This document shows, piece after piece, positions 1 through 64,000 of a stretch of DNA of 64,000 nucleotides. A program made the translations under genes and the position numbers. How positions within the stretch are numbered: position 1 is the first letter of the stretch; each line of letters starts with the position of its first letter. The notes under the pieces are model-generated. The model searched no databases. It was not told the origin of the DNA and saw only the letters and a list, made by a program, of their open reading frames with translations. The DNA is from Candidatus Kryptoniota bacterium (lineage in GTDB: Bacteria; Bacteroidota; Ignavibacteria; Kryptoniales; JAKASW01), in NCBI GenBank assembly GCA_024641705.1, contig JAHECO010000014.1:1-64000 (forward strand). The letters are read 5' to 3'.

Positions 1-1
1 T

Positions 2-31
2 CAGACTCACAAGATGGTACTGATGAAGTAG
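2..31 (+). CDS. 3' end of a T9SS-secreted protein (partial)
   Basis: Only the last nine codons and a TAG stop are inside the window. They read QTHKMVLMK, the usual final strand of a type IX secretion C-terminal sorting domain (K-x-x-L-x-K ending), like the ends of the proteins finishing at 1988 and 9214. The body of the gene lies upstream of the window, so the cargo domain is unknown. The next gene starts about 40 bases later on the same strand. Confidence 0.6.
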   Translation, partial: QTHKMVLMK

Positions 32-75
32 GGTTGGATGAAGCACTCCATTGAACGAATAGGAGGAAAATGGAA

Positions 76-134
76 ATGAGATTTGCCGGAATAGTAACTG
101 CCGTTACGTTCATTGTGCTCTGTCCTCACAGGGA
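76..134 (+). other. Signal-peptide segment out of frame with the following T9SS protein
   Basis: An AGGAGG Shine-Dalgarno at 61-66 precedes ATG 76. This frame encodes MRFAGIVTAVTFIVLC and then breaks down, stopping at 193-195. The next frame, open from about 132, reads ASAQCDNCPSLEVVLYGV straight into the 604-residue reading frame. A hydrophobic leader followed by an A-x-A|Q-like cleavage site in another frame implies a single-base frameshift near 125-135, either real or a sequencing/assembly error. Confidence 0.6.
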
Positions 135-173
135 GCTTCTGCCCAGTGTGACAACTGCCCCTCACTGGAAGTC

Positions 174-1988
174 GTGCTCTATGGCGTCCAGATGAACGTA
201 CCGCAGTTGCCACCGGACGATTCGCTCGGGCAGTACACGAAACCGTCGAGCCAGCAAGCACTTCTCGATTGGATCGCGTTGGGTGACGCGCAGGTGTCGA
301 TGGCGGGCATCTTCAACAACGATCCCGAGAAGGATTGTGTCCAATGGGTTGATGGAACCATGGGTCAGGAGCTTGCCGCCAACCCCGATATGAATGTAAT
401 AATACACCTTCAGAATTGGTCCACCGGAGACGTGCCTCCATCCGGCCCCGTTGATGGTGTCGACTACCTGGTGTGGAGTAGCATCGACAGCTCAGGCGGT
501 CAATACCATTTCCACGTTTATCTCGAGGACGCATACAGCAGGAACACGATCGCATCCGGCGAAGCTGATTTCACCGATCCGAACAATTCTCAGCAGGCCG
601 CGCAAACCGCGGTCTCTCAGATTGAACCTATCTTCGACAAGATCAGAGCGTATCAGAAGGTTGAGCGCGACTTAAACGGTGAAAATATGGCAATCCACGC
701 CAGGATTACGGTGGTCCCGGCGAAGGGCCAGGTGAAAGGGGGCGAATCAGTCGGTGTCCAGTTTCTTCTGAACGATTGCGACGGCTCACCACTGAGGAAC
801 CGTTGGCTCAAAATAAAAGCGAGCCAAGGCCACTTTGACGCGGACAGTGTACAGACCGACGCCAACGGGTCGGCGACGGCAAATTTCATCGCGGACAATG
901 TCACCGCAGTCGCTAACCTGAACGCGACATACTACCCTTATTTTACACCTTCGCACAAAACCAACGGGGCCTGGGGTGATACCACGGTCAACATCAACCT
1001 GGCGCCGACGAGGAATTGGGTGTTGTACACAACCATGAATCAGAAAAAGACCGACAGTTATACAAACGCGGCCGGCGGGTACAACTCATACGGTAACAGC
1101 GAAAACCAGTCAGACGCCAGCGTGACACAGTTTGCCGTCGGCGACTTCAGTGACAGCAGTATCTCCATAGACGGCGTTGTCGGCGGGAAGGGCGAAAGTT
1201 ACGGATACAGCTTCGCGCGCGACGTACAAATAAATTCTCCCACCGGTTCGTTTTACTCGAATACCACTATTTCTCAAATTTCGGAGACCGATCCCGGTGA
1301 AAATTTCAGCCAGGATCCTCGCCTCAGGGATCTCAGCCAGTACGGTTCATATGACGGAATCAGCGCCTCATCGGCAATAATGGTGGACCAGACACAGCAC
1401 ACGTTCTTATACAAAGCAGGAAGTACGGTCTCTCCGGATCCGAGTACTTTCAGCCTGACACTCGATAACACGGGGGTGCCGGACCAATACGATCTGTTCA
1501 TGGTGGGGTCTGATGGTCTCGGCGACGGACTAAACGCGACCTGGACGAAAACTGACAGCGGATTCCTTTTCAAGGGTGACATTGTTCAGGATACAACGAT
1601 TACCTCCTCACCCTCCGGCGGCACATATCTGGAGCAATATCACAAGGAGGAACATATCACAATCTACATCAGGCCTTACGGCAATCCCACCGGCATTCGC
1701 CCGCCGGTTCTGAACTCGATACCTGACGGGTACCAACTATCTCAAAATTATCCTAACCCGTTCAACCCTGCTACTTGGATCCGATACCAAATTCCGACGA
1801 CGAGTTTTGTCACACTCAAAGTGTACGACGTGCTGGGAAGGGAAGTGAGGACTCTCGTGAACGAAAGGCAGGGCCCGGGGTACTATTCGGTCAGCTTCAA
1901 TGCGAGTGGTCTCTCGAGCGGGATATACTTTTACCGTATCCGTGCAGGAAGCTTCGAGAAGTCCGGGAAGATGATACTGCTAAAATGA
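174..1988 (+). CDS. T9SS-secreted protein with Ig-like domain
   Basis: Secreted protein of unknown role. The coordinates use the first in-frame ATG, but coding clearly extends back to about 132, and the signal peptide (76-134) sits in another frame. Residues around 165-270 look like a Big-1/invasin-type Ig domain (GHFDADSVQTDANGSATANF). The middle, rich in Asn, Ser and Thr, resembles a beta-rich surface protein. The last 75 or so residues are a T9SS sorting domain (LSQNYPNPFNPATWIRY, LKVYDVLGREVRTL, ending KMILLK). The protein is therefore expected to cross the outer membrane and be shed or anchored at the surface. The predicted start is unreliable because of the frameshift. The cargo function is not recognisable. 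Confidence 0.75.
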   Translation: MLYGVQMNVPQLPPDDSLGQYTKPSSQQALLDWIALGDAQVSMAGIFNNDPEKDCVQWVDGTMGQELAANPDMNVIIHLQNWSTGDVPPSGPVDGVDYLVWSSIDSSGGQYHFHVYLEDAYSRNTIASGEADFTDPNNSQQAAQTAVSQIEPIFDKIRAYQKVERDLNGENMAIHARITVVPAKGQVKGGESVGVQFLLNDCDGSPLRNRWLKIKASQGHFDADSVQTDANGSATANFIADNVTAVANLNATYYPYFTPSHKTNGAWGDTTVNINLAPTRNWVLYTTMNQKKTDSYTNAAGGYNSYGNSENQSDASVTQFAVGDFSDSSISIDGVVGGKGESYGYSFARDVQINSPTGSFYSNTTISQISETDPGENFSQDPRLRDLSQYGSYDGISASSAIMVDQTQHTFLYKAGSTVSPDPSTFSLTLDNTGVPDQYDLFMVGSDGLGDGLNATWTKTDSGFLFKGDIVQDTTITSSPSGGTYLEQYHKEEHITIYIRPYGNPTGIRPPVLNSIPDGYQLSQNYPNPFNPATWIRYQIPTTSFVTLKVYDVLGREVRTLVNERQGPGYYSVSFNASGLSSGIYFYRIRAGSFEKSGKMILLK

Positions 1989-2105
1989 GTTTTCAAATTG
2001 CGCCGCGAAAGGTTACATTTGCCATTGAGTTGTGTTTCGATGGCATGCAAAACAATCCAAAAGCTCCCGAGCTCAATCGGGGAAAAACAAAAGGAGGTAA
2101 TTCAA

Positions 2106-3101
2106 ATGACGCGTTTGAGGTATGTTAAGGCGTTCATCCTTGTGGCATTGCTGGCGGCTACTACATCCGGCTGCGGCGGATGCTTTGGGGGGTACAACAT
2201 GCTTGGAATCCCCCTCTTCTCGATGAAAATCGAAGTGCGTGGACCGAACAACGCCGCGCTCATCGGCGCCGTCGTCAGCTGCAGCAGCGGTGAGACGGTT
2301 ACAGTTGATTCTTCCGGTGTCGCGAAACTCAGTTTCTCCGATGCGGGCCCTTACTACATCTCCGTCCGCTACCAGGACAATATGATCGCTTCGTACAACG
2401 TGTCGATGCCATCCGACGGCGGCAAGACGCTTACTGCGAACTACGTCCCCTCGGCCGCTCCGACAGGCGGAAGCGGGGCAGCGATGGGCGGCGGGAGCAA
2501 CGCATTTGCGATGATGGGTGCACGCCTCTACCCGATTCTCTTCCAGTATGTCTTCAATGCATACGGGTACAGCATGGACCTGAGCGCATACACGCCGGGC
2601 CAGTTTACCCAGTGGCAGATCACTTCCGACGGCGAGAAGGAGTACTCGACAAGGAAGGCTTTCCTGACGAAGCTGCCCAACGGGCAGGAGTGGTGGCAGG
2701 TAAGCTTCGTATCGAACGACAAGGATTCGCTTCTGATGGAAGTTCTCTTCAGCGACAAGCATGAATCCATAAGAAGGATGAGACAGAAGTTTCCGAACGA
2801 ATCCCCGAAAGAGGTCCCCGTGACGGAGGGGTGGTACACGACCCCGATGCAGCTGACTCCGGAATCGATTGAAGGTTCGGTGGTGAAGAGAGGCGTAAGC
2901 GTGACGGTTCCCGCCGGAACCTTCACTTGCGATCAGCTCGAGTTCGGTGTCGCGCCGGGAATGACGCTGCGGTTGTTCAGGGCAGCCAACGTTCCGGGCG
3001 GAGTCGTGAAGTACGAGATGGTCGGCCAGGACAAAGATATGTACAAAGGTGAATTGATGTCATATGGCAACGGGGCCGCTACGGAACTCGGCTCCTACTA
3101 G
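2106..3101 (+). CDS. Putative lipoprotein, unknown function
   Basis: This 331-residue protein starts at ATG 2106, chosen because AAGGAGG lies just upstream (2091-2097) and the translation opens with a lipoprotein leader, MTRLRYVKAFILVALLA followed by ATTSGC. A longer in-frame start at 1998 adds residues that do not look like a leader. Residues 40-115 resemble a carboxypeptidase-regulatory/Ig-like fold (transport or scaffold). A Gly/Ala/Met-rich linker follows, then a beta-rich C-terminal domain with a PAGTFTCDQLEFG segment, as seen in DUF3108-like lipid or periplasmic proteins. The family is not securely recognised. It lies 117 bases after the T9SS protein and is followed at once by a structured hairpin element. 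Confidence 0.7.
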   Translation: MTRLRYVKAFILVALLAATTSGCGGCFGGYNMLGIPLFSMKIEVRGPNNAALIGAVVSCSSGETVTVDSSGVAKLSFSDAGPYYISVRYQDNMIASYNVSMPSDGGKTLTANYVPSAAPTGGSGAAMGGGSNAFAMMGARLYPILFQYVFNAYGYSMDLSAYTPGQFTQWQITSDGEKEYSTRKAFLTKLPNGQEWWQVSFVSNDKDSLLMEVLFSDKHESIRRMRQKFPNESPKEVPVTEGWYTTPMQLTPESIEGSVVKRGVSVTVPAGTFTCDQLEFGVAPGMTLRLFRAANVPGGVVKYEMVGQDKDMYKGELMSYGNGAATELGSY

Positions 3102-3103
3102 GT

Positions 3104-3180
3104 TTGCCACAAATAGGAGTCGCGCTCTCACCTTGGCGTTTACCTCAAACGCAAAAGCGTGGGGGCGCGATTCTTTTTTT
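3104..3180 (+). repeat. Structured repeat, copy A (nested hairpin plus T-run)
   Basis: Three bases after the lipoprotein stop, the 20-base word TTGCCACAAATAGGAGTCGC begins an element also present at 7733. The outer stem pairs 3120-3131 with 3159-3170 (12 pairs, two G-U). The inner stem pairs GCGTTT 3136-3141 with AAACGC 3147-3152 over a 5-base loop. Seven T residues follow at 3174-3180. It could serve as a transcription terminator, but the conserved lead word and compensatory differences from copy B suggest a repeated RNA element. Confidence 0.65.
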
Positions 3181-3347
3181 GACCCTCCTCTATCCGCCAT
3201 GACCGGACGCCCTACACAGGGACATGCTCTCATCAGCCAAACTTTTCCCGCCGGCGTACTGTACATTTCCGTGGTTCGTCCTTAATTTGCGTTGTCGGGG
3301 CAATCCCCGGCCAATGTTCAGGAACCATCAGATTCGGTGATGCTTAT

Positions 3348-6344
3348 TTGAAGCTCTTTCTAACCTTTTCAACCTGCCTCTTCCTCCTCTTTGCGCGATC
3401 GTCATGTGCGCAGGTACTCCCGGTCCGCGACTACACTATGGTGGACGGCCTGATTTCGGACGACATAAACGCGATGTGCCAGGACTCTTCCGGGTACATC
3501 TGGATGGCAACGGCGGAAGGCTTGAGCGTTTTCAACAGCAACAGTTTCACAAACTACAGCGTTGAAGACGGCCTCCCCACCAACAACCTTAGCTGCATAT
3601 TGGCGGACAGACACGACCGCACCAGGATCTGGATAGGTACACTCGGAGCCGGAGTCGTCGAGTATGTAGACGGAAGGTTCATCCGATTCGGTGCGGGGCT
3701 GAAGCAGAAGTACAGGTCGATAAACTGCCTGTACATGGATCCCGAAGGAGTGCTCTGGTGCGGCACGGACAGCGGCCTTTTCCGAATCAGGGATGGAAAG
3801 ATTGTCATGCTTCCTCGACGGGCAAATGTCGCAGGCGTGAATTCAATTTCAGAGGATGTCCAGGGCGATATACTTATCGGAGCCGACAGCGGGTTCTATG
3901 AGTTGCGTGCGGGGGGAGACCGGTGCATCAGACAGAATGTGCCGGTACGGAAAGGCGACGTGATCGCAGACGCGATGCCCCTCGGTCATACCTCGGCGCT
4001 TGTTCTGACGAGAAGGGGAGTCCTCACAAGGATAAGGGGTGGTAAGCAGAAGAGCGTTGTGCTCAGTCCCTACGGTCGTTTCACGGGGCTCTTCGCGTCC
4101 ACCTCCAAAGAAAACGTGTGGGTGGCATCTGACCACGGACTGTTCACCGTGAATACGGAGGACCTCACCGTGAAATCGCAGTGGACCAGGAAGAACGGAC
4201 TCCCGGGAGACAACATCCAATCCGTCTTTGTGGATCAGGAAGGTGTAATTTGGCTGGGTACGAACGGCAAAGGGGTCGCCAAGCTCGTCTATCCGAACCT
4301 GCTGAGGTTCGATATCCCGGAGTCGCACAAGGACGTTTACAACGTTTCCACCGTCGTCGACTCTCACGGCCATGTTTGGATCGCAACCTCGGACAGGCTT
4401 ATAGAATTATGGAGGGATAAGGGATCGAGGTGGCATCTCTTCGGACATCTTGATTTCGAAGCCGACCCTAAACACTCCATCGGCAAATTGTGCCTTTCGG
4501 GTCGCTCCGATCTTGTCTTGACATTCAGCGGCGGCACGGTGGAAGAGTTCAGGATAGCGAACCCCAATCCGTCATCGTCGCGTCCTTCCATCCTTGTCCG
4601 GAAATGGTCGACGAACCTGGGAAACAAGTATAAATTTTATGATCTATACGTCTGCATGGCTGACAGCTCGCGGCGTATCTGGGTTAGCGCAATCGACCTT
4701 GGTGTAGTGGTGTTGAGCAACACCACGCCGCCGCGAGTCCTGAAAGTGTATACGACGGCTGACGGCCTTCCCGACAACTCTATAAGAAGAATATTCGAGG
4801 ACAGCAGGGGCAACTACTGGTTCGGCGGGTATAATGAAGGGCTTGCATGCTTCTCGAGGGACAAAGTTCAAAAGGGTCTCGGCCTCGAATCCGACAGCAC
4901 CGGAAAAAAGGCCGCGTTGTACACAACCGGGGTCGGGCTGCCTGACAACTCGGTGAGAGCGATAACCGAGAACGGACGCGGCGATATCCTGGTCGGTACC
5001 CGCTACGGCGGACTCGCGATTTTCAATCATGAGATTTTCAGAAAAATCTCGAGGGTTGACGGGTTATTCAGCAACGGCATATGGGATATCGCTTGCACAC
5101 CGAGTCATGGGACGTGGGTGGCGACTCAATCGGGAATACAGAGATTGAATGGCGACAGCACAATCAGTTACGAGCTTCGCAATGTAATGCCGCGCATACC
5201 GTTCTACTCCATTTCGATGGGAGCCGGACATTTCATCTTCGCAAACCCGACTGAAGTGTTTGTTTACAATCCGGACGAGTCGCACCTTCGGAGAGTCCCG
5301 CCGCCGGTCCTCATTAGCAGCATCGCCGTAAACGGAAGGCGGGTAGCAACGCGGAGCCGTATTGAGCTGCCCGACAATCAAAATAATGTGACTATCGATT
5401 TCGTCTCGGTCAGGAGCGTGGATGCCGGCGAGAGGTTTTACGAATATCGTCTTCTCAACGAAGGACACGGCTGGACAAGGCTCCACAATCGCAACTCAGT
5501 GACGTTTGTATCTCTCAGGCCCGGTACGTACACCTTTCAGGTAATCGCGCTTACCGACGACGGCCTGAAAAGCGATGTCCCCGCTGAGGTAACCTTCAAA
5601 ATAGACTCTCCTTTTTTCCGGGAGTGGTGGTTCGAGGCTCTCGTTCTGCTTGCAGTCGTCTCCATCATCGTCGGCATGGTGAAGTCACGCGAACGCAGGC
5701 TCCTGGAACTCGAGAGGGTCAGGACGAGAATCGCGGAAGAATTGCACGATGAGATTGGATCGGGCCTGACAAAGATCGCTATCCTGTCTGAACATGCCAT
5801 GCACGCGAGCGGCAGTCCGGCGAATAAGACGACGGAGAATACCGAGGTAAGCCCGAGCTCGAAATCGATTGAACGGGTGGGGACGATTGCCAGGAATCTC
5901 GTGGATCAGATGGCTGATGTAATCTGGTCCATCGATCCGAAATACGATCGGCTTGAAGACTTCATAATACACTTCAAGAAGTATGCATACGAGGTCTGTG
6001 AGGCGAGGGACATTGAACTGCGTGTCGGAACCGGGAACATAGATAACGTGAAGCTGGATTCTCAGACCAAAAGGAAATTACACCTGATCTCCGTCGAGGC
6101 CCTGAATAATGCCCTGAAACACTCGCGATGTTCGCGTATCGACTATCGCCTCGGCGTAGATGGTGGTGCCATCAGAGTGGAGTTCGCCGATAACGGAAGA
6201 GGATTGACGATGGAAATGATCGGCAGGGGGAACGGGCTTATTAACATGAGAAAATACGTCGAGGAATTGAAAGGAACTATTGATTTCGGTTCAAATGAGG
6301 GCACAGGGACATCGATCAGAATCAAAATCCCGCTGAAAGGATGA
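3348..6344 (+). CDS. Propeller-type sensor histidine kinase (Reg_prop, Y_Y_Y, HisKA_3)
   Basis: This 998-residue one-pass membrane sensor kinase starts at TTG 3348 with a signal peptide (MKLFLTFSTCLFLLFARSSC, ending AQ). Residues about 25-640 contain repeated two-component-regulator propeller blades (VDGLISDDINAMCQD, EDGLPTNNLSCI, GLPDNSIRRIFEDSRGNYWFGG). A Y_Y_Y domain follows at about 655-740 and one membrane helix at about 760-778. The cytoplasmic part has a HisKA_3 dimerisation box (AEELHDEIGSGL, His800) and an HATPase with NNALKHS and DNGRGL. The large periplasmic propeller probably senses a polymer or surface ligand. The cognate response regulator starts 38-71 bases downstream. Confidence 0.9.
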   Translation: MKLFLTFSTCLFLLFARSSCAQVLPVRDYTMVDGLISDDINAMCQDSSGYIWMATAEGLSVFNSNSFTNYSVEDGLPTNNLSCILADRHDRTRIWIGTLGAGVVEYVDGRFIRFGAGLKQKYRSINCLYMDPEGVLWCGTDSGLFRIRDGKIVMLPRRANVAGVNSISEDVQGDILIGADSGFYELRAGGDRCIRQNVPVRKGDVIADAMPLGHTSALVLTRRGVLTRIRGGKQKSVVLSPYGRFTGLFASTSKENVWVASDHGLFTVNTEDLTVKSQWTRKNGLPGDNIQSVFVDQEGVIWLGTNGKGVAKLVYPNLLRFDIPESHKDVYNVSTVVDSHGHVWIATSDRLIELWRDKGSRWHLFGHLDFEADPKHSIGKLCLSGRSDLVLTFSGGTVEEFRIANPNPSSSRPSILVRKWSTNLGNKYKFYDLYVCMADSSRRIWVSAIDLGVVVLSNTTPPRVLKVYTTADGLPDNSIRRIFEDSRGNYWFGGYNEGLACFSRDKVQKGLGLESDSTGKKAALYTTGVGLPDNSVRAITENGRGDILVGTRYGGLAIFNHEIFRKISRVDGLFSNGIWDIACTPSHGTWVATQSGIQRLNGDSTISYELRNVMPRIPFYSISMGAGHFIFANPTEVFVYNPDESHLRRVPPPVLISSIAVNGRRVATRSRIELPDNQNNVTIDFVSVRSVDAGERFYEYRLLNEGHGWTRLHNRNSVTFVSLRPGTYTFQVIALTDDGLKSDVPAEVTFKIDSPFFREWWFEALVLLAVVSIIVGMVKSRERRLLELERVRTRIAEELHDEIGSGLTKIAILSEHAMHASGSPANKTTENTEVSPSSKSIERVGTIARNLVDQMADVIWSIDPKYDRLEDFIIHFKKYAYEVCEARDIELRVGTGNIDNVKLDSQTKRKLHLISVEALNNALKHSRCSRIDYRLGVDGGAIRVEFADNGRGLTMEMIGRGNGLINMRKYVEELKGTIDFGSNEGTGTSIRIKIPLKG

Positions 6345-6345
6345 G

Positions 6346-6363
6346 ACTATTCATTTGAATAGT
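6346..6363. promoter_or_regulatory. 18-bp palindrome, candidate response-regulator operator 1
   Basis: ACTATTCA-TT-TGAATAGT is a perfect 8-bp inverted repeat with a 2-base spacer, between the kinase stop and the response-regulator start. A near-identical copy lies at 7170-7187. NarL/LuxR-type regulators usually bind such short palindromes, so it is a candidate autoregulatory site. Binding is inferred. Confidence 0.5.
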
Positions 6364-6381
6364 TGAAAACCGCAGACAAGT

Positions 6382-7059
6382 ATGGCTAAATTACCCCTTC
6401 GAAAACGAGCGACAATGAATTCCCAAGAAACCGTCCGCGTGGCGGTGCTCGACGACGATGCTGAGTTCAGGGAGCTGATTTCGATCACTGTCGACAACAG
6501 CAACGGATTGAAATGCGTGGGACTCTATAGTACCTGCGACGAAGCTCTTGCTAAGATCGGCGAAGACACTCCCGATATTCTGCTTCTCGACATTGCAATG
6601 CCCGGCAAATCCGGGATCGACAGCATAAGAGAAATTAAACGTGAGTACCCGTCGGTGCATGTCCTCATGCTCACTGTGCTGAGCGATGACGACAAGGTGT
6701 TCGAGTCTATCCGCCGCGGCGCGGACGGCTACATATTGAAGAAGAGTCCCTCCAACAAGTTGCTGGAGGCAATCAGAGAGGCTCACGAAGGCGGAGCACC
6801 TTTCACCGGGGAGATAGCGCGCAAAGTGCTGGAGTACTTCAGGGCTCCGCTTATCGACTCTTCACAGGCCGCTCTCTCCGCCAGGGAACAGGAAGTCCTC
6901 GAATTCCTGATTGAAGGACACGGTACAAGGAACATAGCGGATAGGTTGTACGTCAGCGTGAACACTGTTCGTTTCCATTTGAGGAACATCTACAAGAAAT
7001 TGCACGTGAATTCCAGGGCCGAGGCAGTCGCGAAGGCTTTGAACAACAGGATAGTCTGA
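6382..7059 (+). CDS. NarL/FixJ-family response regulator
   Basis: This DNA-binding response regulator has 225 residues from ATG 6382, or 214 from ATG 6415, which is equally plausible. The receiver domain (about 15-130) has the acidic pair in VAVLDDDAEF, the phosphoacceptor Asp in ILLLDIAMPGKSG and the switch Lys in YILKKSP. The C-terminal LuxR-type HTH (about 160-225) reads LSAREQEVLEFLIEGHGTRN and VNTVRFHLRNIYKKL. It follows the propeller histidine kinase on the same strand and is presumably its partner. The palindromes at 6346 and 7170 are its most likely binding sites. Confidence 0.9.
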   Translation: MAKLPLRKRATMNSQETVRVAVLDDDAEFRELISITVDNSNGLKCVGLYSTCDEALAKIGEDTPDILLLDIAMPGKSGIDSIREIKREYPSVHVLMLTVLSDDDKVFESIRRGADGYILKKSPSNKLLEAIREAHEGGAPFTGEIARKVLEYFRAPLIDSSQAALSAREQEVLEFLIEGHGTRNIADRLYVSVNTVRFHLRNIYKKLHVNSRAEAVAKALNNRIV

Positions 7060-7169
7060 CAAGCCGTTTCCTACCGCAGCCTGCACCTGCCTCATTCCTC
7101 AACGTAAGGCCGAATCTCCCTTTGCCACAACCGTCGCGAGCGGAGTGCGATAGCTCACTTCTTTGCCGG

Positions 7170-7187
7170 ACTATCCAATTGAATAGT
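7170..7187. promoter_or_regulatory. 18-bp palindrome, candidate response-regulator operator 2
   Basis: ACTATCCA-AT-TGAATAGT matches the site at 6346-6363 except for one arm position and one spacer base. It sits about 110 bases after the response-regulator stop and about 140 bases before the secreted-protein remnant at 7329. It may control transcription of the downstream T9SS cargo region. Confidence 0.5.
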
Positions 7188-7328
7188 TGTCTGGCCCTGT
7201 TTACGGGGATAAGTTGATGCGAGGTTTCAATGGTTCGATAGAGCCCTTTTCTGTTGCTCCACCGGGCCACGAATCGTTGCCGAGCAGTCGTTTACGTAAT
7301 CAAGAAAGGTGCAAGCGGGAGATAACTC

Positions 7329-7666
7329 ATGTTGTATAAGCTTAAGAGATGGGGATGTAACACGCTGGCGGTTTGCCTGTTTTGTGCAGCGATGCTTGCG
7401 GCCGGACCTGCGGGTGCTGCAACTTTTGAAGTGACAAGATATGCCAGATGGAGCCAATTCCAAATCACGAAGTATGACACGGTAATCGTCGACACAGGGG
7501 CTACGCTGACCGTCGACGTTGGCAGCATGTACGGGTATTCGGTCTGCAGCGCGATCACCGTCAACGGCGTGCTGCAGTTCGGTACTGACGCGTATACAGA
7601 CTTGTTGCGAAGGCGGATAACGGTCGGGAGTTTGTATCGGTGAAGAAACTGTTGTTGATGAAATAG
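7329..7666 (+). pseudogene. Remnant of a T9SS-secreted protein
   Basis: ATG 7329 opens a signal peptide (MLYKLKRWGCNTLAVCLFCA, then AMLAAGPAGAA) and about 70 residues of beta-rich sequence (TKYDTVIVDTGATLTVDVGS). The frame ends at 7643 after 104 residues. In another frame, 7610-7666 encodes AKADNGREFVSVKKLLLMK and a stop, a typical T9SS sorting-domain end. The beginning and end of a secreted protein are present but the middle is missing and the frame is broken, which suggests an internal deletion. The 104-residue frame could still yield a small exported product. It lies downstream of the palindrome at 7170. Confidence 0.55.
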
Positions 7667-7732
7667 TCGATGCGGCTGACCGTCACGTGCGCCGAGTCCT
7701 TGAGCATGGAAAGTGACGGTCACCGCATGTTC

Positions 7733-7810
7733 TTGCCACAAATAGGAGTCGCATCCTCACTTCTGCGTTTAAATCGGACGCAACGATGTGGGGGTGCGAT
7801 CCTCTCTTTT
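7733..7810 (+). repeat. Structured repeat, copy B (nested hairpin plus T-rich tail)
   Basis: This second copy of the element at 3104 begins with the identical 20-base word. The outer stem pairs 7749-7760 with 7788-7799 (12 pairs including G-U). The inner stem pairs TGCGTTT 7764-7770 with GGACGCA 7776-7782. A T-rich tail follows at 7801-7810. Compared with copy A, one outer pair changes from G-C to A-T with both bases altered, and another changes from C-G to T-G, so pairing is preserved. Confidence 0.65.
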
Positions 7811-7860
7811 GCCCTCTCAAGCGCGGTAGAGACCCGGGCATCCTGTCGACATTTCCTCGA

Positions 7861-7889
7861 TTGATTCTTATCGGAAGCGGGAATTATCT
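7861..7889 (+). promoter_or_regulatory. Possible sigma-70 promoter for the YVTN protein
   Basis: TTGATT (7861-7866) and TTATCT (7884-7889) are separated by 17 bases, 24 bases before ATG 7913. This is an acceptable but not strong match to a housekeeping promoter. A good Shine-Dalgarno (AGGAG, 7901-7905) lies in the resulting short leader. Confidence 0.35.
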
Positions 7890-7912
7890 TCCATCAAAAA
7901 AGGAGCTGCGGG

Positions 7913-9214
7913 ATGAGCACTCGATCAAGGGTTGACATGGTTCTCTTGTCCTCCGCATTTGTGTTGATCTTCGGCATCGAACACGCTGCCGCTCAGAGCC
8001 CTTGGACATTGGACACGGTCGTCTCCGCCGGCTCTAATTGCTTCGGCGTAACAGTGACACCTGACGGACAGAAGATCCTGGTGACGAACAAGGACACATC
8101 CAGCACCGTCACAGTACTCTCTGCCGCCGACTACTCCGTCCTCGCGACGGTCCCTATGTACGGCGACTATCCTGCCGGAATTGCGGTTGTCCCGAACGGT
8201 GTGAAGGCTCTCGTTACTTGTTCCAGTCCCAACGCCGTGCGGCTTGTCGATTTGCTGGGCGACTCCGTACTCGCTGCGTTCTACCCGCCCTGTAAGGCGA
8301 CTACGCTGTATGATATTGCCGTTACTCCGGACGGATCCACTGCCGTGATGCCGGACCTTAGCGATCAGTGCGTTCAGGAAGGAATAAGATGGTTCGACAC
8401 GTCGGGCAAGACCAGCGGTTCAACTTTCGTCTCCGTGAATACTGCGGGCGTGACCTACGGCATCGCAGCGGCCCCTGACAGCGTGACTGTCCTCGTAACC
8501 ACCAATGTCCTGACAACCGGGATAAAAATGGTGAACCTCGCAACTTCTGCCGTGCAGAACATTCCGAACGTGGGGCCGTCCTACGGCGTGGCAATCACGC
8601 ACAAGGGAGACCGTGCGGTGGTCACTTCAGACTCGGTTAAGATCATATCTCTTTCGACAAACGCAGTCACCGGAGTGGTCCCATATACGTCGAATTCCTC
8701 CTTTCACAACGTTGCCATAACGCCTGACGATAAGTTTGCCTTTGTCGTAGGTGATTTCGACGTCGCGGTGATCTCGCTCGACGGCGATTCGGTTGCGCAG
8801 ACGTTCTCCGGGACCGGCCAGAACGTCGCGATATCACCTGACGGGATGAAAGCTTACGTGACCGATAGTTACAACGGTGACCTGATGGTGTACAAGTACA
8901 ACGGAACCGGCACCGGCGTCAAGGACCCCTGGAGCGGAGCACGAGTCCCCGGGACACTGGAGCTTTCGCAGAATTATCCGAACCCGTTCAATCCCACGAC
9001 GACGATAAGCTATCAGCTGTCGGCGGTAGGCCGGGTCTCTCTGAAGGTGTATGATGTTCTCGGCAGAGAGGTGGCCACGCTCGTCGACGCCCGGCAAGCG
9101 GCAGGACGCCGTACGGTGACGTTCGATGCGCGCGCGCTTCCGAGCGGAGTGTACATTCTCCGGATCGAGGCCGGCGGGATGTCACAGGTCAGAAAGATGA
9201 TCTTGATGAAATAG
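7913..9214 (+). CDS. YVTN/YncE-type beta-propeller protein with T9SS sorting domain
   Basis: Secreted 433-residue protein. The start is supported by AGGAG 8 bases upstream. A signal peptide ends near AAAQS (residue 28). Residues about 30-330 form repeated blades of the YVTN family (GVTVTPDGQKILVTNKDTSS, DIAVTPDGSTAVMPDL, NVAISPDGMKAYVTDSYNGD). The C-terminal 80 residues are a T9SS sorting domain (LSQNYPNPFNPTTTISYQL, KVYDVLGREVATLVDA, ending KMILMK). It probably acts outside the cell as a binding or adhesion module; the ligand cannot be told. It is the third complete or partial T9SS cargo in this stretch. Confidence 0.85.
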   Translation: MSTRSRVDMVLLSSAFVLIFGIEHAAAQSPWTLDTVVSAGSNCFGVTVTPDGQKILVTNKDTSSTVTVLSAADYSVLATVPMYGDYPAGIAVVPNGVKALVTCSSPNAVRLVDLLGDSVLAAFYPPCKATTLYDIAVTPDGSTAVMPDLSDQCVQEGIRWFDTSGKTSGSTFVSVNTAGVTYGIAAAPDSVTVLVTTNVLTTGIKMVNLATSAVQNIPNVGPSYGVAITHKGDRAVVTSDSVKIISLSTNAVTGVVPYTSNSSFHNVAITPDDKFAFVVGDFDVAVISLDGDSVAQTFSGTGQNVAISPDGMKAYVTDSYNGDLMVYKYNGTGTGVKDPWSGARVPGTLELSQNYPNPFNPTTTISYQLSAVGRVSLKVYDVLGREVATLVDARQAAGRRTVTFDARALPSGVYILRIEAGGMSQVRKMILMK

Positions 9215-9476
9215 GCAAGGCCCGGCATGCTTTCGGGCGTACCTCTAAAGATCGGTGCCAAATATCCGATATAATCACTGTTGGAATATAGGTGGGCCTC
9301 GGATATTCCGGCTTTTTGCGGGAAAGCTGGCCTGAGCTTCTCCTGTACTTTGAACACAGACGGGTCTTATTCATAAGTAGTGTGGGAAATTTCTCCATGC
9401 ATTGCCTGATATTGCCGATAGGTCAATTCAACCAGCCGCCCTTCCTGCTCTCCGAATTGCTGCCGGAACATAAGCC

Positions 9477-12011
9477 GTGAAGATCGTCCCTCCGTTTAGA
9501 CCGCTCCCCGGAGACACGAGGGAAAGAGAAGATCTGGCAAAGGCGATCTACACTTTCATGTGGATCGAGATCGGTGTGCTCACGCTTATGTGGCTCTCCC
9601 TTTCGTTGATTTATCCGGGCCGGTTTGCAGGATGGTCCGCCTTCTACATACCTTCACTGGCGGCTTCGCTCTTCGGCCTCTACCTCAACGGGCGCGGCGA
9701 AGCACGACGGGCAGTTGTCGTGATCCTCGTCTCGTTCTGGATCGTGATAACTGTGTTTGCCGTGGCATATTCAAACATAATCCCTCCTAACAGCAACAGG
9801 TACGTGCTGGCGGTGGTTGCCGCCGGCTTGATGCTCGGCAAGAGGGCCGCGGTGTTGACCGCTGCGGTCTCCGGCCTGGCGGAAATCGTGTTTGTCCTTC
9901 TCATGAATGCAGGGATCATTAATTCGACTCCAGGCCATTTCTCCCTCTTCGGACTCTTCTTCCACCTGTTTGTACTTTGTCTGGCTGCCTTGCTGCCGAC
10001 ACTCGCCACGAGGAGCGTGAGGAACGCCCTGCGATCCGCCAAGGAGGAGCTGGATGAGAGACGCCGATCGGAAGAGATCGCACTCGAAAATGAAGCACGA
10101 TTCAAGGCGCTGGTCGACAACTCCCCGGATGCCATCATGATCCATCGTGACGGACGCTTTGTCCATCTGAACTCCGCATCCCTGGAAATGTTGAAGGCCA
10201 GCTGCCCCGACGAGTTCGTGGGGAAGCCGATCATGGAAATCGTTCACCCGGATTACAGGCATTTTGTCGCGACCGTGCTCGATCAGATGCGGAGAACCGG
10301 GACTTCTTCCCAAATACGCGAAGGGAAGATGCTTCGGCTGGACGGCTCGGTGGCAGACGTCGAAACCGTAAGCATGCCCGTTACCTTTGACGGCAGTCCC
10401 GCGATACAGACGATTGTAAGGGACGTAACCGACACGAAGTTGCTTCAGGAGCAAATGCGCCTGCAGGTGACGGCTCTCAACTCCGCTGCCAATGGCATAG
10501 TCATCGCTGACCGTCAGGGTACAATCCTTTGGGTGAACGCTGCCTTCGAGACTCTCACCGGCTACACGTTCACGGAAGCCGTAGGGAAGAACCCGCGCGA
10601 CCTCGTCAAATCGGGGAAACAAAAGGCTCCGTTCTACAAGGATATGTGGCAATGCATCCTTGCGGGGAATGTATGGCGCGGAGAGCTCGTGAACCGGCGA
10701 AAAGACAAAAGTCTGTACACCGAATACATGACTTTGACTCCGGTGCACGATGAACACGGCGAGGTCACTCATTTCGTCGCGGTGAAGCAGGACATAACAT
10801 CGCAGAAACTTCTCGAGGAGCAGCTCCTGCAGTCTCAGAAGCTCGAAGGGATCGGACAGCTTGCTGGGGGCGTGGCCCATGACTACAACAACATCCTGAA
10901 CGTAGTGGTCGGGTACGGCGAACTTCTGAGGCGCAAAGTGGCGAAGGACGACCCGTCCCGGCAGCCGCTCGATGCGATCGTGAGCGCGGCCAGAAGGGGA
11001 GCGGATTTGACCAGGCAGCTCCTTGCATTTGCGCGGAAAGAAATCGTCTCGCCTAGAGTGGTCAACATGAACTCTGCGGTAGATTCGATACGCAATATGC
11101 TCCAGAGGATCATTGGTGAGAACATCAGACTTGTGTTCATACCGGGCAAGGATTTGTGGAATATGATGATGGATGCGACGCAATTCGACCAGATTCTCGT
11201 AAACCTTGCGACGAACTCCAGAGACGCTATCAAGGACATCGGGGACATAACGATCAGAACAGGGAATGTGCACGTGACCGACGGATACGCCAAAGATCTG
11301 TCCGATCCGGAAGGCCGTGAATTCGTACGCGGGCTCTCGGACATCGCAAGCGGCGAGTATGTCAAGCTGACTTTCGAGGACAATGGGAAGGGCATGGATG
11401 CCGAGACTCTAAAACGCATCTTCGAACCTTTTTTCACCACGAAACCGAAGGGCCATGGAACGGGCCTCGGCCTTTCCACCGTTTACGGAATAGTCAAACA
11501 GAACGCCGGCGCGATAAATGCTGCGAGTGAATTCGGCAAGGGATCCTCATTCTGCATATACCTCCCGCGCTTCGTCGGCGATGCCCCCGAACCGGATGAA
11601 GAACTCCCGGACGAATCCCTCAAGGGCACAGAGACAATTCTGGTTGTGGAGGACCAGGCGGATCTACTCAATCTTGCCAAGACTTCACTCGAGGAATACG
11701 GTTATAACGTAATGACCTCCCTCGATCCGGCGGACGCGGAGCTGCTGTCAGAAGCATACGCGGGTGAAATCCACTTACTTCTATCCGACATCATAATGCC
11801 GAAGTTGGGAGGAAGGGAACTCAGCCGGCGAATTACCGAAGGCAGGCCCGGGATGAGAACCCTGTACATGTCGGGGTACGGGTCCAAGGCGTTCGACTCC
11901 GACAACGGCCCCGAGAAGGAGTATGAGTTCATCCAGAAGCCCTTCAGTCTCCAGGAACTTGCCAGGAAGATACGCGAGGTTCTGTCGGCGGCGGACGGGA
12001 AGCCTCGGTAA
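9477..12011 (+). CDS. Membrane hybrid histidine kinase (PAS-PAS-HisKA-HATPase-REC)
   Basis: This 844-residue hybrid sensor kinase starts at GTG 9477. Residues about 20-180 contain five to six membrane helices of a MASE-like input region, followed by a short coiled linker. PAS domains lie at about 200-320 and 325-445. HisKA carries GQLAGGVAHDYNNILN with His468. The HATPase has NLATNSRDA, FEDNGKGMD and GTGLGLSTVYGIV. A C-terminal receiver begins near 720 (ETILVVEDQADLL) with phosphoacceptor Asp771 in LLLSDIIMPKLGG. Such proteins often relay phosphate onward, but no partner is adjacent. The signal is unknown, and the start lacks a strong ribosome-binding site. Confidence 0.88.
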   Translation: MKIVPPFRPLPGDTREREDLAKAIYTFMWIEIGVLTLMWLSLSLIYPGRFAGWSAFYIPSLAASLFGLYLNGRGEARRAVVVILVSFWIVITVFAVAYSNIIPPNSNRYVLAVVAAGLMLGKRAAVLTAAVSGLAEIVFVLLMNAGIINSTPGHFSLFGLFFHLFVLCLAALLPTLATRSVRNALRSAKEELDERRRSEEIALENEARFKALVDNSPDAIMIHRDGRFVHLNSASLEMLKASCPDEFVGKPIMEIVHPDYRHFVATVLDQMRRTGTSSQIREGKMLRLDGSVADVETVSMPVTFDGSPAIQTIVRDVTDTKLLQEQMRLQVTALNSAANGIVIADRQGTILWVNAAFETLTGYTFTEAVGKNPRDLVKSGKQKAPFYKDMWQCILAGNVWRGELVNRRKDKSLYTEYMTLTPVHDEHGEVTHFVAVKQDITSQKLLEEQLLQSQKLEGIGQLAGGVAHDYNNILNVVVGYGELLRRKVAKDDPSRQPLDAIVSAARRGADLTRQLLAFARKEIVSPRVVNMNSAVDSIRNMLQRIIGENIRLVFIPGKDLWNMMMDATQFDQILVNLATNSRDAIKDIGDITIRTGNVHVTDGYAKDLSDPEGREFVRGLSDIASGEYVKLTFEDNGKGMDAETLKRIFEPFFTTKPKGHGTGLGLSTVYGIVKQNAGAINAASEFGKGSSFCIYLPRFVGDAPEPDEELPDESLKGTETILVVEDQADLLNLAKTSLEEYGYNVMTSLDPADAELLSEAYAGEIHLLLSDIIMPKLGGRELSRRITEGRPGMRTLYMSGYGSKAFDSDNGPEKEYEFIQKPFSLQELARKIREVLSAADGKPR

Positions 12012-12221
12012 CGATTTCTTCCCGGAAGTGTTACGCTTGCGTGACGCCCGCCGCACAGATCCCTGAGGCATGGAGCCTCACGCGAGTATTTGGCGGTCGC
12101 CCGCGGCATAATTGTTGTCCTGAACTGTCAGAAAGTATAGTCGCGTGAGTTTGAAAACAAAGAATCGGTCGTTTGCTAGAATGTCATATAAAGAGTTCTC
12201 GTCCATCAAACCTACAGGTCT

Positions 12222-12560
12222 ATGAAGATTCCTAACCTCCCCGGCATCAGACCTTTCTGGAACCCGTACCTCAAGACGGTCGACGGCAACGCACCTTTTG
12301 CAGGAACCAGCTTCACCGACTGGCAGGTCGTCCTGTCGAGGGACAAACAGGTTCTCGAAGTGAAACAGATGAGCATTGACATGCCGAATACCAGGCTGAA
12401 GCCCGTCTATTCGACGAATGGTGACCTCACCATAGTGATTCTTGCGGAGTCAAAGAAGGCTGCGGAAGGGAGAGGTCAACGCATCGCCGCCCGCATTGCC
12501 GACGCAGGACTCTGGGGCCTCGATTTTCTAGATCTGGTCGACCTCGATTTCGACAAGTAG
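12222..12560 (+). CDS. Small conserved-looking hypothetical protein
   Basis: The 112-residue soluble protein beginning MKIPNLPGIRPFWNPYLKTV has no signal peptide or membrane segment. The reading frame looks like a real gene: mixed hydrophobic/charged pattern, a DLVDLDF acidic tail, and GC-rich third positions like its neighbours. I do not recognise a family. It stands alone between two hybrid histidine kinases, 210 bases after the first, with no obvious Shine-Dalgarno. A signalling-related role is possible only by location. Confidence 0.5.
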   Translation: MKIPNLPGIRPFWNPYLKTVDGNAPFAGTSFTDWQVVLSRDKQVLEVKQMSIDMPNTRLKPVYSTNGDLTIVILAESKKAAEGRGQRIAARIADAGLWGLDFLDLVDLDFDK

Positions 12561-12958
12561 TTTTGATTACTCTTCGTTGATTCGCTACGTACCCGCAGAT
12601 CAGCCATCACGTTGAAAACATCAACACATCGGGAATTCTATCTCACGACAATCAGTTATCCGGGTGCACAGACTGCCTATGCAGAGACACTGGTCGCGGA
12701 CGCTTGCCATTCTCTTTTTGAACCGACTTGCCGAAGAAGTGATATGAGGAGGCAGCAACACTGGAGTTGTAAGGTTCGGGGAGCAAGGCTTTCCAGCAGA
12801 ATCTCTTCTCGTGGCCGGATGCATCCGGTCAGCGAATCACTCTCAGTATGCAGCCTATTGAAATGACTTGTGCGAGAAGCGGCGACAGTGTTAGAACTAG
12901 CCATCGTTCTATGGCCGCATGCGGCTGACACCTGTCCGGATTACGAAATTCAGGAGCA
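12561..12958. other. Intergenic region, no gene seen
   Basis: These roughly 400 bases lie between the small hypothetical protein and the second hybrid kinase. Short open frames on both strands have no protein-like composition or start signals. No RNA gene, terminator or repeat was recognised. Confidence 0.4.
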
Positions 12959-15319
12959 GTGATGCAGGAGACCGGGAGCACGACCATCAAGATAATTCAT
13001 ATAGAGAATGACCCTTCTGACGCGGAACTTGTCCGCACGACGCTTGAGGATGCGGGCCTGACTTGCCATCTGACGGTGGTGAAATCCCGGCGCGAATTCG
13101 CCGATGCCGCCAGGACAAACAAATTTGATCTTATACTTTCTGATTTCTCCCTCCCCTCATTCGACGGAGCCGAAGCGTTCAGGATCACGCGCAACGTCTC
13201 GCCCGAGACCCCGTTCATTTTCGTATCGGGTACTGCCGGAGAAGACGCTGCGATCCAGTGCCTCTTAGACGGCGCAGCAGATTATGTACTCAAGTCCAAG
13301 CTGACAAGACTGGTCCCCGCCGTCGGAAGGGCCCTTCGCGAAGCGGATGAAAAGAGGAAGCTGGGACTCGCCGAGAAGCTTCGTGAGACGGCACTTGAGG
13401 ACCTCAGGAACAGTGAGGCGAGGTTCAGGGGAGTGCTCGAGTGTGCCCCTGATGCTGCCATCATGGTTGACTCGGGAGGTAAGATAGCTTTTGCGAATCA
13501 ACGCGCCGAAGCCCTCTTCGGTTACGGCAAGGATGAGTTGATCGGGAAACCGCTCCATGTCCTGCTCCCCGAGCGGTACCGAAGGATCCACGAAAAGCAC
13601 GTCTCCGAGTTCAACAGTCTACCGCACGCCCGCGAGCTGGGAGCAGGCGTCGATCTTTACGGGCGGCGAAGCGATGGGACTGAGTTTCCGGCGGACATAA
13701 TGCTTTCCCCCCTCAACATGGACGAAGGGATGTGGGTCCTGGCTATGATCCGGGACGTCACGGTGGCAAAGAAGGCCGAAGAATCTCTGCGTCGTTCCGA
13801 AGAACGCTATAAGAGGCTGGTCGACAGCGCCCGCGATGCAATCTACACGATGTCTGCGGAGGGCGTCCTTCTGACTCTCAATCCGGCGTTCGAGACATTG
13901 ACCGGGTGGGGAATAGAAGAATGGATCGGAAAGAGCTTCACGGGGTTGATTCACCCGGACGACAGGGAGAATGCCGTCAATTCCGTAAGGGCGACACTGG
14001 ACAAGGGCGAGGAAAAAGTCACGCAATACAGGGTCCTGAAGAAATCCGGCGGGTATGCGGTCGGCGAATTCAGCACAACGCGGTTCCGCCTTGAGGACGG
14101 GACCGTAGGGTTGCTGGGCATCGCCAGAGACGTGACTGCGCAGATTGCCATGGAGGAGCAACTGCGTCAGGCTCAGAAGATGGAAAGCGTCGGTACACTC
14201 GCCGGCGGGATCGCACACGACTTCAACAACATTCTCGGGATAATATTGGGCTATGCGACCCTGACAATCCGGTCCGTGAAAGAGGACAAAGCCCTGACGA
14301 GAAACCTGCAGTCTATCGAATCTGCCGCGCAGCGGGGAGTCGGTCTTGTCCGCCAGCTCCTGATGTTTGCCAGGAAGCAGGAACGCAGTCTACAGATGGT
14401 TGTGATCAACGACCTCGTGGCCGACTTACAGGAAATGATCAGCGAGACGTTTCCACGAGTAATCTCGGTCAGGTTAAAGCTTGCCAAGGAGGACCTGCTC
14501 GTATACGGAGACCAGACAGAAATCCACCAGGCCGTTTTGAACCTGTGCGTGAACGCCAGGGATGCCATGATGGATCGCCCCGACGGATCGTTGTCAGGCG
14601 GAACTCTGACGATTAGTACTGCCCTGGAAAAGGGGAGCGATGTCAGGCGACGGCACTCGTCCGCACTGGATGAGGACTACGTCAGCATTTCCGTGTCTGA
14701 TACCGGCGTCGGCATGGACGAATCCACTCAAGCCCGGATATTTGAGCCTTTCTTTACCACCAAGGAAAGGGGAAAAGGAACCGGCCTGGGCCTGTCGACG
14801 GTCTATGGGATAGTCAGCGCCCAAAATGGGATTATCGAAGTTGAGAGCGAATATGGATCGGGAACCAGCTTCAAGATATTCCTCCCGGCGCGCAAGTCTG
14901 CCGACGTTGCCTCTGATACCTTTCAAGCTCAGCCTCCGGATTCGCTTGACGGGAAAGAGACGGTGCTCGTCGTTGAGGATGAAGCAGGCTTGCGCGATCT
15001 GCTCTACGACATACTTGCCGGCCGCGGCTACAAAGTTCTCACGGCCGAGGACGGCCAACGGGCGCTAGCCACCTTCCTGGACAACAAAGGCATCGACCTC
15101 GTTGTCTCGGACATCGGGCTCCCGAAAGTCGGCGGTCTGGACCTCTTCCAGGCGGTGAAGAAGATCAATCCGGATGTGAAAGTGATACTGGTAAGCGGGT
15201 TCGTGGATGAAGCCGAAAAACAGAATATGATCAGGAAAGGGGTAAACAAGTTCATTCAGAAACCATACCACCCGGTCGAGGTCCTCAGCAGGATCAGGGA
15301 AGTGCTGAATAACGGTTAG
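12959..15319 (+). CDS. Soluble hybrid histidine kinase (REC-PAS-PAS-HisKA-HATPase-REC)
   Basis: This 786-residue kinase begins GTG-ATG (12959/12962), with GGAG upstream. It lacks membrane helices. An N-terminal receiver (about 10-125) has IIHIENDPSDAEL and LILSDFSLPSFDG. Two PAS domains follow (about 150-275 and 285-405). HisKA carries TLAGGIAHDFNNILG with His420, and the HATPase has NLCVNARDAM, DTGVGMD and GTGLGLSTVYGI. A C-terminal receiver (about 665-785) has VLVVEDEAGLRD and DLVVSDIGLPKVGG. Receivers at both ends suggest a relay hub that takes phosphate from one kinase and passes it on. The PAS-to-receiver half is organised like the kinase at 9477, and the two may share ancestry. Confidence 0.88.
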   Translation: MMQETGSTTIKIIHIENDPSDAELVRTTLEDAGLTCHLTVVKSRREFADAARTNKFDLILSDFSLPSFDGAEAFRITRNVSPETPFIFVSGTAGEDAAIQCLLDGAADYVLKSKLTRLVPAVGRALREADEKRKLGLAEKLRETALEDLRNSEARFRGVLECAPDAAIMVDSGGKIAFANQRAEALFGYGKDELIGKPLHVLLPERYRRIHEKHVSEFNSLPHARELGAGVDLYGRRSDGTEFPADIMLSPLNMDEGMWVLAMIRDVTVAKKAEESLRRSEERYKRLVDSARDAIYTMSAEGVLLTLNPAFETLTGWGIEEWIGKSFTGLIHPDDRENAVNSVRATLDKGEEKVTQYRVLKKSGGYAVGEFSTTRFRLEDGTVGLLGIARDVTAQIAMEEQLRQAQKMESVGTLAGGIAHDFNNILGIILGYATLTIRSVKEDKALTRNLQSIESAAQRGVGLVRQLLMFARKQERSLQMVVINDLVADLQEMISETFPRVISVRLKLAKEDLLVYGDQTEIHQAVLNLCVNARDAMMDRPDGSLSGGTLTISTALEKGSDVRRRHSSALDEDYVSISVSDTGVGMDESTQARIFEPFFTTKERGKGTGLGLSTVYGIVSAQNGIIEVESEYGSGTSFKIFLPARKSADVASDTFQAQPPDSLDGKETVLVVEDEAGLRDLLYDILAGRGYKVLTAEDGQRALATFLDNKGIDLVVSDIGLPKVGGLDLFQAVKKINPDVKVILVSGFVDEAEKQNMIRKGVNKFIQKPYHPVEVLSRIREVLNNG

Positions 15320-15408
15320 ACTCGGTGCCTCAGGCCCGAAGACACAAGCGGCAGCGTGTCTGAACGCCTGGTTTGATTCTGCAGCCGTCCTCAGGTAAAT
15401 TTGTAAGG

Positions 15409-15798
15409 ATGCCCTTACACACCAGACACTTTGAACTCGAGGAAGCCCGCTCGCTGCTCAAATCCATTCACCCCGATCTCTCCAGGCTCGTTGAGCTGAA
15501 ACGCAAGCTCAACTCAAAGAACTACGATGTCTACCGGCATCAGTACTTCGGAGGGGCAGGGCCGAACGGAACGGGGCAGTACCCGCCGGAACTGGATGAA
15601 CTAGTGACGGTTGTCAGATCGATGGCGGAGAAGGGAATACTCGTGAAAGGGCTCGATGATGGGTTGATCGATTTCCCGCATATCAAAAGTAATGGGGAAG
15701 AGGTCTACCTTTACTACAAACTTGGCGAGGAGGACATACTTTTCTGGCACCCGGTACAATCGGGCTTCGCCGGAAGAAGGAGCACAAATCAACTCTAA
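15409..15798 (+). CDS. DUF2203 family protein
   Basis: A cytoplasmic protein of 129 residues from ATG 15409, preferred over the upstream TTG 15373 because the family normally begins close to the F-x-L-x-E-A motif (RHFELEEARSLLKSIHPDL). The C-terminal half has the family signature GLIDFPHIKSNGEEVYLYYK and then LGEEDILFWHPVQSGFAGR. The biochemical function of DUF2203 is unknown. It is 11 bases upstream of proline dehydrogenase on the same strand and may be co-transcribed. Confidence 0.75.
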   Translation: MPLHTRHFELEEARSLLKSIHPDLSRLVELKRKLNSKNYDVYRHQYFGGAGPNGTGQYPPELDELVTVVRSMAEKGILVKGLDDGLIDFPHIKSNGEEVYLYYKLGEEDILFWHPVQSGFAGRRSTNQL

Positions 15799-15809
15799 CC
15801 GGAGAAATA

Positions 15810-16712
15810 ATGAACCCGCTGAACAATTTGATTGTATCAACGCTTCATCTCTTCCCAAAAGGATTCGTGAAGCGGTTCGCGATGCGATACATAGCAGGCG
15901 AACAGATCGAAGATGCCAACAGACTCGTCGGAGAGCTCAACTTGAAGAAGATGCTTGCGACTATCGACGTACTCGGAGAAAACGTGAACACGAGAGAAGA
16001 GGCGATCGTGTCCTCCGACGCGGCCGTCGCAGTCCTTCGAATGATCGACAAGAACAAACTGAACGCCAACCTTTCCATCAAGCTTACGCAGTTCGGTCTG
16101 AACATCGACAAAGACTTTTGCTTTGACAACGTGAATAAGGTCATGGAGACGGCACGAAGTTTCGGAAACTTTGTCCGCATCGACATGGAAGATTCCAGCG
16201 TCACATCCGCCACGCTGGCTATCTACGAACGTTTTCGCGCTGCAGGATTCGACAACACCGGCATCGTTATACAGGCGTATATGCGGAGGAGCGCGGAAGA
16301 TGTCAAACGCCTCGTCGAAATGAAAGCGAGTGTGAGGATCTGTAAAGGTATTTACATCGAACCGGAAGCCATTGCATTCAAGGGGCGCGACGAGATCCGG
16401 CGCAATTACATCGGACTCCTGCGGATGCTTATCGAGGGGAAGTGCCGGGTCGGTATCGCCACACACGACGACTTCCTTATAAGGGCCGCATACGACATAA
16501 TCAATCAGGACCACGTGACGCGCGACGATTACGAGTTCCAGATGCTGTACGGAGTCCGCTCCGACCTGCGCGACAAGGTCGTCGCAGATGGGCACAGGCT
16601 CCGCGTGTACGTCCCGTTCGGAAAGCATTGGTACGCGTACTCGATGAGGAGGTTCAAGGAGAACCCCCAGGTCGCAGGGTACGTTTTGAAGTCGGTGCTT
16701 ACGGGGAGATAA
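15810..16712 (+). CDS. Proline dehydrogenase (monofunctional)
   Basis: FAD enzyme of about 300 residues that oxidises proline to pyrroline-5-carboxylate and passes electrons to quinone. The length fits the stand-alone PRODH rather than the large PutA fusion. Family motifs: LSIKLTQFGLNID, VRIDMEDSS, VRICKGIYIEP, the active-site segment YEFQMLYGVRSDLRD, and RVYVPFGKHWYAYSMRR near the C-terminus. ATG 15810 follows a GGAG at 15801-15804. No pyrroline-5-carboxylate dehydrogenase lies nearby, so the second step must be encoded elsewhere. Confidence 0.9.
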   Translation: MNPLNNLIVSTLHLFPKGFVKRFAMRYIAGEQIEDANRLVGELNLKKMLATIDVLGENVNTREEAIVSSDAAVAVLRMIDKNKLNANLSIKLTQFGLNIDKDFCFDNVNKVMETARSFGNFVRIDMEDSSVTSATLAIYERFRAAGFDNTGIVIQAYMRRSAEDVKRLVEMKASVRICKGIYIEPEAIAFKGRDEIRRNYIGLLRMLIEGKCRVGIATHDDFLIRAAYDIINQDHVTRDDYEFQMLYGVRSDLRDKVVADGHRLRVYVPFGKHWYAYSMRRFKENPQVAGYVLKSVLTGR

Positions 16713-16717
16713 GGCTG

Positions 16718-16787
16718 AAACCTTGTCAAGGTTGAAAGCGAGGGAGTACCTCGTACGTCCGGGATTTACCGAACCCTGACAAGGTTT
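16718..16787. repeat. 16-base inverted repeat downstream of proline dehydrogenase
   Basis: AAACCTTGTCAAGGTT (16718-16733) is complementary to AACCCTGACAAGGTTT (16772-16787) with one mismatch, enclosing 38 bases. The left arm is also nearly self-palindromic (AACCTTG-T-CAAGGTT). No T-run follows, so it is not a classical terminator. It resembles a REP-like intergenic palindrome. Confidence 0.5.
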
Positions 16788-16858
16788 ACCAGCCGCGGGT
16801 GTTTCATTTTTCCCGCGCTTACGGTTAGATTTATGGGAGGAGCAGGTCAGAGAACTCG

Positions 16859-18877
16859 ATGGTAAACAAATTCAAGCTTGTGTCTGAGTATAAGCCATCC
16901 GGCGATCAACCTGGGGCTATTCGTGAACTGACGGAAGGTCTGGCAGGCGGTCGTGCCTTTCAGACACTCCTCGGCGTGACGGGGAGCGGCAAGACCTACA
17001 CGATGGCGCAGGTGATCCAGGACGTCAATAAGCCGACGCTTGTAATTTCGCACAACAAGACCCTCGCGGCGCAGCTCTACGGCGAATTCAAACAACTTTT
17101 TCCCCAGAACGTGGTCGAGTTTTTTATTTCCTACTACGACTACTACCAGCCTGAAGCTTACATCCCGCAGACAGATACGTATATAGAGAAGGACTCATCC
17201 ATTAACGACGAGATCGACAGGCTTCGTCTGCGCGCGACGAGTTCCCTCCTGAGCGGAAGGAGCGACGTGCTTGTGGTCGCCTCGGTTTCTTGCATTTACG
17301 GCATCGGCTCGCCCCACGACTACAAGAACGAAATGGTCCTTATACGCAAGGGGGAGAAGATGGGGCGGCGCCATCTCCAGCAGCTCCTCATCGAAAGCCT
17401 GTACTCAAGGAACGATGTGGAATTTCTCCGCGGTGTGTTCAGAGTGCGGGGCGACGTGGTCGAGATTTTCCCGGCCTATGAGCTTGACGAGGCCGTGAGG
17501 GTTGAATTCTTCGGGGACGAGATAGAGTCGATCAAGACGTTCGATCCCCTGACCGGCGTGCCGGCACTGGAGATGGAGGAGGTCGCGATATATCCTGCCA
17601 GGCATTTCGTGACGAGCGAAGAAAACCTCCAGCGCGCCATAGTCGGAATAGAGGCCGAGCTTGTCGAGAGGCTGACCGACCTGCGCGCGATGGGGAAGTA
17701 TCTCGAGGCACAACGGATCGAGCAGCGCACGCGCTTCGATATCGAGATGATGAAGGAAGTCGGCTACTGCAGCGGCATAGAGAACTATTCAAGGCACATC
17801 ACGGGGAGGGAACCTGGTCAGAGACCATATACGCTTCTGGACTACTTCCCAGAGGATTACCTGATGTTCATCGACGAATCTCACCAGACAATCCCGCAAC
17901 TGCGCGCGATGTACCATGGTGACCGTTCCAGGAAGGCGACGCTCGTGGAGTACGGTTTCCGACTCCCGTCGGCTCTTGACAACCGCCCCCTCAAGTTCGA
18001 TGAGTTCGAGACTATGATCAACCAGACTGTCTTTGTCAGCGCCACCCCGTCGGACTATGAACTCGAAAAGAGCAGCGGGGTTATTGTCGAGCAGGTGATA
18101 AGGCCTACAGGCATCGTGGACCCCGAAGTCGAAGTGAGGCCGGTCAAGAACCAGATGGACGATCTCCTTCATGAAATCCGCGGCAGAGTAGAGGCTAAAG
18201 AGCGCACCCTCGTCACTACGTTGACCAAGCGAATGGCGGAAGATCTGACGGAGTACCTCCGCGGGCTCAACATACGCGTGAAGTACATACATTCGGACAT
18301 AGACTCGCTCGAGCGCGTTTCGATCCTTCGCGACCTCCGGCTTGGCGAATTCGATGTGCTTGTCGGAGTGAACCTGTTGCGGGAAGGGCTCGACCTTCCG
18401 GAGGTGTCTCTCGTCGCGATCCTGGATGCCGATAAAGAAGGATTTCTGCGCTCGGAGAAAAGCCTTATACAGACCGCGGGGCGCGCAGCCAGGAACATCG
18501 GGAGCAAGGTCATCCTCTATGCCGACACGATCACCCGCAGCATGAAGAAGATGATGGACGAGACCGAACGGCGAAGGAAGATACAGAGCGATTACAACAC
18601 CGAGCACAACATTAAGCCTAAGTCCATAGTGAAATCGACAGAAGAGATCATGGCCTCGACTGCCATAGCGGATGTCCGTGCGGAGGGCGAAGAGAAGACT
18701 AGACGTCTCCAGCAGGCGAGCGTTTCCGAGTCTCCCGGGAAATACCTGACTGAACAGCAAAAGGGGGACCTTATCCAACGGCTCACGAAGGAGATGTATC
18801 AGGCCGCGAAAGATCTCGAATTCGAGAAGGCTGCGGAGCTGCGCGACGAAATACACAGGTTGTCGGAAAAGAAATGA
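16859..18877 (+). CDS. uvrB: Excinuclease ABC subunit B
   Basis: Nucleotide-excision-repair helicase-like subunit that verifies damage delivered by UvrA and recruits UvrC. At 672 residues it is the usual length. It has Walker A ([12 protein letters not shown]), the beta-hairpin segment [24 protein letters not shown]-like IDESH, helicase motif VI (QTAGRAARN) and a C-terminal UVR domain ending [21 protein letters not shown] upstream of ATG 16859 supports the start. It overlaps the following comF gene by four bases (ATGA), implying translational coupling. Confidence 0.97.
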
Positions 18878-19587
18878 ACGGAATCGTCGCTCTCCGCAAC
18901 GTCGTTGAAGCCTTCGTGAATTTCGTCTACCCTCCTTTTTGTTCGACATGCGGCAGGACCCTGCGGCGCGGCGAAGAGTATGTATGCGCAAGTTGCTGGG
19001 AAAGCTTCGAGCGGGTGCCGCGTACGGAGACAATCATCCAGCTTGTTGAAGAGAAGTTTCTTGCAGACGAGGCGGTGGACGGCATCGACTCGGTTTTTCT
19101 TTTCGAGCAGGATCAGCGCGTCAGGGAGGCAGTCCACCTGCTTAAGTACAACGGCGCGGAGGTGATCGCTGAAAGGTTCGGACTCTTCATCGCGAAGAAG
19201 ATCGTAAACGACTCGAAACTTTCCATGTGTGACACGATCGTACCTGTGCCGCTCCACCCGGCGAGACAGCGTGAGCGCGGCTACAACCAGAGCGAGCTGA
19301 TTACGCGAAGCCTGAGCACGATCCTGGGGATAAGCCACTCGCCTCACTTGCTGATAAGGGTGAGGCAAACGAAAACTCAGACACTCTTCGACGCCGAGGG
19401 GAGACAAAAGAACATAAAGGGAGCCTTTGCGCTGGGGAGAATTAGCCTGGACGATATCGGCGGGAAGAAAGTCCTCCTCGTCGACGATGTCATCACGACC
19501 GGATCTACGATCAAAGAATGTGCGAGAACGTTGAAAATATGCGGAGTATCGGAAGTGTATGCAGCATCTGCGGCAGTTACAATCTGA
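18874..19587 (+). CDS. comF: ComF family phosphoribosyltransferase-like protein
   Basis: The 237-residue protein has an N-terminal zinc-ribbon-like segment (CSTCGRTL and CASCWE) and a phosphoribosyltransferase domain with the PRPP-binding loop [14 protein letters not shown]. The family signature [19 protein letters not shown] is present. ComF proteins are linked to uptake of DNA in competent bacteria and, with PriA, to replication restart; activity here is inferred. It is coupled to uvrB (4-base overlap) and overlaps the next gene by 29 bases, forming a three-gene operon. Confidence 0.85.
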
Positions 19588-19948
19588 GATAGCACGCCAC
19601 ATCAAGGGAGTCGAGAACGTGCACAGCGCGGTGGCCAATCCCGACCGCTTGGCGGAGTTCTATGCCGCTTTGTTCGGTTCTCCCAAGCATCAGGATGGAA
19701 CATGGTCGGAGTTTGAAGTTGCGGACCTGGATATTGCCGTCACTGCCGGGTCATCCGGAAGAAGCGTAATCACTTTCAGGGTGGAGGATCTTCCCAGCTT
19801 ACACTCGCTCCTGGAAGGGGGCGGGTTCCCAGTCACAGGTATTCAGCGCGGCGAGTACGGCGATTACGTGGAACTCTCACCGGGCGAGGGCTTTGTCTTC
19901 CATTTCTTCGAGCCGAAGAAAAAGTGCGGGACACCATCGGGTCGATAG
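19559..19948 (+). CDS. VOC-superfamily (glyoxalase-like) protein
   Basis: A small cytoplasmic protein of 129 residues with one vicinal-oxygen-chelate fold: HSAVANPDRLAEFYAALFGS at the start of the module and EYGDYVELSPGEGFVFHFFE at the end. Related proteins include glyoxalases, dioxygenases and antibiotic-binding proteins; the substrate cannot be predicted. Its first 29 bases overlap the end of comF. A later internal start (GTG 19620, just before HSAV) would also give an intact domain. Confidence 0.65.
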   Translation: MQHLRQLQSEIARHIKGVENVHSAVANPDRLAEFYAALFGSPKHQDGTWSEFEVADLDIAVTAGSSGRSVITFRVEDLPSLHSLLEGGGFPVTGIQRGEYGDYVELSPGEGFVFHFFEPKKKCGTPSGR

Positions 19949-20015
19949 ACTAAGGAGTAAGACTTTGGTTTTGCAGCTGTAGTGGAACCCGTCACAAGAT
20001 TGTTGAAAGTAACGC

Positions 20016-20597
20016 GTGAAAGAACAGCTAGTTAAACTGTTGAATGAAAGTCTTCAGATGGCCTGCGAGTCGGGCCAAACCTTTCAGATTTTCAAAAGAA
20101 GTCTAACCCCTTTCCTGTGGGACCTTGGGATGAAGCTGGATAACTATTCAGAAGAAGGTGGTAGAAATTCATGTGCCCCAAATCGACTTGACAACAAGAA
20201 ACTCACGACGAAAAATCTGGAATTGATTTACCGTACTTTTGGTTCGTTCTATTATGGAGTTCAAAGATTCGCCGCCATGACTGAGAATAGCAGAAGCAGA
20301 CCATATTGGGAATATGATGTTGTAGTCGACCGCAATACTTCAGCCTTATGCAAAACGTTAGTGGACAAGGTCTTCTTGTTCGATAGTCCTTTCTGGGAAA
20401 AATTTTATCCGCCAAATCATCCTGCGTGTAGGGCATTCATTAGAGCATTTACAAAAGAGGAGTTGGATGGCCGCAACTTAACGATCTGCGACGGATCAGG
20501 TATTATTCATCCGCATCCAAGGTGGGCGTTCAATCCCGGAAGAACTAACTGGAAAGCGTTCTTTGACAACCTTGTTATCAAAACTCTCGGCCTGTAA
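20016..20597 (+). CDS. Mu-F/SPP1-gp7-like phage head protein, N-terminally truncated
   Basis: A 193-residue protein from GTG 20016. LNESLQMACESGQTFQIFKR matches the region preceding the Mu F minor-head domain, and ELIYRTFGSFYYGVQRFAAM with RPYWEYDVVVD resembles its helical core. The ending KVFLFDSPFWEKFYPPNHPA, CRAFIRAF and WAFNPG is the family's conserved tail. Full-length Mu F is about 400 residues and sits in a packaging/head operon; here the N-terminal half and all other phage genes are missing. The base composition is visibly AT-richer than its neighbours. It is probably a prophage remnant, though a domesticated protein is possible. Confidence 0.7.
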   Translation: MKEQLVKLLNESLQMACESGQTFQIFKRSLTPFLWDLGMKLDNYSEEGGRNSCAPNRLDNKKLTTKNLELIYRTFGSFYYGVQRFAAMTENSRSRPYWEYDVVVDRNTSALCKTLVDKVFLFDSPFWEKFYPPNHPACRAFIRAFTKEELDGRNLTICDGSGIIHPHPRWAFNPGRTNWKAFFDNLVIKTLGL

Positions 20598-20767
20598 TCC
20601 CGCTTCTTACAACTCTCATTCTTGTATAACGTTTCTTCCCGATGCTATCGGGTGACGGAACCGATGCGGTGCCACTGGGCCATGAAAGTTAACATCAGCA
20701 ATTCCCCTTGCTTGTTCGTATATTTCATTAAACTTATGACAACTAACTATAAAATCCTCGCCGCCAC

Positions 20768-22768
20768 ATGGATCCAACCCAGATAGCGTTCACTTTTCCT
20801 GTATCAGATGAGCCAACGGTACAGCTGGCCGATACGGTTCCGATAGATACTTTTTTTCCGGAAGAGGAAGCAAACACGCTCGCTGAAATAGAATCATTCA
20901 ACAAGCATCTGTTCAGACCGAATACTTATCTGCATAAATGGTGGGCTCGGCGTTCGGGCACTACTTTCCGGTATATATTGAAGCAGCTTGTTCCCAATCT
21001 TTCAAAGAGGGATTACTATGTCCCCGGGGGACTTGAAGGAGTCACAATTCTCGACCCGATGATGGGCGGGGGAACCACGCTGCACGAGGCGATCCGGCTT
21101 GGCGCCAACGTCATCGGCTATGACATCGACCCTATCCCGGTTTTGCAGGCGAAGGCATCTCTGGCTAACCTTCCACTCTCCGAAAAAGTCAGGGTCTTTC
21201 GTCCCTTTCAGAGCGCCTTGGCTAAAGGCATTTCGAAGTACTATAAGACTGCTTGCCCCACATGCGGCGGCACAGCCGAGATTCAATTCACGCTTTATGG
21301 GCAGCGAAAGAAAAGCCCAGACGGTGAAGTCGTCGTCGTAGACTCATTTACGTTGCGGGAGGAACCTGACGACACTCACAAGAGTCTTGAGGATTTCTAT
21401 CCTTCGCTGGAACTCTCCGTAAAAGGGCATTCCGTGCCGATTATCGATAGAGAAAGGGCGCATAAGCAGGGTATCAACGGGAAGTCGTCGGATATTCTCT
21501 CCATTCCATTTGCGGAACGCTATGTTCCATTAGTGATTGTCGGTTTCTGTGACGTTCACAAGAGTTTCTTTAAGAAGGTCGATCCTGCCGACTACGATTC
21601 CATCAAAACGGCGGCGCGCTGGGCAACGAGAAATGCAAGATTCTCTCCGCAAGATTTTGAGGTACCTCAGGGACCAAAGTCGCGCGATCTTATTAACAGG
21701 GACATCCATCATTTCTATGAACTCTTCTTCCCTCGTCAACTCGCGTATATCGCACAATCACATGCAGTCCTGCAGACTGTTCCCCGGGAGCATATGCTCT
21801 GGCTGGCATTGCTTCTGTCCACGTCCCTTGAATTCAATTCTGCGTTGTGCGGTTACAAAGGCGCTGCGAAGAGGAGACCCGGTGCGATCAGGCACGTCTT
21901 CTCTCACCATGCGTATTCGTTTCCCTATACCGCGTTGGAGAATAATCCCGTCTTCTCCCGAAGCACGTCGGGCACTCTCAACAATCTCTTCGAGAGCCGT
22001 ATCGTGTCAGCAGGGAAGTGGGCGAGAGAACCTATTGAGAGACAGTTTGTCAATAGAACGTGGGCAAAAGCACCTATCCCGAGTGAAGTCGACATCGGAC
22101 AGGAAGTCTCTTCTCTCGACGAATTCATCGGTAAGAGAAGGATGTATCTCGTTGCTCAGAATGATTCAACCCGCATATCGCTCCCTTCCGAATCGGTAGA
22201 TTTCGTAGTAACTGATCCGCCGTATTTCAACAATGTTCAGTACAGCGATCTCTCGCATTTTTTTCGCTGTTGGCTCAAGACTTTCTTACCAGAACAAGCC
22301 AGATGGCAGTATGCAGCGCAGGATTCCGCTGTTGCAGAATCTTCCCAGAACGAGGAAAAGTTCGGCTCTGTCATAGGCAGCATCTGGAAGGAGTGTAATC
22401 GAGTACTCAAGCGTCCGCACGGCCGTCTAATTTTTACTTATCACCACTGGAGGCCCCGCGCTTGGGCTCAACTGACCATAGCCTTACAGAAGGCCGGTTT
22501 TCTTCTGGCAAATGCCTTTGTTGTACATTCCGAGAATCCTATATCTGTGCACATCATGAACCTGCGGTCCTTGAAACATGATGCCATACTGGTGCTGAAG
22601 CCGAGGAACGGCCGTGAGCCTCTTCAGTGGGAGAAGCCAGAGCCGATTGTTGATTTCGACAGTTACTCATTTTGTCAGGCATGCGGCCAAATGACGGGAT
22701 GGATACTCCAAAACGACCTATCTGACCCAGAGATTGAGAAAGCCTGGGTTTCTTTCATGAAAGGGTGA
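20768..22768 (+). CDS. DNA methyltransferase (DUF1156/COG1743-like, DPPY type)
   Basis: This 666-residue SAM-dependent DNA methylase has motif I (LDPMMGGGTTLHEA, Asp96) with GYDIDPIP following. A long target-recognition/zinc-ribbon insert (CPTCGG near 160) comes next, then the catalytic DPPY motif (VTDPPYFNNVQYSDLSHFFR, Asp483) and a second Cys pair near the end (CQACG). Motif I before DPPY fits amino-methylating enzymes acting on adenine or the cytosine N4 position. The NotI-like restriction gene starts 3 bases after the stop, so this is the methylase of a type II restriction-modification pair. Composition suggests horizontal acquisition. Confidence 0.85.
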   Translation: MDPTQIAFTFPVSDEPTVQLADTVPIDTFFPEEEANTLAEIESFNKHLFRPNTYLHKWWARRSGTTFRYILKQLVPNLSKRDYYVPGGLEGVTILDPMMGGGTTLHEAIRLGANVIGYDIDPIPVLQAKASLANLPLSEKVRVFRPFQSALAKGISKYYKTACPTCGGTAEIQFTLYGQRKKSPDGEVVVVDSFTLREEPDDTHKSLEDFYPSLELSVKGHSVPIIDRERAHKQGINGKSSDILSIPFAERYVPLVIVGFCDVHKSFFKKVDPADYDSIKTAARWATRNARFSPQDFEVPQGPKSRDLINRDIHHFYELFFPRQLAYIAQSHAVLQTVPREHMLWLALLLSTSLEFNSALCGYKGAAKRRPGAIRHVFSHHAYSFPYTALENNPVFSRSTSGTLNNLFESRIVSAGKWAREPIERQFVNRTWAKAPIPSEVDIGQEVSSLDEFIGKRRMYLVAQNDSTRISLPSESVDFVVTDPPYFNNVQYSDLSHFFRCWLKTFLPEQARWQYAAQDSAVAESSQNEEKFGSVIGSIWKECNRVLKRPHGRLIFTYHHWRPRAWAQLTIALQKAGFLLANAFVVHSENPISVHIMNLRSLKHDAILVLKPRNGREPLQWEKPEPIVDFDSYSFCQACGQMTGWILQNDLSDPEIEKAWVSFMKG

Positions 22769-22771
22769 ACG

Positions 22772-23565
22772 ATGTCGAAATACCCATCTGAAATCTTTGG
22801 ATATCACTGGGAGAATACTTCCCGTGTTGCGGCGACAGCGAGACAGAAATATCGCTGTCCCTTTGTTGGAAAGGAGTGCTACAAAAAGAGTCGCCTCGTT
22901 GACTATCCCTTTGGTGTCTGCTCTGCCCATGTGGATCAGGATGACATAGCTCTTTGCCCGCGACGGTTTCTGGAGAGTCATACTGTCTTTCAAGACATAG
23001 CCAAAGTCCATTTCGGCACCATCGACAACATTTTGATCTTCAGCGAGGTTGGCTTACAAGGCATAGGTAACTTCGATTTTGTGATGGTTAAACATAAGCC
23101 CATGAGCGATGTGGTGGAAGATTTTGCCGCTATAGAATTTCAGACTGGTCAGACCACAAGCACGGGGAAGCTCGTGGAAGGCTTCACCGATTTTATGAAG
23201 AATCGCACATTCCGGAGCGGCGCCACCTACAATTTCGGCATCAATTATTATGACATATGTATGACATATGGAAGAGAACGTTTACCCAAGTCCTTAATAA
23301 GGGAATAATCCTGGAGAAGTGGAACCGCAAAATATTCTGGGTCATCCAACAACCTGTGTTCGATTATTTTTCGAATAAATACCGTCTTGGAAAACTCAAT
23401 TATAACAAGAAGCACTCATCAGTTTTTATGACTTATGACCTCCAGCCTTTGGGAGCCGATCTTCACTTGAAACTTACTGATATGGTCTCATCAACGGTAG
23501 ACAATCTTTTCGATGCTTTCAGAAAAAACGACGATATTCCTCCTGTAGAGAAATTTGTTGAATGA
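22772..23565 (+). pseudogene. NotI-family restriction endonuclease, frameshifted
   Basis: The first frame (22772-23308, 178 residues) has the NotI-like cysteine set Cys29, Cys36, Cys50, Cys62 (CPF...LCPRR), known in NotI to bind iron, and a PD-(D/E)xK-type core GIGNFDFV (Asp102) with AAIEFQTGQTT (Glu122, Gln124). The frame is lost after YNFGINYYDI. The C-terminal part continues in the next frame (from about 23257 to 23565: WKRTFTQVLNKGIILEKWNR). The break coincides with a perfect 11-bp tandem duplication (23249-23270); removing one copy restores one frame of 260 residues. A further 45 coding-like codons follow an in-frame TGA at 23563. The enzyme is probably inactive here. Confidence 0.8.
23249..23270 (+). 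repeat. 11-bp tandem duplication inside the NotI-like gene
   Basis: TATGACATATG occurs twice head to tail (23249-23259 and 23260-23270). Its length is not a multiple of three, so it shifts the reading frame. Deleting one unit joins ...NYYDI to WKRTFT... seamlessly, showing that the ancestral gene had one unit. Confidence 0.92.
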
Positions 23566-23890
23566 CTTCAGGATAAAGTGAACTCGGAGATTAAGTCAAG
23601 TGTTCAACTTGACATCGCTGGGCATCCATCGCACCTTGATGTTTCCGGACCAACTGATTCCGGCAGGACGAAGGAAGACAGAATGGAATACAAAGATGAA
23701 TAGACTCGCGTTCTTACGGGAGGCTACGGCACTTGTGCATGACAGTGGATGGTTGCGAGTCAAACCGCTCTCCAGGTCAAAATACGTCCCACCAACAATG
23801 CGGGCCATTTCCTTCAACCGACGGAAAAGCATGAAAGTCCGGCTCGCTGACAGGCTTTGGAAATTCTGAATACAGTCTTTAAACTACTCT
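23566..23890. other. Degenerate region after the restriction gene
   Basis: In the frame of the NotI-like C-terminus, codons continue past TGA 23563 as LQDKVNSEIKSSVQLDIAG and stop at TAG 23701, which looks like a former C-terminal extension. From 23704 to 23890 no convincing gene is seen; an 89-codon open frame at 23600-23869 has no recognisable features. Confidence 0.4.
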
Positions 23891-24883
23891 ATGAAAAGAT
23901 CCGCCATTTTGCTTCTGGTAATGTTGACGATGAGTTCTTGTTCGCGCAATTCGAAGAAGGAGCAAGCGCAGCAAATGCAGGGGAGTGAAGGGCAGCAGGT
24001 TTCTAAATTGCAGATGGTACCTGTCCCGAAGTTCGACCCGGAATCTGCGTTCGGGTATCTTGTTCGGCAGGTCGATTTCGGACCGCGCGCTCCCAACACC
24101 GGCGCGCACGAACAGTGCCTTGCCTATCTTCAGCAGCAGTTGACGATGTATGCCGATTCGGTCAGGTTGCAGAGATTCGATGTCCCGGGTTACGACGGCG
24201 TCGTCCTCCACCTCACCAACATAATTGCGCATTTCAATCTCAAGTCGAAAACCCGGATCCTGCTGACCGCCCACTGGGACAGCAGGCCCCGGGCAGACCA
24301 GCAGCCGGGCGGTCCCGTGGACAAACCGATCCCTGCCGCGGATGACGGTGCAAGCGGTGTCGCCGTCCTTCTGGAGATGGCACGGGGATTCAAAGAGTCG
24401 CTGCCGCCGGTCGGCGTGGATATTATCCTTTGGGACGGCGAGGACTACGGCAGGGAAGGAGACATGAATTATTATTGTCTCGGTTCAAAATACTGGGCAG
24501 CGACGAAGGAGTTTTCATACCAGCCGCTCTTCGCGATCAACCTCGACATGATCGGACAGAAAGGCCTCAAGATCCCGAAGGAGGGATATTCGGTTCAGTA
24601 CGCCCCTGATGTCGTCGATCTGATCTGGACCACCGCGGCAGATATGGCCGTGCCACAGTTTGTCGACAGGACAAGCGACCCGATTTACGACGATCACCTG
24701 CAGCTCGACAACGTCGGGATCAAAGCGGTCGATCTCATAGATTTCGACTACAAGTACTGGCATACTCTTCAGGACACCCCCGATAAGTGCAGTCCGGAAA
24801 GTCTCGCCGCCGTCGGGCATGTGCTTTTGCAGGTTATTTACAGGAGTTTAAACACTTACCCGTATTTCCGCTATGAAAGATAA
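23891..24883 (+). CDS. M28 family zinc peptidase / glutaminyl cyclase-like lipoprotein
   Basis: This 330-residue exported protein has a lipoprotein leader (MKRSAILLLVMLTMSSC, Cys17). The M28 fold is shown by its zinc ligands in order: ILLTAHWDSRP (His, Asp), AADDGASGVAVLLE (bridging Asp), WDGEDYG (Glu), AINLDMIG (Asp) and YWHTLQDTPD (His). The sequence is closest in style to bacterial glutaminyl-peptide cyclotransferases, which cyclise N-terminal glutamine, but aminopeptidase activity is equally possible. It is anchored in the outer or inner membrane facing the periplasm. Its end overlaps the prmA start by 11 bases. Base composition returns to that of the main chromosome here. Confidence 0.85.
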   Translation: MKRSAILLLVMLTMSSCSRNSKKEQAQQMQGSEGQQVSKLQMVPVPKFDPESAFGYLVRQVDFGPRAPNTGAHEQCLAYLQQQLTMYADSVRLQRFDVPGYDGVVLHLTNIIAHFNLKSKTRILLTAHWDSRPRADQQPGGPVDKPIPAADDGASGVAVLLEMARGFKESLPPVGVDIILWDGEDYGREGDMNYYCLGSKYWAATKEFSYQPLFAINLDMIGQKGLKIPKEGYSVQYAPDVVDLIWTTAADMAVPQFVDRTSDPIYDDHLQLDNVGIKAVDLIDFDYKYWHTLQDTPDKCSPESLAAVGHVLLQVIYRSLNTYPYFRYER

Positions 24884-25724
24884 ATTCTTCCAGCTATCAG
24901 TCTCGGCGGACAAGCCGGTCAACGATCTTGTCATCGGGTTTCTCAGCGACGTCGGAGCGGAGGGCTTCATTGAGGAAGAGAGCGAGTTGAAATGCTACTT
25001 CGCCGAGAGCAAGTGGAAACCGGAATACCGGACGGATGTCATGAGGTTTCTTGGACACCTGAAAGAGGAAGGAAAGATCGGAAGTTTCTCGGTAGATGTC
25101 TCCGAGATCATGAACCAGGATTGGAACACGAAATGGGAAGAATCCATCGTCCCGGTCGACGTAACGGATAACATAGCGATAAAGCCGAGCTGGAAAGAGT
25201 ACAACGGCAACGCGAAGATAGTGATCGAAATTGACCCGAAGATGTCGTTCGGCACGGGACATCACGAAACGACGCGAATGATGATACGACTGCTGGAGAA
25301 GCACGTCAGGGGAGGCGAGAAGATACTTGACGTGGGCACCGGGACGGGCGTGCTGGCGATCGCCGCCGTGAAGCTGGGAGCGGCTCGCTGCGTCGCGGTC
25401 GACAGGGACGAATGGTCGATCGAAAACTCCCTCGAGAACATCAGAAAGAACGGCGTAGCGGATAAGGTGAATCTTTCACGCGGGGAAGTGGCTTCGGTGG
25501 CGGAGGAGGACTTCGACCTGGTCGTGGCAAACCTGAATCGCAACACGCTCCTCTATATCGAACCTGAGCTCAGGAAACGATGCAGGAGAGGCGGCATCCT
25601 GCTCCTGGCCGGCATTCTCACGCTCGATGAGAGAGACGTCGTCGACTCGTACTCGAAATCCGGTTTCACGCCGCTTGAAACGCTCCACGAGGCGGAGTGG
25701 TCGGCACTCGCCCTGAGAAAATGA
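24873..25724 (+). CDS. prmA: Ribosomal protein L11 methyltransferase
   Basis: This 283-residue SAM-dependent enzyme trimethylates ribosomal protein L11. The N-terminal substrate-recognition domain is followed by IVIEIDPKMSFGTGHHETTR, the PrmA signature, then SAM motif I (ILDVGTGTGVLAIAAVKLGA), and NLNRNTLL in place of the usual NIL motif. ATG 24873 lies inside the end of the M28 gene, and the stop overlaps the ppx start (ATGA), so expression is coupled. Confidence 0.92.
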   Translation: MKDKFFQLSVSADKPVNDLVIGFLSDVGAEGFIEEESELKCYFAESKWKPEYRTDVMRFLGHLKEEGKIGSFSVDVSEIMNQDWNTKWEESIVPVDVTDNIAIKPSWKEYNGNAKIVIEIDPKMSFGTGHHETTRMMIRLLEKHVRGGEKILDVGTGTGVLAIAAVKLGAARCVAVDRDEWSIENSLENIRKNGVADKVNLSRGEVASVAEEDFDLVVANLNRNTLLYIEPELRKRCRRGGILLLAGILTLDERDVVDSYSKSGFTPLETLHEAEWSALALRK

Positions 25725-26647
25725 AGTATGCTTCCATAGACATCGGGACGAACACGATCCTGATGCTCATCGGTGAACTGGACGGGGAATCCTCGATAAT
25801 ACCGATCAGAGATTTTTATGCCGTTCCGCGGATAGGGAAGAGTGTTTCATCCACGGGGGAGCTCGACAGTGGATCGGTATCCCGCGCTCTTGAGGTGCTC
25901 GGCGAATACCGCAAGGCGGCGGAAAACTACGGTGTCAGGAGGATCGTGGCATCTGCGACGAGTGCCGTGCGGGACGCCAGAAACCGCGACGAATTCATAA
26001 AGCTCGCAAGGGAAACGTGCGGAATAGACGTCGAAGTGATCCCGGGTGAACTCGAGGCGCGTCTGGGATTCCTCGGCGCCGTTAGCGGAATGTCCGATAA
26101 GTCCCTCTCTTCACTGGTGATCGACATAGGCGGCGGGAGCACAGAGTTCAGCTACGGGATCGGGATGGAACCGAGCCGAATTGCCAGCTTGAGCATCGGC
26201 GCGGTCCGGATTACCGAACTCTTTTTCAGGCATAACCCTCCCTTGCCAGAGGAATTGCAGGCGGCGGCGGATACGGTCGACAAAACGCTCAAGTCTTTTC
26301 CATTTTCCGAGATAAGGCCGGACCGAGTGTTCGCCGTGGCCGGGACGGCGACGACTATCGCGCTCATCGCGCAGAAGAAATATGACTTCGATGCCGATGC
26401 CGTCAACAATTTTCGCATGCAGGCCGATTCGCTGGGTGAGGTCTTCGACTTACTGAAAAAGAAAACGCCGGCCGAAATCAGGACTCTTACAAACGCTGCC
26501 GAAGGAAGAGAGGATGTGCTCCTTGCAGGCGCGCTGATACTTATGAAATCCCTGGAAGCGGCGGGGGCACGCGAATTCATCACCACGGACCGCGGACTCC
26601 GGTACGGCTATCTCCTGCACAAGCTTGCGCAGTTGAAAGGGAAATGA
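25721..26647 (+). CDS. ppx: Exopolyphosphatase / pppGpp phosphohydrolase family
   Basis: 308 residues from ATG 25721, chosen because the conserved N-terminus MKYASIDIGTNTILMLIGE starts there; a longer in-frame GTG start at 25697 lies inside prmA. The second phosphate motif VIDIGGGSTEFSYG and AVAGTATTIALIA are present. Members of this ASKHA-fold family degrade polyphosphate or pppGpp. The protein is about the length of the short catalytic-domain form and lacks a C-terminal HD extension. It overlaps prmA and the next gene by four bases each, so it belongs to the prmA-ppx-rsmB operon. Confidence 0.88.
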   Translation: MKYASIDIGTNTILMLIGELDGESSIIPIRDFYAVPRIGKSVSSTGELDSGSVSRALEVLGEYRKAAENYGVRRIVASATSAVRDARNRDEFIKLARETCGIDVEVIPGELEARLGFLGAVSGMSDKSLSSLVIDIGGGSTEFSYGIGMEPSRIASLSIGAVRITELFFRHNPPLPEELQAAADTVDKTLKSFPFSEIRPDRVFAVAGTATTIALIAQKKYDFDADAVNNFRMQADSLGEVFDLLKKKTPAEIRTLTNAAEGREDVLLAGALILMKSLEAAGAREFITTDRGLRYGYLLHKLAQLKGK

Positions 26648-27957
26648 GTACCTCCTCGCTCGCGGGACACACGATAGAGTTGCTGGACCGGGTCGTCAGG
26701 AGCGGTCTCCCCTCGGACAGGGTCGTCCACGATTTTTATAAGGAGCGAAGGTACCTCGGTTCGCACGACAGGCGCTGGATAACGGAGAAGCTCTACGGCA
26801 TCATCAGAAACTTCATCCTGCTGCAGGATATATCCGGGAAATGCACCAACGCCCAGAGCCCGTTTCACACCTTTCTGATCTACGAGATGGCAATTGCCTC
26901 TTCCGGGTGCGAAGAGTTGGATAAGAATTACTCACAGCTGATCGAGACGTACAGGGCGGCGGGGGAGAGGATTGAACTTGAAGAATTGGCCGGCTGTGTC
27001 ACAAAGAGGCTTGAAACTGTGAACTCAGATCCGGCCGCGTCCCATTTGCGGAACTCTTTTCCCGACTTTTTCACGGAACTGCTCCCGGAGAACGTGCGTA
27101 TTGACGCGGTTCCTATAATGACGGCCCTCAACCACGAGGGACGTGTATGCATCCGGGTCGACACGAACAGGATCAAGCGCGACGACGCTGCCCGGGTTTT
27201 CGGCGAAAAGGGAATCGAGACCGGGCTGACGGAATATTCCCCGCTCGGGCTCTACCTCCCCAAGCGGATCAATCTCAACAATGAGCAGCTCTACAAGGAC
27301 GGTCTGATCGAGATACAGGAAGAGGCGAGCCAGATGGTCGGTATCCTCGTCGACCCGAAAGAGGGGGAGACTATTGTCGACGCGTGTGCGGGTGCGGGGG
27401 GTAAGAGCCTTGAGGTCGCCGCGCTTTCTGCGGGGAAGGCCCGCGTGTACGCCCTGGATGTCGATGCCACCCGCCTCAAGAACCTCGGTTCACGTACAAC
27501 GAGGTGCGGCTATACAAACATTACATCGGTGAAAGTATCCGACGCGAATCTGGGGGAAGCAGTGTCGCTGGCAGGCAGCGCGGACAAGGTCATCGTCGAC
27601 GCGCCGTGTTCCGGCAGCGGGACGATCCGCCGCAACCCGGACAAGAAGTTCCGGCTGACGAGGGCCGCTGTCGAGAAGCACGCAAGATATCAGGAGACGA
27701 TTCTGAAACGCTACGCTGATCTTGTCAAAGTGGGAGGTCTTCTGGTATACTCGACCTGCAGCATCTTCTCGGAAGAGAATTTCGGGGTGGTAAACGCGTT
27801 CCTTGCCTCCGACGGTCGCTTCACGCGTGAGGATGTCTCGCTCTACCTGGTGGGAGAGAAGTTTTCAGAAATGATCGATGACGGCTTCCTTGCGATCTAT
27901 CCGCACCGTCATGAAATGGACGGTTTCTTCGCGGCCGTTATGAGACGGGTGAGCTAA
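26644..27957 (+). CDS. rsmB: 16S rRNA m5C methyltransferase, RsmB/NOL1-NOP2-Sun family
   Basis: This 437-residue RNA cytosine-C5 methyltransferase has an N-terminal NusB-like helical region (residues 1-150, SDRVVHDFYKERRYLGSHDR). The catalytic domain has VDACAGAGGKSLEVAALS (SAM motif I), VDAPCSGSGTIRRNPD and YSTCSIFSEEN with the catalytic cysteines. Assignment to RsmB rather than RsmF rests on the N-terminal domain and is likely but not certain. It overlaps ppx by four bases, and its 3' end overlaps the convergent cysteine desulfurase gene by 20 bases. Confidence 0.85.
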   Translation: MSTSSLAGHTIELLDRVVRSGLPSDRVVHDFYKERRYLGSHDRRWITEKLYGIIRNFILLQDISGKCTNAQSPFHTFLIYEMAIASSGCEELDKNYSQLIETYRAAGERIELEELAGCVTKRLETVNSDPAASHLRNSFPDFFTELLPENVRIDAVPIMTALNHEGRVCIRVDTNRIKRDDAARVFGEKGIETGLTEYSPLGLYLPKRINLNNEQLYKDGLIEIQEEASQMVGILVDPKEGETIVDACAGAGGKSLEVAALSAGKARVYALDVDATRLKNLGSRTTRCGYTNITSVKVSDANLGEAVSLAGSADKVIVDAPCSGSGTIRRNPDKKFRLTRAAVEKHARYQETILKRYADLVKVGGLLVYSTCSIFSEENFGVVNAFLASDGRFTREDVSLYLVGEKFSEMIDDGFLAIYPHRHEMDGFFAAVMRRVS

Positions 27958-29119
27958 GCTTCTTTCTCTTTCCGATTCTTGCCACAACTCCGGCAAAGAC
28001 GTCGATTGCGGTCCGCACATCATCCTCCGTCGTGAACCTTCCTATCGAGAAACGCACAGTGGCCATTGTCGTTCTGTCGTCCCTCCCCAGCGCCTTGATT
28101 ACGTGTGAAGGCTGAAGGCTCCCGGAGGAACATGCGGAGCCGCTTGTCACGGCGATCCCCTCGAGGTCCATGTTTATTATCAGAGCCTCGCCGTCGATTT
28201 CCATCACATTGCTGTCAATCGAGACGCTCAGGATTTGCGGGACGCCTCGTTCCACGGGAGAATTGAACAGCGCCCCCGGGATCGTGCTTTCGATTCCGCT
28301 GCGCATGATCCTGTTGAGAGTCGTCAGCCTTTCACGTTCTCGGTCGAGTTCGGTGACTGCCAGCTCGGCTGCCGTGGCGTAGCCGACAACAAGCGGGATA
28401 CTCTCTGTGCCCGGCCGCCGATTGCGTTCCTGTGAACCTCCATGGAAAGCAGCCTCGAAGTCGATCCCGCGTTTGATATAGAGAGCGCCGATTCCCTTCG
28501 GACCGTAGATCTTGTGCGCCGTGAATGAGGCAAGGTCCACGTCGGTCTCGGCAACATTGAAATTTATCTTGCCGAGCGACTGCACGGCATCCGTGTGAAA
28601 GAGAGCGCCGCGTTCATGCGCAATTCCGGCGAGTGTCTTAATGTCCTGGACCGCGCCGGTTTCGTTGTTGGCGTGAATTATGCTCACAAGAAAAGTCTCT
28701 TTGCTGATCGCTTTCTCCAGTTCTTCTGGAGAAACGAAGCCGTGCGAATCGACTTTCAGAAGCGTTACGGAAAACCCCTTCGATTCGAGGTACCTGGCAG
28801 TGTGCAGGACGGCGTGGTGCTCGATTGCGGAGACGATGATATGTCTCCTGTCCCTCGTGGAATACTTGGAAGAAATACCTGTCAGCGCGGCATTGTCGGA
28901 TTCGGTTCCCCCGCTCGTGAAATATAATTCGGATGGCTGTGCCCCGATGAGTGATGCCAACTTTTCGCGGCTGTTTTCGAGTGCAGCTTTTGCCTCCCTG
29001 CCGAACGAATGTATGCTGGATGCGTTGCCGAACGCCTCGCCAAAACAGGGCAGCATGGCGTCGATGACGCGTTTGTCGACGGGCGTGGTTGCCGTATAAT
29101 CCATGTATATCCTTTTCAT
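27938..29119 (-). CDS. Cysteine desulfurase (NifS/IscS family)
   Basis: PLP enzyme that takes sulfur from cysteine for Fe-S clusters and thiolated tRNA. It has 393 residues from ATG 29119; this start follows GAGG by six bases and begins MKRIYMDYTATTPVD, the family N-terminus. An 11-residue upstream extension is not needed. Motifs: TSGGTESDNAAL, IEHHAVLHT, the PLP lysine in SFTAHKIYGPKG, and the active cysteine in GSACSSGSLQPS, of the short-loop NifS type. No IscU or regulator is adjacent. Confidence 0.92.
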   Translation of the reverse strand: MKRIYMDYTATTPVDKRVIDAMLPCFGEAFGNASSIHSFGREAKAALENSREKLASLIGAQPSELYFTSGGTESDNAALTGISSKYSTRDRRHIIVSAIEHHAVLHTARYLESKGFSVTLLKVDSHGFVSPEELEKAISKETFLVSIIHANNETGAVQDIKTLAGIAHERGALFHTDAVQSLGKINFNVAETDVDLASFTAHKIYGPKGIGALYIKRGIDFEAAFHGGSQERNRRPGTESIPLVVGYATAAELAVTELDRERERLTTLNRIMRSGIESTIPGALFNSPVERGVPQILSVSIDSNVMEIDGEALIINMDLEGIAVTSGSACSSGSLQPSHVIKALGRDDRTTMATVRFSIGRFTTEDDVRTAIDVFAGVVARIGKRKKLSSPVS

Positions 29120-29222
29120 CTGCCTCGATCCTCTTTCAGGGTCATTACTCAATATAAAACCTTACCGGCGAAGAATTAGTTCATCCCAAGTTTGCCGGGG
29201 TGGAACGGGTGCACGGGCGACG

Positions 29223-29251
29223 TTGACTTTCTATCGGGGTGCATCTATATT
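29223..29251 (+). promoter_or_regulatory. Sigma-70-type promoter for the Crp/Fnr gene
   Basis: TTGACT (29223-29228) and TATATT (29246-29251) are separated by 17 bases, an excellent housekeeping promoter about 54 bases before the regulator start. The same two hexamers with the same spacing lie upstream of rplM. Confidence 0.7.
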
Positions 29252-29304
29252 TTCTTTGTTCAGTCTGATCCAAATTCACTAACGATTAATCCGGGAGCAC
29301 TGGC

Positions 29305-29988
29305 ATGAAAGAAGCGATGGAATTTCTGAAGAATGCTCCGATTTTCGAGGAGCTTGAGGAAAGGGATTTTGCGCGCATCAGTGCTTGTGGCGTGAGGAAG
29401 ACCTATAAAAAGGGCGACGTGATTCTCATGGAAGAGGAATCCGGGTCCGCCCTGTTCGTCATCGTGAACGGGGAAGTGAAGGTGGTAAGGATCGGTGAGG
29501 ACGGACGTGAAGTTATCCTGAGCATCCTTGGTGCGAGCGACATCTTCGGCGAAATGGCTCTCCTCGACGGGGAAACACGGTCTGCCAGCGTCGTGGCCCT
29601 CGACAATGCGGAACTGTTCATGATACACCGAAAAGATTTCCTCGCTCTTCTACATGAATACCCCAGCATTGCAATTTCACTTCTCAAACATCTGACGCAG
29701 CGGCTCAGAAGGGCCGACGCCCTAATAAAGAGTCTGTCCCTGAAGGATGCATATCATAGGGTAGGCTATGTCCTCCTGCAGTTCGCCGATGAACGCGGCC
29801 GTATCCGACAGGGCAAGGTAGAAATTGATAACTTGCCTGTTCAACAGGAAATCGCGAACATGGCAGGTACGACCAGGGAGACGGTCTCCCGTACTCTCAG
29901 CAAGATGGAAAAGCTGAAGATGCTGCAGGTCGAGGGAAACAGCGTCGTGATACTGGATTACGACACCTTCAGAGAAAAATTTACCTGA
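29305..29988 (+). CDS. Crp/Fnr family transcription regulator
   Basis: 227 residues. The cyclic-nucleotide-binding beta-roll spans about 10-125 (GDVILMEEESGSALFVIVNG, SDIFGEMALLDGETRSASVV), followed by a dimer helix and a winged HTH (PVQQEIANMAGTTRETVSRT, LSKMEKLKMLQV). There is no N-terminal Cys cluster, so it is not a classic Fe-S oxygen sensor; cAMP-type binding is possible since GEMALLD and RSAS resemble Crp, but is unproven. It has its own promoter at 29223. The PHP gene starts seven bases after its stop. Confidence 0.9.
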   Translation: MKEAMEFLKNAPIFEELEERDFARISACGVRKTYKKGDVILMEEESGSALFVIVNGEVKVVRIGEDGREVILSILGASDIFGEMALLDGETRSASVVALDNAELFMIHRKDFLALLHEYPSIAISLLKHLTQRLRRADALIKSLSLKDAYHRVGYVLLQFADERGRIRQGKVEIDNLPVQQEIANMAGTTRETVSRTLSKMEKLKMLQVEGNSVVILDYDTFREKFT

Positions 29989-29995
29989 AATAGTT

Positions 29996-30838
29996 GTGGA
30001 ACTTTCCGGAAACCAGAAGAAAATAGACTTCCATACTCATACCGACGCTTCCGACGGAGCCTTGAGCGTCGGGGAGCTCATCGAGGAAGCCGGGCGGGCG
30101 GGCATCAGCGTGCTGGGAATCTGCGACCACGATACGGTCTCTTCCCTCGACGAAGCCGTCGCCATATCCGAAACTGGTGGCATAACCATCGTGCCCGGGA
30201 TCGAGGTGACTTCGAGTTACAGGCGATTCCAGCTTCATTTCCTCGGATACTTTCTGGATTATACCGAGAAGGTATTCCTCTCACGATTGAGCGAGCTCCG
30301 CGACGCGAGGATACGGCGGGCGAGACGGATTGTTGCCAAGCTCAACCGCATAAAGATTCCGCTTACATTCGAATCGGTCATGGAAAGAGTGGGTGGGCAG
30401 AATTCTGTCGGCCGTCCCCACATCGCGAACACGATGGTTGAAGAGGGGTTCGCGCGGACTTATGATGAGGTCTTTCACAAATACATAGGGATAGGCCGGC
30501 CCGCTTACGAGGCAAACTTTCCTTTTCCACCCGAAGAGGCGATTGCGATGATAGCGGCGGCCGGCGGGCTGAGTTTCCTCGCCCACCCGTCGCACTATGT
30601 CAACGAGAACCTCCTGGGGTATCTTATGAAGAAGGGGCTCGATGGGATAGAGGTCATCCATCCCTCGCATAGCCCCGAGGAAGTGGCATTCTACGGCCAG
30701 TTCGCCGACAACAACTCGCTCCTGAAATCGGGCGGGAGTGACTTCCACGGAGGACTGAAAAATGACGGCGAGAACTTAGGGAGATACGTGATAGATCGCA
30801 AATGGGTCGATGGGATGCTTGCCAGACTGGGTAACTGA
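29996..30838 (+). CDS. PHP-domain phosphoesterase (RNase AM / nucleoside bisphosphatase-like)
   Basis: This 280-residue metal-dependent phosphatase starts at GTG 29996. PHP motifs: DFHTHTDASDGALS, GICDHDTVSSLDEA, PGIEVTS, FLAHPSHY and GGSDFHGG. The order and length match the YciV/RnaM group that removes 5' phosphates from 3',5'-nucleoside bisphosphates or short RNA ends. It is closely spaced after the Crp/Fnr gene and 30 bases before ribH, suggesting co-transcription without functional relation. Confidence 0.82.
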   Translation: MELSGNQKKIDFHTHTDASDGALSVGELIEEAGRAGISVLGICDHDTVSSLDEAVAISETGGITIVPGIEVTSSYRRFQLHFLGYFLDYTEKVFLSRLSELRDARIRRARRIVAKLNRIKIPLTFESVMERVGGQNSVGRPHIANTMVEEGFARTYDEVFHKYIGIGRPAYEANFPFPPEEAIAMIAAAGGLSFLAHPSHYVNENLLGYLMKKGLDGIEVIHPSHSPEEVAFYGQFADNNSLLKSGGSDFHGGLKNDGENLGRYVIDRKWVDGMLARLGN

Positions 30839-30868
30839 AAATCTAAATTTGCATTGAAGGAGAAAAGC

Positions 30869-31330
30869 TTGGTTAATCATGAAGGGCAATATGACGGCAG
30901 CGGACTGAAGTTCGCCGTCGTCGTGAGCAGATTCAACGGCCATGTCTCCGAACGATTGCTGGAAGGTGCGATAGACGGTCTGGTCCGGCACGGAGTGGCT
31001 GAGAATAGCATAGACGTTTACCGGTGTCCCGGCGCGTTTGAGATCCCGGCAGTCGCGAAAAGAGTTGTCGAATTGAAAAAGCACGATGCAGTGATATGTC
31101 TCGGCGCCGTGATCCGCGGTGAGACCCCCCATTTCGATTACGTGGCATCCGAATCTGCCAAAGGGGTCGGACAGTTGTCGTTGAGCAGCCACATACCCGT
31201 GATCTATGGGATACTGACGACCGACAACATGGAACAGGCTGTCGACCGTGCAGGCGGTAAAGCCGGCAATAAGGGATTCGATGCGGCCTCCAGCGCGATC
31301 GAAATGGTCAACCTCATGAAGCGGATGTAG
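30869..31330 (+). CDS. ribH: 6,7-dimethyl-8-ribityllumazine synthase
   Basis: Penultimate riboflavin-biosynthesis enzyme, condensing 5-amino-6-ribitylaminouracil with a four-carbon phosphate. TTG 30869 is chosen as start because AAGGAG ends six bases before it; an upstream TTG at 30854 precedes that site. Family motifs: [62 protein letters not shown] and NKGFDAA. No other rib genes are adjacent. Confidence 0.93.
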
Positions 31331-31338
31331 CGCTTCTG

Positions 31339-33594
31339 ATGCGAGGAAAACTTCTTTTCCTGTCGTTGTGTATTGCCGCGGCATCACCGGCGGCGTCGCA
31401 GACCTTGGTCTGGAAGAATTATTCGAGTATGTATCAGGTGGCCGGCGTCGCCGTTGCGGGCGGAAAGGTATGGGCTGCCACAACCGGCGGGGTGTTCTCG
31501 TATGTCCCGGGCACGGGCGAGTTTACCGAGTATACGACCACGGAAGGCCTTTCGAATATCCAGGCGACCGCAATCGTGGCGGAGTCGGGCGGCAGAGTTC
31601 TCGTCGGCGAGGCTGACGGCTCGATAGACGAGCTTGATTCCGCCGGAAATGTCGACAGGACCCAGGGTGACATTGCCAAATCATCGTCTATAACCAAGCA
31701 GATAGTGTCTCTTTCGGTAGCCGGCGATACGGTTTTCGCATGCACGCCGTTCGGAGTTGTGCTGATCTCGCGTTCCACCTTTGGAGTTCTGGATACTTAC
31801 TCTCATTTCTATGCTCCCAAGGCTTCCGTACAGGCCAACGCTGCGGCCGTGTTCGACGGAAACATTTACGTGGCGAGCCAGTTCGGATTGTCTTATGCCG
31901 CGAGATCATCTGTGAACCTGGCGGCCCCTGATCTTTGGAGTTTTTCGGACACGCTCGGACTCGGAGGCGGCGTCAATGCCTTGATCGCATTTGGCGGCGC
32001 GCTCTATGTCGGTACTGCGCAAGGCCTGTTCCATACGACAGATGGAAGCCGCTTCCAGCCGACCCCCGGTGCGCCGTCCGGGGCAGTGTACGGCTTTTCT
32101 GCAGGTTTCGGTTATCTCCTTGTTAACTCGGCAAGCGGCTTGTACAAGATGAATTCAGGAGGATCTTATTCCTCCCTGTACAGCGGGGGGGTAACTCTGA
32201 ACGGGGCCTCTCAATACTTGGACACGGTTGTTGTCGGAGCCACTTCCCGCGGACTCTTAAAGATAGGTTCGAGTGCAAACGAAGTCCTTCCACCCGGGCC
32301 TGCGACGAATGTAGTCTCCGATCTGGCAGTTGACAGTGCTGGAGACTTGTGGTGTTCCACGGGAAGGTCGACCGACGTCGGAACTGCGTTCATGAAGTTC
32401 GACGGGGAAACGTGGAAGAACTTCAGCATGTCGAGTGATTCCCGGATAAACACGGACAATTATTATAAGATGAGCGCTGTCGGGGGGAACGAGCTCGTCG
32501 CGGGCGCGTGGGGCGGTCCTGGCACGGCAAACCGCGGAGGTGTAGCCTTCATCGATGGTGATTCGATAAAGGTGTTCAGCAGTGGAAACTCGACCCTTGT
32601 TGGAGTACCCGGAGACTATACGTATGTCCTCGGCGGCGGCGCTGCGGCGGATGCGTCAGGAAATATTTGGATTACGAACCCACTTTCATACACGAACAAC
32701 CCGATTGTTGCCTACTCGCCTTCCGAAAACAAGTGGTATAGCTTCCATAACAGCTACTCACCCGTGTCCGGGTTCGTGCCTCTGGCGGTCGACGCCTACG
32801 GCGGCGTGTGGGCGGGAGACCAATACGGCCAGGCATCGGCGACCAGCTATGTAGGGCTGTTCTATTATAACGCCAACGGTACTCTCGGCAATATCTCAGA
32901 CGACAAGAGCTATCTCTTTAACCAAGGGGATTCGCCACTACAGAGCAACCATATAAGCGCCTTACTGGTCGACAATGAGGACCAGGTTTGGATCGGAACG
33001 GATCTCGGGATGTATGTGATGTATGATCCCGATCCGTCCGGTAACTTCTCCATCCAATCCATCTACTCCCTTTTGGATCAGAACATAAACGACATTGACT
33101 ACGATGCTCTAGACCAGAAATGGGTCGCCACGAACACGGGGGTATACGTGATTTCCCGGGACGGCAACACGCCCGTCGCGAGTTACAACATGACCAACAG
33201 CCCGCTCCCGACAAACGAGGTGCTCGCGGTGGCGTGCGACCGTGAGCAGGGTATCGTGTATTTCGCGACGCAGTACGGTGTGACCGAGTTGAAGACCGGG
33301 ATAAAGCAGCCTCTGCAAAGTTTCTCGAAACTGAAGGTATTCCCCGATCCGGCACGTATCCCTCTAAGCCAGCCGATACACATCGAAGGCCTCGCAGCAA
33401 ACAGTGAGATCAAGATATTCACCGTCGACGGCAGACTGGTCGACCACTTCCTCGCTCAAGGCGGAAGGGTCGCCTACTGGAATGGGACCGATATGAGCGG
33501 CAGCCTCCTCCCGAGCGGGGTCTACATCGTTGTCGCGTATACGTCCGACGGAAGCCAGAGCGCTGTGACGAAAATCGCACTGATCCACAGGTAG
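31339..33594 (+). CDS. PorZ-like beta-propeller protein (T9SS-associated)
   Basis: This 751-residue secreted protein starts eight bases after ribH with a signal peptide ending near AAASPAASQ. The N-terminal half carries propeller blades (SMYQVAGVAVAGGKVWAATT, GGVFSYVPG, EGLSNIQATAIV, VGEADGSIDEL), the style of the PorZ N-terminal domain. More Reg_prop-like blades follow (SNHISALLVDNEDQVWIGTD). The last 85 residues form a sorting-domain-like beta module (FSKLKVFPDPARIPLSQP, GSLLPSGVYIVVAY). PorZ is part of the T9SS attachment complex at the cell surface. A generic propeller cargo protein is the alternative. Confidence 0.6.
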   Translation: MRGKLLFLSLCIAAASPAASQTLVWKNYSSMYQVAGVAVAGGKVWAATTGGVFSYVPGTGEFTEYTTTEGLSNIQATAIVAESGGRVLVGEADGSIDELDSAGNVDRTQGDIAKSSSITKQIVSLSVAGDTVFACTPFGVVLISRSTFGVLDTYSHFYAPKASVQANAAAVFDGNIYVASQFGLSYAARSSVNLAAPDLWSFSDTLGLGGGVNALIAFGGALYVGTAQGLFHTTDGSRFQPTPGAPSGAVYGFSAGFGYLLVNSASGLYKMNSGGSYSSLYSGGVTLNGASQYLDTVVVGATSRGLLKIGSSANEVLPPGPATNVVSDLAVDSAGDLWCSTGRSTDVGTAFMKFDGETWKNFSMSSDSRINTDNYYKMSAVGGNELVAGAWGGPGTANRGGVAFIDGDSIKVFSSGNSTLVGVPGDYTYVLGGGAAADASGNIWITNPLSYTNNPIVAYSPSENKWYSFHNSYSPVSGFVPLAVDAYGGVWAGDQYGQASATSYVGLFYYNANGTLGNISDDKSYLFNQGDSPLQSNHISALLVDNEDQVWIGTDLGMYVMYDPDPSGNFSIQSIYSLLDQNINDIDYDALDQKWVATNTGVYVISRDGNTPVASYNMTNSPLPTNEVLAVACDREQGIVYFATQYGVTELKTGIKQPLQSFSKLKVFPDPARIPLSQPIHIEGLAANSEIKIFTVDGRLVDHFLAQGGRVAYWNGTDMSGSLLPSGVYIVVAYTSDGSQSAVTKIALIHR

Positions 33595-33706
33595 TCCCTC
33601 CCTTTACCTATGCAATTCCCGGTTGTGTGCCCGGCATGATTCCGACGAGACAATCTGGCGTACGGGCGCCAGTTCGCGGGATGACCGAGTTCGGCGTGCG
33701 ACAGGC

Positions 33707-34861
33707 ATGGGGATAGGGTACCGGTTCGTTGCGGACCGATGCAGGATAGCCGTACTTGTCCTCGGCTTCATCGGTGCCATCTTCGTCTTCAAGTACGCGG
33801 GAAGACGCGCTTCGATAATGGAGGTCGGTGCTTTCTTCTACTTGATAGCTTTTGTCGCTGCCGTCCGCTTCCTATCCATGCTTGCAGACAACTATAAACT
33901 CCCGGTTTCGGCAAGAAGCTACCTGCTGTTTCTCTTCTTGGTAACCCTTGTTTCCGCGGTGGCAGTTGTGGTCCTTCCGGAGAAGAGCGGTGTCACCAGA
34001 CTCCCGGCCTTGTCCGGATGGCTCCGCCGTCTTCTCAGCGGAGAGTTTCCTTACGGCATTGCGCAAAATCCATCTGCCTTCCCGGCACTTTTCCTGATAG
34101 CACTCCCGTTTTACTGGCTCGGAAACCTGGGATTGCTGGAAGTCGTCGGGATACTGATCTTTGGCCTATCACTTTTGTCGTTTGAAGGACGGACCTCCAG
34201 GATTGCCTGGATGCAGCTGCTGGTCCTGCTGTTGCTCCCTACAACTTATTATGAAATTGTAACGAGGAGTGAGTTGTTCTTCAACATGTCCATGATCCTC
34301 GCCTTGCTAATCATGGCAAACAATCAACTGGACTTGCGGAAACTTGATTTCAAATTCATCGGGGTCGCAATCCTTATGGGGCTGGCACTGTCGACCCGGT
34401 CGGTGGTCGGCCTGGTTTACGTCATTTTCGTTGCGTACAGCTTCAGAAGGGGAAAGTTTCGGAATGTGCTCCTCTTCTCTGTCGTTGTCATGATCGTTTT
34501 CTGTCTGACTCTGATCCCGTTTGTGGCGTGGAATTTTCGTGTCTTCATGAGTCACGGGCCGTTTGCCATACAGTTCAGCTACGTATCGACATGGACCATT
34601 ATAGGGGCAATACTGCTCGCCTTAATTGTCGGAGTCTTGGCGAGGAGCCTGACAGATGTTGTCTACTATTCGGGTCTGCTTCTTTTCGGAATTGTGTCGG
34701 TTGCTTTCGCCGCAGATGTGGCAGATATCGGTCTTTACTCCGCGGTTTTTAGAAATGGCTTCGACGTCGGGTATTTCATCTTTTGTGTGCCGTTTCTGGT
34801 CTCGGTTCTTGGCACCAGCCAGCATTGCGGGAATTCGATCTCGTCCAAACAGCTGCCGTAG
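33707..34861 (+). CDS. Polytopic membrane protein, unknown function
   Basis: 384 residues from ATG 33707; an in-frame GTG at 33623 adds an Arg-rich, non-hydrophobic extension, so the later start is preferred. About ten to eleven membrane helices alternate with short loops (VLVLGFIGAIFVFKYAG, LLFLFLVTLVSAVAVVVL, LVLLLLPTTYYEIVTRSELF). The layout resembles GT-C glycosyltransferases or other undecaprenyl-linked sugar transferases, but the acidic first-loop motif of that fold was not identified. The gene stands alone between the PorZ-like protein and serine palmitoyltransferase. Confidence 0.65.
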   Translation: MGIGYRFVADRCRIAVLVLGFIGAIFVFKYAGRRASIMEVGAFFYLIAFVAAVRFLSMLADNYKLPVSARSYLLFLFLVTLVSAVAVVVLPEKSGVTRLPALSGWLRRLLSGEFPYGIAQNPSAFPALFLIALPFYWLGNLGLLEVVGILIFGLSLLSFEGRTSRIAWMQLLVLLLLPTTYYEIVTRSELFFNMSMILALLIMANNQLDLRKLDFKFIGVAILMGLALSTRSVVGLVYVIFVAYSFRRGKFRNVLLFSVVVMIVFCLTLIPFVAWNFRVFMSHGPFAIQFSYVSTWTIIGAILLALIVGVLARSLTDVVYYSGLLLFGIVSVAFAADVADIGLYSAVFRNGFDVGYFIFCVPFLVSVLGTSQHCGNSISSKQLP

Positions 34862-35006
34862 TTTTGTGTATAATGTAGATGGCAGCTGTTGCGCTTTTCA
34901 TCTGACCCGGATCTTGCTGCCTGATCGTCCATAGTCAGGACGTGTGAGCCGCGAGAAGAGATTCCGGGAGTCTTAAAGAGTCGGCGAAGAGAACGGCCGC
35001 GCTCAG

Positions 35007-35036
35007 TTAGCATTTTCGTAACCTATCGTTTATATT
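35007..35036 (+). promoter_or_regulatory. Possible promoter before serine palmitoyltransferase
   Basis: TTAGCA (35007-35012) and TATATT (35031-35036) are 18 bases apart. The -10 is good and the -35 partial. Initiation would leave a leader of only a few bases before ATG 35047, and no Shine-Dalgarno is visible there. Confidence 0.3.
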
Positions 35037-35046
35037 AAAAAAACCT

Positions 35047-36282
35047 ATGGAAACAGTTTCCACATCCACCAACAGGAGGCAGACTCGATTGGATCTATTC
35101 CAAAAATGCTATGATTATACACTTGCAGACGAGGTAAAGAAGCAGGGCCTGTATCCCTATTCACATCCGTTCCAGGAAAACGAAGGACCGGTCGTGACCA
35201 TAAACGGCAGGAAGGTCATAATGGCCGGTTCGAACAATTACCTCGGTCTGACCACACATCCAAGAGTTCAGAAGGCGGCTAAGGCAGCCATCGAGAAGTA
35301 TGGCACCGGCTGTTCCGGTTCGCGTTACCTCACGGGTACTGTCGACCTGCATGTCGAACTTGAAGAGCGACTTGCCAAGTTTATGGGCAAGGAAGCTTGT
35401 CTGACATATTCGACAGGTTTCCAAACAGCGTTGGGAGTTATATCGACGCTCGTAGGCCATGGTGAGTACGTCATATCTGATCGGGATAATCATGCCTGCA
35501 TTGTTCTCGGGACACTGATTTCAAAAGGCCAGACGGCAGACCTTGTTCGGTACAAACACAACGACATGAAGAATCTCGAGGCAGTGGTCTCCAAGCTCCC
35601 GGTTGAAGCCCCCAAACTCATCGTTTCCGACGGAGTTTTCTCGACCTCGGGCGACATACTGAATTTGCCTGGAATGGTTGAGGTGGCGAAGAAGTACAAC
35701 GCGCGGGTTATGATCGACGACGCGCATGCGGTCGGCGTTATCGGAGAAGGAGGGCGCGGGACGGCAAGTCATTTCGGTCTCCAGAAGGAAGTGGACCTGG
35801 TGATGGGGACATTTTCGAAGACCTTCGCGTCGCTCGGTGGGTTCGTCGTCGGCGACAGGTCCGTCATAAACTATCTGCGTCATAATTCTCCTGCTTATAT
35901 ATTCAGCGCGAGCCCGACACCTTCATCAGTGGCCGCCGCGATCGAAGCGCTTAAGATTCTCGAAGAGGAACCGCAACGCGTCGACAGGCTTATTGAGAAC
36001 GCTGAGCGCGTGAGGAAGGGGCTGAAGAATCTGGGCTTCGATGTGCATGAGAACAGGACCGCGATCGTGCCGGTCATAATCGGTGACACGATGAAGACAC
36101 TCCTCTTCTGGAAGAAACTGTTCGAAGCGGGCGTCTATGCGAACGCGTTCGTTAGGCCGGGTGTTCCTCCGGGAAGAGAGATGCTGAGAACCAGCTACAT
36201 GGCTACCCATGAGCCCGAGCAGCTGGACAAGATCGTCGAGTTATTCGGAGTTATCGGGAAGGAACTCGGAGTCATCGCTTGA
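35047..36282 (+). CDS. spt: Serine palmitoyltransferase-like aminotransferase (AOS family)
   Basis: This 411-residue PLP enzyme of the alpha-oxoamine synthase family condenses an amino acid with an acyl-CoA. The sequence follows the bacterial serine palmitoyltransferase pattern: [70 protein letters not shown] and the PLP lysine in [18 protein letters not shown]. That suggests the first step of sphingolipid synthesis, common in Bacteroidota. Alternatives are 2-amino-3-ketobutyrate ligase or BioF, made less likely by the [12 protein letters not shown] pattern and absence of biotin or threonine genes. The next gene is a GNAT protein. Confidence 0.75.
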
Positions 36283-36340
36283 TCCCGGGCCCCTTTTCCT
36301 ACCATACATTCAGACGTGGAGCACAAAGCAAAGGGAAACA

Positions 36341-37459
36341 ATGAGCGCAATCAGTATTGAGCCCGTTCGCACCAAGAAGGACCTGATGTCCTTCATAAAA
36401 TTTCCTTGGAAAATTTATGATGGCGATCCACACTGGGTCCCACCGTTGTTGATGGACCGCAAGAAATTGCTTGATACGAAGAAGAACCCGTTCTATCTCC
36501 ACTCGGAAATCGAGATGTTTCTCGCTAAGAAAGACGGGGAGGTCGTCGGAAGGAATGCGGCGATTATCAATCGCAATCACAATGAGTTCCAGGAGGAAGA
36601 GATCGGCTTCTTCGGGTTCTTCGAGTCGGTAAACGACCAGAGTGTTGCCAACGCTCTCTTCGACGCCTCGAAGGATTGGATCAAAAAGAAAGGGTTCTCA
36701 GCCATGCGCGGGCCGATGAACCCTTCCACGAATGATGAGGTCGGACTTCTCGTGGACGGGTTCGACAGCAGCCCGCTCATCCTCATGACTTACAACCCGA
36801 AATACTACCTCGACCTTTTTGAAGGCTACGGTCTAAGGAAAGAGAAGGACCTCTACGCTTATCATGTAAACAAGGACAAGGTGTTCACCGATAAGCTCGA
36901 GCGCGTGACAAGAATGATTACCCACAAAGAGGGCCTTACTTTCAGAAGTATCGACATGAAGCATCTTAGCGAGGAAATCAAGAAGGTCAAGACAGTATAC
37001 AACGATGCCTGGAGCAAGAACTGGGGCTTCGTGCCGATGACCGACGAAGAATTCGATTTCCTCGCGGAGGACCTCAAGCAAGTAGTGGAGCCGGACCTCG
37101 CAATCTTTGCCGAAGTGAACGGCAAGCCTGTGGGCTTTGCGCTGTCGCTGCCGGACATTAATGTTGCGCTGAAGTACAATAAGAAGGGTCATCTGCTCCC
37201 GGGCGTTTACCATCTTCTTACGAAGAAGAAGAGGATCCACTGGGTGCGCATAATGGTCCTCGGCGTGATTCACAGCTATCAGCAGACCGGGATTGCGGCG
37301 GTGTTGTTCTATGAGACAGCGAAACGCGCCGTGAAGCTTGGGTATTATGACGGGGAGGCTTCCTGGGTGCTTGAAGACAACCTGATGATGAACAGGAGTG
37401 CCGATCTGCTTAACGCGACAAAGTACAAGACATACAGAGTTTACAAGAAAGATTTCTAA
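36341..37459 (+). CDS. GNAT-fold acyltransferase-like protein
   Basis: 372 residues from ATG 36341, with AAGGGAAA upstream; an open extension to 36209 overlaps the previous gene and is not protein-like. The N-terminal part PWKIYDGDPHWVPPL and the FFGFFESVND / MRGPMNPSTNDEVGLL segments match a conserved uncharacterised family with a GNAT-like fold; a second acyltransferase half ends VLGVIHSYQQTGIAAVLFYE. It sits 58 bases behind serine palmitoyltransferase. Bacterial ceramide synthase has been reported to be a GNAT-related protein, so N-acylation of the long-chain base is a reasonable but unproven role. Confidence 0.7.
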   Translation: MSAISIEPVRTKKDLMSFIKFPWKIYDGDPHWVPPLLMDRKKLLDTKKNPFYLHSEIEMFLAKKDGEVVGRNAAIINRNHNEFQEEEIGFFGFFESVNDQSVANALFDASKDWIKKKGFSAMRGPMNPSTNDEVGLLVDGFDSSPLILMTYNPKYYLDLFEGYGLRKEKDLYAYHVNKDKVFTDKLERVTRMITHKEGLTFRSIDMKHLSEEIKKVKTVYNDAWSKNWGFVPMTDEEFDFLAEDLKQVVEPDLAIFAEVNGKPVGFALSLPDINVALKYNKKGHLLPGVYHLLTKKKRIHWVRIMVLGVIHSYQQTGIAAVLFYETAKRAVKLGYYDGEASWVLEDNLMMNRSADLLNATKYKTYRVYKKDF

Positions 37460-37475
37460 CGGAGGTTCCTGAATA

Positions 37476-38399
37476 ATGGCAGTCAAGAAAGTCGAAAAGA
37501 TATGGATGAACGGAAAACTTGTCGATTGGGATGATGCCAAGATACATGTTCTGTCTCATGTTGTACACTACGGCTCGAGTTGGTTCGAAGGGATACGCTG
37601 TTATGACACGGCAAGAGGTTCGGGAGTTTTCAGGCTGGATGAGCATTTGAAGAGGCTCGAGAACTCCGCCAAGATCTACCGCGCGGAGATCCCTTACTCC
37701 CGGGAGCAAATAAAGGAGGCGGTGCTCGACACGATCCGTGCGAACAAGATGAAGGCGTGCTACATCCGCCCGATAGCGTTCAGAGGATACGGCGACGTCG
37801 GCGTCAACCCGGCACATAATCCCGTGGATTTGACCGTCGCGGTCTGGGACTGGGGCCAGTACCTCGGCAGCAGCGCGGTTAACGACGGGATCGATGTTTG
37901 TGTCTCGAGCTGGAGGCGACCGCTCCCCGACACTTTCCCGACCATGGCGAAGACAGGCGGGAACTACATGAATTCTCAACTCATCAAGCTCGAGGCGATA
38001 GCAAACGGTTATACGGAAGGCATCGCTCTCGATGCCAGCGGGTACATCAGCGAAGGAAGCGGGGAGAATATATTTGTGGCTCATGACGGCGTTCTTTTCA
38101 CGACGCCCCTTCGTTCGGCTATTTTGCCCGGCATTACCAGGCTTAGCATCATGGATCTTGCCAGGGATGCGGGGTTCGAAGTGCGCGAAGAGGTGATGCT
38201 GCGCGAGATACTCTACCTCGCCGACGAGGTGTTTTTCGTCGGTACTGCCGCAGAGATCACCCCGATCCGCTCTGTCGATAAGATAAAAGTGGGGGACGGT
38301 AAACCCGGCCCCATAACTCGCGAGATGCAGAAAAGGTTCTTCAAAGTCGTGAAGGATGGAGAAGACAAGCACGATTGGCTGACGTTCGTCTATGACTAA
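37476..38399 (+). CDS. ilvE: Branched-chain amino acid aminotransferase
   Basis: This 307-residue fold-type IV PLP enzyme performs the last step of valine, leucine and isoleucine synthesis. Motifs: VHYGSSWFEGIRCY, ACYIRPIAFRGYGDVGVNP, the PLP lysine in FPTMAKTGGNYMNSQL, ALDASGYISEGSGENIF and EVFFVGTAAEITPIRSVD. AACGGAGG at 37459-37466 precedes ATG 37476. The gap to the GNAT gene is only 16 bases, so the two are co-transcribed, perhaps because branched acyl chains feed lipids, which is speculation. Confidence 0.92.
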   Translation: MAVKKVEKIWMNGKLVDWDDAKIHVLSHVVHYGSSWFEGIRCYDTARGSGVFRLDEHLKRLENSAKIYRAEIPYSREQIKEAVLDTIRANKMKACYIRPIAFRGYGDVGVNPAHNPVDLTVAVWDWGQYLGSSAVNDGIDVCVSSWRRPLPDTFPTMAKTGGNYMNSQLIKLEAIANGYTEGIALDASGYISEGSGENIFVAHDGVLFTTPLRSAILPGITRLSIMDLARDAGFEVREEVMLREILYLADEVFFVGTAAEITPIRSVDKIKVGDGKPGPITREMQKRFFKVVKDGEDKHDWLTFVYD

Positions 38400-38410
38400 T
38401 TCCGCGAGCA

Positions 38411-38986
38411 ATGACAGAAGAAATACCGTCACAGAACAGCATCTGGCATAATTTCTTCAGAAAGCGTTCTGAAGAAACCGGCTCTCTCGAAGCGCTGCTG
38501 TCGAAGGTGCCCATCTTTTCGCAGCTGAGTGAGAGGGAGGTGCGCCGTGTTGCCTCGATAGTCCACAAAAGGGAATACTCGGCAGGAGAGTTCGTCTTCA
38601 AGCAGGGGGACCCCGGGCTCGGCATGTATGTCGTTGAAGCAGGCCGCGTAGGAATCGTCCTGACTGAACCGGACGAAGAGGAGAAGGAACTTGCGACGCT
38701 GAGTTCCGGCGATTTCTTCGGCGAACTTTCACTCCTCGACCAGTCCCCGCGCAGCGCCTCCGCATTAGCAAGGACCCATTCGACGATTATCGGTTTCTTC
38801 AGGCCCGACCTGATAGACTTGCTGAACCGCTCCCCGAAATCGGGCACGAAAATCCTGTTCAAACTTGGCGAGGTCATCGGCACCCGACTGCGTATCACCA
38901 ATGAACAGCTGGGACAAGTCAGCGCCGAGTTGGATAGCAGACTGAACAACAAAGGGGGAAGACGCAATGCCAACCGTCAACCTTAA
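38411..38986 (+). CDS. Cyclic-nucleotide-binding domain protein without DNA-binding domain
   Basis: 191 residues. One cNMP-binding beta-roll at about 25-145 (FSQLSEREVRRVASIVHKRE, GEFVFKQGDPGLGMYVVEAG, SSGDFFGELSLLDQSPRSAS) is followed by a helical tail. No winged HTH follows, unlike the Crp/Fnr protein at 29305, so it probably senses a ligand and acts by protein contact. It starts 11 bases after ilvE, and its end overlaps the universal stress protein gene by 20 bases. Confidence 0.8.
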   Translation: MTEEIPSQNSIWHNFFRKRSEETGSLEALLSKVPIFSQLSEREVRRVASIVHKREYSAGEFVFKQGDPGLGMYVVEAGRVGIVLTEPDEEEKELATLSSGDFFGELSLLDQSPRSASALARTHSTIIGFFRPDLIDLLNRSPKSGTKILFKLGEVIGTRLRITNEQLGQVSAELDSRLNNKGGRRNANRQP

Positions 38987-39437
38987 GAAAATTCTGGTGC
39001 CTCAGGATTTTTCCGAATACTCTCTTCACGCCCTGAAGTACGCCGTCACTTTCGCAGAGTTCTTCAAAGCAGAGCTCCTTGTCCTTCATATCGTCGAACC
39101 AATCGTCTATCCCGCGGACTTCAGCTTCGGGCAGGTGAGCATACCGGCCATGGAGGAAGAGATCCGCAAACACAGCGAGGAACAGCTGAGCGAACTTGTG
39201 GGGAAGGAAGTCCCTGCCGGCATCAAAGCCACACCGCTCATAAGAGTGGGGAAGCCTTTTATCGAGATAGTCGAGGTTGCCAAGGGGGAGAATGCGGACC
39301 TCATAGTGATCTCCTCACACGGACGCACCGGGATGGACCACGTACTTTTCGGCAGCACCGCGGACAAGGTTGTCAGGAAAGCACCCTGCCCTGTGCTTAC
39401 GGTGCGACCGCACGAACACGAATTTGTGGTACCCTAG
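38967..39437 (+). CDS. Universal stress protein (UspA family)
   Basis: 156 residues, one Usp domain: ILVPQDFSEYSLHALKYAVT at the start, ADLIVISSHGRTGMDHVLFG and STADKVVRKAPCPVLTVRP at the end. The G-x2-G-x9-G-(S/T) nucleotide-binding pattern is present, suggesting the ATP-binding type. ATG 38967 overlaps the preceding cNMP gene by 20 bases, with AAAGGGGGAAG just before it as ribosome-binding site. The pair may respond together to energy or redox stress. Confidence 0.9.
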   Translation: MPTVNLKKILVPQDFSEYSLHALKYAVTFAEFFKAELLVLHIVEPIVYPADFSFGQVSIPAMEEEIRKHSEEQLSELVGKEVPAGIKATPLIRVGKPFIEIVEVAKGENADLIVISSHGRTGMDHVLFGSTADKVVRKAPCPVLTVRPHEHEFVVP

Positions 39438-39592
39438 AGGGGAAGACTTACTTCCTTACGTGCGATGTCGTTGGAAACGTGGGAGGCGGGGGAATGCTGT
39501 GAGGTGTCCGATCCCGATGTCCTATCGCCTCATCTGCTTATCTTGAAAAGTGTGGGACGACCTAAAGCCGCGGGTGTTGCCGGCGCAAACTT

Positions 39593-40906
39593 CTAAAGGC
39601 CGTACTTCTTGCGTTTTCTCCACAACGTGGCGGGGTCGATGCCGAGGACGTGCGACGCCTCCTCCACGGACGGCGTTTCCCTGATAACCCTCGAGATGTA
39701 TTCCTTCTCAAGCTCTTCGAGTGAAACCAGCCGCTTGCTTTCTTGTCCCCGGATTTCCTCGGGGAGATGGTGGACTTCGATCTTCCTTCCGTGAGCCAGC
39801 AGCACGCAGCGCTCGATAACGTTTTCCAGCTGGCGAACGTTACCCGGCCAGCGGTAGTTGGCAAGGAGGCCGAAAGCATCGGGGTCGATCTCCGGTACGC
39901 TGTCTGCGCCGAATTTGCCCACGAAGTGTTTGATCAGAAGCGGCACGTCGTCCGGTCTGTCTCGGAGCGGAGGAAGCTTTATGGTCACACCGTTAACCCG
40001 GTAGTAAAGGTCGTCGCGAAAGGTCCCTGCCGTGAGCACCTCCCTTAGGTCGCGGTTCGTCGCAGCGATGAACCTGACATCGACCTTGAGTGTCTGGGAA
40101 TCGCCGACTCGCTCGAACTCACGGCTCTGCAGGAAGCGGAGAAGTTTCGCCTGCGTCGTGGTCGGTATCTCGGTGATCTCGTCGAGGAACACCGTTCCCC
40201 CGTCAGCCATTTCGAAGCGTCCCTGCCTGTCCCGCACCGCACCCGTGAAAGCCCCTTTCACATGTCCAAACAGCTCGCTCTCCAGCAGGCTCTCCGACAG
40301 CGCGGCACAGTTCACGGTCATGAACGGGCCGGAGCCCCTGGAGCTCGAGTTATGAATGAACTTTGCAAGGAGCTCCTTGCCGGTCCCGCTTTCACCTTCG
40401 ATGAGAACGCTGATGTTCGTATCGGCGACCTCTCTCGCGAGATTGATGAGCGAGAGTAGTTGCGGGTTTGTCGTTACAATATCCTCCGCTGCTTGGTACT
40501 TGTGGAGCTCCTGCCTGAGATCCTTTAACTGTTTCTGCAAGAGAAAATGATCGTAGACCTTCTGCGCGAAATGCTGGAGCTCCTGGAAATCGAAAGGCTT
40601 CTGGAGGTAATCGTAGGCGCCCTGCTTGATGGCCTGGACGGCAGTGTCCACGGATCCGTGCGCGGTGACGATCACCACGATTGTGTCCGGAGAGTATCTC
40701 TTTACTTCTTCCAGGAGTTTCAGCCCGTCTATCGGGTACATCTTCAGGTCGAAGAATGCGATGTCGAATTGTTTTTTGGAGGCCAGCTTCAAAGCCTCCT
40801 CCGGTTTCGAAGTGGCAGTCACCTCCAGACCGATCGATTCGAGACAAATGGTCATGGTCCGGAGGATATTCTGTTCGTCGTCGACGAGGAGAACGGTTGC
40901 CTTCAT
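39593..40906 (-). CDS. NtrC-type sigma-54-dependent response regulator
   Basis: This 437-residue regulator has a receiver (1-118) with VLLVDDEQN and phosphoacceptor Asp in [13 protein letters not shown]. The AAA+ domain (about 140-370) has Walker [13 protein letters not shown], the sigma-54 contact loop [10 protein letters not shown] and [14 protein letters not shown] Fis-type HTH lies at the end ([20 protein letters not shown]). It activates RNA polymerase carrying sigma-54. Its ATG overlaps the stop of the histidine kinase by four bases, so the two form a coupled pair. Target promoters are unknown; nearby genes are candidates. Confidence 0.93.
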
Positions 40907-42771
40907 GCCGAGATTTTTCTTTCGTGGGCCATGCGCTTTCTTACGGGTATGGAAAATGTAAATACGCTTCCTGTGCCGACCCTACTGTCCACCCATATGC
41001 GTCCTCCGTACAGCTCGACAATTTCCTTGGAGATCGATAGTCCGAGCCCTACGGATCCGGGAGAGGGGTTCGAAGAGTCGCGGAGCTGGACGAATTTGTC
41101 GAAAACCTTTTCAACCTCCTCCGGCTCTATGCCGCAGCCCGTATCCCGCACGGCGACCAGGAGGTCTTCGTCGTTCATCGTTGCATCGACCGTCACGCTT
41201 CCGCCCGGGTCGGTGAACCGCAGGGCGTTCGTGACAAGGTTGGAGATGACCCATGAAAGCTGCTGCAAGTCGGCGATGAACTCCGGTATGTTTTCGTCGG
41301 CGTTCAAGACCAGACGGACGTTCTTGTCGTTGAACTGCAACAGGACCGGCTGGACTGAGAAATCTATGAGGTGCTTTATATCTATCGTGTCCTCCCTCAG
41401 CTGGATCTTGCCGGATTCAAGACGGGAGAGCTCGAGGAGTTCGCGGACCAGCTTTGTCAGCCTTTCGGCGTCCTGCTTGCCCGCCACCAGAAGTTCATGC
41501 TGCCTCTTGTTGACGTGTCCGATGTGCTCGTCCTTGAGGATGTCCAGGGTCATGTTGATGGAGGTCAGCGGGGTGCGGAATTCGTGCGAGACACGCGCCA
41601 TGAATTCCGATTTCATCTTGTCCAACTCCTTGAACTGGGTGACATCCTGCAGTATCAGAACGACGCCCGACACCCTGCCGGAGTTGTCTTTGGAGGCGTT
41701 CAACTTTATCCTGAAGTACCTATCCTCCTGATTGAAGCGGAGTTCGAAATAAGGCGGGATGTTCAAGGTACTTTCGCCGTTGAGGCAGCGAGCCACGTAC
41801 TTCGCGAGGTTGGCGTTCCTGACGACCTCCCGGAACTCCTGGCCCAGCGAAGCTTCCTCCGAGACGTCGAATATATTCTCCGCGAGCTGGTTCATAAGCA
41901 CTATCCGCCCTTCGCGATCCATCACGATTATGGGATCGGATATCGTGCCGACTATCGCCTCGGATTTCCGCTTTTCGTACAGGAGCCTCTCTATGTTTAT
42001 CTCTTCATACTTCTTCAACCGTTCAGCCATCCGGTTGAACTCTCGAGCCAGCTCTCCTATTTCGTCGTTGGAGTTGATGTCGGCCCGCACATCCAGGTAA
42101 CCCCTGCCTAGTTTCCTCACGGTATCGGTAAGTTTCTCGGCGGGATCCAGTATGTATTGCGAGAACTGCCAGCTCGCAACTATGCTGAGCACGATGGCCA
42201 GCAGGGCGGCCCCGAGGACTGCCACGGTCGCCTGGTTCGATATGTCGCTGGCCTTGGTATCCGTGGCAATCATGGCATTGTGGTTCATGTCAAGGAGCTG
42301 GAAGCACTCATCCTTGATCTGGTTGAACAATGGCAGGACGTTCTTGTAGTGGAAATCCTGCGCATAAGCATGACCATGTGAGGTGAGAACCGTGCGCAAC
42401 GAGTCGGTTGCATCTGAATATTGGGCGTAGTATCTCTTGATATCGTCAAGGATGTCCATGCCTCTTTCCGACACGTTGGAATTCACCGCCTGCTGATACC
42501 AGACAAAGAAATCGCTGTGGTTGTCCTGGAACTGACGGTACCCCGTGTCGACGTATCCGTTGAGCATGAGGAGCTGGGCACTGTTGTCCCTTTCGAGAGC
42601 CACCACCATGTTCTGCGCGGCGATGACGTTCTGGTAGTTTTGTTTGATCATCCGCGTGATAGCCTGCGTCAGCTGGTTGAAATTGTAGATAGACCACACG
42701 CTGACGATCACGTTTATGATCACCAGGACGGTGAACCCCGCTGCAACTTTTGCTCTTAGCGTGCTGAACAT
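40903..42771 (-). CDS. Membrane sensor histidine kinase (4HB-HAMP-PAS-HisKA-HATPase)
   Basis: 622 residues. TM1 lies near 7-28 ([20 protein letters not shown]), followed by a periplasmic four-helix-bundle-like sensor of about 150 residues and TM2 near 188-208. Then come HAMP, PAS (about 275-385, [20 protein letters not shown]), HisKA with [17 protein letters not shown], and HATPase with [19 protein letters not shown] and SVGLGLSIS. It is translationally coupled to the NtrC-type regulator. It reads away from the divergent receiver-like gene at 43049 and lies beside the cytochrome cluster, so redox or respiratory sensing is plausible. Confidence 0.92.
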
Positions 42772-43048
42772 GGTTTCGGTTTGGTATTCTCTTCATAAGT
42801 TTACAAACTGACGAATAATTTGCAATGAACTGGGGAATCGAGTCGTAGGCGTCCTTAGATGCAATCCTTCCAGCTTGGAGCAGGCTTTCCGCTCGTTTGC
42901 GGTAATATTCCGCCCGGCATTTAAGGTAAAATGACGCAGGGAACGCGGCTCTGCGGGGCATGGGTCCGCAATATCCCGCAGTGCTTGCAGTTTTGAGGGC
43001 TTTCAGATATCTGTGTCCCGGCACGCAGGTTGATAAAAGTAGGGCGAA

Positions 43049-43423
43049 ATGAGAGAACCCGATAACGGCCTCGTCCTCGGAATCATGACCGACGAAGATG
43101 CAATGTTCGAATTGCTCGGCAAGTTCCTCGGCAAAGAAGGGTACGAGACAAGAAGGGTGTCCTTGGAAGCTTCGGAGACCGAAGACCTCGCTCTAGTCAT
43201 ACTTGCCGCTACGAGAGATCCGGGTCGATCGAGAAGCTGGTTTGAAAATCTGAAGAAGACGAGATCTGCAGTTCTGATTGTGCGGTGTTGCGACGAGGAT
43301 TATTCGGACGCTGATGGAAGTGCCGTGATATTGAAAGAGCGTCCGCTCAACCTCAAGCAGTTGAGCGAGACTATAAGACTGACCCTCGAGAAACGGGGAA
43401 GTCTTGCCTCCTCCATCAGGTGA
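43049..43423 (+). CDS. Degenerate receiver-domain-like protein
   Basis: 124 residues with the outline of a CheY-like receiver: an acidic pair in IMTDEDAMFELLGKFLGKEG, strand ALVILAATRDPG where the phosphoacceptor Asp should follow but Ala is found, and the Lys-Pro-like end AVILKERPLNLKQLSETIRL. Loss of the Asp means it is unlikely to be phosphorylated in the usual way and may act as a phosphorylation-independent adaptor. AGGG lies five to eight bases before ATG 43049. It is divergent from the NtrC-system kinase. Recognition is by pattern only. Confidence 0.6.
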   Translation: MREPDNGLVLGIMTDEDAMFELLGKFLGKEGYETRRVSLEASETEDLALVILAATRDPGRSRSWFENLKKTRSAVLIVRCCDEDYSDADGSAVILKERPLNLKQLSETIRLTLEKRGSLASSIR

Positions 43424-43443
43424 CGGATGAAGTAGAGACCTTC

Positions 43444-43573
43444 GAGGCTGCCCAGAAAGTCTTGTCTGTCATGCTGAACGAAGTGAAGCATCCATTTTTC
43501 AGAACGAATAAGTGGATTCTTCAGTCGCTCCGCTCCTTCAGAATGACATTTTCCTTGTTTTGGGACAACCTCG
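43444..43573 (+). repeat. 130-bp repeat, copy 1 (inverted partner at 60245)
   Basis: This stretch is identical, apart from one base, to the reverse complement of 60245-60374. It contains GGATTCTTCA (43514-43523) and TTCAGAATGAC (43537-43547), words that also flank the shorter elements near 56336-56451. A small frame ([20 protein letters not shown]) can be read through it but is most likely not a gene. Confidence 0.9.
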
Positions 43574-43756
43574 AGTACTACAAATGATCCTTTGACCGGA
43601 ACAATCAAAACCGTCTTCATGAGTTTGCCAAATGGCAAAAGGGTTTTGGGCTGCTGATTTATCTAAATGCTACTCGCTCAGGGGAAGGCACTGCCATATC
43701 TCGGCGGCCCAAAAAAATCTTAGTAGTTAAGAACGATCTCTTCTTTCCTCCTCCTG

Positions 43757-43802
43757 CTGCTGCCAGGTGACCTTCACGGAAACCTGGCGGCAGCCTCTTT
43801 TT
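43757..43802 (+). terminator. Rho-independent terminator
   Basis: CTGCTGCCAGGT (43757-43768) pairs with ACCTGGCGGCAG (43782-43793) over 12 pairs including one G-U, followed by CCTCTTTTT. It lies between the receiver-like gene and the cytochrome cluster, so it probably insulates the cluster. The rest of 43424-43963 holds only the 130-bp repeat and no gene. Confidence 0.8.
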
Positions 43803-43963
43803 AAGGGGTGTGGAAACTTTGCTCACAATGTGCCATAAAACCACACGAATGGACACAAACGCCCACAATAAGTTCTTGGTCGCTGCAATTTCACATAATT
43901 TGGGCTGATTTTGCCGACGAATCCACCCGAAGGCGGCACAGTCCTTGAACATAACCTTACAAA

Positions 43964-44272
43964 ATGAAATCTGAAGACCTTTCCAAGTTCGACAAGCTTG
44001 TCGTGAAGAAGTTGCGTGAACTTCTTATCACGCGGCACAAGGTTGTAGTCGATGAAAGCAAGCAACAGGTGCTTGAGGCGGCATCGAAGTTCGACAGCCC
44101 GGATCTCAACGAGCTTGTGTTTGCCCTGCGCCGCATTGAGAAGGGCATCTACGGCCAATGCGTGATCTGCAGACACGATATTCCGGCGGACGTACTCGAG
44201 GCTAACCTGACCGCGAGACTCTGTCCGTCGTGTCAGACCGCGATGCACGAAAAGAGTGACACTTCCAGATGA
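43964..44272 (+). CDS. DksA/TraR-family zinc-finger protein 1
   Basis: 102 residues. A helical N-terminus (KFDKLVVKKLRELLITRHKV) leads to LNELVFALRRIEKGIYGQC and a C4 zinc finger (CVIC ... CPSC). DksA/TraR proteins bind in the RNA polymerase secondary channel and alter transcription with or without ppGpp. The DxxDA tip motif of DksA is not seen. The stop overlaps the ATG of the large cytochrome gene by four bases (ATGA), so it is the first gene of the cytochrome operon, which suggests a regulatory role specific to it. Confidence 0.82.
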   Translation: MKSEDLSKFDKLVVKKLRELLITRHKVVVDESKQQVLEAASKFDSPDLNELVFALRRIEKGIYGQCVICRHDIPADVLEANLTARLCPSCQTAMHEKSDTSR

Positions 44273-46938
44273 AGATTAGGCTGATAACTCTTCTCCCGGC
44301 AATTCTGCTCTTCGCCGCTTCTTACTCCACCTCGTATGCCGGCTCAAACGACGATTGTCTGGCCTGCCATTCCGATTCCACCCTGACGATGCAGAAGGGC
44401 GGGAAGACTGTCAGCCTGTACGTGAGCGGTCATGAATTTGACTCCTCCATCCACGGAGATGCCGGCGTGGGATGCACGGATTGTCACCAGGGATTCAGTG
44501 CGGATGACGTGCCTCATAAACAGACTGCGCCGAACGTCGACTGCAGCCAGTGCCACGATGTCCAGCTCAACGCGCCGCAGGGTGCAAAATATCATATGGC
44601 CCATTCGTCGGTGAAGTGCTGGGACTGTCACGGCACGCACAACATCCAGGCAGCTGCGAACATAGCGGTAGACGGGAAATGCATCTCGTGTCATTCGCGC
44701 GAGAAGTCGTTCCTCACTTCGGCCCACGCTAAGTCGAAGATAGACCACAAGGCATTCACATGTGAATCGTGCCATCAGAAGGCTCACACCGTAAGAAGTG
44801 TCGAGGCGATCAGAGGGACGCAAGTCGATTCGCTCTGCTCCCAGTGTCATCAGGGAGTTGAAGCGGACATAAACCACGGGATACACAAGAAGGCCTTTGC
44901 CGAAGGTGTGATCACTTGCGTGTCCTGTCACACAGCTCACGAGGCGCAGGTTTCCAAAGACGCGATTTCCCAGAACGCTTGTTTCAAATGTCACACGAAT
45001 CCGAAACTCTTTGACGGCGTGAAGTCGGACGGCGGCAAGGAACTGACTTTGCTCGTTCAATCGTACGAGCACAGCGTTCATGCCCGGTCTATAAAGAATA
45101 ACGGGCAAGGAGCCGCCTGCGTCGACTGCCACGGCTCGCACACCATCAAGCCGGCAAGTGATCCGACGTCGCCTGTCAACAGGGCCAACGTCGTGAAGAC
45201 GTGCGGTAAGTGTCATGCCGATGTCGAAAAGAGTTACATGAATTCCTCGCACGGGAAAGCGTTGGCGGCAGGGATCGGTGTTGCTCCGGTTTGCACCGAT
45301 TGCCACAAGGAGCATTCGATCGAATCGGTCGACAACCCCAACTCGCCCGTCAGCAGGGCAAGAGAGCCGGAGATATGTCTCAACTGCCACGTGAACAATA
45401 AAGAGGTGCTTAAGCTCACCGGTGTCTCAGCAGCATTTCTTCTGAGCATCAAGAGCAGCGTGCATATTCGCGCCCTGGAATCGGGGAACCTCAAGGCTGC
45501 GACGTGCAGTGACTGTCACGGTGCCCACGATATGCTTCCCGCCGGCGATCCTGCTTCCAAAGTTTTCAAGGACAACATCCCTTCCACTTGCGGCGCGTCG
45601 GGCTGTCACAAAGGAGTGGAAGACAAATACATGACGGGTATACACGGCAGCGCCCTCGCACAGGGCAACAAGAATGTGCCCGTGTGCACCGACTGTCACG
45701 GAGATCACCAGATCCTTGCTCCAAGCAACCCGAAATCAACGGTCTACGCAACAAATGTTGCACAGTCCTGCTCGAAATGTCACGCCTCTGTCCGACTGAC
45801 TGAGAGGTACGGGATGCCGCCTGATCGCGTCGTCAGCTACATGGATAGCTATCACGGACTCGCAGTAAGGGAGGGGTCTACGACCGCCGCCAACTGCGCG
45901 AGCTGCCACGGTGCCCACGACATACTTCCGTCATCCGATCCCCGTTCGTCGATAAACAAAGCCAATCTTGCAGCGACATGCGGGAAATGCCACAACGGTG
46001 CCGATGTCCGTTTCGCCTCGACCCCGGTGCACGTTCTTCCCGCGTCCGGACAGGAGCCTTTGCTCTACTGGTTGTCTCAAATATATGTAGTCCTGATAAT
46101 TCTCACCATCGGGCTGATGTTCCTTCACAACCTCATAGACTTTATCAGGAAGTCGAGAAGGAAGCTGCAGCTGAGAAGAACGGGAGAGCACAGCGTCCGC
46201 ACAAGCGGAAGACTCTATCTCCGGATGACGCGGAGCGAACGGCTCCAGCACCTGGTGATGCTGGCGAGCTTCCTGACGCTGGTGTTGACCGGTTTCATGC
46301 TGAAGTTTCCGGATTCGTGGTGGGTGAAAGCGATAAGAGAAATTGTCGGTAATGGATTCGCCGATATGCGCGGTGTGATACATAGAATCGCCGGCTCTGC
46401 AATGATAGCGGTGAGCATCTACCACGTGTTTTACCTGATCTTCACCGAGAGGGGCCGCAAATTCTTCAAGGACATGATGCCTAAGATCCAGGACGCGAGA
46501 GATCTGGTCCAGGGAGTGAAGTATAATCTAGGATTGAGCAAGGAGGGACCCAGGTTCGACCGGTTCAGCTACGCCGAGAAAGCTGAATACTTGGCATTGA
46601 TCTGGGGAGTGGTAGTGATGTCCGCAACGGGTCTGCTCCTCTGGTTTACAAACTTCTCCCTCGGTTTCGTGACGAAGCTGGGCCTGGATGCCGCGACTCT
46701 GATTCATTACTACGAGGCTATCCTCGCCAGTCTCGCGATACTCGTATGGCACTTCTATGCGGTGATCTTCAACCCCGACATTTATCCCCTCAATGTTGCC
46801 TGCATCAAGGGTACGTTGAGTGAGGAGGAAATGGAAGAGGAACATCCCCTGGAGCTGGAGAAATTGAAAGAGGCTGAGGAAACTGAAATAGTCGTAGAAA
46901 ATGGGACCGATGATCAGAAACCGAAACACGGAAGATGA
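44269..46938 (+). CDS. 19-haem c-type cytochrome fused to membrane cytochrome b
   Basis: 889 residues with a signal peptide ending near YSTSYAG. About residues 28-590 hold 18 CxxCH motifs plus one CGASGCH (Cx4CH), arranged with repeated SxHxxA...CxDCHGxH units (AANCASCHGAHDILPSSDPR). One helix at about 600-622 follows, then a cytochrome b module (about 655-850) of DUF4405/formate-dehydrogenase-gamma type with probable haem-ligand His in RLQHLVMLASF, VIHRIAGSAM, SIYHVFY and ILVWHFYAV. Its likely role is to oxidise or reduce quinone in the inner membrane and pass electrons directly to its own periplasmic haem wire. The fusion is unusual compared with the separate genes downstream. Confidence 0.88.
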   Translation: MKIRLITLLPAILLFAASYSTSYAGSNDDCLACHSDSTLTMQKGGKTVSLYVSGHEFDSSIHGDAGVGCTDCHQGFSADDVPHKQTAPNVDCSQCHDVQLNAPQGAKYHMAHSSVKCWDCHGTHNIQAAANIAVDGKCISCHSREKSFLTSAHAKSKIDHKAFTCESCHQKAHTVRSVEAIRGTQVDSLCSQCHQGVEADINHGIHKKAFAEGVITCVSCHTAHEAQVSKDAISQNACFKCHTNPKLFDGVKSDGGKELTLLVQSYEHSVHARSIKNNGQGAACVDCHGSHTIKPASDPTSPVNRANVVKTCGKCHADVEKSYMNSSHGKALAAGIGVAPVCTDCHKEHSIESVDNPNSPVSRAREPEICLNCHVNNKEVLKLTGVSAAFLLSIKSSVHIRALESGNLKAATCSDCHGAHDMLPAGDPASKVFKDNIPSTCGASGCHKGVEDKYMTGIHGSALAQGNKNVPVCTDCHGDHQILAPSNPKSTVYATNVAQSCSKCHASVRLTERYGMPPDRVVSYMDSYHGLAVREGSTTAANCASCHGAHDILPSSDPRSSINKANLAATCGKCHNGADVRFASTPVHVLPASGQEPLLYWLSQIYVVLIILTIGLMFLHNLIDFIRKSRRKLQLRRTGEHSVRTSGRLYLRMTRSERLQHLVMLASFLTLVLTGFMLKFPDSWWVKAIREIVGNGFADMRGVIHRIAGSAMIAVSIYHVFYLIFTERGRKFFKDMMPKIQDARDLVQGVKYNLGLSKEGPRFDRFSYAEKAEYLALIWGVVVMSATGLLLWFTNFSLGFVTKLGLDAATLIHYYEAILASLAILVWHFYAVIFNPDIYPLNVACIKGTLSEEEMEEEHPLELEKLKEAEETEIVVENGTDDQKPKHGR

Positions 46939-47029
46939 TCTTGTGCAGGCGTTGCGGCAAGTAGGGCTGCTGCTGCAGGACGGATCCTCACCGGTACCCG
47001 AAGTCCAGGCATGATTCGAAAGGGAAGTC

Positions 47030-47731
47030 ATGGACAATAAAATACCAAGGTTTTCGCGGAGCTGGCGCGTCCAGCACATGCTCCTCATGGTGAGCGTGCT
47101 TCTGCTGATGATCTCCGGATTTTCTCTGAAGTACTCGGAGACCTTCTGGGGGAAGGCGCTGATTTTTCTGGAGGGCGGGTTCCAGGCTAGAGGCTCATTG
47201 CACCGATTGTCCGCCGTCCTCCTTTTCATAACGGCCGTCTACCATTTGCTCTATATATCCCTGACAAAAGAAGGGAGGAGCGAGTTCAGGGGACTCCTGC
47301 CACGGAAAAGCGATTTCGTTGATTTGAAAAACGGCATCCTTTATGACCTGTTGCGGAAATCCGAGAAGCCGGCTTTCGGGCGATATTCCTACCGCGAAAA
47401 GATACAGTACTGGGCGTTCTTCATTTTCATCCTGTTGATGCTCTTGTCGGGTATCATATTGTGGTTTCATGATTACTTCTTCGCCTTCCTTCCGAAATGG
47501 GCGTTCGACGTCTCGTTCATGCTCCATGGCGGGACCGCCATTCTCGTGATCCTCTTTCTTCTTCTCTGGCATCTGTATATCGTTCACCTCTCGCCCGGGA
47601 ATTTTCCCGCGAACTCATCGTTCTGGCACGGCTATGTCTCTGAGAAGTGGCTGAAAGAAAACCATTTGCTCGAATATGAGGAGATGAAGAAGAAGGGAAT
47701 GACGACGACGAAGGACGAACGGGAGGCTTGA
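47030..47731 (+). CDS. Membrane cytochrome b subunit 1
   Basis: 233 residues with four membrane helices. It is homologous to the C-terminal module of the preceding protein: RVQHMLLMVSVLLLMISGF, LHRLSAVLLFITAVYHLLY, FGRYSYREKIQYWAFF and ILFLLLWHLYIVHLSPG. The His residues in the first, second and fourth helices probably bind two b haems. GGGAAG precedes ATG 47030, and the next cytochrome gene starts two bases after its stop. It is probably the quinone-reactive partner of the 9-haem protein. Confidence 0.85.
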   Translation: MDNKIPRFSRSWRVQHMLLMVSVLLLMISGFSLKYSETFWGKALIFLEGGFQARGSLHRLSAVLLFITAVYHLLYISLTKEGRSEFRGLLPRKSDFVDLKNGILYDLLRKSEKPAFGRYSYREKIQYWAFFIFILLMLLSGIILWFHDYFFAFLPKWAFDVSFMLHGGTAILVILFLLLWHLYIVHLSPGNFPANSSFWHGYVSEKWLKENHLLEYEEMKKKGMTTTKDEREA

Positions 47732-47732
47732 T

Positions 47733-48764
47733 ATGACGGCGCTCTTGACTATTCTACTTGCGTTCTTCCAATTGGCCCCATCGTCGCAGAATACACGATG
47801 TTTCCTTTGTCATGGGAAAGAGAGTTTTGGAGTAACGGAACAGGGACAATTCCGCTCTCTCTTTGTCTCTCCGAGGGAATTTGCGGCTTCAATTCACGGT
47901 AAGTTCACCTGCGTTCAGTGCCACGTCGACGTCAAGGTGATCCCGCATTTCATCAGGCCGCAGAAGATAAGTTGTCTCCAGTGTCACTTCGAAGGGAACA
48001 CGGCCGGCGCTCCGGTAAAATGGATGCCGGAGAGGTACAAGGAGAGCGTTCATGCCAAGGCCCTGGAGGCAGGAAACCCGAACGCCCCTGATTGTGAGAC
48101 TTGCCATACTACCCACTATGTGAAGAGCCCCACCGATTCTACGTCGACTACTTATAGGAAGAACGTTCCCGAGCTCTGTGGGAGATGCCACAAGAAGCAA
48201 TTTGAAGCCTACAGTAAATCTATACATTACAAAGCACTTGAAAGTGGAGTGCTCGGGGCGGCTGTTTGTACCGATTGCCATCATGAACATGATGTTTTGC
48301 CGCCGAGTGATCCCAGGTCGTCCCTCAGTCCTGAGGGAGTTGTTCGCACTTGCGCGAAATGTCATTCGGATACGCTGTTGATGGAGAAGTCCGACGTACC
48401 CGTCCAGCAGCCCCAGGCCTACAGTGAAAGCTTTCATGGCATAGCCCTGGAAAACGGGATGGTCAAGGCCGCGAACTGCACGTCGTGCCATGGTCACCAC
48501 GACATCTTGCCCGCCAGCAATCCGTCTTCTCCGATCAATCCGAAGAATCTTCCGAAGACATGCGGCAAGTGTCATCCGAACGCGGATCAGAACGTCGCCA
48601 AGGGGAAAGTCCATATCATTCCCGGTGAGAAAAGTGCCGGCGTCGTTTATTATGTGTACACTTTCTTCAAATGGTTTACGCTCATAGTCCTCGTTTTCCT
48701 GTTCGTGCATATAATTCTTGATATCTCGGGGTACGTAAGGCGGAAGTATGCGAGACACGAGTAG
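47733..48764 (+). CDS. 9-haem c-type cytochrome with C-terminal membrane anchor
   Basis: 343 residues: short N-terminal leader (MTALLTILLAFFQLAPSS), nine CxxCH motifs (CFLCH first, CGKCH last) and a membrane helix at about 305-325 (FFKWFTLIVLVFLFVHIILD). Its repeats (AANCTSCHGHHDILPASNPS) are clearly related to those of the 19-haem fusion. It overlaps the following cytochrome b gene by 17 bases. The pair thus reproduces, as two proteins, the domain order of the fused 889-residue protein. Confidence 0.9.
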   Translation: MTALLTILLAFFQLAPSSQNTRCFLCHGKESFGVTEQGQFRSLFVSPREFAASIHGKFTCVQCHVDVKVIPHFIRPQKISCLQCHFEGNTAGAPVKWMPERYKESVHAKALEAGNPNAPDCETCHTTHYVKSPTDSTSTTYRKNVPELCGRCHKKQFEAYSKSIHYKALESGVLGAAVCTDCHHEHDVLPPSDPRSSLSPEGVVRTCAKCHSDTLLMEKSDVPVQQPQAYSESFHGIALENGMVKAANCTSCHGHHDILPASNPSSPINPKNLPKTCGKCHPNADQNVAKGKVHIIPGEKSAGVVYYVYTFFKWFTLIVLVFLFVHIILDISGYVRRKYARHE

Positions 48765-49644
48765 AGACGACAAGAAGCTAGACGACCTGACCGAAGCCGT
48801 GATCCGTGAAGTCGAAGCGGACGAGAACGTCAAGCTTGACGAGGAGTTCAGGTCCGGCCTGAAAGAGGAGCTGGTCCAGAAAGTCAGGCAGCATCTCGAG
48901 GCGAAGCGCAAGCTTGAAGAGATAAGGAAAAATAAGGAAGCGAAAGCCAGGGAAGAGAATTTCCCGCGCTTTGGCCTGAATTTCAGGCTGCAACACCTGA
49001 CGCTGGCGATCGGGGTGATAATCCTGATTATCACGGGCCTGCCGATAAAATTCCACGATTCGGTCGTGTCGAAGTTGTTTTTCGAAATAACGGGCGGAAT
49101 TACGGTATCGAGAATTATCCACAGGATCGGAGCGACGCTTCTTATTATAGTTTCGATCTGGCATATACTTTACATAACCGCATCGAAGACCGGCAGGAAC
49201 GACTTCAAGCAACTCATCCCGACACCGAAGGATCTCAAAGATTTTCTGCAGAACATGAAGTATCTCCTCGGTTTGTCGAAAGAAAAACCGAGATACGGCA
49301 GATTCTCCTACATCGAAAAATTTGACTACTGGGCGGTCTACTGGGGAATGGTGATAATGATCCTATCGGGCCTTCTCCTATGGTTCAACAATTTCTTCCT
49401 CGGCCTTGTCCCGAAGTTTGTCCTCGATGTGGCAACGGAGGTGCACTCGGACGAGGCGATGCTTGCCACGCTTGCCATTGTGGTGTGGCACTGGTACAAC
49501 GTACACTTCAACCCGGAGGTGTTCCCCTTCAATGCGACTATTTTCACGGGCAAGATCTCCAAAGAGAAAATGATCAAGGATCATCCTTTGGAATATGAAC
49601 AGATGAAATCGAGATCCCGGGAGATGCATGCGGACGAGAAGTGA
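48748..49644 (+). CDS. Membrane cytochrome b subunit 2
   Basis: 298 residues. A charged cytoplasmic N-terminus of about 75 residues with coiled-coil character (LEAKRKLEEIRKNKEAKARE) precedes four helices homologous to the other two b modules: LQHLTLAIGVIILIITGLPI, IIHRIGATLLIIVSIWHILY, YGRFSYIEKFDYWAVYWGMV and ATLAIVVWHWYNVHFNPEVF. A start nearer the b domain is possible. It overlaps its neighbours on both sides (17 bases upstream, GTGA downstream), which indicates tight co-translation with the 9- and 18-haem cytochromes. Confidence 0.85.
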   Translation: MRDTSRDDKKLDDLTEAVIREVEADENVKLDEEFRSGLKEELVQKVRQHLEAKRKLEEIRKNKEAKAREENFPRFGLNFRLQHLTLAIGVIILIITGLPIKFHDSVVSKLFFEITGGITVSRIIHRIGATLLIIVSIWHILYITASKTGRNDFKQLIPTPKDLKDFLQNMKYLLGLSKEKPRYGRFSYIEKFDYWAVYWGMVIMILSGLLLWFNNFFLGLVPKFVLDVATEVHSDEAMLATLAIVVWHWYNVHFNPEVFPFNATIFTGKISKEKMIKDHPLEYEQMKSRSREMHADEK

Positions 49645-51590
49645 GAATGAAGAAATTTAGAAGAACGATTGCCATTGCGTTACCGGTATTCGCCATATAC
49701 GGCTTTTTTCTCTTTCTCAGGGCTTCGGATGATCCGAAGTTCTGCGCTTCCTGTCATTACATGGAGCAGTATTACAACAACTGGCTCAACTCATCGCACA
49801 ACCAGGTCTCGTGCGTGAAATGTCATTACGCGCCGGGTGCGGGAAACTACATAAAGGGAAAGATAAGGCTGGCGTCGGAAATCCTGCGCTACTATATAGG
49901 AGCGTACTCGGCCGAGGTCACCTCGAAAATCAATGACGGCGCTTGCCTGCAATGCCACAAGAAACAGGATTTCTTCTCGAAAGACATAACGTTCGACAAA
50001 GGCAAGATCACATTCAATCACGCGGATCATTTCAACAGCTCGAGGGTCAATTTTACATTCAAATGCCAGACATGTCATGCGGAGCTTGTCCAGGGACAGC
50101 ACGGCGGAGTCTCGACGCGGATATGTATCCTGTGCCATTTCGCAGGTTCGGATATGCGCGGTGGGCCGGTAGGCGGATGCGGCGTATGTCACGGTCCTCC
50201 GAAGAACGAGATCTACGTCTGGAACACACCGTTCAATCACTCGAAGTACCTGAAGAGCGGGGTCAACTGCCAGACTTGCCACCTGCACGTAACCGCCGGA
50301 ACGGGAAGCGTCACGAGGGACAAATGCCTGGAATGTCATGTCAGTGTTCCAGACACGTTTCCCGATATGAAGAGCATGCACGAGGAGCATGTGACGAAAG
50401 ACGATATCAAATGCTCCAAATGCCACGGGGTAATTACGCACGGGAAAATACAGATGTATGATGTATTCACTCCCGACTGCCAGCAATGCCACGGCAACCG
50501 GCACAGCATACAGGAACAGGTGTATTCCGGGTCGGGTGGAAAGAATATACCTGTGATTCCGGATCCGATGTTCCTGGCGGACGTAACGTGTGAAGGCTGC
50601 CATAGCTCGATGGGACCGGGAATTGCCGGAGTCGCCGCTACCGGTATGAGCGATGTTGCGATGACCGGACGGATGCCTGCAGCCTCGTTGTGCAGCACCT
50701 GCCACGGCGAAGCGTTCGACAAGCTCCTCGGTATGTGGCAGGGCAATGTGAAATCCAGGATGCAGGAGCTTGAAGCCGAGAAATGGAAAAACTTCCTCTT
50801 CAGCGGGAAGATGGATTCTGCCAACAGCGACATCGAGCTTGTGAAGAAAGATGGGAGTCTGGGTGCTCATAACAATAGGTACGTCAACCTTCTTCTCGAT
50901 GAGGCTGCAAAAGAGTTGAAAGTCGTGAGTAAGAAACCGGACGTCGAGACGCTCTATGAACGTAACTCGGCGTGCCTGAGCTGTCATTTCGGGATTGAGA
51001 ATGTGAAAGTTGAAGTGAAGGACCAGACCTTCCCGCACGGGCCGCATCTCTTCTCGCAGAGATGTGTGAATTGTCACGTAGACACTTCACCCTCATCTCC
51101 GGAGCACGGCAAACTGACGGCGAAAGGCGGTTCCTGCAGCGACTGCCATCATCAGGCCAAGAATCCGAAATGCGAAACCTGTCATCCGCAGCAGGCGGGT
51201 TTTTACGCGGGGACATTTCTCGCGGCTTCGCCCGATTCCATGTCGAGCTCGGGCATCGCGTGTTCGGATTGTCACCTCGCTGCCGGTAACTATCCGTCCA
51301 TTCCGACAGCCGATGTTTGCGCTAGTTGCCATGACGCGGGTACGATGAAGGCGCTTCAGGCGGAGCAGACGGAGGTAAAGACGGCTATTTCTGAGTGGGA
51401 TCGGATGTTTCCCAAAATGGTGGCGAGCTACGGGACGGATCTCAAAGGGGCCGGCGTGGATAGTCTCCGTGCCATTGAGCGCGACGTGGAGAACTTCAAA
51501 AAAGAGGGCTCGTATGGAGCCCACAATTCCCCTTATGCGAAGTTGCTCGTTCGAAGGATTGGTAATTTTCTCGGAAATTTTAAATATTAG
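49641..51590 (+). CDS. 18-haem NapC/NirT-like c-type cytochrome
   Basis: 649 residues from GTG 49641 (ATG 49647 is an alternative). The uncleaved N-terminal helix (TIAIALPVFAIYGFFLFL) and FCASCHYMEQYYNNWLNSSH plus CVKCHYAPG are typical of the NapC/NirT quinol-dehydrogenase start. Eighteen CxxCH motifs follow to residue about 590. Two related segments (KDGSLGAHNNRYVNLLL and KEGSYGAHNSPYAKLLV) each follow a haem-free helical stretch, as in decahaem or tetrahaem repeats where the region is duplicated. It is probably an inner-membrane-anchored periplasmic electron carrier working with the cytochrome b proteins. Confidence 0.88.
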   Translation: MRMKKFRRTIAIALPVFAIYGFFLFLRASDDPKFCASCHYMEQYYNNWLNSSHNQVSCVKCHYAPGAGNYIKGKIRLASEILRYYIGAYSAEVTSKINDGACLQCHKKQDFFSKDITFDKGKITFNHADHFNSSRVNFTFKCQTCHAELVQGQHGGVSTRICILCHFAGSDMRGGPVGGCGVCHGPPKNEIYVWNTPFNHSKYLKSGVNCQTCHLHVTAGTGSVTRDKCLECHVSVPDTFPDMKSMHEEHVTKDDIKCSKCHGVITHGKIQMYDVFTPDCQQCHGNRHSIQEQVYSGSGGKNIPVIPDPMFLADVTCEGCHSSMGPGIAGVAATGMSDVAMTGRMPAASLCSTCHGEAFDKLLGMWQGNVKSRMQELEAEKWKNFLFSGKMDSANSDIELVKKDGSLGAHNNRYVNLLLDEAAKELKVVSKKPDVETLYERNSACLSCHFGIENVKVEVKDQTFPHGPHLFSQRCVNCHVDTSPSSPEHGKLTAKGGSCSDCHHQAKNPKCETCHPQQAGFYAGTFLAASPDSMSSSGIACSDCHLAAGNYPSIPTADVCASCHDAGTMKALQAEQTEVKTAISEWDRMFPKMVASYGTDLKGAGVDSLRAIERDVENFKKEGSYGAHNSPYAKLLVRRIGNFLGNFKY

Positions 51591-51663
51591 TGTTGCAAGG
51601 GATGCGAAAACGTTTGAAGAGTCAGGAAAACGGGATAACGGTCAGCTATCCGAAGGGAATAAT

Positions 51664-52032
51664 ATGAGAACCAGGGATTCGATTGATGACAAGGCGAAAG
51701 CCCAGTTTGAATCGCGGTTGAGAAGAAGGATGGGTGTGCTGCTCCAGATGATGTACCAGCATCCACATGAGCTTGTCGATCTCGAAAGCGGCGAGAAATA
51801 CATCTGTACCGTTTGCGACATGGAGTTCAAGCGGTGTGAAGTCGAACCGGACTACAGGTGCGAGCCCGCGCGGAAAGAAGAGACTGAGCTGAAGGAAATT
51901 GAGCTCGCACTGCGGCGGCTGCGTAACGGGACTTTCGGCTATTGTATGAGCTGTTCCAGTTTCATCGGCATCAAAGCGCTCGAAGACTCGCCGACCCGCA
52001 CCTATTGCGATGGATGTGCGAAGAAAAATTGA
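51664..52032 (+). CDS. DksA/TraR-family zinc-finger protein 2
   Basis: 122 residues from ATG 51664 (GAAGGGAA upstream); a longer open frame reaching into the preceding gene is not credible. A CTVC segment (Cys about 49/52) precedes the family region KEIELALRRLRNGTFGYCMS with a C4 finger (CMSC ... CDGC). It is a second RNA-polymerase-binding-type protein in the cytochrome block, placed before the second half that holds the barrel protein. Whether it regulates these genes is not known. Confidence 0.75.
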   Translation: MRTRDSIDDKAKAQFESRLRRRMGVLLQMMYQHPHELVDLESGEKYICTVCDMEFKRCEVEPDYRCEPARKEETELKEIELALRRLRNGTFGYCMSCSSFIGIKALEDSPTRTYCDGCAKKN

Positions 52033-52089
52033 CCGGCATACTACTCTGTCGGACTATAGTTGCCAAATAAAAATGGAGGTATGTAGTAA

Positions 52090-52641
52090 ATGAAAACCCT
52101 AATGACAATAGCAATGGCGATCGCTCTGACGTCCGCCGTTTCGTTGGCGGCAGCGCCCACCCACGATTACGTCGGCGTCAGCGTCTGCAAGATGTGCCAT
52201 CAGACTGCAAAGAACGGCGAACAATTCCAGAAATGGCAGGCCAGCAAGCACGCTCAGGCATATAAAACCCTCCTGACACCCGAAGCCGCCAAGATAGCGG
52301 AGGCGAAGGGGATCAAGGGGAAACCGTCCGAAGCGAAGGAGTGCCTCGAGTGCCACGAGACCGGCTATGACGTCGCTGCCGCGAACCTCGGTCCCAAGTT
52401 CAATAAGGAAGACGGTGTCCAGTGCGAAACGTGCCACGGTGCAGGCAAGGACTACATGAAGATGAACATCATGAAAGACCAGAAACTGGCAGCTGCGAAC
52501 GGCTTGGTTCTTCTCTCCGTGAAGGACGGCAGCGCGCAGAAGTTCTGCGAAACCTGCCACAACAAGAAGAGCCCGACATTCAAAGGCTTCGACTTTGCCA
52601 AAATGTGGGCCCAGATCGCGCATCCGGTTCCTAGTAAGTAG
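52090..52641 (+). CDS. Periplasmic tetrahaem cytochrome (c554-like)
   Basis: 183 residues with a clean signal peptide (MKTLMTIAMAIALTSAVSLA, AA) and four CxxCH motifs (CKMCH, CLECH, two CETCH). KWQASKHAQAYKTLL and GVQCETCHGAGKDYMKM are typical of the cytochrome c554/multihaem family. TGGAGG lies just upstream of ATG 52090. As the only small soluble cytochrome of the cluster, it is a good candidate for the shuttle between inner-membrane cytochromes and the outer-membrane complex. Confidence 0.9.
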   Translation: MKTLMTIAMAIALTSAVSLAAAPTHDYVGVSVCKMCHQTAKNGEQFQKWQASKHAQAYKTLLTPEAAKIAEAKGIKGKPSEAKECLECHETGYDVAAANLGPKFNKEDGVQCETCHGAGKDYMKMNIMKDQKLAAANGLVLLSVKDGSAQKFCETCHNKKSPTFKGFDFAKMWAQIAHPVPSK

Positions 52642-52851
52642 GTCTGAATCGAACGACTGTCTGCAAAGGCAGCTTTCGGACATGTTTAATTTCATCTCCA
52701 TAAAGGAAGGTGGGTTGTGAAAGGTATCCCGGAAATGGCGTCAGAAAGCCGAACTGCAAGTCGGCGCCTTGAGCGCGGTGCCGACATATTCTATCACAAG
52801 AATGACACGGTGGCTTCGGCACCGCGGTCCTGTAGAGAAGACAGGAAGCAT

Positions 52852-54195
52852 ATGCCGGGCCGTCGGATTCGCGGTTTCCCGATGATGTTTCCGGGATTAC
52901 CTGTCATCCTTTTCCTCATCCTGGCAGTTTCACTCGGGCCGGAAGAGGCGCGCGCCCAGATGGTGAGCGGAAGGTTCATGACAAGCTTTTACTCATTTCA
53001 ACAGTATGATACGTCGAACACCGCCAAGATGAGCTTGAGGGGGTTCGAGGCAATGCAGCTTAATTTCGGTGCAGGGAACTACCAGCTGCATACCTACCTC
53101 CTTGCGACCAACGACTTCATAACGAAGCAGCCGAACGATCCTTTGCTGCGAGCGGCCAATCTGTATTTTGAGGCGAGGAAGATCGGCAATATCGTTAACC
53201 TCAAGCTCGGGAGACAGCCCGTCTTTTCACGCGTCGGGGTTTCCTCTTTCGACGGCCTCAGTGCCGACGCGAAATTCCTCGACGACAAGATCTCTCTCGT
53301 GGCTTTCGGCGGTGCGCTCCCTCCGATGAACGAGAAACTGGAATTGAACTCCAACCTCAAGGACAACATGCTCTACGGGGCGCAGGCATACTACTCTCCC
53401 TTCGACAACTTCCGTATCGGAGGCGCCTACGTCAACAAGAGCTTCAAGCCGCCGAGCTATTACACTTACAGACTAACAGAATTGCATACGAACCCCGGTA
53501 TCCAGGACAGCATCCTGATTGATCCGTCCGCCATCGCGAACCAGTTCGTGTCGGGGGACCTCTTCTACTACACCGACAGGATCTCCGGATACTTCAGGCT
53601 CGATTACGATCTGAATTTCTACCAAATCAACAGGACGGAAGTCTCGTTCAGGTATTCTCCTTTCCGCTCCTTCTCTGCGAATGTCGGGTATTTTCACCGC
53701 GATTCGCGCCTTCCTTACAACTCTATATTCTCTGTGTTCGATCACAGCGGCACTGACGAATTTGACCTCGGCGCGAACTACATGTTCACCGAGGACATCA
53801 GCGCCTTCGGATCGTACAGCAGGATATTCTACACGGGAGATAATTCGAACCAGTTCACTATAGGCACGAACGTCTACCTCTTCTCTGTGAGCTTCTCCCA
53901 CAACGACGGTTTTGCGGGAAATCTGAACGGCGTAAATGCCCAGTTCATCTATCCGTTCATGGATCGGAAATTCGTGCTGATAGCATCTGCATCGGCAACG
54001 AATTACAAGATATTGCAGCAACTCTCATCCTCGAACAGGCTGTACAGCGGTTCGCTGGGACTGACTTACCGCCCCATAAACCTGCTGTCGATCAGCCTGC
54101 AGGGACAATACTACCAGGACCCCGTGTATAAGAACGACTTCCGTGGGTATCTGCAGGTGAGCTACTACTTTTTCAAAAACTTCAGTTCGAACTGA
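52852..54195 (+). CDS. Outer-membrane beta-barrel (porin-like) protein
   Basis: 447 residues from ATG 52852, chosen because the signal peptide MPGRRIRGFPMMFPGLPVIL ending EEARAQ begins there; an in-frame GTG at 52717 adds 45 non-leader residues. The mature part has alternating amphipathic strands with many Tyr/Phe and short turns (KLGRQPVFSRVGVSSFDGLS, YGAQAYYSPFDNFRIGGAYV, DLGANYMFTEDISAFGSYS) and ends in an aromatic strand (VSYYFFKN), as expected of a 16- to 20-strand barrel. No haem site is present. It lies between two secreted cytochromes, so it may be the sheath of an outer-membrane electron conduit. Confidence 0.75.
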   Translation: MPGRRIRGFPMMFPGLPVILFLILAVSLGPEEARAQMVSGRFMTSFYSFQQYDTSNTAKMSLRGFEAMQLNFGAGNYQLHTYLLATNDFITKQPNDPLLRAANLYFEARKIGNIVNLKLGRQPVFSRVGVSSFDGLSADAKFLDDKISLVAFGGALPPMNEKLELNSNLKDNMLYGAQAYYSPFDNFRIGGAYVNKSFKPPSYYTYRLTELHTNPGIQDSILIDPSAIANQFVSGDLFYYTDRISGYFRLDYDLNFYQINRTEVSFRYSPFRSFSANVGYFHRDSRLPYNSIFSVFDHSGTDEFDLGANYMFTEDISAFGSYSRIFYTGDNSNQFTIGTNVYLFSVSFSHNDGFAGNLNGVNAQFIYPFMDRKFVLIASASATNYKILQQLSSSNRLYSGSLGLTYRPINLLSISLQGQYYQDPVYKNDFRGYLQVSYYFFKNFSSN

Positions 54196-54206
54196 CGGAG
54201 GCGCAG

Positions 54207-55469
54207 ATGAAAACGATAAGACTCTTCGGATTTGTCGGCTTGGCGGCGCTTCTGTCGATCTCGACGCTCTTCGCGAGCAAGGATGCCCCGAAGCCCGATA
54301 ACTCGAAACTCATAAAATTTTCGCATACGAAACACATCAACGACGTCGGGGCGGCGTGCGCGGACTGCCATACCGCCGTCACCACAAGCACGGACGTCAC
54401 AGAGTACCTGATCCCGACTATGCAGACGTGCTACACCTGTCATGATCAGTCGTCGACCAAGTGCGAATTCTGTCACACTTCTGCGGACAGCACAACCTAC
54501 CAGAAGCTTACTCAAATTCCCGGTCCCGTATATTTCTCGCATAAACAACACGCAGGTACACTGAAGCTGAAGTGCGAGACCTGCCATCAGGGAATCGACA
54601 AGGTCGCCTATGCGGAGGATGCTCCCAACAATGGGCTTCCGAAGATGGAGCAGTGCGTCGTGTGCCACGGGCAGGGAGAGACAAATTTCAGCACTGAGAA
54701 CGTGTCCCACCCGATCACCGCTGCACCGGGCGCGTGTGAAAATTGCCACAGAGACCTTGTGAACCTGGTGCCTGAGTCCCACAAGGAAGTGGGATGGATG
54801 AAAGAGCACAAGAACTTCGTCAACATGAGCGGTCCGCAGAACGATTGCAAATCGTGTCATACTCCGGCCACATGTCAGGAATGCCACGATGCGTCGAATC
54901 TGGCGAAGGACCTGACGCCGGGTCAGTTGTACGTACCGTCGACACCGTCGCTGTCACCCCTCACGACGCATAAGAACCTGACCATCAATAAGGTTCATCC
55001 CGACAACTTCCGGTTCACGCATTCCATTGCCGCGAAGGGACGCGAAAGCACGTGCTACACTTGTCACGACGAGCGCACGTTCTGCGTGCAATGTCATAAT
55101 TCCGAGGCCAACGGAGCTTTGATAAAGCCCGTCTGGCACGACGGCGGCGGGTTCGTGACCAACGGCGTCGGAAGCGGAGGCGGAAGACATGCGCAGTATG
55201 CCAGGAAGGATATCGAGAGCTGTGCAAGCTGCCACGACGTACAGGGCGGCGATCCGGTCTGCATAACCTGTCATACCGATCCTGACGGGGTTCAGCACGA
55301 CGACCCGCGCACTCACCCCGCGATGTTTATGCATGACGTTCACGGGAGCTGGCACACCGATCTCGGTGCGGTCTGTTATACATGTCATACCGATCCCAAC
55401 GCCCATCCGGGCGGCAAGCCGGGCATCGGCTTCTGCGGTTATTGTCACGGCAGCAATCCGGGAGACTGA
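54207..55469 (+). CDS. 14-haem periplasmic c-type cytochrome
   Basis: 420 residues with a signal peptide (MKTIRLFGFVGLAALLSIST, LFAS) and 14 CxxCH motifs spread over the whole length (CADCH first, CGYCH last). The intervening His pattern (IKFSHTKHINDVGAACADCH, VYFSHKQHAGTLKLKCETCH) provides distal ligands as in cytochrome c3/c7 types. It lies 11 bases after the barrel gene stop and 2 bases before the next cytochrome, so the three are expressed together. It would fit the periplasmic side or interior of a barrel-cytochrome complex. Confidence 0.88.
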   Translation: MKTIRLFGFVGLAALLSISTLFASKDAPKPDNSKLIKFSHTKHINDVGAACADCHTAVTTSTDVTEYLIPTMQTCYTCHDQSSTKCEFCHTSADSTTYQKLTQIPGPVYFSHKQHAGTLKLKCETCHQGIDKVAYAEDAPNNGLPKMEQCVVCHGQGETNFSTENVSHPITAAPGACENCHRDLVNLVPESHKEVGWMKEHKNFVNMSGPQNDCKSCHTPATCQECHDASNLAKDLTPGQLYVPSTPSLSPLTTHKNLTINKVHPDNFRFTHSIAAKGRESTCYTCHDERTFCVQCHNSEANGALIKPVWHDGGGFVTNGVGSGGGRHAQYARKDIESCASCHDVQGGDPVCITCHTDPDGVQHDDPRTHPAMFMHDVHGSWHTDLGAVCYTCHTDPNAHPGGKPGIGFCGYCHGSNPGD

Positions 55470-55471
55470 AG

Positions 55472-56161
55472 ATGAAAACATACATTGGATTAGTTTTGAT
55501 AGTTGCTGCTGGTCTCGTCTTCGCGTCATGCAGCAAATTACAGAGCGATAATGTGCTCGCCACAGCCAACTGCAGCTCCTGCCACGGCAGCGTGATGAGC
55601 CCGGCACCCCCGCCCGATCCGGCGGGCAATACAAGTACGTCGACTCCCACCGTTGGCGCGCACCAGGTACACCTCAACGGCAGCGCGTTCGCGTCGAAGG
55701 TGGCGTGCTCTTCGTGCCACGTGGTGCCGCAGTCTGCGGGGCCGGGAATCCATCCCGACGGTCCCGGAAGCGGAAACATCGTGATGTTCGCAGGTGTTGC
55801 TCTTACTGAGACAAACACGCCAGGTACGCGCTTCTACGACAGCTCTCTGCCAACCGTGGTACCGCAGCCCACCTTCAATACCCAGACGCTGAAGTGCCAG
55901 AATACTTATTGCCACGGCAACTTCAAAGGTGGAAACAACTTCAGCCCGACCTGGACTGTGGTGAATTCCAGTCAGGATTCATGCGGAAGCTGTCACGGTC
56001 TTCCTCCTGACGATGCGACCCATCAGGGAAAGGGGATAACACTGCAAACCTGCTATTACTGCCACACTCCGATGATCGGAGCAAACGGCGTCATACTGGA
56101 TGATTCGCTGCACGTCAACGGGTCGCTTGAGTTGTATGGAAAGACCGTAACATCGTGGTAA
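55472..56161 (+). CDS. Pentahaem lipoprotein cytochrome with CxxCH and Cx4CH sites
   Basis: 229 residues from ATG 55472; an upstream in-frame extension to 55382 overlaps the previous gene. The lipoprotein leader MKTYIGLVLIVAAGLVFASC puts Cys20 as the acylated residue. Four CxxCH motifs plus CQNTYCH (Cx4CH) are seen. The Cx4CH next to a CxxCH and the NG/SGSCHG context resemble outer-surface cytochromes of metal-reducing Geobacter. Acylation would place it on the outer membrane, so it may be the cell-surface terminus of the chain. A strong terminator follows. Confidence 0.82.
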   Translation: MKTYIGLVLIVAAGLVFASCSKLQSDNVLATANCSSCHGSVMSPAPPPDPAGNTSTSTPTVGAHQVHLNGSAFASKVACSSCHVVPQSAGPGIHPDGPGSGNIVMFAGVALTETNTPGTRFYDSSLPTVVPQPTFNTQTLKCQNTYCHGNFKGGNNFSPTWTVVNSSQDSCGSCHGLPPDDATHQGKGITLQTCYYCHTPMIGANGVILDDSLHVNGSLELYGKTVTSW

Positions 56162-56224
56162 CGCCGCTGTTGCACGTGGATCTCGCGGCCGAGCCGATCT
56201 AAGTGCCAGTGTAACTCAGAGTCA

Positions 56225-56263
56225 GCCAGGGACGTTGCTATTCATCGTCCCTGGCTTTTTTTT
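56225..56263 (+). terminator. Rho-independent terminator of the cytochrome cluster
   Basis: GCCAGGGACG (56225-56234) pairs perfectly with CGTCCCTGGC (56246-56255) over an 11-base loop, followed by eight T residues. It marks the end of the cytochrome transcription unit. Confidence 0.92.
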
Positions 56264-56330
56264 CGAAACCAGCCGACGCGCTGCACGTCCGGTGAAGATC
56301 CAGAACCCAAGAGAGCTGGAGAAGGCCATA

Positions 56331-56590
56331 GGTCTGGATTCTTCACCACGCTGCGCGTGGTTCAGAATGACTTGTTTCAATTGGTATACAAAGAGCCTCA
56401 ATTGTCATTCTGAGGAGTCCGGCCGCCCTGCGGACGGACGACGAAGAATCCAGAAATCGTGCCGAAGGCAGATTCGCCTTCGGCGAAAATCCAGATTTGC
56501 AGGACTGATCGTGTCTTTCGGAAGTTCATTCTTCGCCCCGCTTGAGGTTACCCCGCGTTCGGCGGGGCGGGTCTCAAAATGACAGAGAGG
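56331..56590. repeat. Intergenic repeat cluster
   Basis: GGATTCTTC (56336-56344) to GAATGAC (56365-56371), and in the opposite direction GTCATTCTGA (56404-56413) to GAAGAATCC (56443-56451), share their ends with the 130-bp repeats at 43444 and 60245 but have different centres. Further hairpins follow (GCCGAAGGC...GCCTTCGGC near 56461-56484; CCCCGC...GCGGGG near 56551-56570). No gene is seen between 56162 and 56722. Confidence 0.65.
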
Positions 56591-56636
56591 GGGAGCGATG
56601 TCGGGATTGCGGACAAATCAGGACATTACTCCGCCT

Positions 56637-56664
56637 TTGCATTATTGGAAGGCATTGGTATATT
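56637..56664 (+). promoter_or_regulatory. Sigma-70-type promoter for the HAD phosphatase
   Basis: TTGCAT (56637-56642) and TATATT (56659-56664) with a 16-base spacer lie 59 bases before TTG 56723. It is a good match with a slightly short spacer. Confidence 0.5.
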
Positions 56665-56722
56665 TTAGAAATCAAATTAAACCACTCACGACCGTTCTGA
56701 GCGAAACCAACGGAATCGACTA

Positions 56723-57517
56723 TTGAAGAAACTTGATGAGATAAAAGGCTGGCTCATTGACCTTAACGGCACGGTTCACGTTGGAGATGTACTTGTTCCC
56801 GGCGCGGCCGAATTTATCCGGTGGTTGAGAAAGACACACCGGTATTTTCGTCTTGTCTCAAGCACGACGACCCTCTCCCGGCGTCAGATTGCAGAAAAGA
56901 TCTCCACTCTCGGAATCGATGTCAGACCTTCTGAAGTTTTCACGGCCTCTTCTGCGGTGGCGGAGTTGCTCAGGAGCTTCGACGGCATGAAGTGCTACCT
57001 TCTCGTGTCGAAGACTGTCCTGGAGGAGTTTGACGGCATCGAGATATCGGAAACAAACCCGGATTACGTTGTCCTGGGCGACATTGGTGAAGAGATGGAC
57101 TACAGGAAGCTCAACAAGATATTCCGTCTCGTGATGGGGGGTGCGGAGTTGATCGCTCTCCAGAAAAACAAGTTCTTTCGGGATGCCAACGGTCTCCAGA
57201 TCGACACGGGCGCATTCGTCGCGGCGCTCGAATATGCCTCCGGGAAGCAGGCGAAGATTATCGGAAAGCCGTCCCGACAGTTCTTCAACCTTGCGGTGCA
57301 CGATATCCGGGTTGAGGCAGGACAGCGGTGGCTCTCCGCCGACTTCGCTATCGTGGGCGACGATGTGGAAGCTGACATCAAAGGCGCCCTCGATGCCGGC
57401 CTTGTGGGCGTCCTGGTGAAGACCGGGAAGTTCAACAACTCTTACAGCGAGCATTACGGCATTGTACCCGATTTCACTTTCGATTCGATTAAGGAGCTCG
57501 GAGACCGGCTAGGCTGA
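56723..57517 (+). CDS. HAD-superfamily IIA phosphatase (LHPP/HDHD2-like)
   Basis: 264 residues from TTG 56723. Motif I is WLIDLNGTVHVGD, in which the second Asp of the normal DxD is Asn, as in the LHPP/HDHD2 subgroup where Ser takes that place. Other motifs: LVSSTTTLSRRQIAE, the lysine in KIIGKPSRQFF and AIVGDDVEADIKGALDAGL. Members dephosphorylate small molecules or phosphohistidine/phospholysine; the substrate here is unknown. No related genes are adjacent. Confidence 0.82.
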   Translation: MKKLDEIKGWLIDLNGTVHVGDVLVPGAAEFIRWLRKTHRYFRLVSSTTTLSRRQIAEKISTLGIDVRPSEVFTASSAVAELLRSFDGMKCYLLVSKTVLEEFDGIEISETNPDYVVLGDIGEEMDYRKLNKIFRLVMGGAELIALQKNKFFRDANGLQIDTGAFVAALEYASGKQAKIIGKPSRQFFNLAVHDIRVEAGQRWLSADFAIVGDDVEADIKGALDAGLVGVLVKTGKFNNSYSEHYGIVPDFTFDSIKELGDRLG

Positions 57518-57613
57518 CCCCCTTGGCCGCGGGATGCGGCACGCGTGCGGTATGGTTCTGTTTGCCGCCGGGGATGATTGAAACTCTTTTGAACTAAGGA
57601 TAACTTCATCGGA

Positions 57614-58246
57614 ATGAATATGAAAAATCTCCACGTGATCGAACATCCCCTGATAAAGCGGGACATAAGCATTCTCCGCGACAAATCTACAGCAAGCGAG
57701 GACTTCCGAATCGTTCTCAAGCGGCTCACTTCGCTGATGGTTTATGAAGTGACCCGGGACCTGAAGCTCCACTCACGTGCGCTGGAGACGCCTCTTGAAA
57801 AGACGGAGGGCTTCACGACTGCCGACGAGGTGATACTCGTCCCGGTCCTGCGTGCGGGTTTGGGTATGGTGGAGGCCTACCTTGCGTTCATACCGGATGC
57901 CAAAGTGGGACACATCGGGTTATACCGTGACGAAACCACGCTCAAGCCGGTCGACTATTACGCCAAGTTCCCGCCCAACCTTTCGAACAGCGTCGTAATT
58001 CTTGTAGACCCGATGCTGGCCACGGGCGGCAGCGCCTCGGCCGCGATACGATACCTGAAGGACAAGGAAGCAAAGAACATCCGGCTGAACTGTGTAGTCG
58101 CAGCGCCGGAAGGTGTTGCGCTGCTCGAAAAGGAACACCCAGACGTCAGGGTGTTTGCGGCCGTGCTCGACAGGGAATTGAACGATCGCGGTTACATCGT
58201 TCCCGGGCTGGGCGATGCGGGAGATAGAATATTCGGAACCGTGTGA
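57614..58246 (+). CDS. upp: Uracil phosphoribosyltransferase
   Basis: A 210-residue pyrimidine-salvage enzyme making UMP from uracil and PRPP. Signatures: VPVLRAGLGMVEAYLAFIPD, AKVGHIGLYRDETTLKPVDY, the PRPP loop VILVDPMLATGGSASAAI and the C-terminal uracil site YIVPGLGDAGDRIFGT. ATG 57614 (second Met at 57620) is the natural start of the family (MKNLHVIEHPLIKRD). It is followed by a convergent gene. Confidence 0.95.
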   Translation: MNMKNLHVIEHPLIKRDISILRDKSTASEDFRIVLKRLTSLMVYEVTRDLKLHSRALETPLEKTEGFTTADEVILVPVLRAGLGMVEAYLAFIPDAKVGHIGLYRDETTLKPVDYYAKFPPNLSNSVVILVDPMLATGGSASAAIRYLKDKEAKNIRLNCVVAAPEGVALLEKEHPDVRVFAAVLDRELNDRGYIVPGLGDAGDRIFGTV

Positions 58247-58329
58247 ACGGTTAAACACCTGCTGCTGCGCAGCCTACAAGTAGATTCTCTAAATCGAATA
58301 TTTCCCCGGTGCAGTGAGAAAGGCTCCTG

Positions 58330-59067
58330 TTAGCCGGCGAATAGTCTTCCCGCGATAAATGTTGCCGCCGCCGCAAGGCCGCCGATCGCCATGCTTTCCA
58401 GACCGCTCCGCCAGGTGTTCTTACCGGTCACCACTGTCTTGGCGGCACCCACTCCAAAAAGAACCGATAAGGTCAGGACTGCGCTCGCTATCAGGCCGGT
58501 CGAAGGCTGCATGAACAGGTACGGGATAATCGGCATCAGCGCTCCGAAGGCGTAGGCCCCTCCCGTGGCTATGCCTGATTTCATCGGCGAGACGGTCTGG
58601 TCCAGAGAAAGACCGAGTTCTTCCTGCATCATGATATCTACCCATCGATCCTTGTCCGACGTTATGTGAGAGATTATCCTGTCGAGCATTTCCCCCTTGA
58701 ACCCCTTCGCTTCGTATATCTCCCTGATCTCCTGTCTTTCTACCTCGGGAAAGTTGTCCACCTCGTAGCCTTCACGGTTCATTTCACCGCGGTAATACTC
58801 TATCTGGGATTTGGTGGAAAGGTATGCTCCGAGCGCCATCGAGATGGTTCCGCCGATCAGTTCGGCGAGGCCCGCAATGAGGATCACCTTGCTCTGCACC
58901 CCCGCGCCGTTGACACCGGATGCCACGGCGAAGGCCGCAACGAGGCCGTCATTTGCCCCGAAAACAAGCTCTCTGACAATACTCCCGCCCGGGATATGGA
59001 CAGCTTCCGTGTGCGAGCCGGTGTCCTTGCTGCTTAGAATTCTTCCTCTCCATGACCATTTTGCCAT
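58330..59067 (-). CDS. VIT1/CCC1 family iron/manganese transporter-like protein
   Basis: 245 residues from ATG 59067, preferred because AAGGA lies five bases before it; an open extension to 59112 adds a dubious leader. The family signature VRELVFGANDGLVAAFAVAS is followed by a second helix with GLAELIGGTISMALGAYLST, a cytoplasmic helical arm with acidic residues (EVERQEIREIYEAKGFKGEM), and three further helices (AFGALMPIIPYLF, VLTLSVLFGVGAAKT). This family moves iron or manganese out of the cytoplasm or into stores. Iron handling fits a cytochrome-rich organism. Confidence 0.85.
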   Translation of the reverse strand: MAKWSWRGRILSSKDTGSHTEAVHIPGGSIVRELVFGANDGLVAAFAVASGVNGAGVQSKVILIAGLAELIGGTISMALGAYLSTKSQIEYYRGEMNREGYEVDNFPEVERQEIREIYEAKGFKGEMLDRIISHITSDKDRWVDIMMQEELGLSLDQTVSPMKSGIATGGAYAFGALMPIIPYLFMQPSTGLIASAVLTLSVLFGVGAAKTVVTGKNTWRSGLESMAIGGLAAAATFIAGRLFAG

Positions 59068-59220
59068 CACAAATCCTTTTTTGAAATTTATTACCAAAAA
59101 TTCATTTAGCAAACTTCAAATAGATGCTTGCGTTGATTTATGGCCCCTATTTGGGCCGCCCGTGCGGGTGGCAGGTCAGAGGCAGGGTAGCGCCTTTTTC
59201 ACGCGGAATTTGGCTTTACC

Positions 59221-59249
59221 TTGACTGGTTTAGGCCCATTTGCTATATT
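59221..59249 (+). promoter_or_regulatory. Sigma-70-type promoter for rplM-rpsI
   Basis: TTGACT (59221-59226), a 17-base spacer and TATATT (59244-59249). This strong consensus match lies 25 bases before the rplM start, as expected for a ribosomal-protein operon. Confidence 0.8.
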
Positions 59250-59273
59250 ACTAGGCAAAATTCGGAGAAAGAA

Positions 59274-59714
59274 TTGTCAGCTGAATATTTAACGAAGAGC
59301 TTCAAGAAAGAGGACGTGCAACAGAAGTGGTACGTCGTCGATGCGAACGGGAAGACTCTCGGAAGGCTCGCAACCAAGATAGCGAGCATGCTCCGGGGGA
59401 AGAACAGTTCCAGATTCACGCCGCACAACGACACCGGCGATTTCGTCGTGGTTGTCAATGCCGGCAAGGTGAAGGTAACGGGTAAGAAGGCCGATACGAA
59501 GGTCTATTTCCACTACACCGGATACCCGGGCGGGGCAACCTACGTGAAATACAAGGAGCTGATCGAGAAGAAGCCCGAGGTTGTCATTGAGCACGCGGTG
59601 AAGGGGATGCTTCCCAAGAATCGTCTGGGCGCGCGCCTCTTCATGAAACTGAAAGTCTATGCCGGATCGGAGCATCCGCACGCGGCGCAGAAGCCGACAG
59701 TAATTGAAATATAA
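59274..59714 (+). CDS. rplM: Ribosomal protein L13
   Basis: 146 residues from TTG 59274, chosen because GGAG (59264-59267) is six bases upstream and the promoter at 59221 excludes earlier starts. L13 motifs: [59 protein letters not shown] and [20 protein letters not shown], ending EHPHAAQKP. It is a 50S assembly protein, followed by rpsI in the almost universal L13-S9 operon. Confidence 0.95.
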
Positions 59715-59726
59715 TCAGGAGTTTTG

Positions 59727-60125
59727 ATGGCATCGGTACATAATGCAAATGTTGCCGTAGGAAGAAGGAAGACTTCCACCGCGAGAGCGAAACTCGTTCC
59801 CGGAACGGGAAAGATATTTGTCAACGATCAGCCGCACTTCGAGTATTTCCCGGTTGTGTCGGTGCAGAACGAGCTCTTCAGGCCGTTCGAGGCGACCGAG
59901 ACGCAGGGTAAGTACGATGTGTACGCGATCGTGGACGGCGGAGGATTGTCGGGCCAGGCAGGTGCGCTGAAGCTCGCGATAGCGAGAGCCCTTCTGAAGG
60001 AAGGGGAGGAAATGCGCCCGCGGCTGCGCGCAGCCGGTGTGCTGACGCGTGACCCGAGGATGGTGGAAAGAAAGAAGTACGGCCGCAAGAAAGCCCGCAA
60101 AGCTTTCCAGTGGACGAAGCGTTAA
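59727..60125 (+). CDS. rpsI: Ribosomal protein S9
   Basis: 132 residues from ATG 59727 with AGGAG five bases upstream; a TTG directly before it is in frame but not needed. S9 motifs: [60 protein letters not shown] and the positively charged C-terminus [13 protein letters not shown] that reaches the ribosomal P site. It lies twelve bases after rplM. Confidence 0.96.
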
Positions 60126-60454
60126 TCATCCGTATCGCTTTTTCTTAGTGCCGTTAGGCAGTCGGTGCTTCATTGAAGAAACTGCCAAATGAATAAATAA
60201 GCATACTTTCCGGGTCGGCATGCTCGATCAAGACGAGCGCGACCCGAGGTTGTCCCAAAACAAGGAAAATGTCATTCTGAAGGAGCGGAGCGACTGAAGA
60301 ATCCACTTATTCGTTCTGAAAAATGGATGCTTCACTTCGTTCAGCATGACAGACAAGACTTTCTGGACAGCCTCAATTTGCGCGGTGGTGTGGCGCCGAG
60401 GCGTCATTCCGTGCGAAAGCGAGGAAGGTAGAAGAAACAACCAAAGGAGCAACA
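60126..60454. other. Intergenic region rpsI-rpsB holding the second 130-bp repeat
   Basis: No gene is seen. The central part (60245-60374) is the inverted copy of the 43444 repeat. The normal close spacing of rpsI and rpsB is interrupted here. The last 20 bases contain AAGGAG before the rpsB start. Confidence 0.6.
60245..60374 (-). repeat. 130-bp repeat, copy 2 (inverted partner of 43444)
   Basis: This is the reverse complement of 43444-43573 with one mismatch (a T in this copy's reverse complement where copy 1 has C, within GAGGCTGYCCAG). It contains GTCATTCTGA (60271-60280) and TGAAGAATCC (60295-60304), the ends shared with the elements near 56336-56451. Confidence 0.9.
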
Positions 60455-61219
60455 ATGCCAAGAGTGACTGTAGAAACACTCCTCTCTTCGGGTGCCCATT
60501 TCGGACACCTCACACGCCGTTGGGATCCCAAAATGAAGCCCTACATCTTCATGGAACGCAACGGTATTCATATCATAGATTTGCGACAGACGCAGCAGCT
60601 TCTCGAGGAGGCGTGCGACGCGATGGCAGCCCTGGCTGCGGAGGGAAAGAAGATTCTTTTCGTCGGCACCAAGAAGCAGGCGAGAGACATCATACGCCAG
60701 CAGGCTGAACGGGCGGGGGTTCATTACGTGACGGACCGCTGGCTCGGAGGCATGCTTACGAACTTCAGCACGATCCGGAAGAGCGTCCGCAGGCTGCAGC
60801 ACATCGAGAAGATGGAGACCGACAACACGATCGAGAGCATGACGAAGAAAGAGGGACTCCATCTCGGAAGGGAAAAACAGAAGCTGGAGAAGATCCTTTC
60901 CGGCGTAAGGGAAATGAACAAACTTCCCGGAGCGATATTCGTCGTCGATATCAAGAAAGAACATATCGCCATAAAAGAGGCTGAGAGGCTCGGTATACCG
61001 ATCTTCGCCATGGTCGATACAAACTGCGACCCCGATCCGATAGATTACGTGATTCCCTCCAACGATGACGCGGTCAAGGCGATCGAAGTGATCACCACGG
61101 CCCTTACCGACGGATATATCGAGGGGAACCAGCGGGACCGCGAGACGAAAGTGGAAGCAATGATGGAACATTCCGCAGATGCGGCCAACCCGTCTGCCAA
61201 AGGAGAAAGCGGAAAGTAA
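60455..61219 (+). CDS. rpsB: Ribosomal protein S2
   Basis: 254 residues with GGAG before ATG 60455. S2 motifs: [80 protein letters not shown], and [20 protein letters not shown] with IPSNDDA. The low-complexity C-terminal tail ([15 protein letters not shown]) is common. tsf follows after two bases. Confidence 0.97.
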
Positions 61220-61221
61220 AA

Positions 61222-61827
61222 ATGGAAATCACTGTAGAGATGGTAAAATCACTCCGCGATGTAACCGGTGCGGGGATGATGGAGTGCAAGAAGGCCTTAC
61301 AGGAATCGAACGGCGACATCGAAGGTGCCAAGAAGATCCTTCGCGCGCGTGGTGCCCAGGTTGCGGAGAAACGCGCCGGTCGCGAGGCGAAACAGGGTGT
61401 CGTCGAATCATATATTCATGCCGGCGGCAGGATCGGTGCCATGGTCGAAGTCAATTGTGAAACCGACTTCGTTGCGCGTACCGACGAGTTCAAGCAGCTG
61501 GCTCGCGATATGGCGATGCAAATCGCTGCCATGAATCCCCTGGTGGTGAACAGGGAAGAAGTACCGAAAGAAATTGTTGAGAAAGAACTGAAGGATTACC
61601 GCGAACAGGCACATGCCGAGGGCAAGAACGACGAAGTCGCCGAGAAGATTGCATCCGGCCATCTCGAGAAGTATTACCAGGAGATAGTGCTGACGGAGCA
61701 GGCTTTCATCAAGGATCCACAGAGGATGATAAAGGACCTTGTTATGGATATGACGGCGAAAACAGGTGAGAACGTCTCCATCCGTAGATTTCAAAGGTTC
61801 GAGCTCGGGGTTGATGGAATCAAGTGA
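61222..61827 (+). CDS. tsf: Elongation factor Ts
   Basis: Nucleotide-exchange factor for EF-Tu, 201 residues, of the short form with one core subdomain. Motifs: VKSLRDVTGAGMMECKKALQ, AAREGVVE-type segment (AKQGVVESYIHAGGRIGAMV), EVNCETDFVARTDEFKQLAR and the C-terminal ENVSIRRFQRFELG. It is co-transcribed with rpsB and ends at the terminator at 61881. Confidence 0.96.
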   Translation: MEITVEMVKSLRDVTGAGMMECKKALQESNGDIEGAKKILRARGAQVAEKRAGREAKQGVVESYIHAGGRIGAMVEVNCETDFVARTDEFKQLARDMAMQIAAMNPLVVNREEVPKEIVEKELKDYREQAHAEGKNDEVAEKIASGHLEKYYQEIVLTEQAFIKDPQRMIKDLVMDMTAKTGENVSIRRFQRFELGVDGIK

Positions 61828-61880
61828 GGATCAATGCCACCCCGGTGAAATACTCGTAACACGGGCAAGCTGACCTTTTG

Positions 61881-61918
61881 AAGCTGCACTTGAGTCTGTC
61901 GCGAGTGCAGCTTTTTTT
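61881..61918 (+). terminator. Rho-independent terminator after tsf
   Basis: AAGCTGCACT (61881-61890) pairs perfectly with AGTGCAGCTT (61904-61913), followed by a T-run to 61918. It separates rpsB-tsf from pyrH. Confidence 0.9.
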
Positions 61919-61954
61919 ATAAATTGTTACATTAAACCGGAATATGGAGCGAGC

Positions 61955-62671
61955 GTGGATCTGAAGTATAACAGGATACTCTTGAAGCTCAGCGGGGAAT
62001 CGTTGATGGGTGAGAAGGGGTACGGGATCGACCCTGCGATGCTTGAGCATTTTTCGGGCGAAATCGCAGCCGTCCACTCGCTTGGGGTGGAAGTCGGAAT
62101 TGTCATCGGTGGGGGGAATATTTACAGGGGGATAGCAGCCGCCGCAGACGGCGTCGACAAAGTGGTAGGCGACCAGATGGGCATGCTCGCGACCGTCATC
62201 AATGCCCTCGCACTTCAGAACGTTCTGGAGAAAAACGGCATCTACACGCGGCTGATGAGCGCGATCTCGATGGAAGAAATGGCTGAACCCTACATAAGGC
62301 GTCGTGCAATAAGGCACCTTGAGAAAGGTCGCGTGGTCATCTTCGGCGCGGGTACCGGCAATCCTTACTTCACCACCGATACGGCGGCAGCTCTTCGTGC
62401 TGTCGAGATCAAAGCCAATGTCATTGTCAAGGGAACGCGCGTCGACGGAATTTACGACTCTGATCCTGAGAAGAACCCGGCCGCGATCAAATTCTCTGAA
62501 ATCTCGTACATGGATGTTCTCAAGAAAGACCTGAAGATCATGGACCTCACCGCGATTACTCTTTGCCGGGAAAACAAACTGCCTATCGTCGTGTTCAATA
62601 TAAACGTTCCCGGTAACCTCAGGAGGATCGCGATCGGAGAAGAAGTGGGATCGACGGTTCAACCGTCGTAA
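61955..62671 (+). CDS. pyrH: UMP kinase
   Basis: 238 residues from GTG 61955 (GGAG at 61946-61949). It phosphorylates UMP to UDP. Motifs: [77 protein letters not shown] and [18 protein letters not shown]-like ([20 protein letters not shown]). It is the usual neighbour of frr, which starts 28 bases downstream. Confidence 0.96.
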
Positions 62672-62699
62672 TCAATCGATCAATAATCTGGAGGAATTT

Positions 62700-63257
62700 A
62701 TGCTGGACAAGATTGTTCACGAAACGGAAGACAAAATGAAGAAGGCTGTCGAATTCACGAGACAGGAACTATCGAAACTCCGTTCCGGGAAAGCAACTGC
62801 GGCGATTCTCGACGACATAAGGATTGATTACTACGGCAAGAAAATGCCGATAGCGCAAACGGCATCGATCAGTACGCCGGACGCTCACCTTATTACAGTG
62901 CAGCCGTGGGACAAGACTCTCATTCACGAGGTGGAGAAAGCCATCCTGGCTGCCAACATCGGCCTCACTCCTGCCAACGACGGAACCGTCATCAGGCTCC
63001 CCGTACCGCCACTGACGGAGGAGAGGAGAAAGGAACTTGTCAAGGTGGCGAAGAAGTTTGCAGAGGACGGCCGCATCACAATAAGAAATATCCGGCGCGA
63101 CTCCAATGAACATCTGAAGAAGGCGGAGAAAGAAGAACATGTCTCCGAGGATGAGCGAAAACACGGTGAAGGTGAAGTGCAGAAGCTGACAGACAAGTAC
63201 ATAAAGCAGCTTGATGATATTCTTGCCGGCAAGGAAAAAGAAATAATGGAAGTCTGA
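62700..63257 (+). CDS. frr: Ribosome recycling factor
   Basis: 185 residues, full length. It splits post-termination ribosomes together with EF-G. Motifs: FTRQELSKLRSGKATAAILD, YYGKKMPIAQTASISTPDAH, PANDGTVIRLPVPPLTEERR and DGRITIRNIRRDSNEHLKKA. TGGAGG at 62689-62694 precedes ATG 62700. The gene ends just before a terminator. Confidence 0.97.
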   Translation: MLDKIVHETEDKMKKAVEFTRQELSKLRSGKATAAILDDIRIDYYGKKMPIAQTASISTPDAHLITVQPWDKTLIHEVEKAILAANIGLTPANDGTVIRLPVPPLTEERRKELVKVAKKFAEDGRITIRNIRRDSNEHLKKAEKEEHVSEDERKHGEGEVQKLTDKYIKQLDDILAGKEKEIMEV

Positions 63258-63286
63258 CCCAAGAGGTTAAATACACTGAATCTCCG

Positions 63287-63314
63287 GAAGCGGCGAAAGC
63301 CGCTTTCTTTTTTT
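63287..63314 (+). terminator. Rho-independent terminator after frr
   Basis: AAGCGGC (63288-63294) and GCCGCTT (63299-63305) flank a GAAA tetraloop and are followed by TCTTTTTTT. This is a compact, strong terminator of pyrH-frr. Confidence 0.9.
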
Positions 63315-63345
63315 CGACGGTTCTTTCATGCGGTGAAGGGAGCCT

Positions 63346-63999
63346 CTACGCCTTCGGAGGGGACATGATCGGACGGCCCTCACGGCGAGTCGGCAGCTGG
63401 ATGTTTACGGTGGTACCTTCACCTTTGACACTGTCTATGCTCAGGCTGCCCCCGTGAGCCTCGATGAGATACTTGGATATCGAGAGCCCCAACCCCGTTC
63501 CCCTATGTGCACCCTCCGAAGAACGTGATTTGTCAGCCCGGTAAAACCTGTCGAATATGTGCGGAAGATCCTCGGGGGCAATCCCGATTCCCCTGTCGAT
63601 TATCTGTACCTTCGCCGAGTCTCTGCCGGGGATCAGAACGACGCGTATGAGGGAGTTGTCGCTTGAGTACTTGATGGCGTTGTCCAGAAGGTTGATGAAC
63701 ACGCTGAGGAGTTTGTCTTCGTCCCCTTCGAGGATAACCTCCTCACTTTCTTCGCCGGAGGCGTCGTGGATTTCGAAATTGATGCCGATCGAACGCCGCG
63801 AGGCGTACGCGGATGTCTTGGACACGGAATCGAGCAGGATCTCGTCGAGCCTTATTGGGAGCTTCTGCATTTGCAGCTGCCCGCTCTCCAGTCTCGCTAT
63901 TGTCAGCAGCTCATCGACGATCTTGGTGATCCTCCTTATCTCTTCTACCGCGCTCTTGAGAATCTTGACGTAGTCTTCCGACTTTCTCGGGTTTGCCAA
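63346..63999 (-). CDS. Sensor histidine kinase, C-terminal part (cut by window edge)
   Basis: Only the last 217 or so residues lie in the window; the apparent TTG start at 63999 is just the edge. The visible part begins after the phosphorylated His, in the second HisKA helix (NPRKSEDYVKILKSAVEEIR, IVDELLTIARLESGQLQMQK), and contains a complete HATPase: FINLLDNAIKYSS (N box), IIDRGIGIAPEDLPHIFDRF and [18 protein letters not shown]. It is of the common EnvZ/CusS-like orthodox type. Its sensor domain and partner regulator lie beyond position 64000. Confidence 0.9.
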   Translation of the reverse strand: MANPRKSEDYVKILKSAVEEIRRITKIVDELLTIARLESGQLQMQKLPIRLDEILLDSVSKTSAYASRRSIGINFEIHDASGEESEEVILEGDEDKLLSVFINLLDNAIKYSSDNSLIRVVLIPGRDSAKVQIIDRGIGIAPEDLPHIFDRFYRADKSRSSEGAHRGTGLGLSISKYLIEAHGGSLSIDSVKGEGTTVNIQLPTRREGRPIMSPPKA

Positions 64000-64000
64000 T

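What the first reader, a model, noticed from the sequence alone, without database searches (positions are those of the whole stretch)
23249..23270. 11-bp tandem duplication breaks a NotI-family restriction enzyme
TATGACATATG is present twice in a row, and removing one copy fuses the two frames into one NotI-like protein of 260 residues. The adjacent methyltransferase gene is intact. This is the classic escape route in which the nuclease is lost and the methylase retained. Because it is an exact tandem unit, it could also be a reversible slippage switch.
Basis: partly seen in the sequence, partly recalled or inferred. Interest (0 to 1): 0.72.

Follow-up and report, generated by a model that had tools for sequence, protein, structure and literature searches.

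The report
Broken NotI-like restriction gene, methylase intact
A bacterium carries a DNA-cutting defence enzyme of the NotI family whose gene was recently broken by an 11-letter repeat and also has an early stop, while its partner DNA-marking enzyme stays readable: a clean example of an ordinary kind of decay.

Summary
TATGACATATG stands twice in succession at 23249-23270 and splits a NotI-family (PF12183) restriction gene behind an open 666-codon N6/N4-type DNA methylase gene. A sister genome of the same genus and homologues in other phyla carry the gene unbroken, without the extra 11 bases, directly behind the same methylase. The break lies in a conserved motif just after the catalytic D..ExQ residues. 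The window has a second lesion, TGA at 23563-23565 where the sister has CGA; 45 homologous codons remain open behind it. Amino-acid change has not sped up in the window lineage, so both lesions are recent. Two units of an 11-mer plus a separate nonsense codon fit recent pseudogenisation better than a slippage switch. In 723 kb of this genome it is the only frame-breaking exact tandem duplication of 9 bp or more, so a systematic assembly fault is unlikely; reads could not be checked. Four of 28 related loci (this one included) show a broken nuclease beside an open methylase gene. The kind (R-dead R-M system) is known.

The parts
20768..22768 (+). DNA methylase gene (M), 666 aa, open; N6_N4_Mtase with motif I part near residue 91 and DPPY part near residue 477, weak DUF1156 match
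   Evidence: full-length match to the sister, 552 of 666 identical
22772..23308 (+). first frame of the NotI-like endonuclease gene (R): 162 native codons, then 16 out-of-frame codons and TAA
   Evidence: PF12183 E 4.9e-6, profile 33-152; alignment with homologues
23249..23270 (+). 11-bp exact tandem duplication (TATGACATATG x 2), frameshift
   Evidence: the extra 11 bases are absent from the 4 of 4 homologues aligned as DNA
23257..23565 (+). second frame of R, 102 codons, open to the premature TGA
   Evidence: PF12183 profile 174-209, E 0.01, below the cut-off; 80% identical to the sister over 100 aa
23563..23565 (+). second lesion: in-frame TGA where the sister has CGA
23566..23703 (+). remnant of the R tail, 45 codons still open and homologous, ending in TAG

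Best explanation
A horizontally acquired Type II-like restriction-modification pair (666-aa N6/N4 methylase + NotI-family endonuclease) sits between a VOC-like gene and an M28 peptidase gene. Its endonuclease gene has very recently become a pseudogene: an 11-bp tandem duplication shifts the frame at residue 162, inside a motif conserved through the NotI family, and a nonsense codon removes the C-terminal tail. The methylase gene is still open, so the cell probably still marks its DNA but no longer cuts unmarked DNA. Shown: the two lesions, the homology, the linkage of M and R in homologues, the open M frame, the lack of further decay. Inferred: that the truncated R is inactive, that M is expressed and active, and that the duplication arose by replication slippage.
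For: Repeat and frames; NotI family; intact sister gene and other homologues without the repeat, behind the same methylase; second lesion; break in a motif invariant over 19 homologues; window-only amino-acid changes not raised, R 4 against 8 in 186 columns, M 6 against 8 in 386; empty site in congeners; only frame-breaking tandem duplication in 723 kb; three other loci with broken R beside open M; no second R copy in this genome.
Against: No reads and no second strain of the species. The lack of decay equally fits an allele that is only transiently off. The tail removed by the TGA is variable and may be dispensable. Activity of M and loss of activity of R are not tested.
Confidence: 0.82

Rival explanations
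1. Reversible slippage switch: gain and loss of one 11-bp unit turns restriction off and on while methylation stays on.
For: Exact tandem unit, not a multiple of three, in an R gene without other decay. [quoted passage not shown]
Against: Only two units. With one unit the product would still end at the TGA, short of the homologues. None of the other 27 loci shows this repeat in R by the alignments and repeat scans made, though only some were scanned for repeats. Similar lrp duplications in Xenorhabdus stand under a heading that calls lrp mutations diverse and not reversible (PMC6786866 passages).
Confidence: 0.06
2. Assembly or sequencing artefact in a draft genome; the real gene has one unit.
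For: The genome is a 95-contig assembly; no reads are at hand.
Against: Only frame-breaking exact tandem duplication of 9 bp or more in 722,673 bases; a 22-bp array is far shorter than a read (inference); a second lesion of another kind is present.
Confidence: 0.07
3. The two frames are still expressed as a working split or frameshifted enzyme.
For: The second frame opens with an ATG created by the repeat at 23257, and both parts are conserved.
Against: No purine-rich ribosome-binding sequence before 23257 and no X XXY YYZ slippery heptamer in the overlap 23254-23308; the TGA remains.
Confidence: 0.02
4. Footprint of an excised transposon with an 11-bp target duplication.
For: Some IS4-family elements are recalled to make duplications of about this size (recalled, no call).
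Against: No 8-13-bp direct repeats with inverted ends around the four DDE_Tnp_1 places found in this genome; a weak test on one transposase family.
Confidence: 0.03

Closest known systems
NotI restriction endonuclease (PF12183; PDB 3bvq, 3c25)
   Same: Same family by profile: the Cys-rich N-terminal part, D..ExQ active-site residues at NotI D160, E182, Q184, and the N...KR...Q...K motif.
   Different: Distant (no single-sequence match to the PDB chain); shorter; partner is an N6/N4-type methylase; gene broken here. Recognition site unknown.
Orphan methylases beside degraded restriction genes (Seshasayee et al., as cited in PMC6471742)
   Same: Open methylase gene next to a degraded nuclease gene.
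   Different: Here the loss is recent, with both lesions and an intact sister pair visible. Oliveira et al. (PMC4176335) hold that solitary genes rarely arise this way.
Tandem-duplication phase variation in pneumococcal capsule genes (Waite et al. 2001, cited in PMC2995930)
   Same: Exact tandem duplication inside a reading frame.
   Different: No sign of reversion here, and a second lesion is present. The original paper was not read.

Membership tests
NotI-family restriction endonuclease (PF12183) | profile match above the curated cut-off | tested here: met
   First frame 26.5 bits against cut-off 22; the second frame alone 15.6, below it; intact sister 38.5
NotI-family restriction endonuclease (PF12183) | catalytic D..ExQ residues and Cys motif at NotI positions | tested here: met
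   Invariant in 19 of 19 open homologues; aligned with 3bvq D160/E182/Q184; the window's first frame keeps them. The catalytic role of D160 and E182 is recalled; Q in place of K in NotI is
NotI-family restriction endonuclease (PF12183) | complete reading frame | tested here: not met
   Frameshift at 23249-23270 and TGA at 23563-23565
NotI-family restriction endonuclease (PF12183) | sequence-specific DNA cleavage | not testable with these tools
   needs an assay
R-dead restriction-modification system | linked M and R in relatives | tested here: met
   7 of 7 GTDB loci with readable M (L009, L010, L011, L013, L014, L015, L016) have the same M directly upstream; in L012 M is interrupted by N
R-dead restriction-modification system | M gene open while R is broken | tested here: met
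R-dead restriction-modification system | M active, R inactive | not testable with these tools
   needs a methylome and a restriction assay
Phase-variable (slippage-switched) gene | a change in unit number restores the full product | tested here: not met
   The one-unit frame still stops at TGA 23563-23565 after 260 codons against 306 in the sister; whether 260 residues suffice is unknown
Phase-variable (slippage-switched) gene | unit-number variation within the population or between strains | not testable with these tools
   no reads and no second strain; exact one-unit and two-unit patterns found 0 stretches in viral contigs

The most novel reading that the evidence does not exclude
The duplication is a low-frequency genetic switch that lets this bacterium shed restriction while keeping protective methylation and regain it by loss of one unit, the shortened 260-residue form being still active.
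Probability: 0.05. Interest if true: 0.5.

Novelty: new member of a known kind. Interest (0 to 1): 0.22.

Why it matters
It is a clean, roughly datable snapshot of a methylase left behind when its nuclease dies inside an acquired R-M locus. Published pan-genome work holds this route to be rare (PMC4176335), so well-timed cases are useful. It also corrects the idea that the repeat alone decides whether the enzyme is on or off.

Tried and rejected
Structure: AlphaFold2 on the sister protein with 8 homologues gave mean pLDDT 36, so no fold search was run; sequence profiles were used instead. phmmer of the separate frames against PDB gave no NotI match, nor did the 8-row profile; only the 19-row profile did. 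Viral contigs gave no relative, phage records no match; plasmid records gave 8 distant relatives at under 30% identity, 7 of them annotated as NotI family, not followed further. L012's split methylase looked like a frameshift; it is a scaffold gap of N. TGA as a sense codon was rejected: the methylase, PrmA, Ppx and ComF frames of the window end in TGA. The Rfam scan of 18000-27000 found nothing. Transposon footprint: weak test, nothing found.

Full report
Observation. The sequence at 23249-23270 is TATGACATATG twice without a mismatch. It is the only exact tandem unit of 8 bp or more in the window; Markov shuffles of the window give about 0.02 of 11 bp or more. In 41 stretches of this genome (the window and 40 others, 722,673 bases of 4,619,371) there are 10 exact tandem repeats with units of 9 bp or more; the other 9 have units of 9, 12 or 42 bp, all multiples of three, so this is the only one that would break a frame.

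What is broken. The first frame (22772-23308, 178 aa) matches PF12183 NotI at profile positions 33-152 (E 4.9e-6, above the curated cut-off). The second (23257-23565, 102 aa) matches positions 174-209 (E 0.01, below the cut-off). Both align with one gene in the sister genome G010:C15 / JAJZVO010000034.1, a single frame of 306 codons. Seven more loci from other named metagenome-assembled genomes carry relatives, L010 to L016. In the four homologues aligned as DNA (L009, L010, L011, L015) the extra 11 bases are absent. Of the 12 other genomes of the genus searched, only G010 has a relative.

Second lesion. In the close homologues with complete ends and no deletion (L009, L010, L011, L013, L014, L015) the protein goes on past that point. 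In the window an in-frame TGA stands at 23563-23565 where the sister has CGA, and the 45 codons behind it remain open and homologous up to TAG at 23701-23703. TGA is a normal stop here: the methylase, PrmA, Ppx and ComF frames end in it. The tail varies in length and sequence, so this lesion may be milder than the frameshift; more distant relatives such as L066, L067 and L068 end soon after that point, but keep a short conserved segment that the window would lose.

Where the frame breaks. In a 19-row alignment of open homologues the invariant residues include C29, C36, C50, E92, D102, E122 and Q124 before the break and N158, K164, Q169, K173 and Q189 around and after it (numbers of the sister protein). 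A profile of that alignment matches the NotI structures 3bvq/3c25 (E 1.6e-7 for the whole sequence; the two stretches alone are weak, 0.0039 and 0.76). It puts D102, E122 and Q124 on NotI D160, E182 and Q184, and the motif at the break on NotI's N..NVFKRTFYQM..K. All 19 of 19 match PF12183. So the 178-aa product keeps the catalytic residues but loses a conserved motif and the whole C-terminal part. That it is inactive is inferred.

Partner and place. The 666-aa methylase upstream is open, and 552 of 666 residues match the sister. An open methylase frame precedes R directly in L009, L010, L011, L013, L014, L015 and L016; in L012 it is interrupted by N. The pair is an insertion: in 10 of 12 congeners M28 lies within about 300 nt of ComF or the VOC-like gene (58 nt in G009), against 3.9 kb in the window; in the other two (L038, L039) ComF was not found. 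None of the 12 has M or R at this place. The sister's intact pair lies elsewhere in its genome.

Age. Window against sister: M dN/dS 0.08 (dS 1.18); R before the break 0.05 (dS 2.2); R after the break has saturated dS. In 186 columns where three outgroups agree, the window alone changed 4 times and the sister alone 8 times in R; in M 6 and 8 times in 386 columns. Neutral drift of 0.05 substitutions per site after the loss would add about 20 window-only changes in R (P of 4 or fewer printed as 0.0000), 0.02 about 8 (P 0.085). The loss is therefore recent on this scale, and one extra stop is not unexpected at 0.01-0.02 (mean 0.34-0.77 stops). The order of the two lesions is unknown.

How common R loss is here. 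I judged 28 loci by open frames: 19 R genes open over most of the model, 2 cut by a contig end (L012, G032), 2 divergent single frames with partial matches (G050, G111), 5 broken. Broken: the window; L016 (in-frame loss of about model positions 155-220); G347 (two frames); G335 (positions about 33-167 missing); G010:C17 (first 37 positions only). In the first four the neighbouring methylase is open; in G010:C17 it is in pieces too. No open R with broken M was seen, but in five of the 19 loci with open R (L072, L073, L074, L076, L077) the methylase was not identified, in L067 it runs off the stretch, and many of the genomes are drafts in which single breaks could be errors. G347 and G335 show no exact tandem repeat in the gene.

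Rivals. A slippage switch should restore the product when one unit is lost; here the product would still stop at the TGA. Two units are few: the review PMC4235727 (passages read) grades repeat tracts by copy number. [quoted passage not shown] An artefact is unlikely but not excluded without reads. Split or frameshifted expression lacks a ribosome-binding sequence and a slippery heptamer. A transposon footprint got a weak negative test.

Known kind. Methylases next to degraded nuclease genes are already described (Seshasayee et al. as cited in PMC6471742, passages); Oliveira et al. hold that solitary genes rarely arise from degradation (PMC4176335, abstract and passages). Seven literature searches were run. 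One search, which combined duplication, frameshift, reversion, restriction and phase-variation terms, listed one paper, on meningococcal microevolution by its title (search listing only). The finding is a clean, recent example of an ordinary process, so the score is low.

Noticed in passing
window 20016-20597 (+): A 193-aa frame matching Phage_Mu_F (PF04233, E 1.4e-10) lies in the same insertion, upstream of the methylase; no match to it was seen among the frames of L009-L016, so it is not a fixed part of the R-M pair. It may be a remnant of a mobile element.
   Followed up: partly
L042 3885-6695 (G010:C17): The sister genome holds a second, dead copy of this R-M pair: methylase in several frames and only the first 37 model positions of R. 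An ORF that looks like a transposase lies nearby (my reading of the translation, no family search).
   Followed up: partly
L016 5992-6717: A Syntrophobacterales homologue lost about 65 residues of R in frame, starting near the place where the window is broken; its methylase is open.
   Followed up: partly
L071 1036-3040 and L065 3221-5637: A second methylase type (528-530 aa) accompanies NotI-like genes in this class; in L065 (G270) R is open, in L071 (G335) R has lost its middle while the methylase stays open.
   Followed up: partly
G000 contigs C53, C9, C49, C89, loci L127-L132: Search with PF01555 gave 10 matches in this genome (8 over the cut-off, two of these in the window's methylase), so it carries several other N6/N4-type methylases.
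   Followed up: no

What the first reader, a model, noticed from the sequence alone, without database searches (positions are those of the whole stretch)
43964..56161. Large multihaem cytochrome block with about 69 c-type haem sites
Six cytochromes (19, 9, 18, 4, 14 and 5 predicted haems), three cytochrome b proteins or modules, a barrel protein and two zinc-finger regulators are contiguous on one strand with many overlaps. The set spans the inner membrane, periplasm and outer membrane. Its gene order does not match the Mtr or Geobacter conduits I know.
Basis: partly seen in the sequence, partly recalled or inferred. Interest (0 to 1): 0.75.

Follow-up and report, generated by a model that had tools for sequence, protein, structure and literature searches.

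The report
Ignavibacterial porin-cytochrome electron conduit
This is a gene cluster for carrying respiratory electrons from the inner membrane through the outer membrane to something outside the cell (most likely iron minerals); its outer half is a known type found throughout the class Ignavibacteria, while its inner half is an unusually large and exchangeable set of modules.

Summary
In detail: six multihaem cytochromes with 67 CXXCH plus two CX4CH sites (69), three b-type cytochrome modules, a barrel and two DksA-like proteins lie head to tail. The class is Ignavibacteria: one relative genome is exactly the published size of Melioribacter roseus and carries the same barrel.

The best reading is a porin-cytochrome (Pcc) conduit fed by quinol oxidases. 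The outer cassette, c4 - 22-strand barrel - 14-haem - lipoprotein cytochrome, is conserved across the class and matches the pcc cluster published for Ignavibacterium album (IALB_1840-1837). That part is not new.

What is less ordinary is the inner half. A CbcL-like 19-haem/cytochrome b fusion sits beside a b-C9-b-D18 cassette present in 5 of 13 same-genus genomes. In one genome pair A19 differs (70% identity) while the genes on both sides stay 86-94% identical (dksA2 73%), which indicates in-place replacement. Elsewhere in the class the same conduit is preceded by ImcH-like or Rieske/cytochrome b/11-haem modules. I call it a new variant of a known kind: one fixed outer-membrane conduit with interchangeable quinone interfaces. 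Direction (Fe(III) reduction) is inferred from M. roseus physiology, not proven; the genome also holds a Cyc2-like gene.

The parts
39593..40906 (-). NtrC-type response regulator (receiver, sigma-54 activation domain, Fis HTH); likely regulator
   Evidence: Pfam PF00158 236 bits, PF00072, PF02954
40903..42771 (-). membrane histidine kinase (HAMP, PAS, HisKA), partner of the response regulator
   Evidence: Pfam; a 616-634 aa neighbour in the same relative place and orientation in most same-genus loci fetched
43757..43802 (+). conserved hairpin followed by a T run, upstream of the cluster
   Evidence: alignment of 9 same-genus upstream regions
43808..43846 (+). strongly conserved block GTGTGGAAA.TTTGCTCAC.ATGTGCCATAAAACCACA, possible activator site; no other copy within 2 mismatches in the genome
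43934..43949 (+). CGGCACA-N4-TTGAW, sigma-54-like promoter (TTGA in place of TTGC), conserved in 8 genomes
   Evidence: identification is inference
43964..44272 (+). DksA/TraR-like C4 protein (dksA1)
   Evidence: PF01258 17.4 bits, below cut-off; conserved next to A19 in the genus
44269..46938 (+). A19: 19-haem c domain fused to C-terminal cytochrome b561-like domain; CbcL-like quinol oxidase
47030..47731 (+). b2: cytochrome b561/FdnI-like protein
   Evidence: PF01292 58.6 bits; aligned His shared with the b domain of A19 and with b3
47733..48764 (+). C9: nonahaem cytochrome with C-terminal membrane helix; resembles the haem part of A19
   Evidence: 9 CXXCH; 39% identity to A19 over about 200 aa
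48748..49644 (+). b3: cytochrome b561/FdnI-like protein, b partner of C9
   Evidence: PF01292 56.8 bits
49641..51590 (+). D18: 18-haem NapC/NrfH-type membrane-anchored cytochrome with invariant CxxCHxM at haem 1
   Evidence: PF03264, TIGR03153; alignment
51658..52032 (+). DksA-like protein (dksA2)
   Evidence: NF033459 40.5 bits, below cut-off
52090..52641 (+). c4: tetrahaem c554-family periplasmic cytochrome
   Evidence: PF13435 71.6 bits; c554 match 1bvb
52852..54195 (+). BAR: 22-stranded outer-membrane barrel without plug, porin of the conduit
   Evidence: AF2 model pLDDT 86.5; barrel match to 22-strand receptors Z about 20
54207..55469 (+). E14: 14-haem periplasmic cytochrome presumed to sit in the barrel
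   Evidence: 14 CXXCH; conserved partner of BAR
55472..56161 (+). F5: 5-haem outer-membrane lipoprotein cytochrome (one CX4CH), outer end of the conduit
   Evidence: PF09698 28.7 bits; lipobox Cys20

Best explanation
The block encodes one extracellular electron transfer chain. Quinol is oxidised at the inner membrane by two alternative sets: A19 (CbcL-like, 19 c haems plus a b561 domain), and the b2-C9-b3-D18 cassette (a split CbcL-like C9/b3 unit plus a NapC/NrfH-type 18-haem protein). Electrons pass to the small tetrahaem c4, then to the 14-haem E14 held in the 22-strand barrel, and out to the lipoprotein cytochrome F5, which reduces an insoluble or large acceptor, most likely Fe(III) oxides. 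A neighbouring histidine kinase/NtrC-type regulator probably controls the operon through a sigma-54-like promoter. Shown by sequence: haem sites, families, predicted barrel fold, co-conservation, module replacement. Inferred: order of transfer, quinol as donor, outward direction, acceptor, regulation.
For: Haem and domain content; barrel predicted with 22 strands and no plug, within the 18-22 range published for Pcc porins (PMC4245776); BAR in 69 of 100 relatives, almost always one copy, followed by E in every locus with BAR identified and room to see it, usually preceded by c4 and followed by F; same gene order and the same 400-aa/14-haem partner as IALB_1840-1837; M. roseus (contig 3,300,414 bp = published size) carries A16-c4-BAR-E14-F and can use Fe(III) (PMC3534657); no NrfA-type CXXCK, no RuBisCO. 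D18 keeps CxxCHxM and 15 conserved distal-candidate His; A19 keeps 19 of 19 proximal His and its b-domain His.
Against: No experiment. Two of the four c4 haems lack a conserved distal His, so c4 might be catalytic and not only a shuttle. E14 could not be modelled beyond about residue 160-200, so its insertion in the barrel is unproven. Transfer direction is not encoded in these families; CbcL/MtrH/MtoC homologues occur in Fe(II) oxidisers too (PMC6295460), and the genome has a Cyc2-like locus.
Confidence: 0.82

Rival explanations
1. The same conduit runs inward: electrons from Fe(II), an electrode or a partner cell enter through F5-E14-BAR and reduce quinone or an oxidase.
For: CbcL/MtrH/MtoC family is found in Fe(II) oxidisers; two haem-copper oxidases and a Cyc2-like plus Qrc/ACIII-like locus in the genome.
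Against: Class members with the cassette include the Fe(III)-using organotroph M. roseus; no RuBisCO (other CO2-fixation routes not searched); the Cyc2-like gene would already serve inward flow.
Confidence: 0.12
2. A periplasmic respiratory system for a soluble acceptor, with c4 (c554-like, incompletely bis-His) as the terminal enzyme and the barrel only a substrate porin.
For: Two c4 haems lack a conserved distal His; c4 is usually linked to the barrel or the quinol module.
Against: Does not explain the conserved surface lipoprotein F or the barrel/14-haem pairing; no CXXCK site; the only NrfA-family match over the cut-off is 27.5 bits on a 179-aa protein.
Confidence: 0.05

Closest known systems
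pcc cluster IALB_1840-1837 of Ignavibacterium album JCM 16511 (Shi et al. 2014, PMC4245776)
   Same: Order periplasmic cytochrome - porin - 400-aa 14-haem cytochrome - outer-membrane cytochrome with an atypical haem motif; same class
   Different: The published cluster is discussed without an inner-membrane quinol module; here A19 and the b2-C9-b3-D18 cassette plus two DksA-like genes lie directly upstream
Geobacter sulfurreducens OmbB-OmaB-OmcB Pcc complex
   Same: Porin, periplasmic and outer-membrane multihaem cytochromes from one operon
   Different: 8- and 12-haem partners there, 14 and 5 here; the I. album porin and periplasmic cytochrome fell outside all five published groups (PMC4245776)
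CbcL/MtrH/MtoC inner-membrane cytochromes
   Same: A19: N-terminal c haems fused to a HydC/FdnI-type cytochrome b; 3-23 haems are reported for the family (PMC6295460)
   Different: 19 haems against 9 in G. sulfurreducens CbcL; encoded beside a split copy (C9 + b3)
NrfH/NapC/CymA quinol dehydrogenases
   Same: D18 N-terminus: one helix, CxxCHxM at haem 1
   Different: About 14 further haems fused to the same chain
MtrCAB / PioAB
   Same: Works like it: barrel plus multihaem wire across the outer membrane
   Different: Barrel does not match TIGR03509 and has 22 predicted strands, not 26

Membership tests
Porin-cytochrome (Pcc) conduit | outer-membrane barrel of about 18-22 strands encoded beside multihaem cytochromes | tested here: met
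   22 strands predicted, pLDDT 86.5; neighbours c4, E14, F5
Porin-cytochrome (Pcc) conduit | periplasmic multihaem cytochrome with signal peptide as partner of the barrel | tested here: met
   E14, 14 CXXCH, N-terminal signal-like helix; adjacent to BAR across the class
Porin-cytochrome (Pcc) conduit | outer-membrane lipoprotein cytochrome | tested here: met
   F5 lipobox Cys20 and 5 haem sites; a simple pattern found a lipobox in 34 of 47 relatives
Porin-cytochrome (Pcc) conduit | sequence homology to Geobacter OmbB/ExtB/ExtE/ExtI porins | not tested
   Those sequences are not held here; literature reports OmbB-like porins in Ignavibacteria (PMC7399161)
[quoted passage not shown]
   needs purified complex or mutants
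MtrB/PioB-type conduit | match to TIGR03509 (OMP_MtrB_PioB) | tested here: not met
   no match for BAR nor in this genome; none over cut-off in 100 class genomes
CbcL/MtrH/MtoC | N-terminal c haems fused to C-terminal cytochrome b domain | tested here: met
   A19: 19 haem sites, PF01292 57.4 bits at 652-836, conserved His
ImcH | three N-terminal helices, one CX3CH, 5-9 CX2CH | tested here: not met
   D18 has one predicted helix and 18 CXXCH; an ImcH-like protein (3 helices, 6+1 haems) lies elsewhere, G000 C63
NapC/NrfH quinol dehydrogenase | Cytochrom_NNT domain with CxxCHxM at haem 1 | tested here: met
   PF03264 39.1 bits over cut-off 24.1, M41 invariant in 19 sequences; TIGR03153 is below its equivalog cut-off
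NrfA nitrite reductase | CXXCK active-site haem | tested here: not met
   no CXXCK in any block protein

The most novel reading that the evidence does not exclude
Across Ignavibacteria one fixed outer-membrane wire (c4-barrel-E-F) is plugged into exchangeable quinone modules of different redox span: CbcL-like, split CbcL-like plus NapC-type, ImcH-like, or a Rieske/cytochrome b complex with an 11-haem subunit. Modules are replaced in place by recombination, so that energy yield per electron sent outside is tuned (in some families by a Q-cycle) without changing the wire.
Probability: 0.35. Interest if true: 0.65.

Novelty: new variant of a known kind. Interest (0 to 1): 0.45.

Why it matters
Outer-membrane conduits are known mostly from Geobacter and Shewanella, where the quinol oxidase usually lies apart from the conduit. 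Here both halves are one locus, and natural genomes with and without a given quinone module beside a nearly identical conduit offer a ready comparison of which inner-membrane enzyme sets the redox range and energy yield of extracellular respiration. The class is widespread in sediments, groundwater and anode biofilms.

Tried and rejected
Nitrite/sulfite or other soluble-acceptor pathway: no CXXCK, no convincing NrfA. MtrB/PioB barrel: no match. Autotrophic Fe(II) oxidiser by the Calvin cycle: no RuBisCO; other CO2-fixation routes not searched. PDB sequence searches with the barrel, single or profile, found no relative (only an irrelevant E 1.2 hit); structural matches were generic barrels, best 22-strand receptors without their plug, and MtrB's absence from those rows proves nothing. 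E14 folded poorly beyond about residue 160, so I could not check whether it fits the barrel. Homology to Geobacter porins could not be tested because no Geobacter sequence was available. The search for related loci with the barrel returned only two same-genus MAG contigs. A canonical sigma-54 site upstream was sought: a -24-like TGGCAC match points away from the cluster, and the conserved CGGCACA-N4-TTGAW departs from consensus, so regulation stays inference. Sigma-70 promoter hits were at chance level.

Full report
Observation. The coordinates and counts hold. The + strand from 43964 to 56161 encodes dksA1, A19, b2, C9, b3, D18, dksA2, c4, BAR, E14 and F5. There are 67 CXXCH and two CX4CH sites, 69 in all; shuffled proteins give about zero, and only three CXXCH occur in the rest of the window in six frames. 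Apart from Cys845 of A19 and the lipobox Cys of F5, every cysteine of the six cytochromes belongs to a haem site, which leaves no room for iron-sulfur centres.

Parts. A19 is a 19-haem protein with a C-terminal cytochrome b561-like domain (PF01292), the layout of CbcL/MtrH/MtoC. b2 and b3 are free-standing proteins of the same b family, sharing aligned His with the b domain of A19. C9 resembles part of the haem domain of A19 (39% over about 200 aa), so C9+b3 look like a split CbcL-like unit. D18 begins with a NapC/NrfH domain (PF03264) including CxxCHxM at haem 1, invariant in 19 sequences. c4 is in the c554 family and has only two conserved distal-candidate His plus a mostly conserved Met for four haems. 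BAR has no Pfam or NCBIfam match, but AlphaFold2 with 49 sequences gives a confident barrel with 22 long strands, whose closest folds by VIA-align are 22-strand receptor barrels without their plug. E14 has 14 haems; its N-terminal half is c7-like and its profile matches the multihaem cytochrome 3ov0 and PpcA-type structures. F5 is a lipoprotein with a CxxxxCH...CXXCH motif (PF09698).

Where it comes from. The window is contig C38 of a 4.6 Mb draft genome. M. roseus carries A16-c4-BAR-E14(401 aa)-F, and its authors report Fe(III), arsenate and nitrite as acceptors.

Conservation. BAR is found in 69 of 100 relatives, one copy in nearly all, and in 395 genomes of the phylum it is essentially confined to this class (57 class genomes, two weak outsiders). 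Among loci examined where the neighbours could be seen, BAR is followed by an 11-, 12- or 14-haem E and then by F; c4 usually precedes it directly. Two genomes (L127, L128) have c4-BAR-E14(400 aa)-F with no other cytochrome gene nearby. This is the layout of the published I. album pcc cluster: IALB_1840 periplasmic cytochrome, 1839 porin, 1838 with 400 aa and 14 haems, 1837 outer-membrane cytochrome with an atypical motif (PMC4245776). Later papers report Pcc clusters in M. roseus and in anode-biofilm Ignavibacteria (PMC7399161, PMC6137239). The outer half is therefore known.

The inner half varies. In the genus the core is dksA1-A19-dksA2-c4-BAR-E-F, and the b2-C9-b3-D18 cassette sits between A19 and dksA2 in 5 of 13 genomes; D18 was absent in the cassette-less genomes that were searched for it (which covered nine of the thirteen). 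The sister family has A17-b2-C9-b3-D18-D17-c4 and then, in most members, a Rieske protein, a cytochrome b and an 11-haem cytochrome before BAR. Other families have ImcH-like plus Rieske/cytochrome b/11-haem modules, split A plus D17, or nothing. In the window's own genome the Rieske/cytochrome b/11-haem/c4-like set is on contig C75 and an ImcH-like protein on C63.

Replacement in place. Between G002 (cassette) and G007 (none) protein identity is dksA1 90, A19 70, dksA2 73, c4 94, BAR 86, E 94, F 90%; DNA identity falls inside A19 and rises again in dksA2. A19 data reject G002+G007 as sisters (p 1e-4), while c4+BAR+E data reject the cassette carriers as one clade (p 5e-10). These groups were chosen after seeing the trees, so the p values flatter the result; the identity profile does not depend on that choice. 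Which half is native to each species was not tested.

Mechanism. Quinol oxidation by A19 and by the C9/b3/D18 set, transfer to c4, then E14 in the barrel, then F5 to an external acceptor. Haem content, families, predicted fold and co-conservation are shown; the order of carriers, quinol as donor, direction and acceptor are inferred. Outward flow to Fe(III) is favoured by M. roseus and by the absence of RuBisCO (other CO2-fixation routes not searched); inward flow cannot be excluded, because CbcL relatives occur in Fe(II) oxidisers and this genus also carries a Cyc2-like gene.

Regulation (inference). A histidine kinase and an NtrC-type regulator lie divergently upstream. Nine upstream regions share a hairpin with a T run, a block of about 38 bp, and a CGGCACA-N4-TTGAW element about 15-30 bp before dksA1 in the eight that reach that far. 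The element resembles a sigma-54 promoter with TTGA in place of TTGC.

Verdict. A real, class-conserved Pcc-type conduit with an enlarged, exchangeable inner-membrane section: a new variant of a known kind.

Noticed in passing
L111:2212-6900 (G000 contig C69:34211-38899): A 470-aa protein with one N-terminal CXXCH and a Cyc2-like start (PSYARQTGMACSACHYNFPQLTPFGRLFKL), followed by a monohaem cytochrome c, a QrcA-like pentahaem protein and a QrcB-like molybdopterin protein: a candidate Cyc2 plus Qrc/ACIII-like Fe(II) oxidation locus. No Pfam or NCBIfam model matches the first protein; the Cyc2 resemblance is from memory. Strong relatives in 11 of 13 same-genus genomes, only weak ones outside.
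   Followed up: partly
L106:6081-7238 (G000 contig C41): A second, shorter protein (386 aa) with a single N-terminal CXXCH and barrel-like sequence, beside a 5-haem protein.
   Followed up: no
L103:4275-7840 (G000 contig C75): Rieske protein, cytochrome b/b6, 11-haem cytochrome and a c4 paralogue: a bc-type complex with an 11-haem c subunit. In several other families of the class the same set lies directly upstream of the barrel cassette, suggesting Q-cycle-coupled extracellular electron transfer.
   Followed up: partly
L109:2413-4931 (G000 contig C57): Adjacent 20-haem and 10-haem cytochromes of unknown role.
   Followed up: no
L110:142-4061 (G000 contig C19): A 1040-aa protein that matches QrcB and QrcC in one chain, next to a QrcA-like pentahaem protein; possible ACIII/Qrc-type complex.
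   Followed up: no
L068 (G071:C32) and L078 (G098:C3): At the position of F the loci carry an 874-aa protein with 28+1 haem sites and an 875-aa F-like protein with 18+3 sites: enlarged outer-membrane cytochromes.
   Followed up: no
window 43049-43423: A small protein (124 aa) between the histidine kinase and the cluster; ORFs of similar size lie at this place in several relatives. Looks like a degenerate receiver domain; not tested.
   Followed up: no
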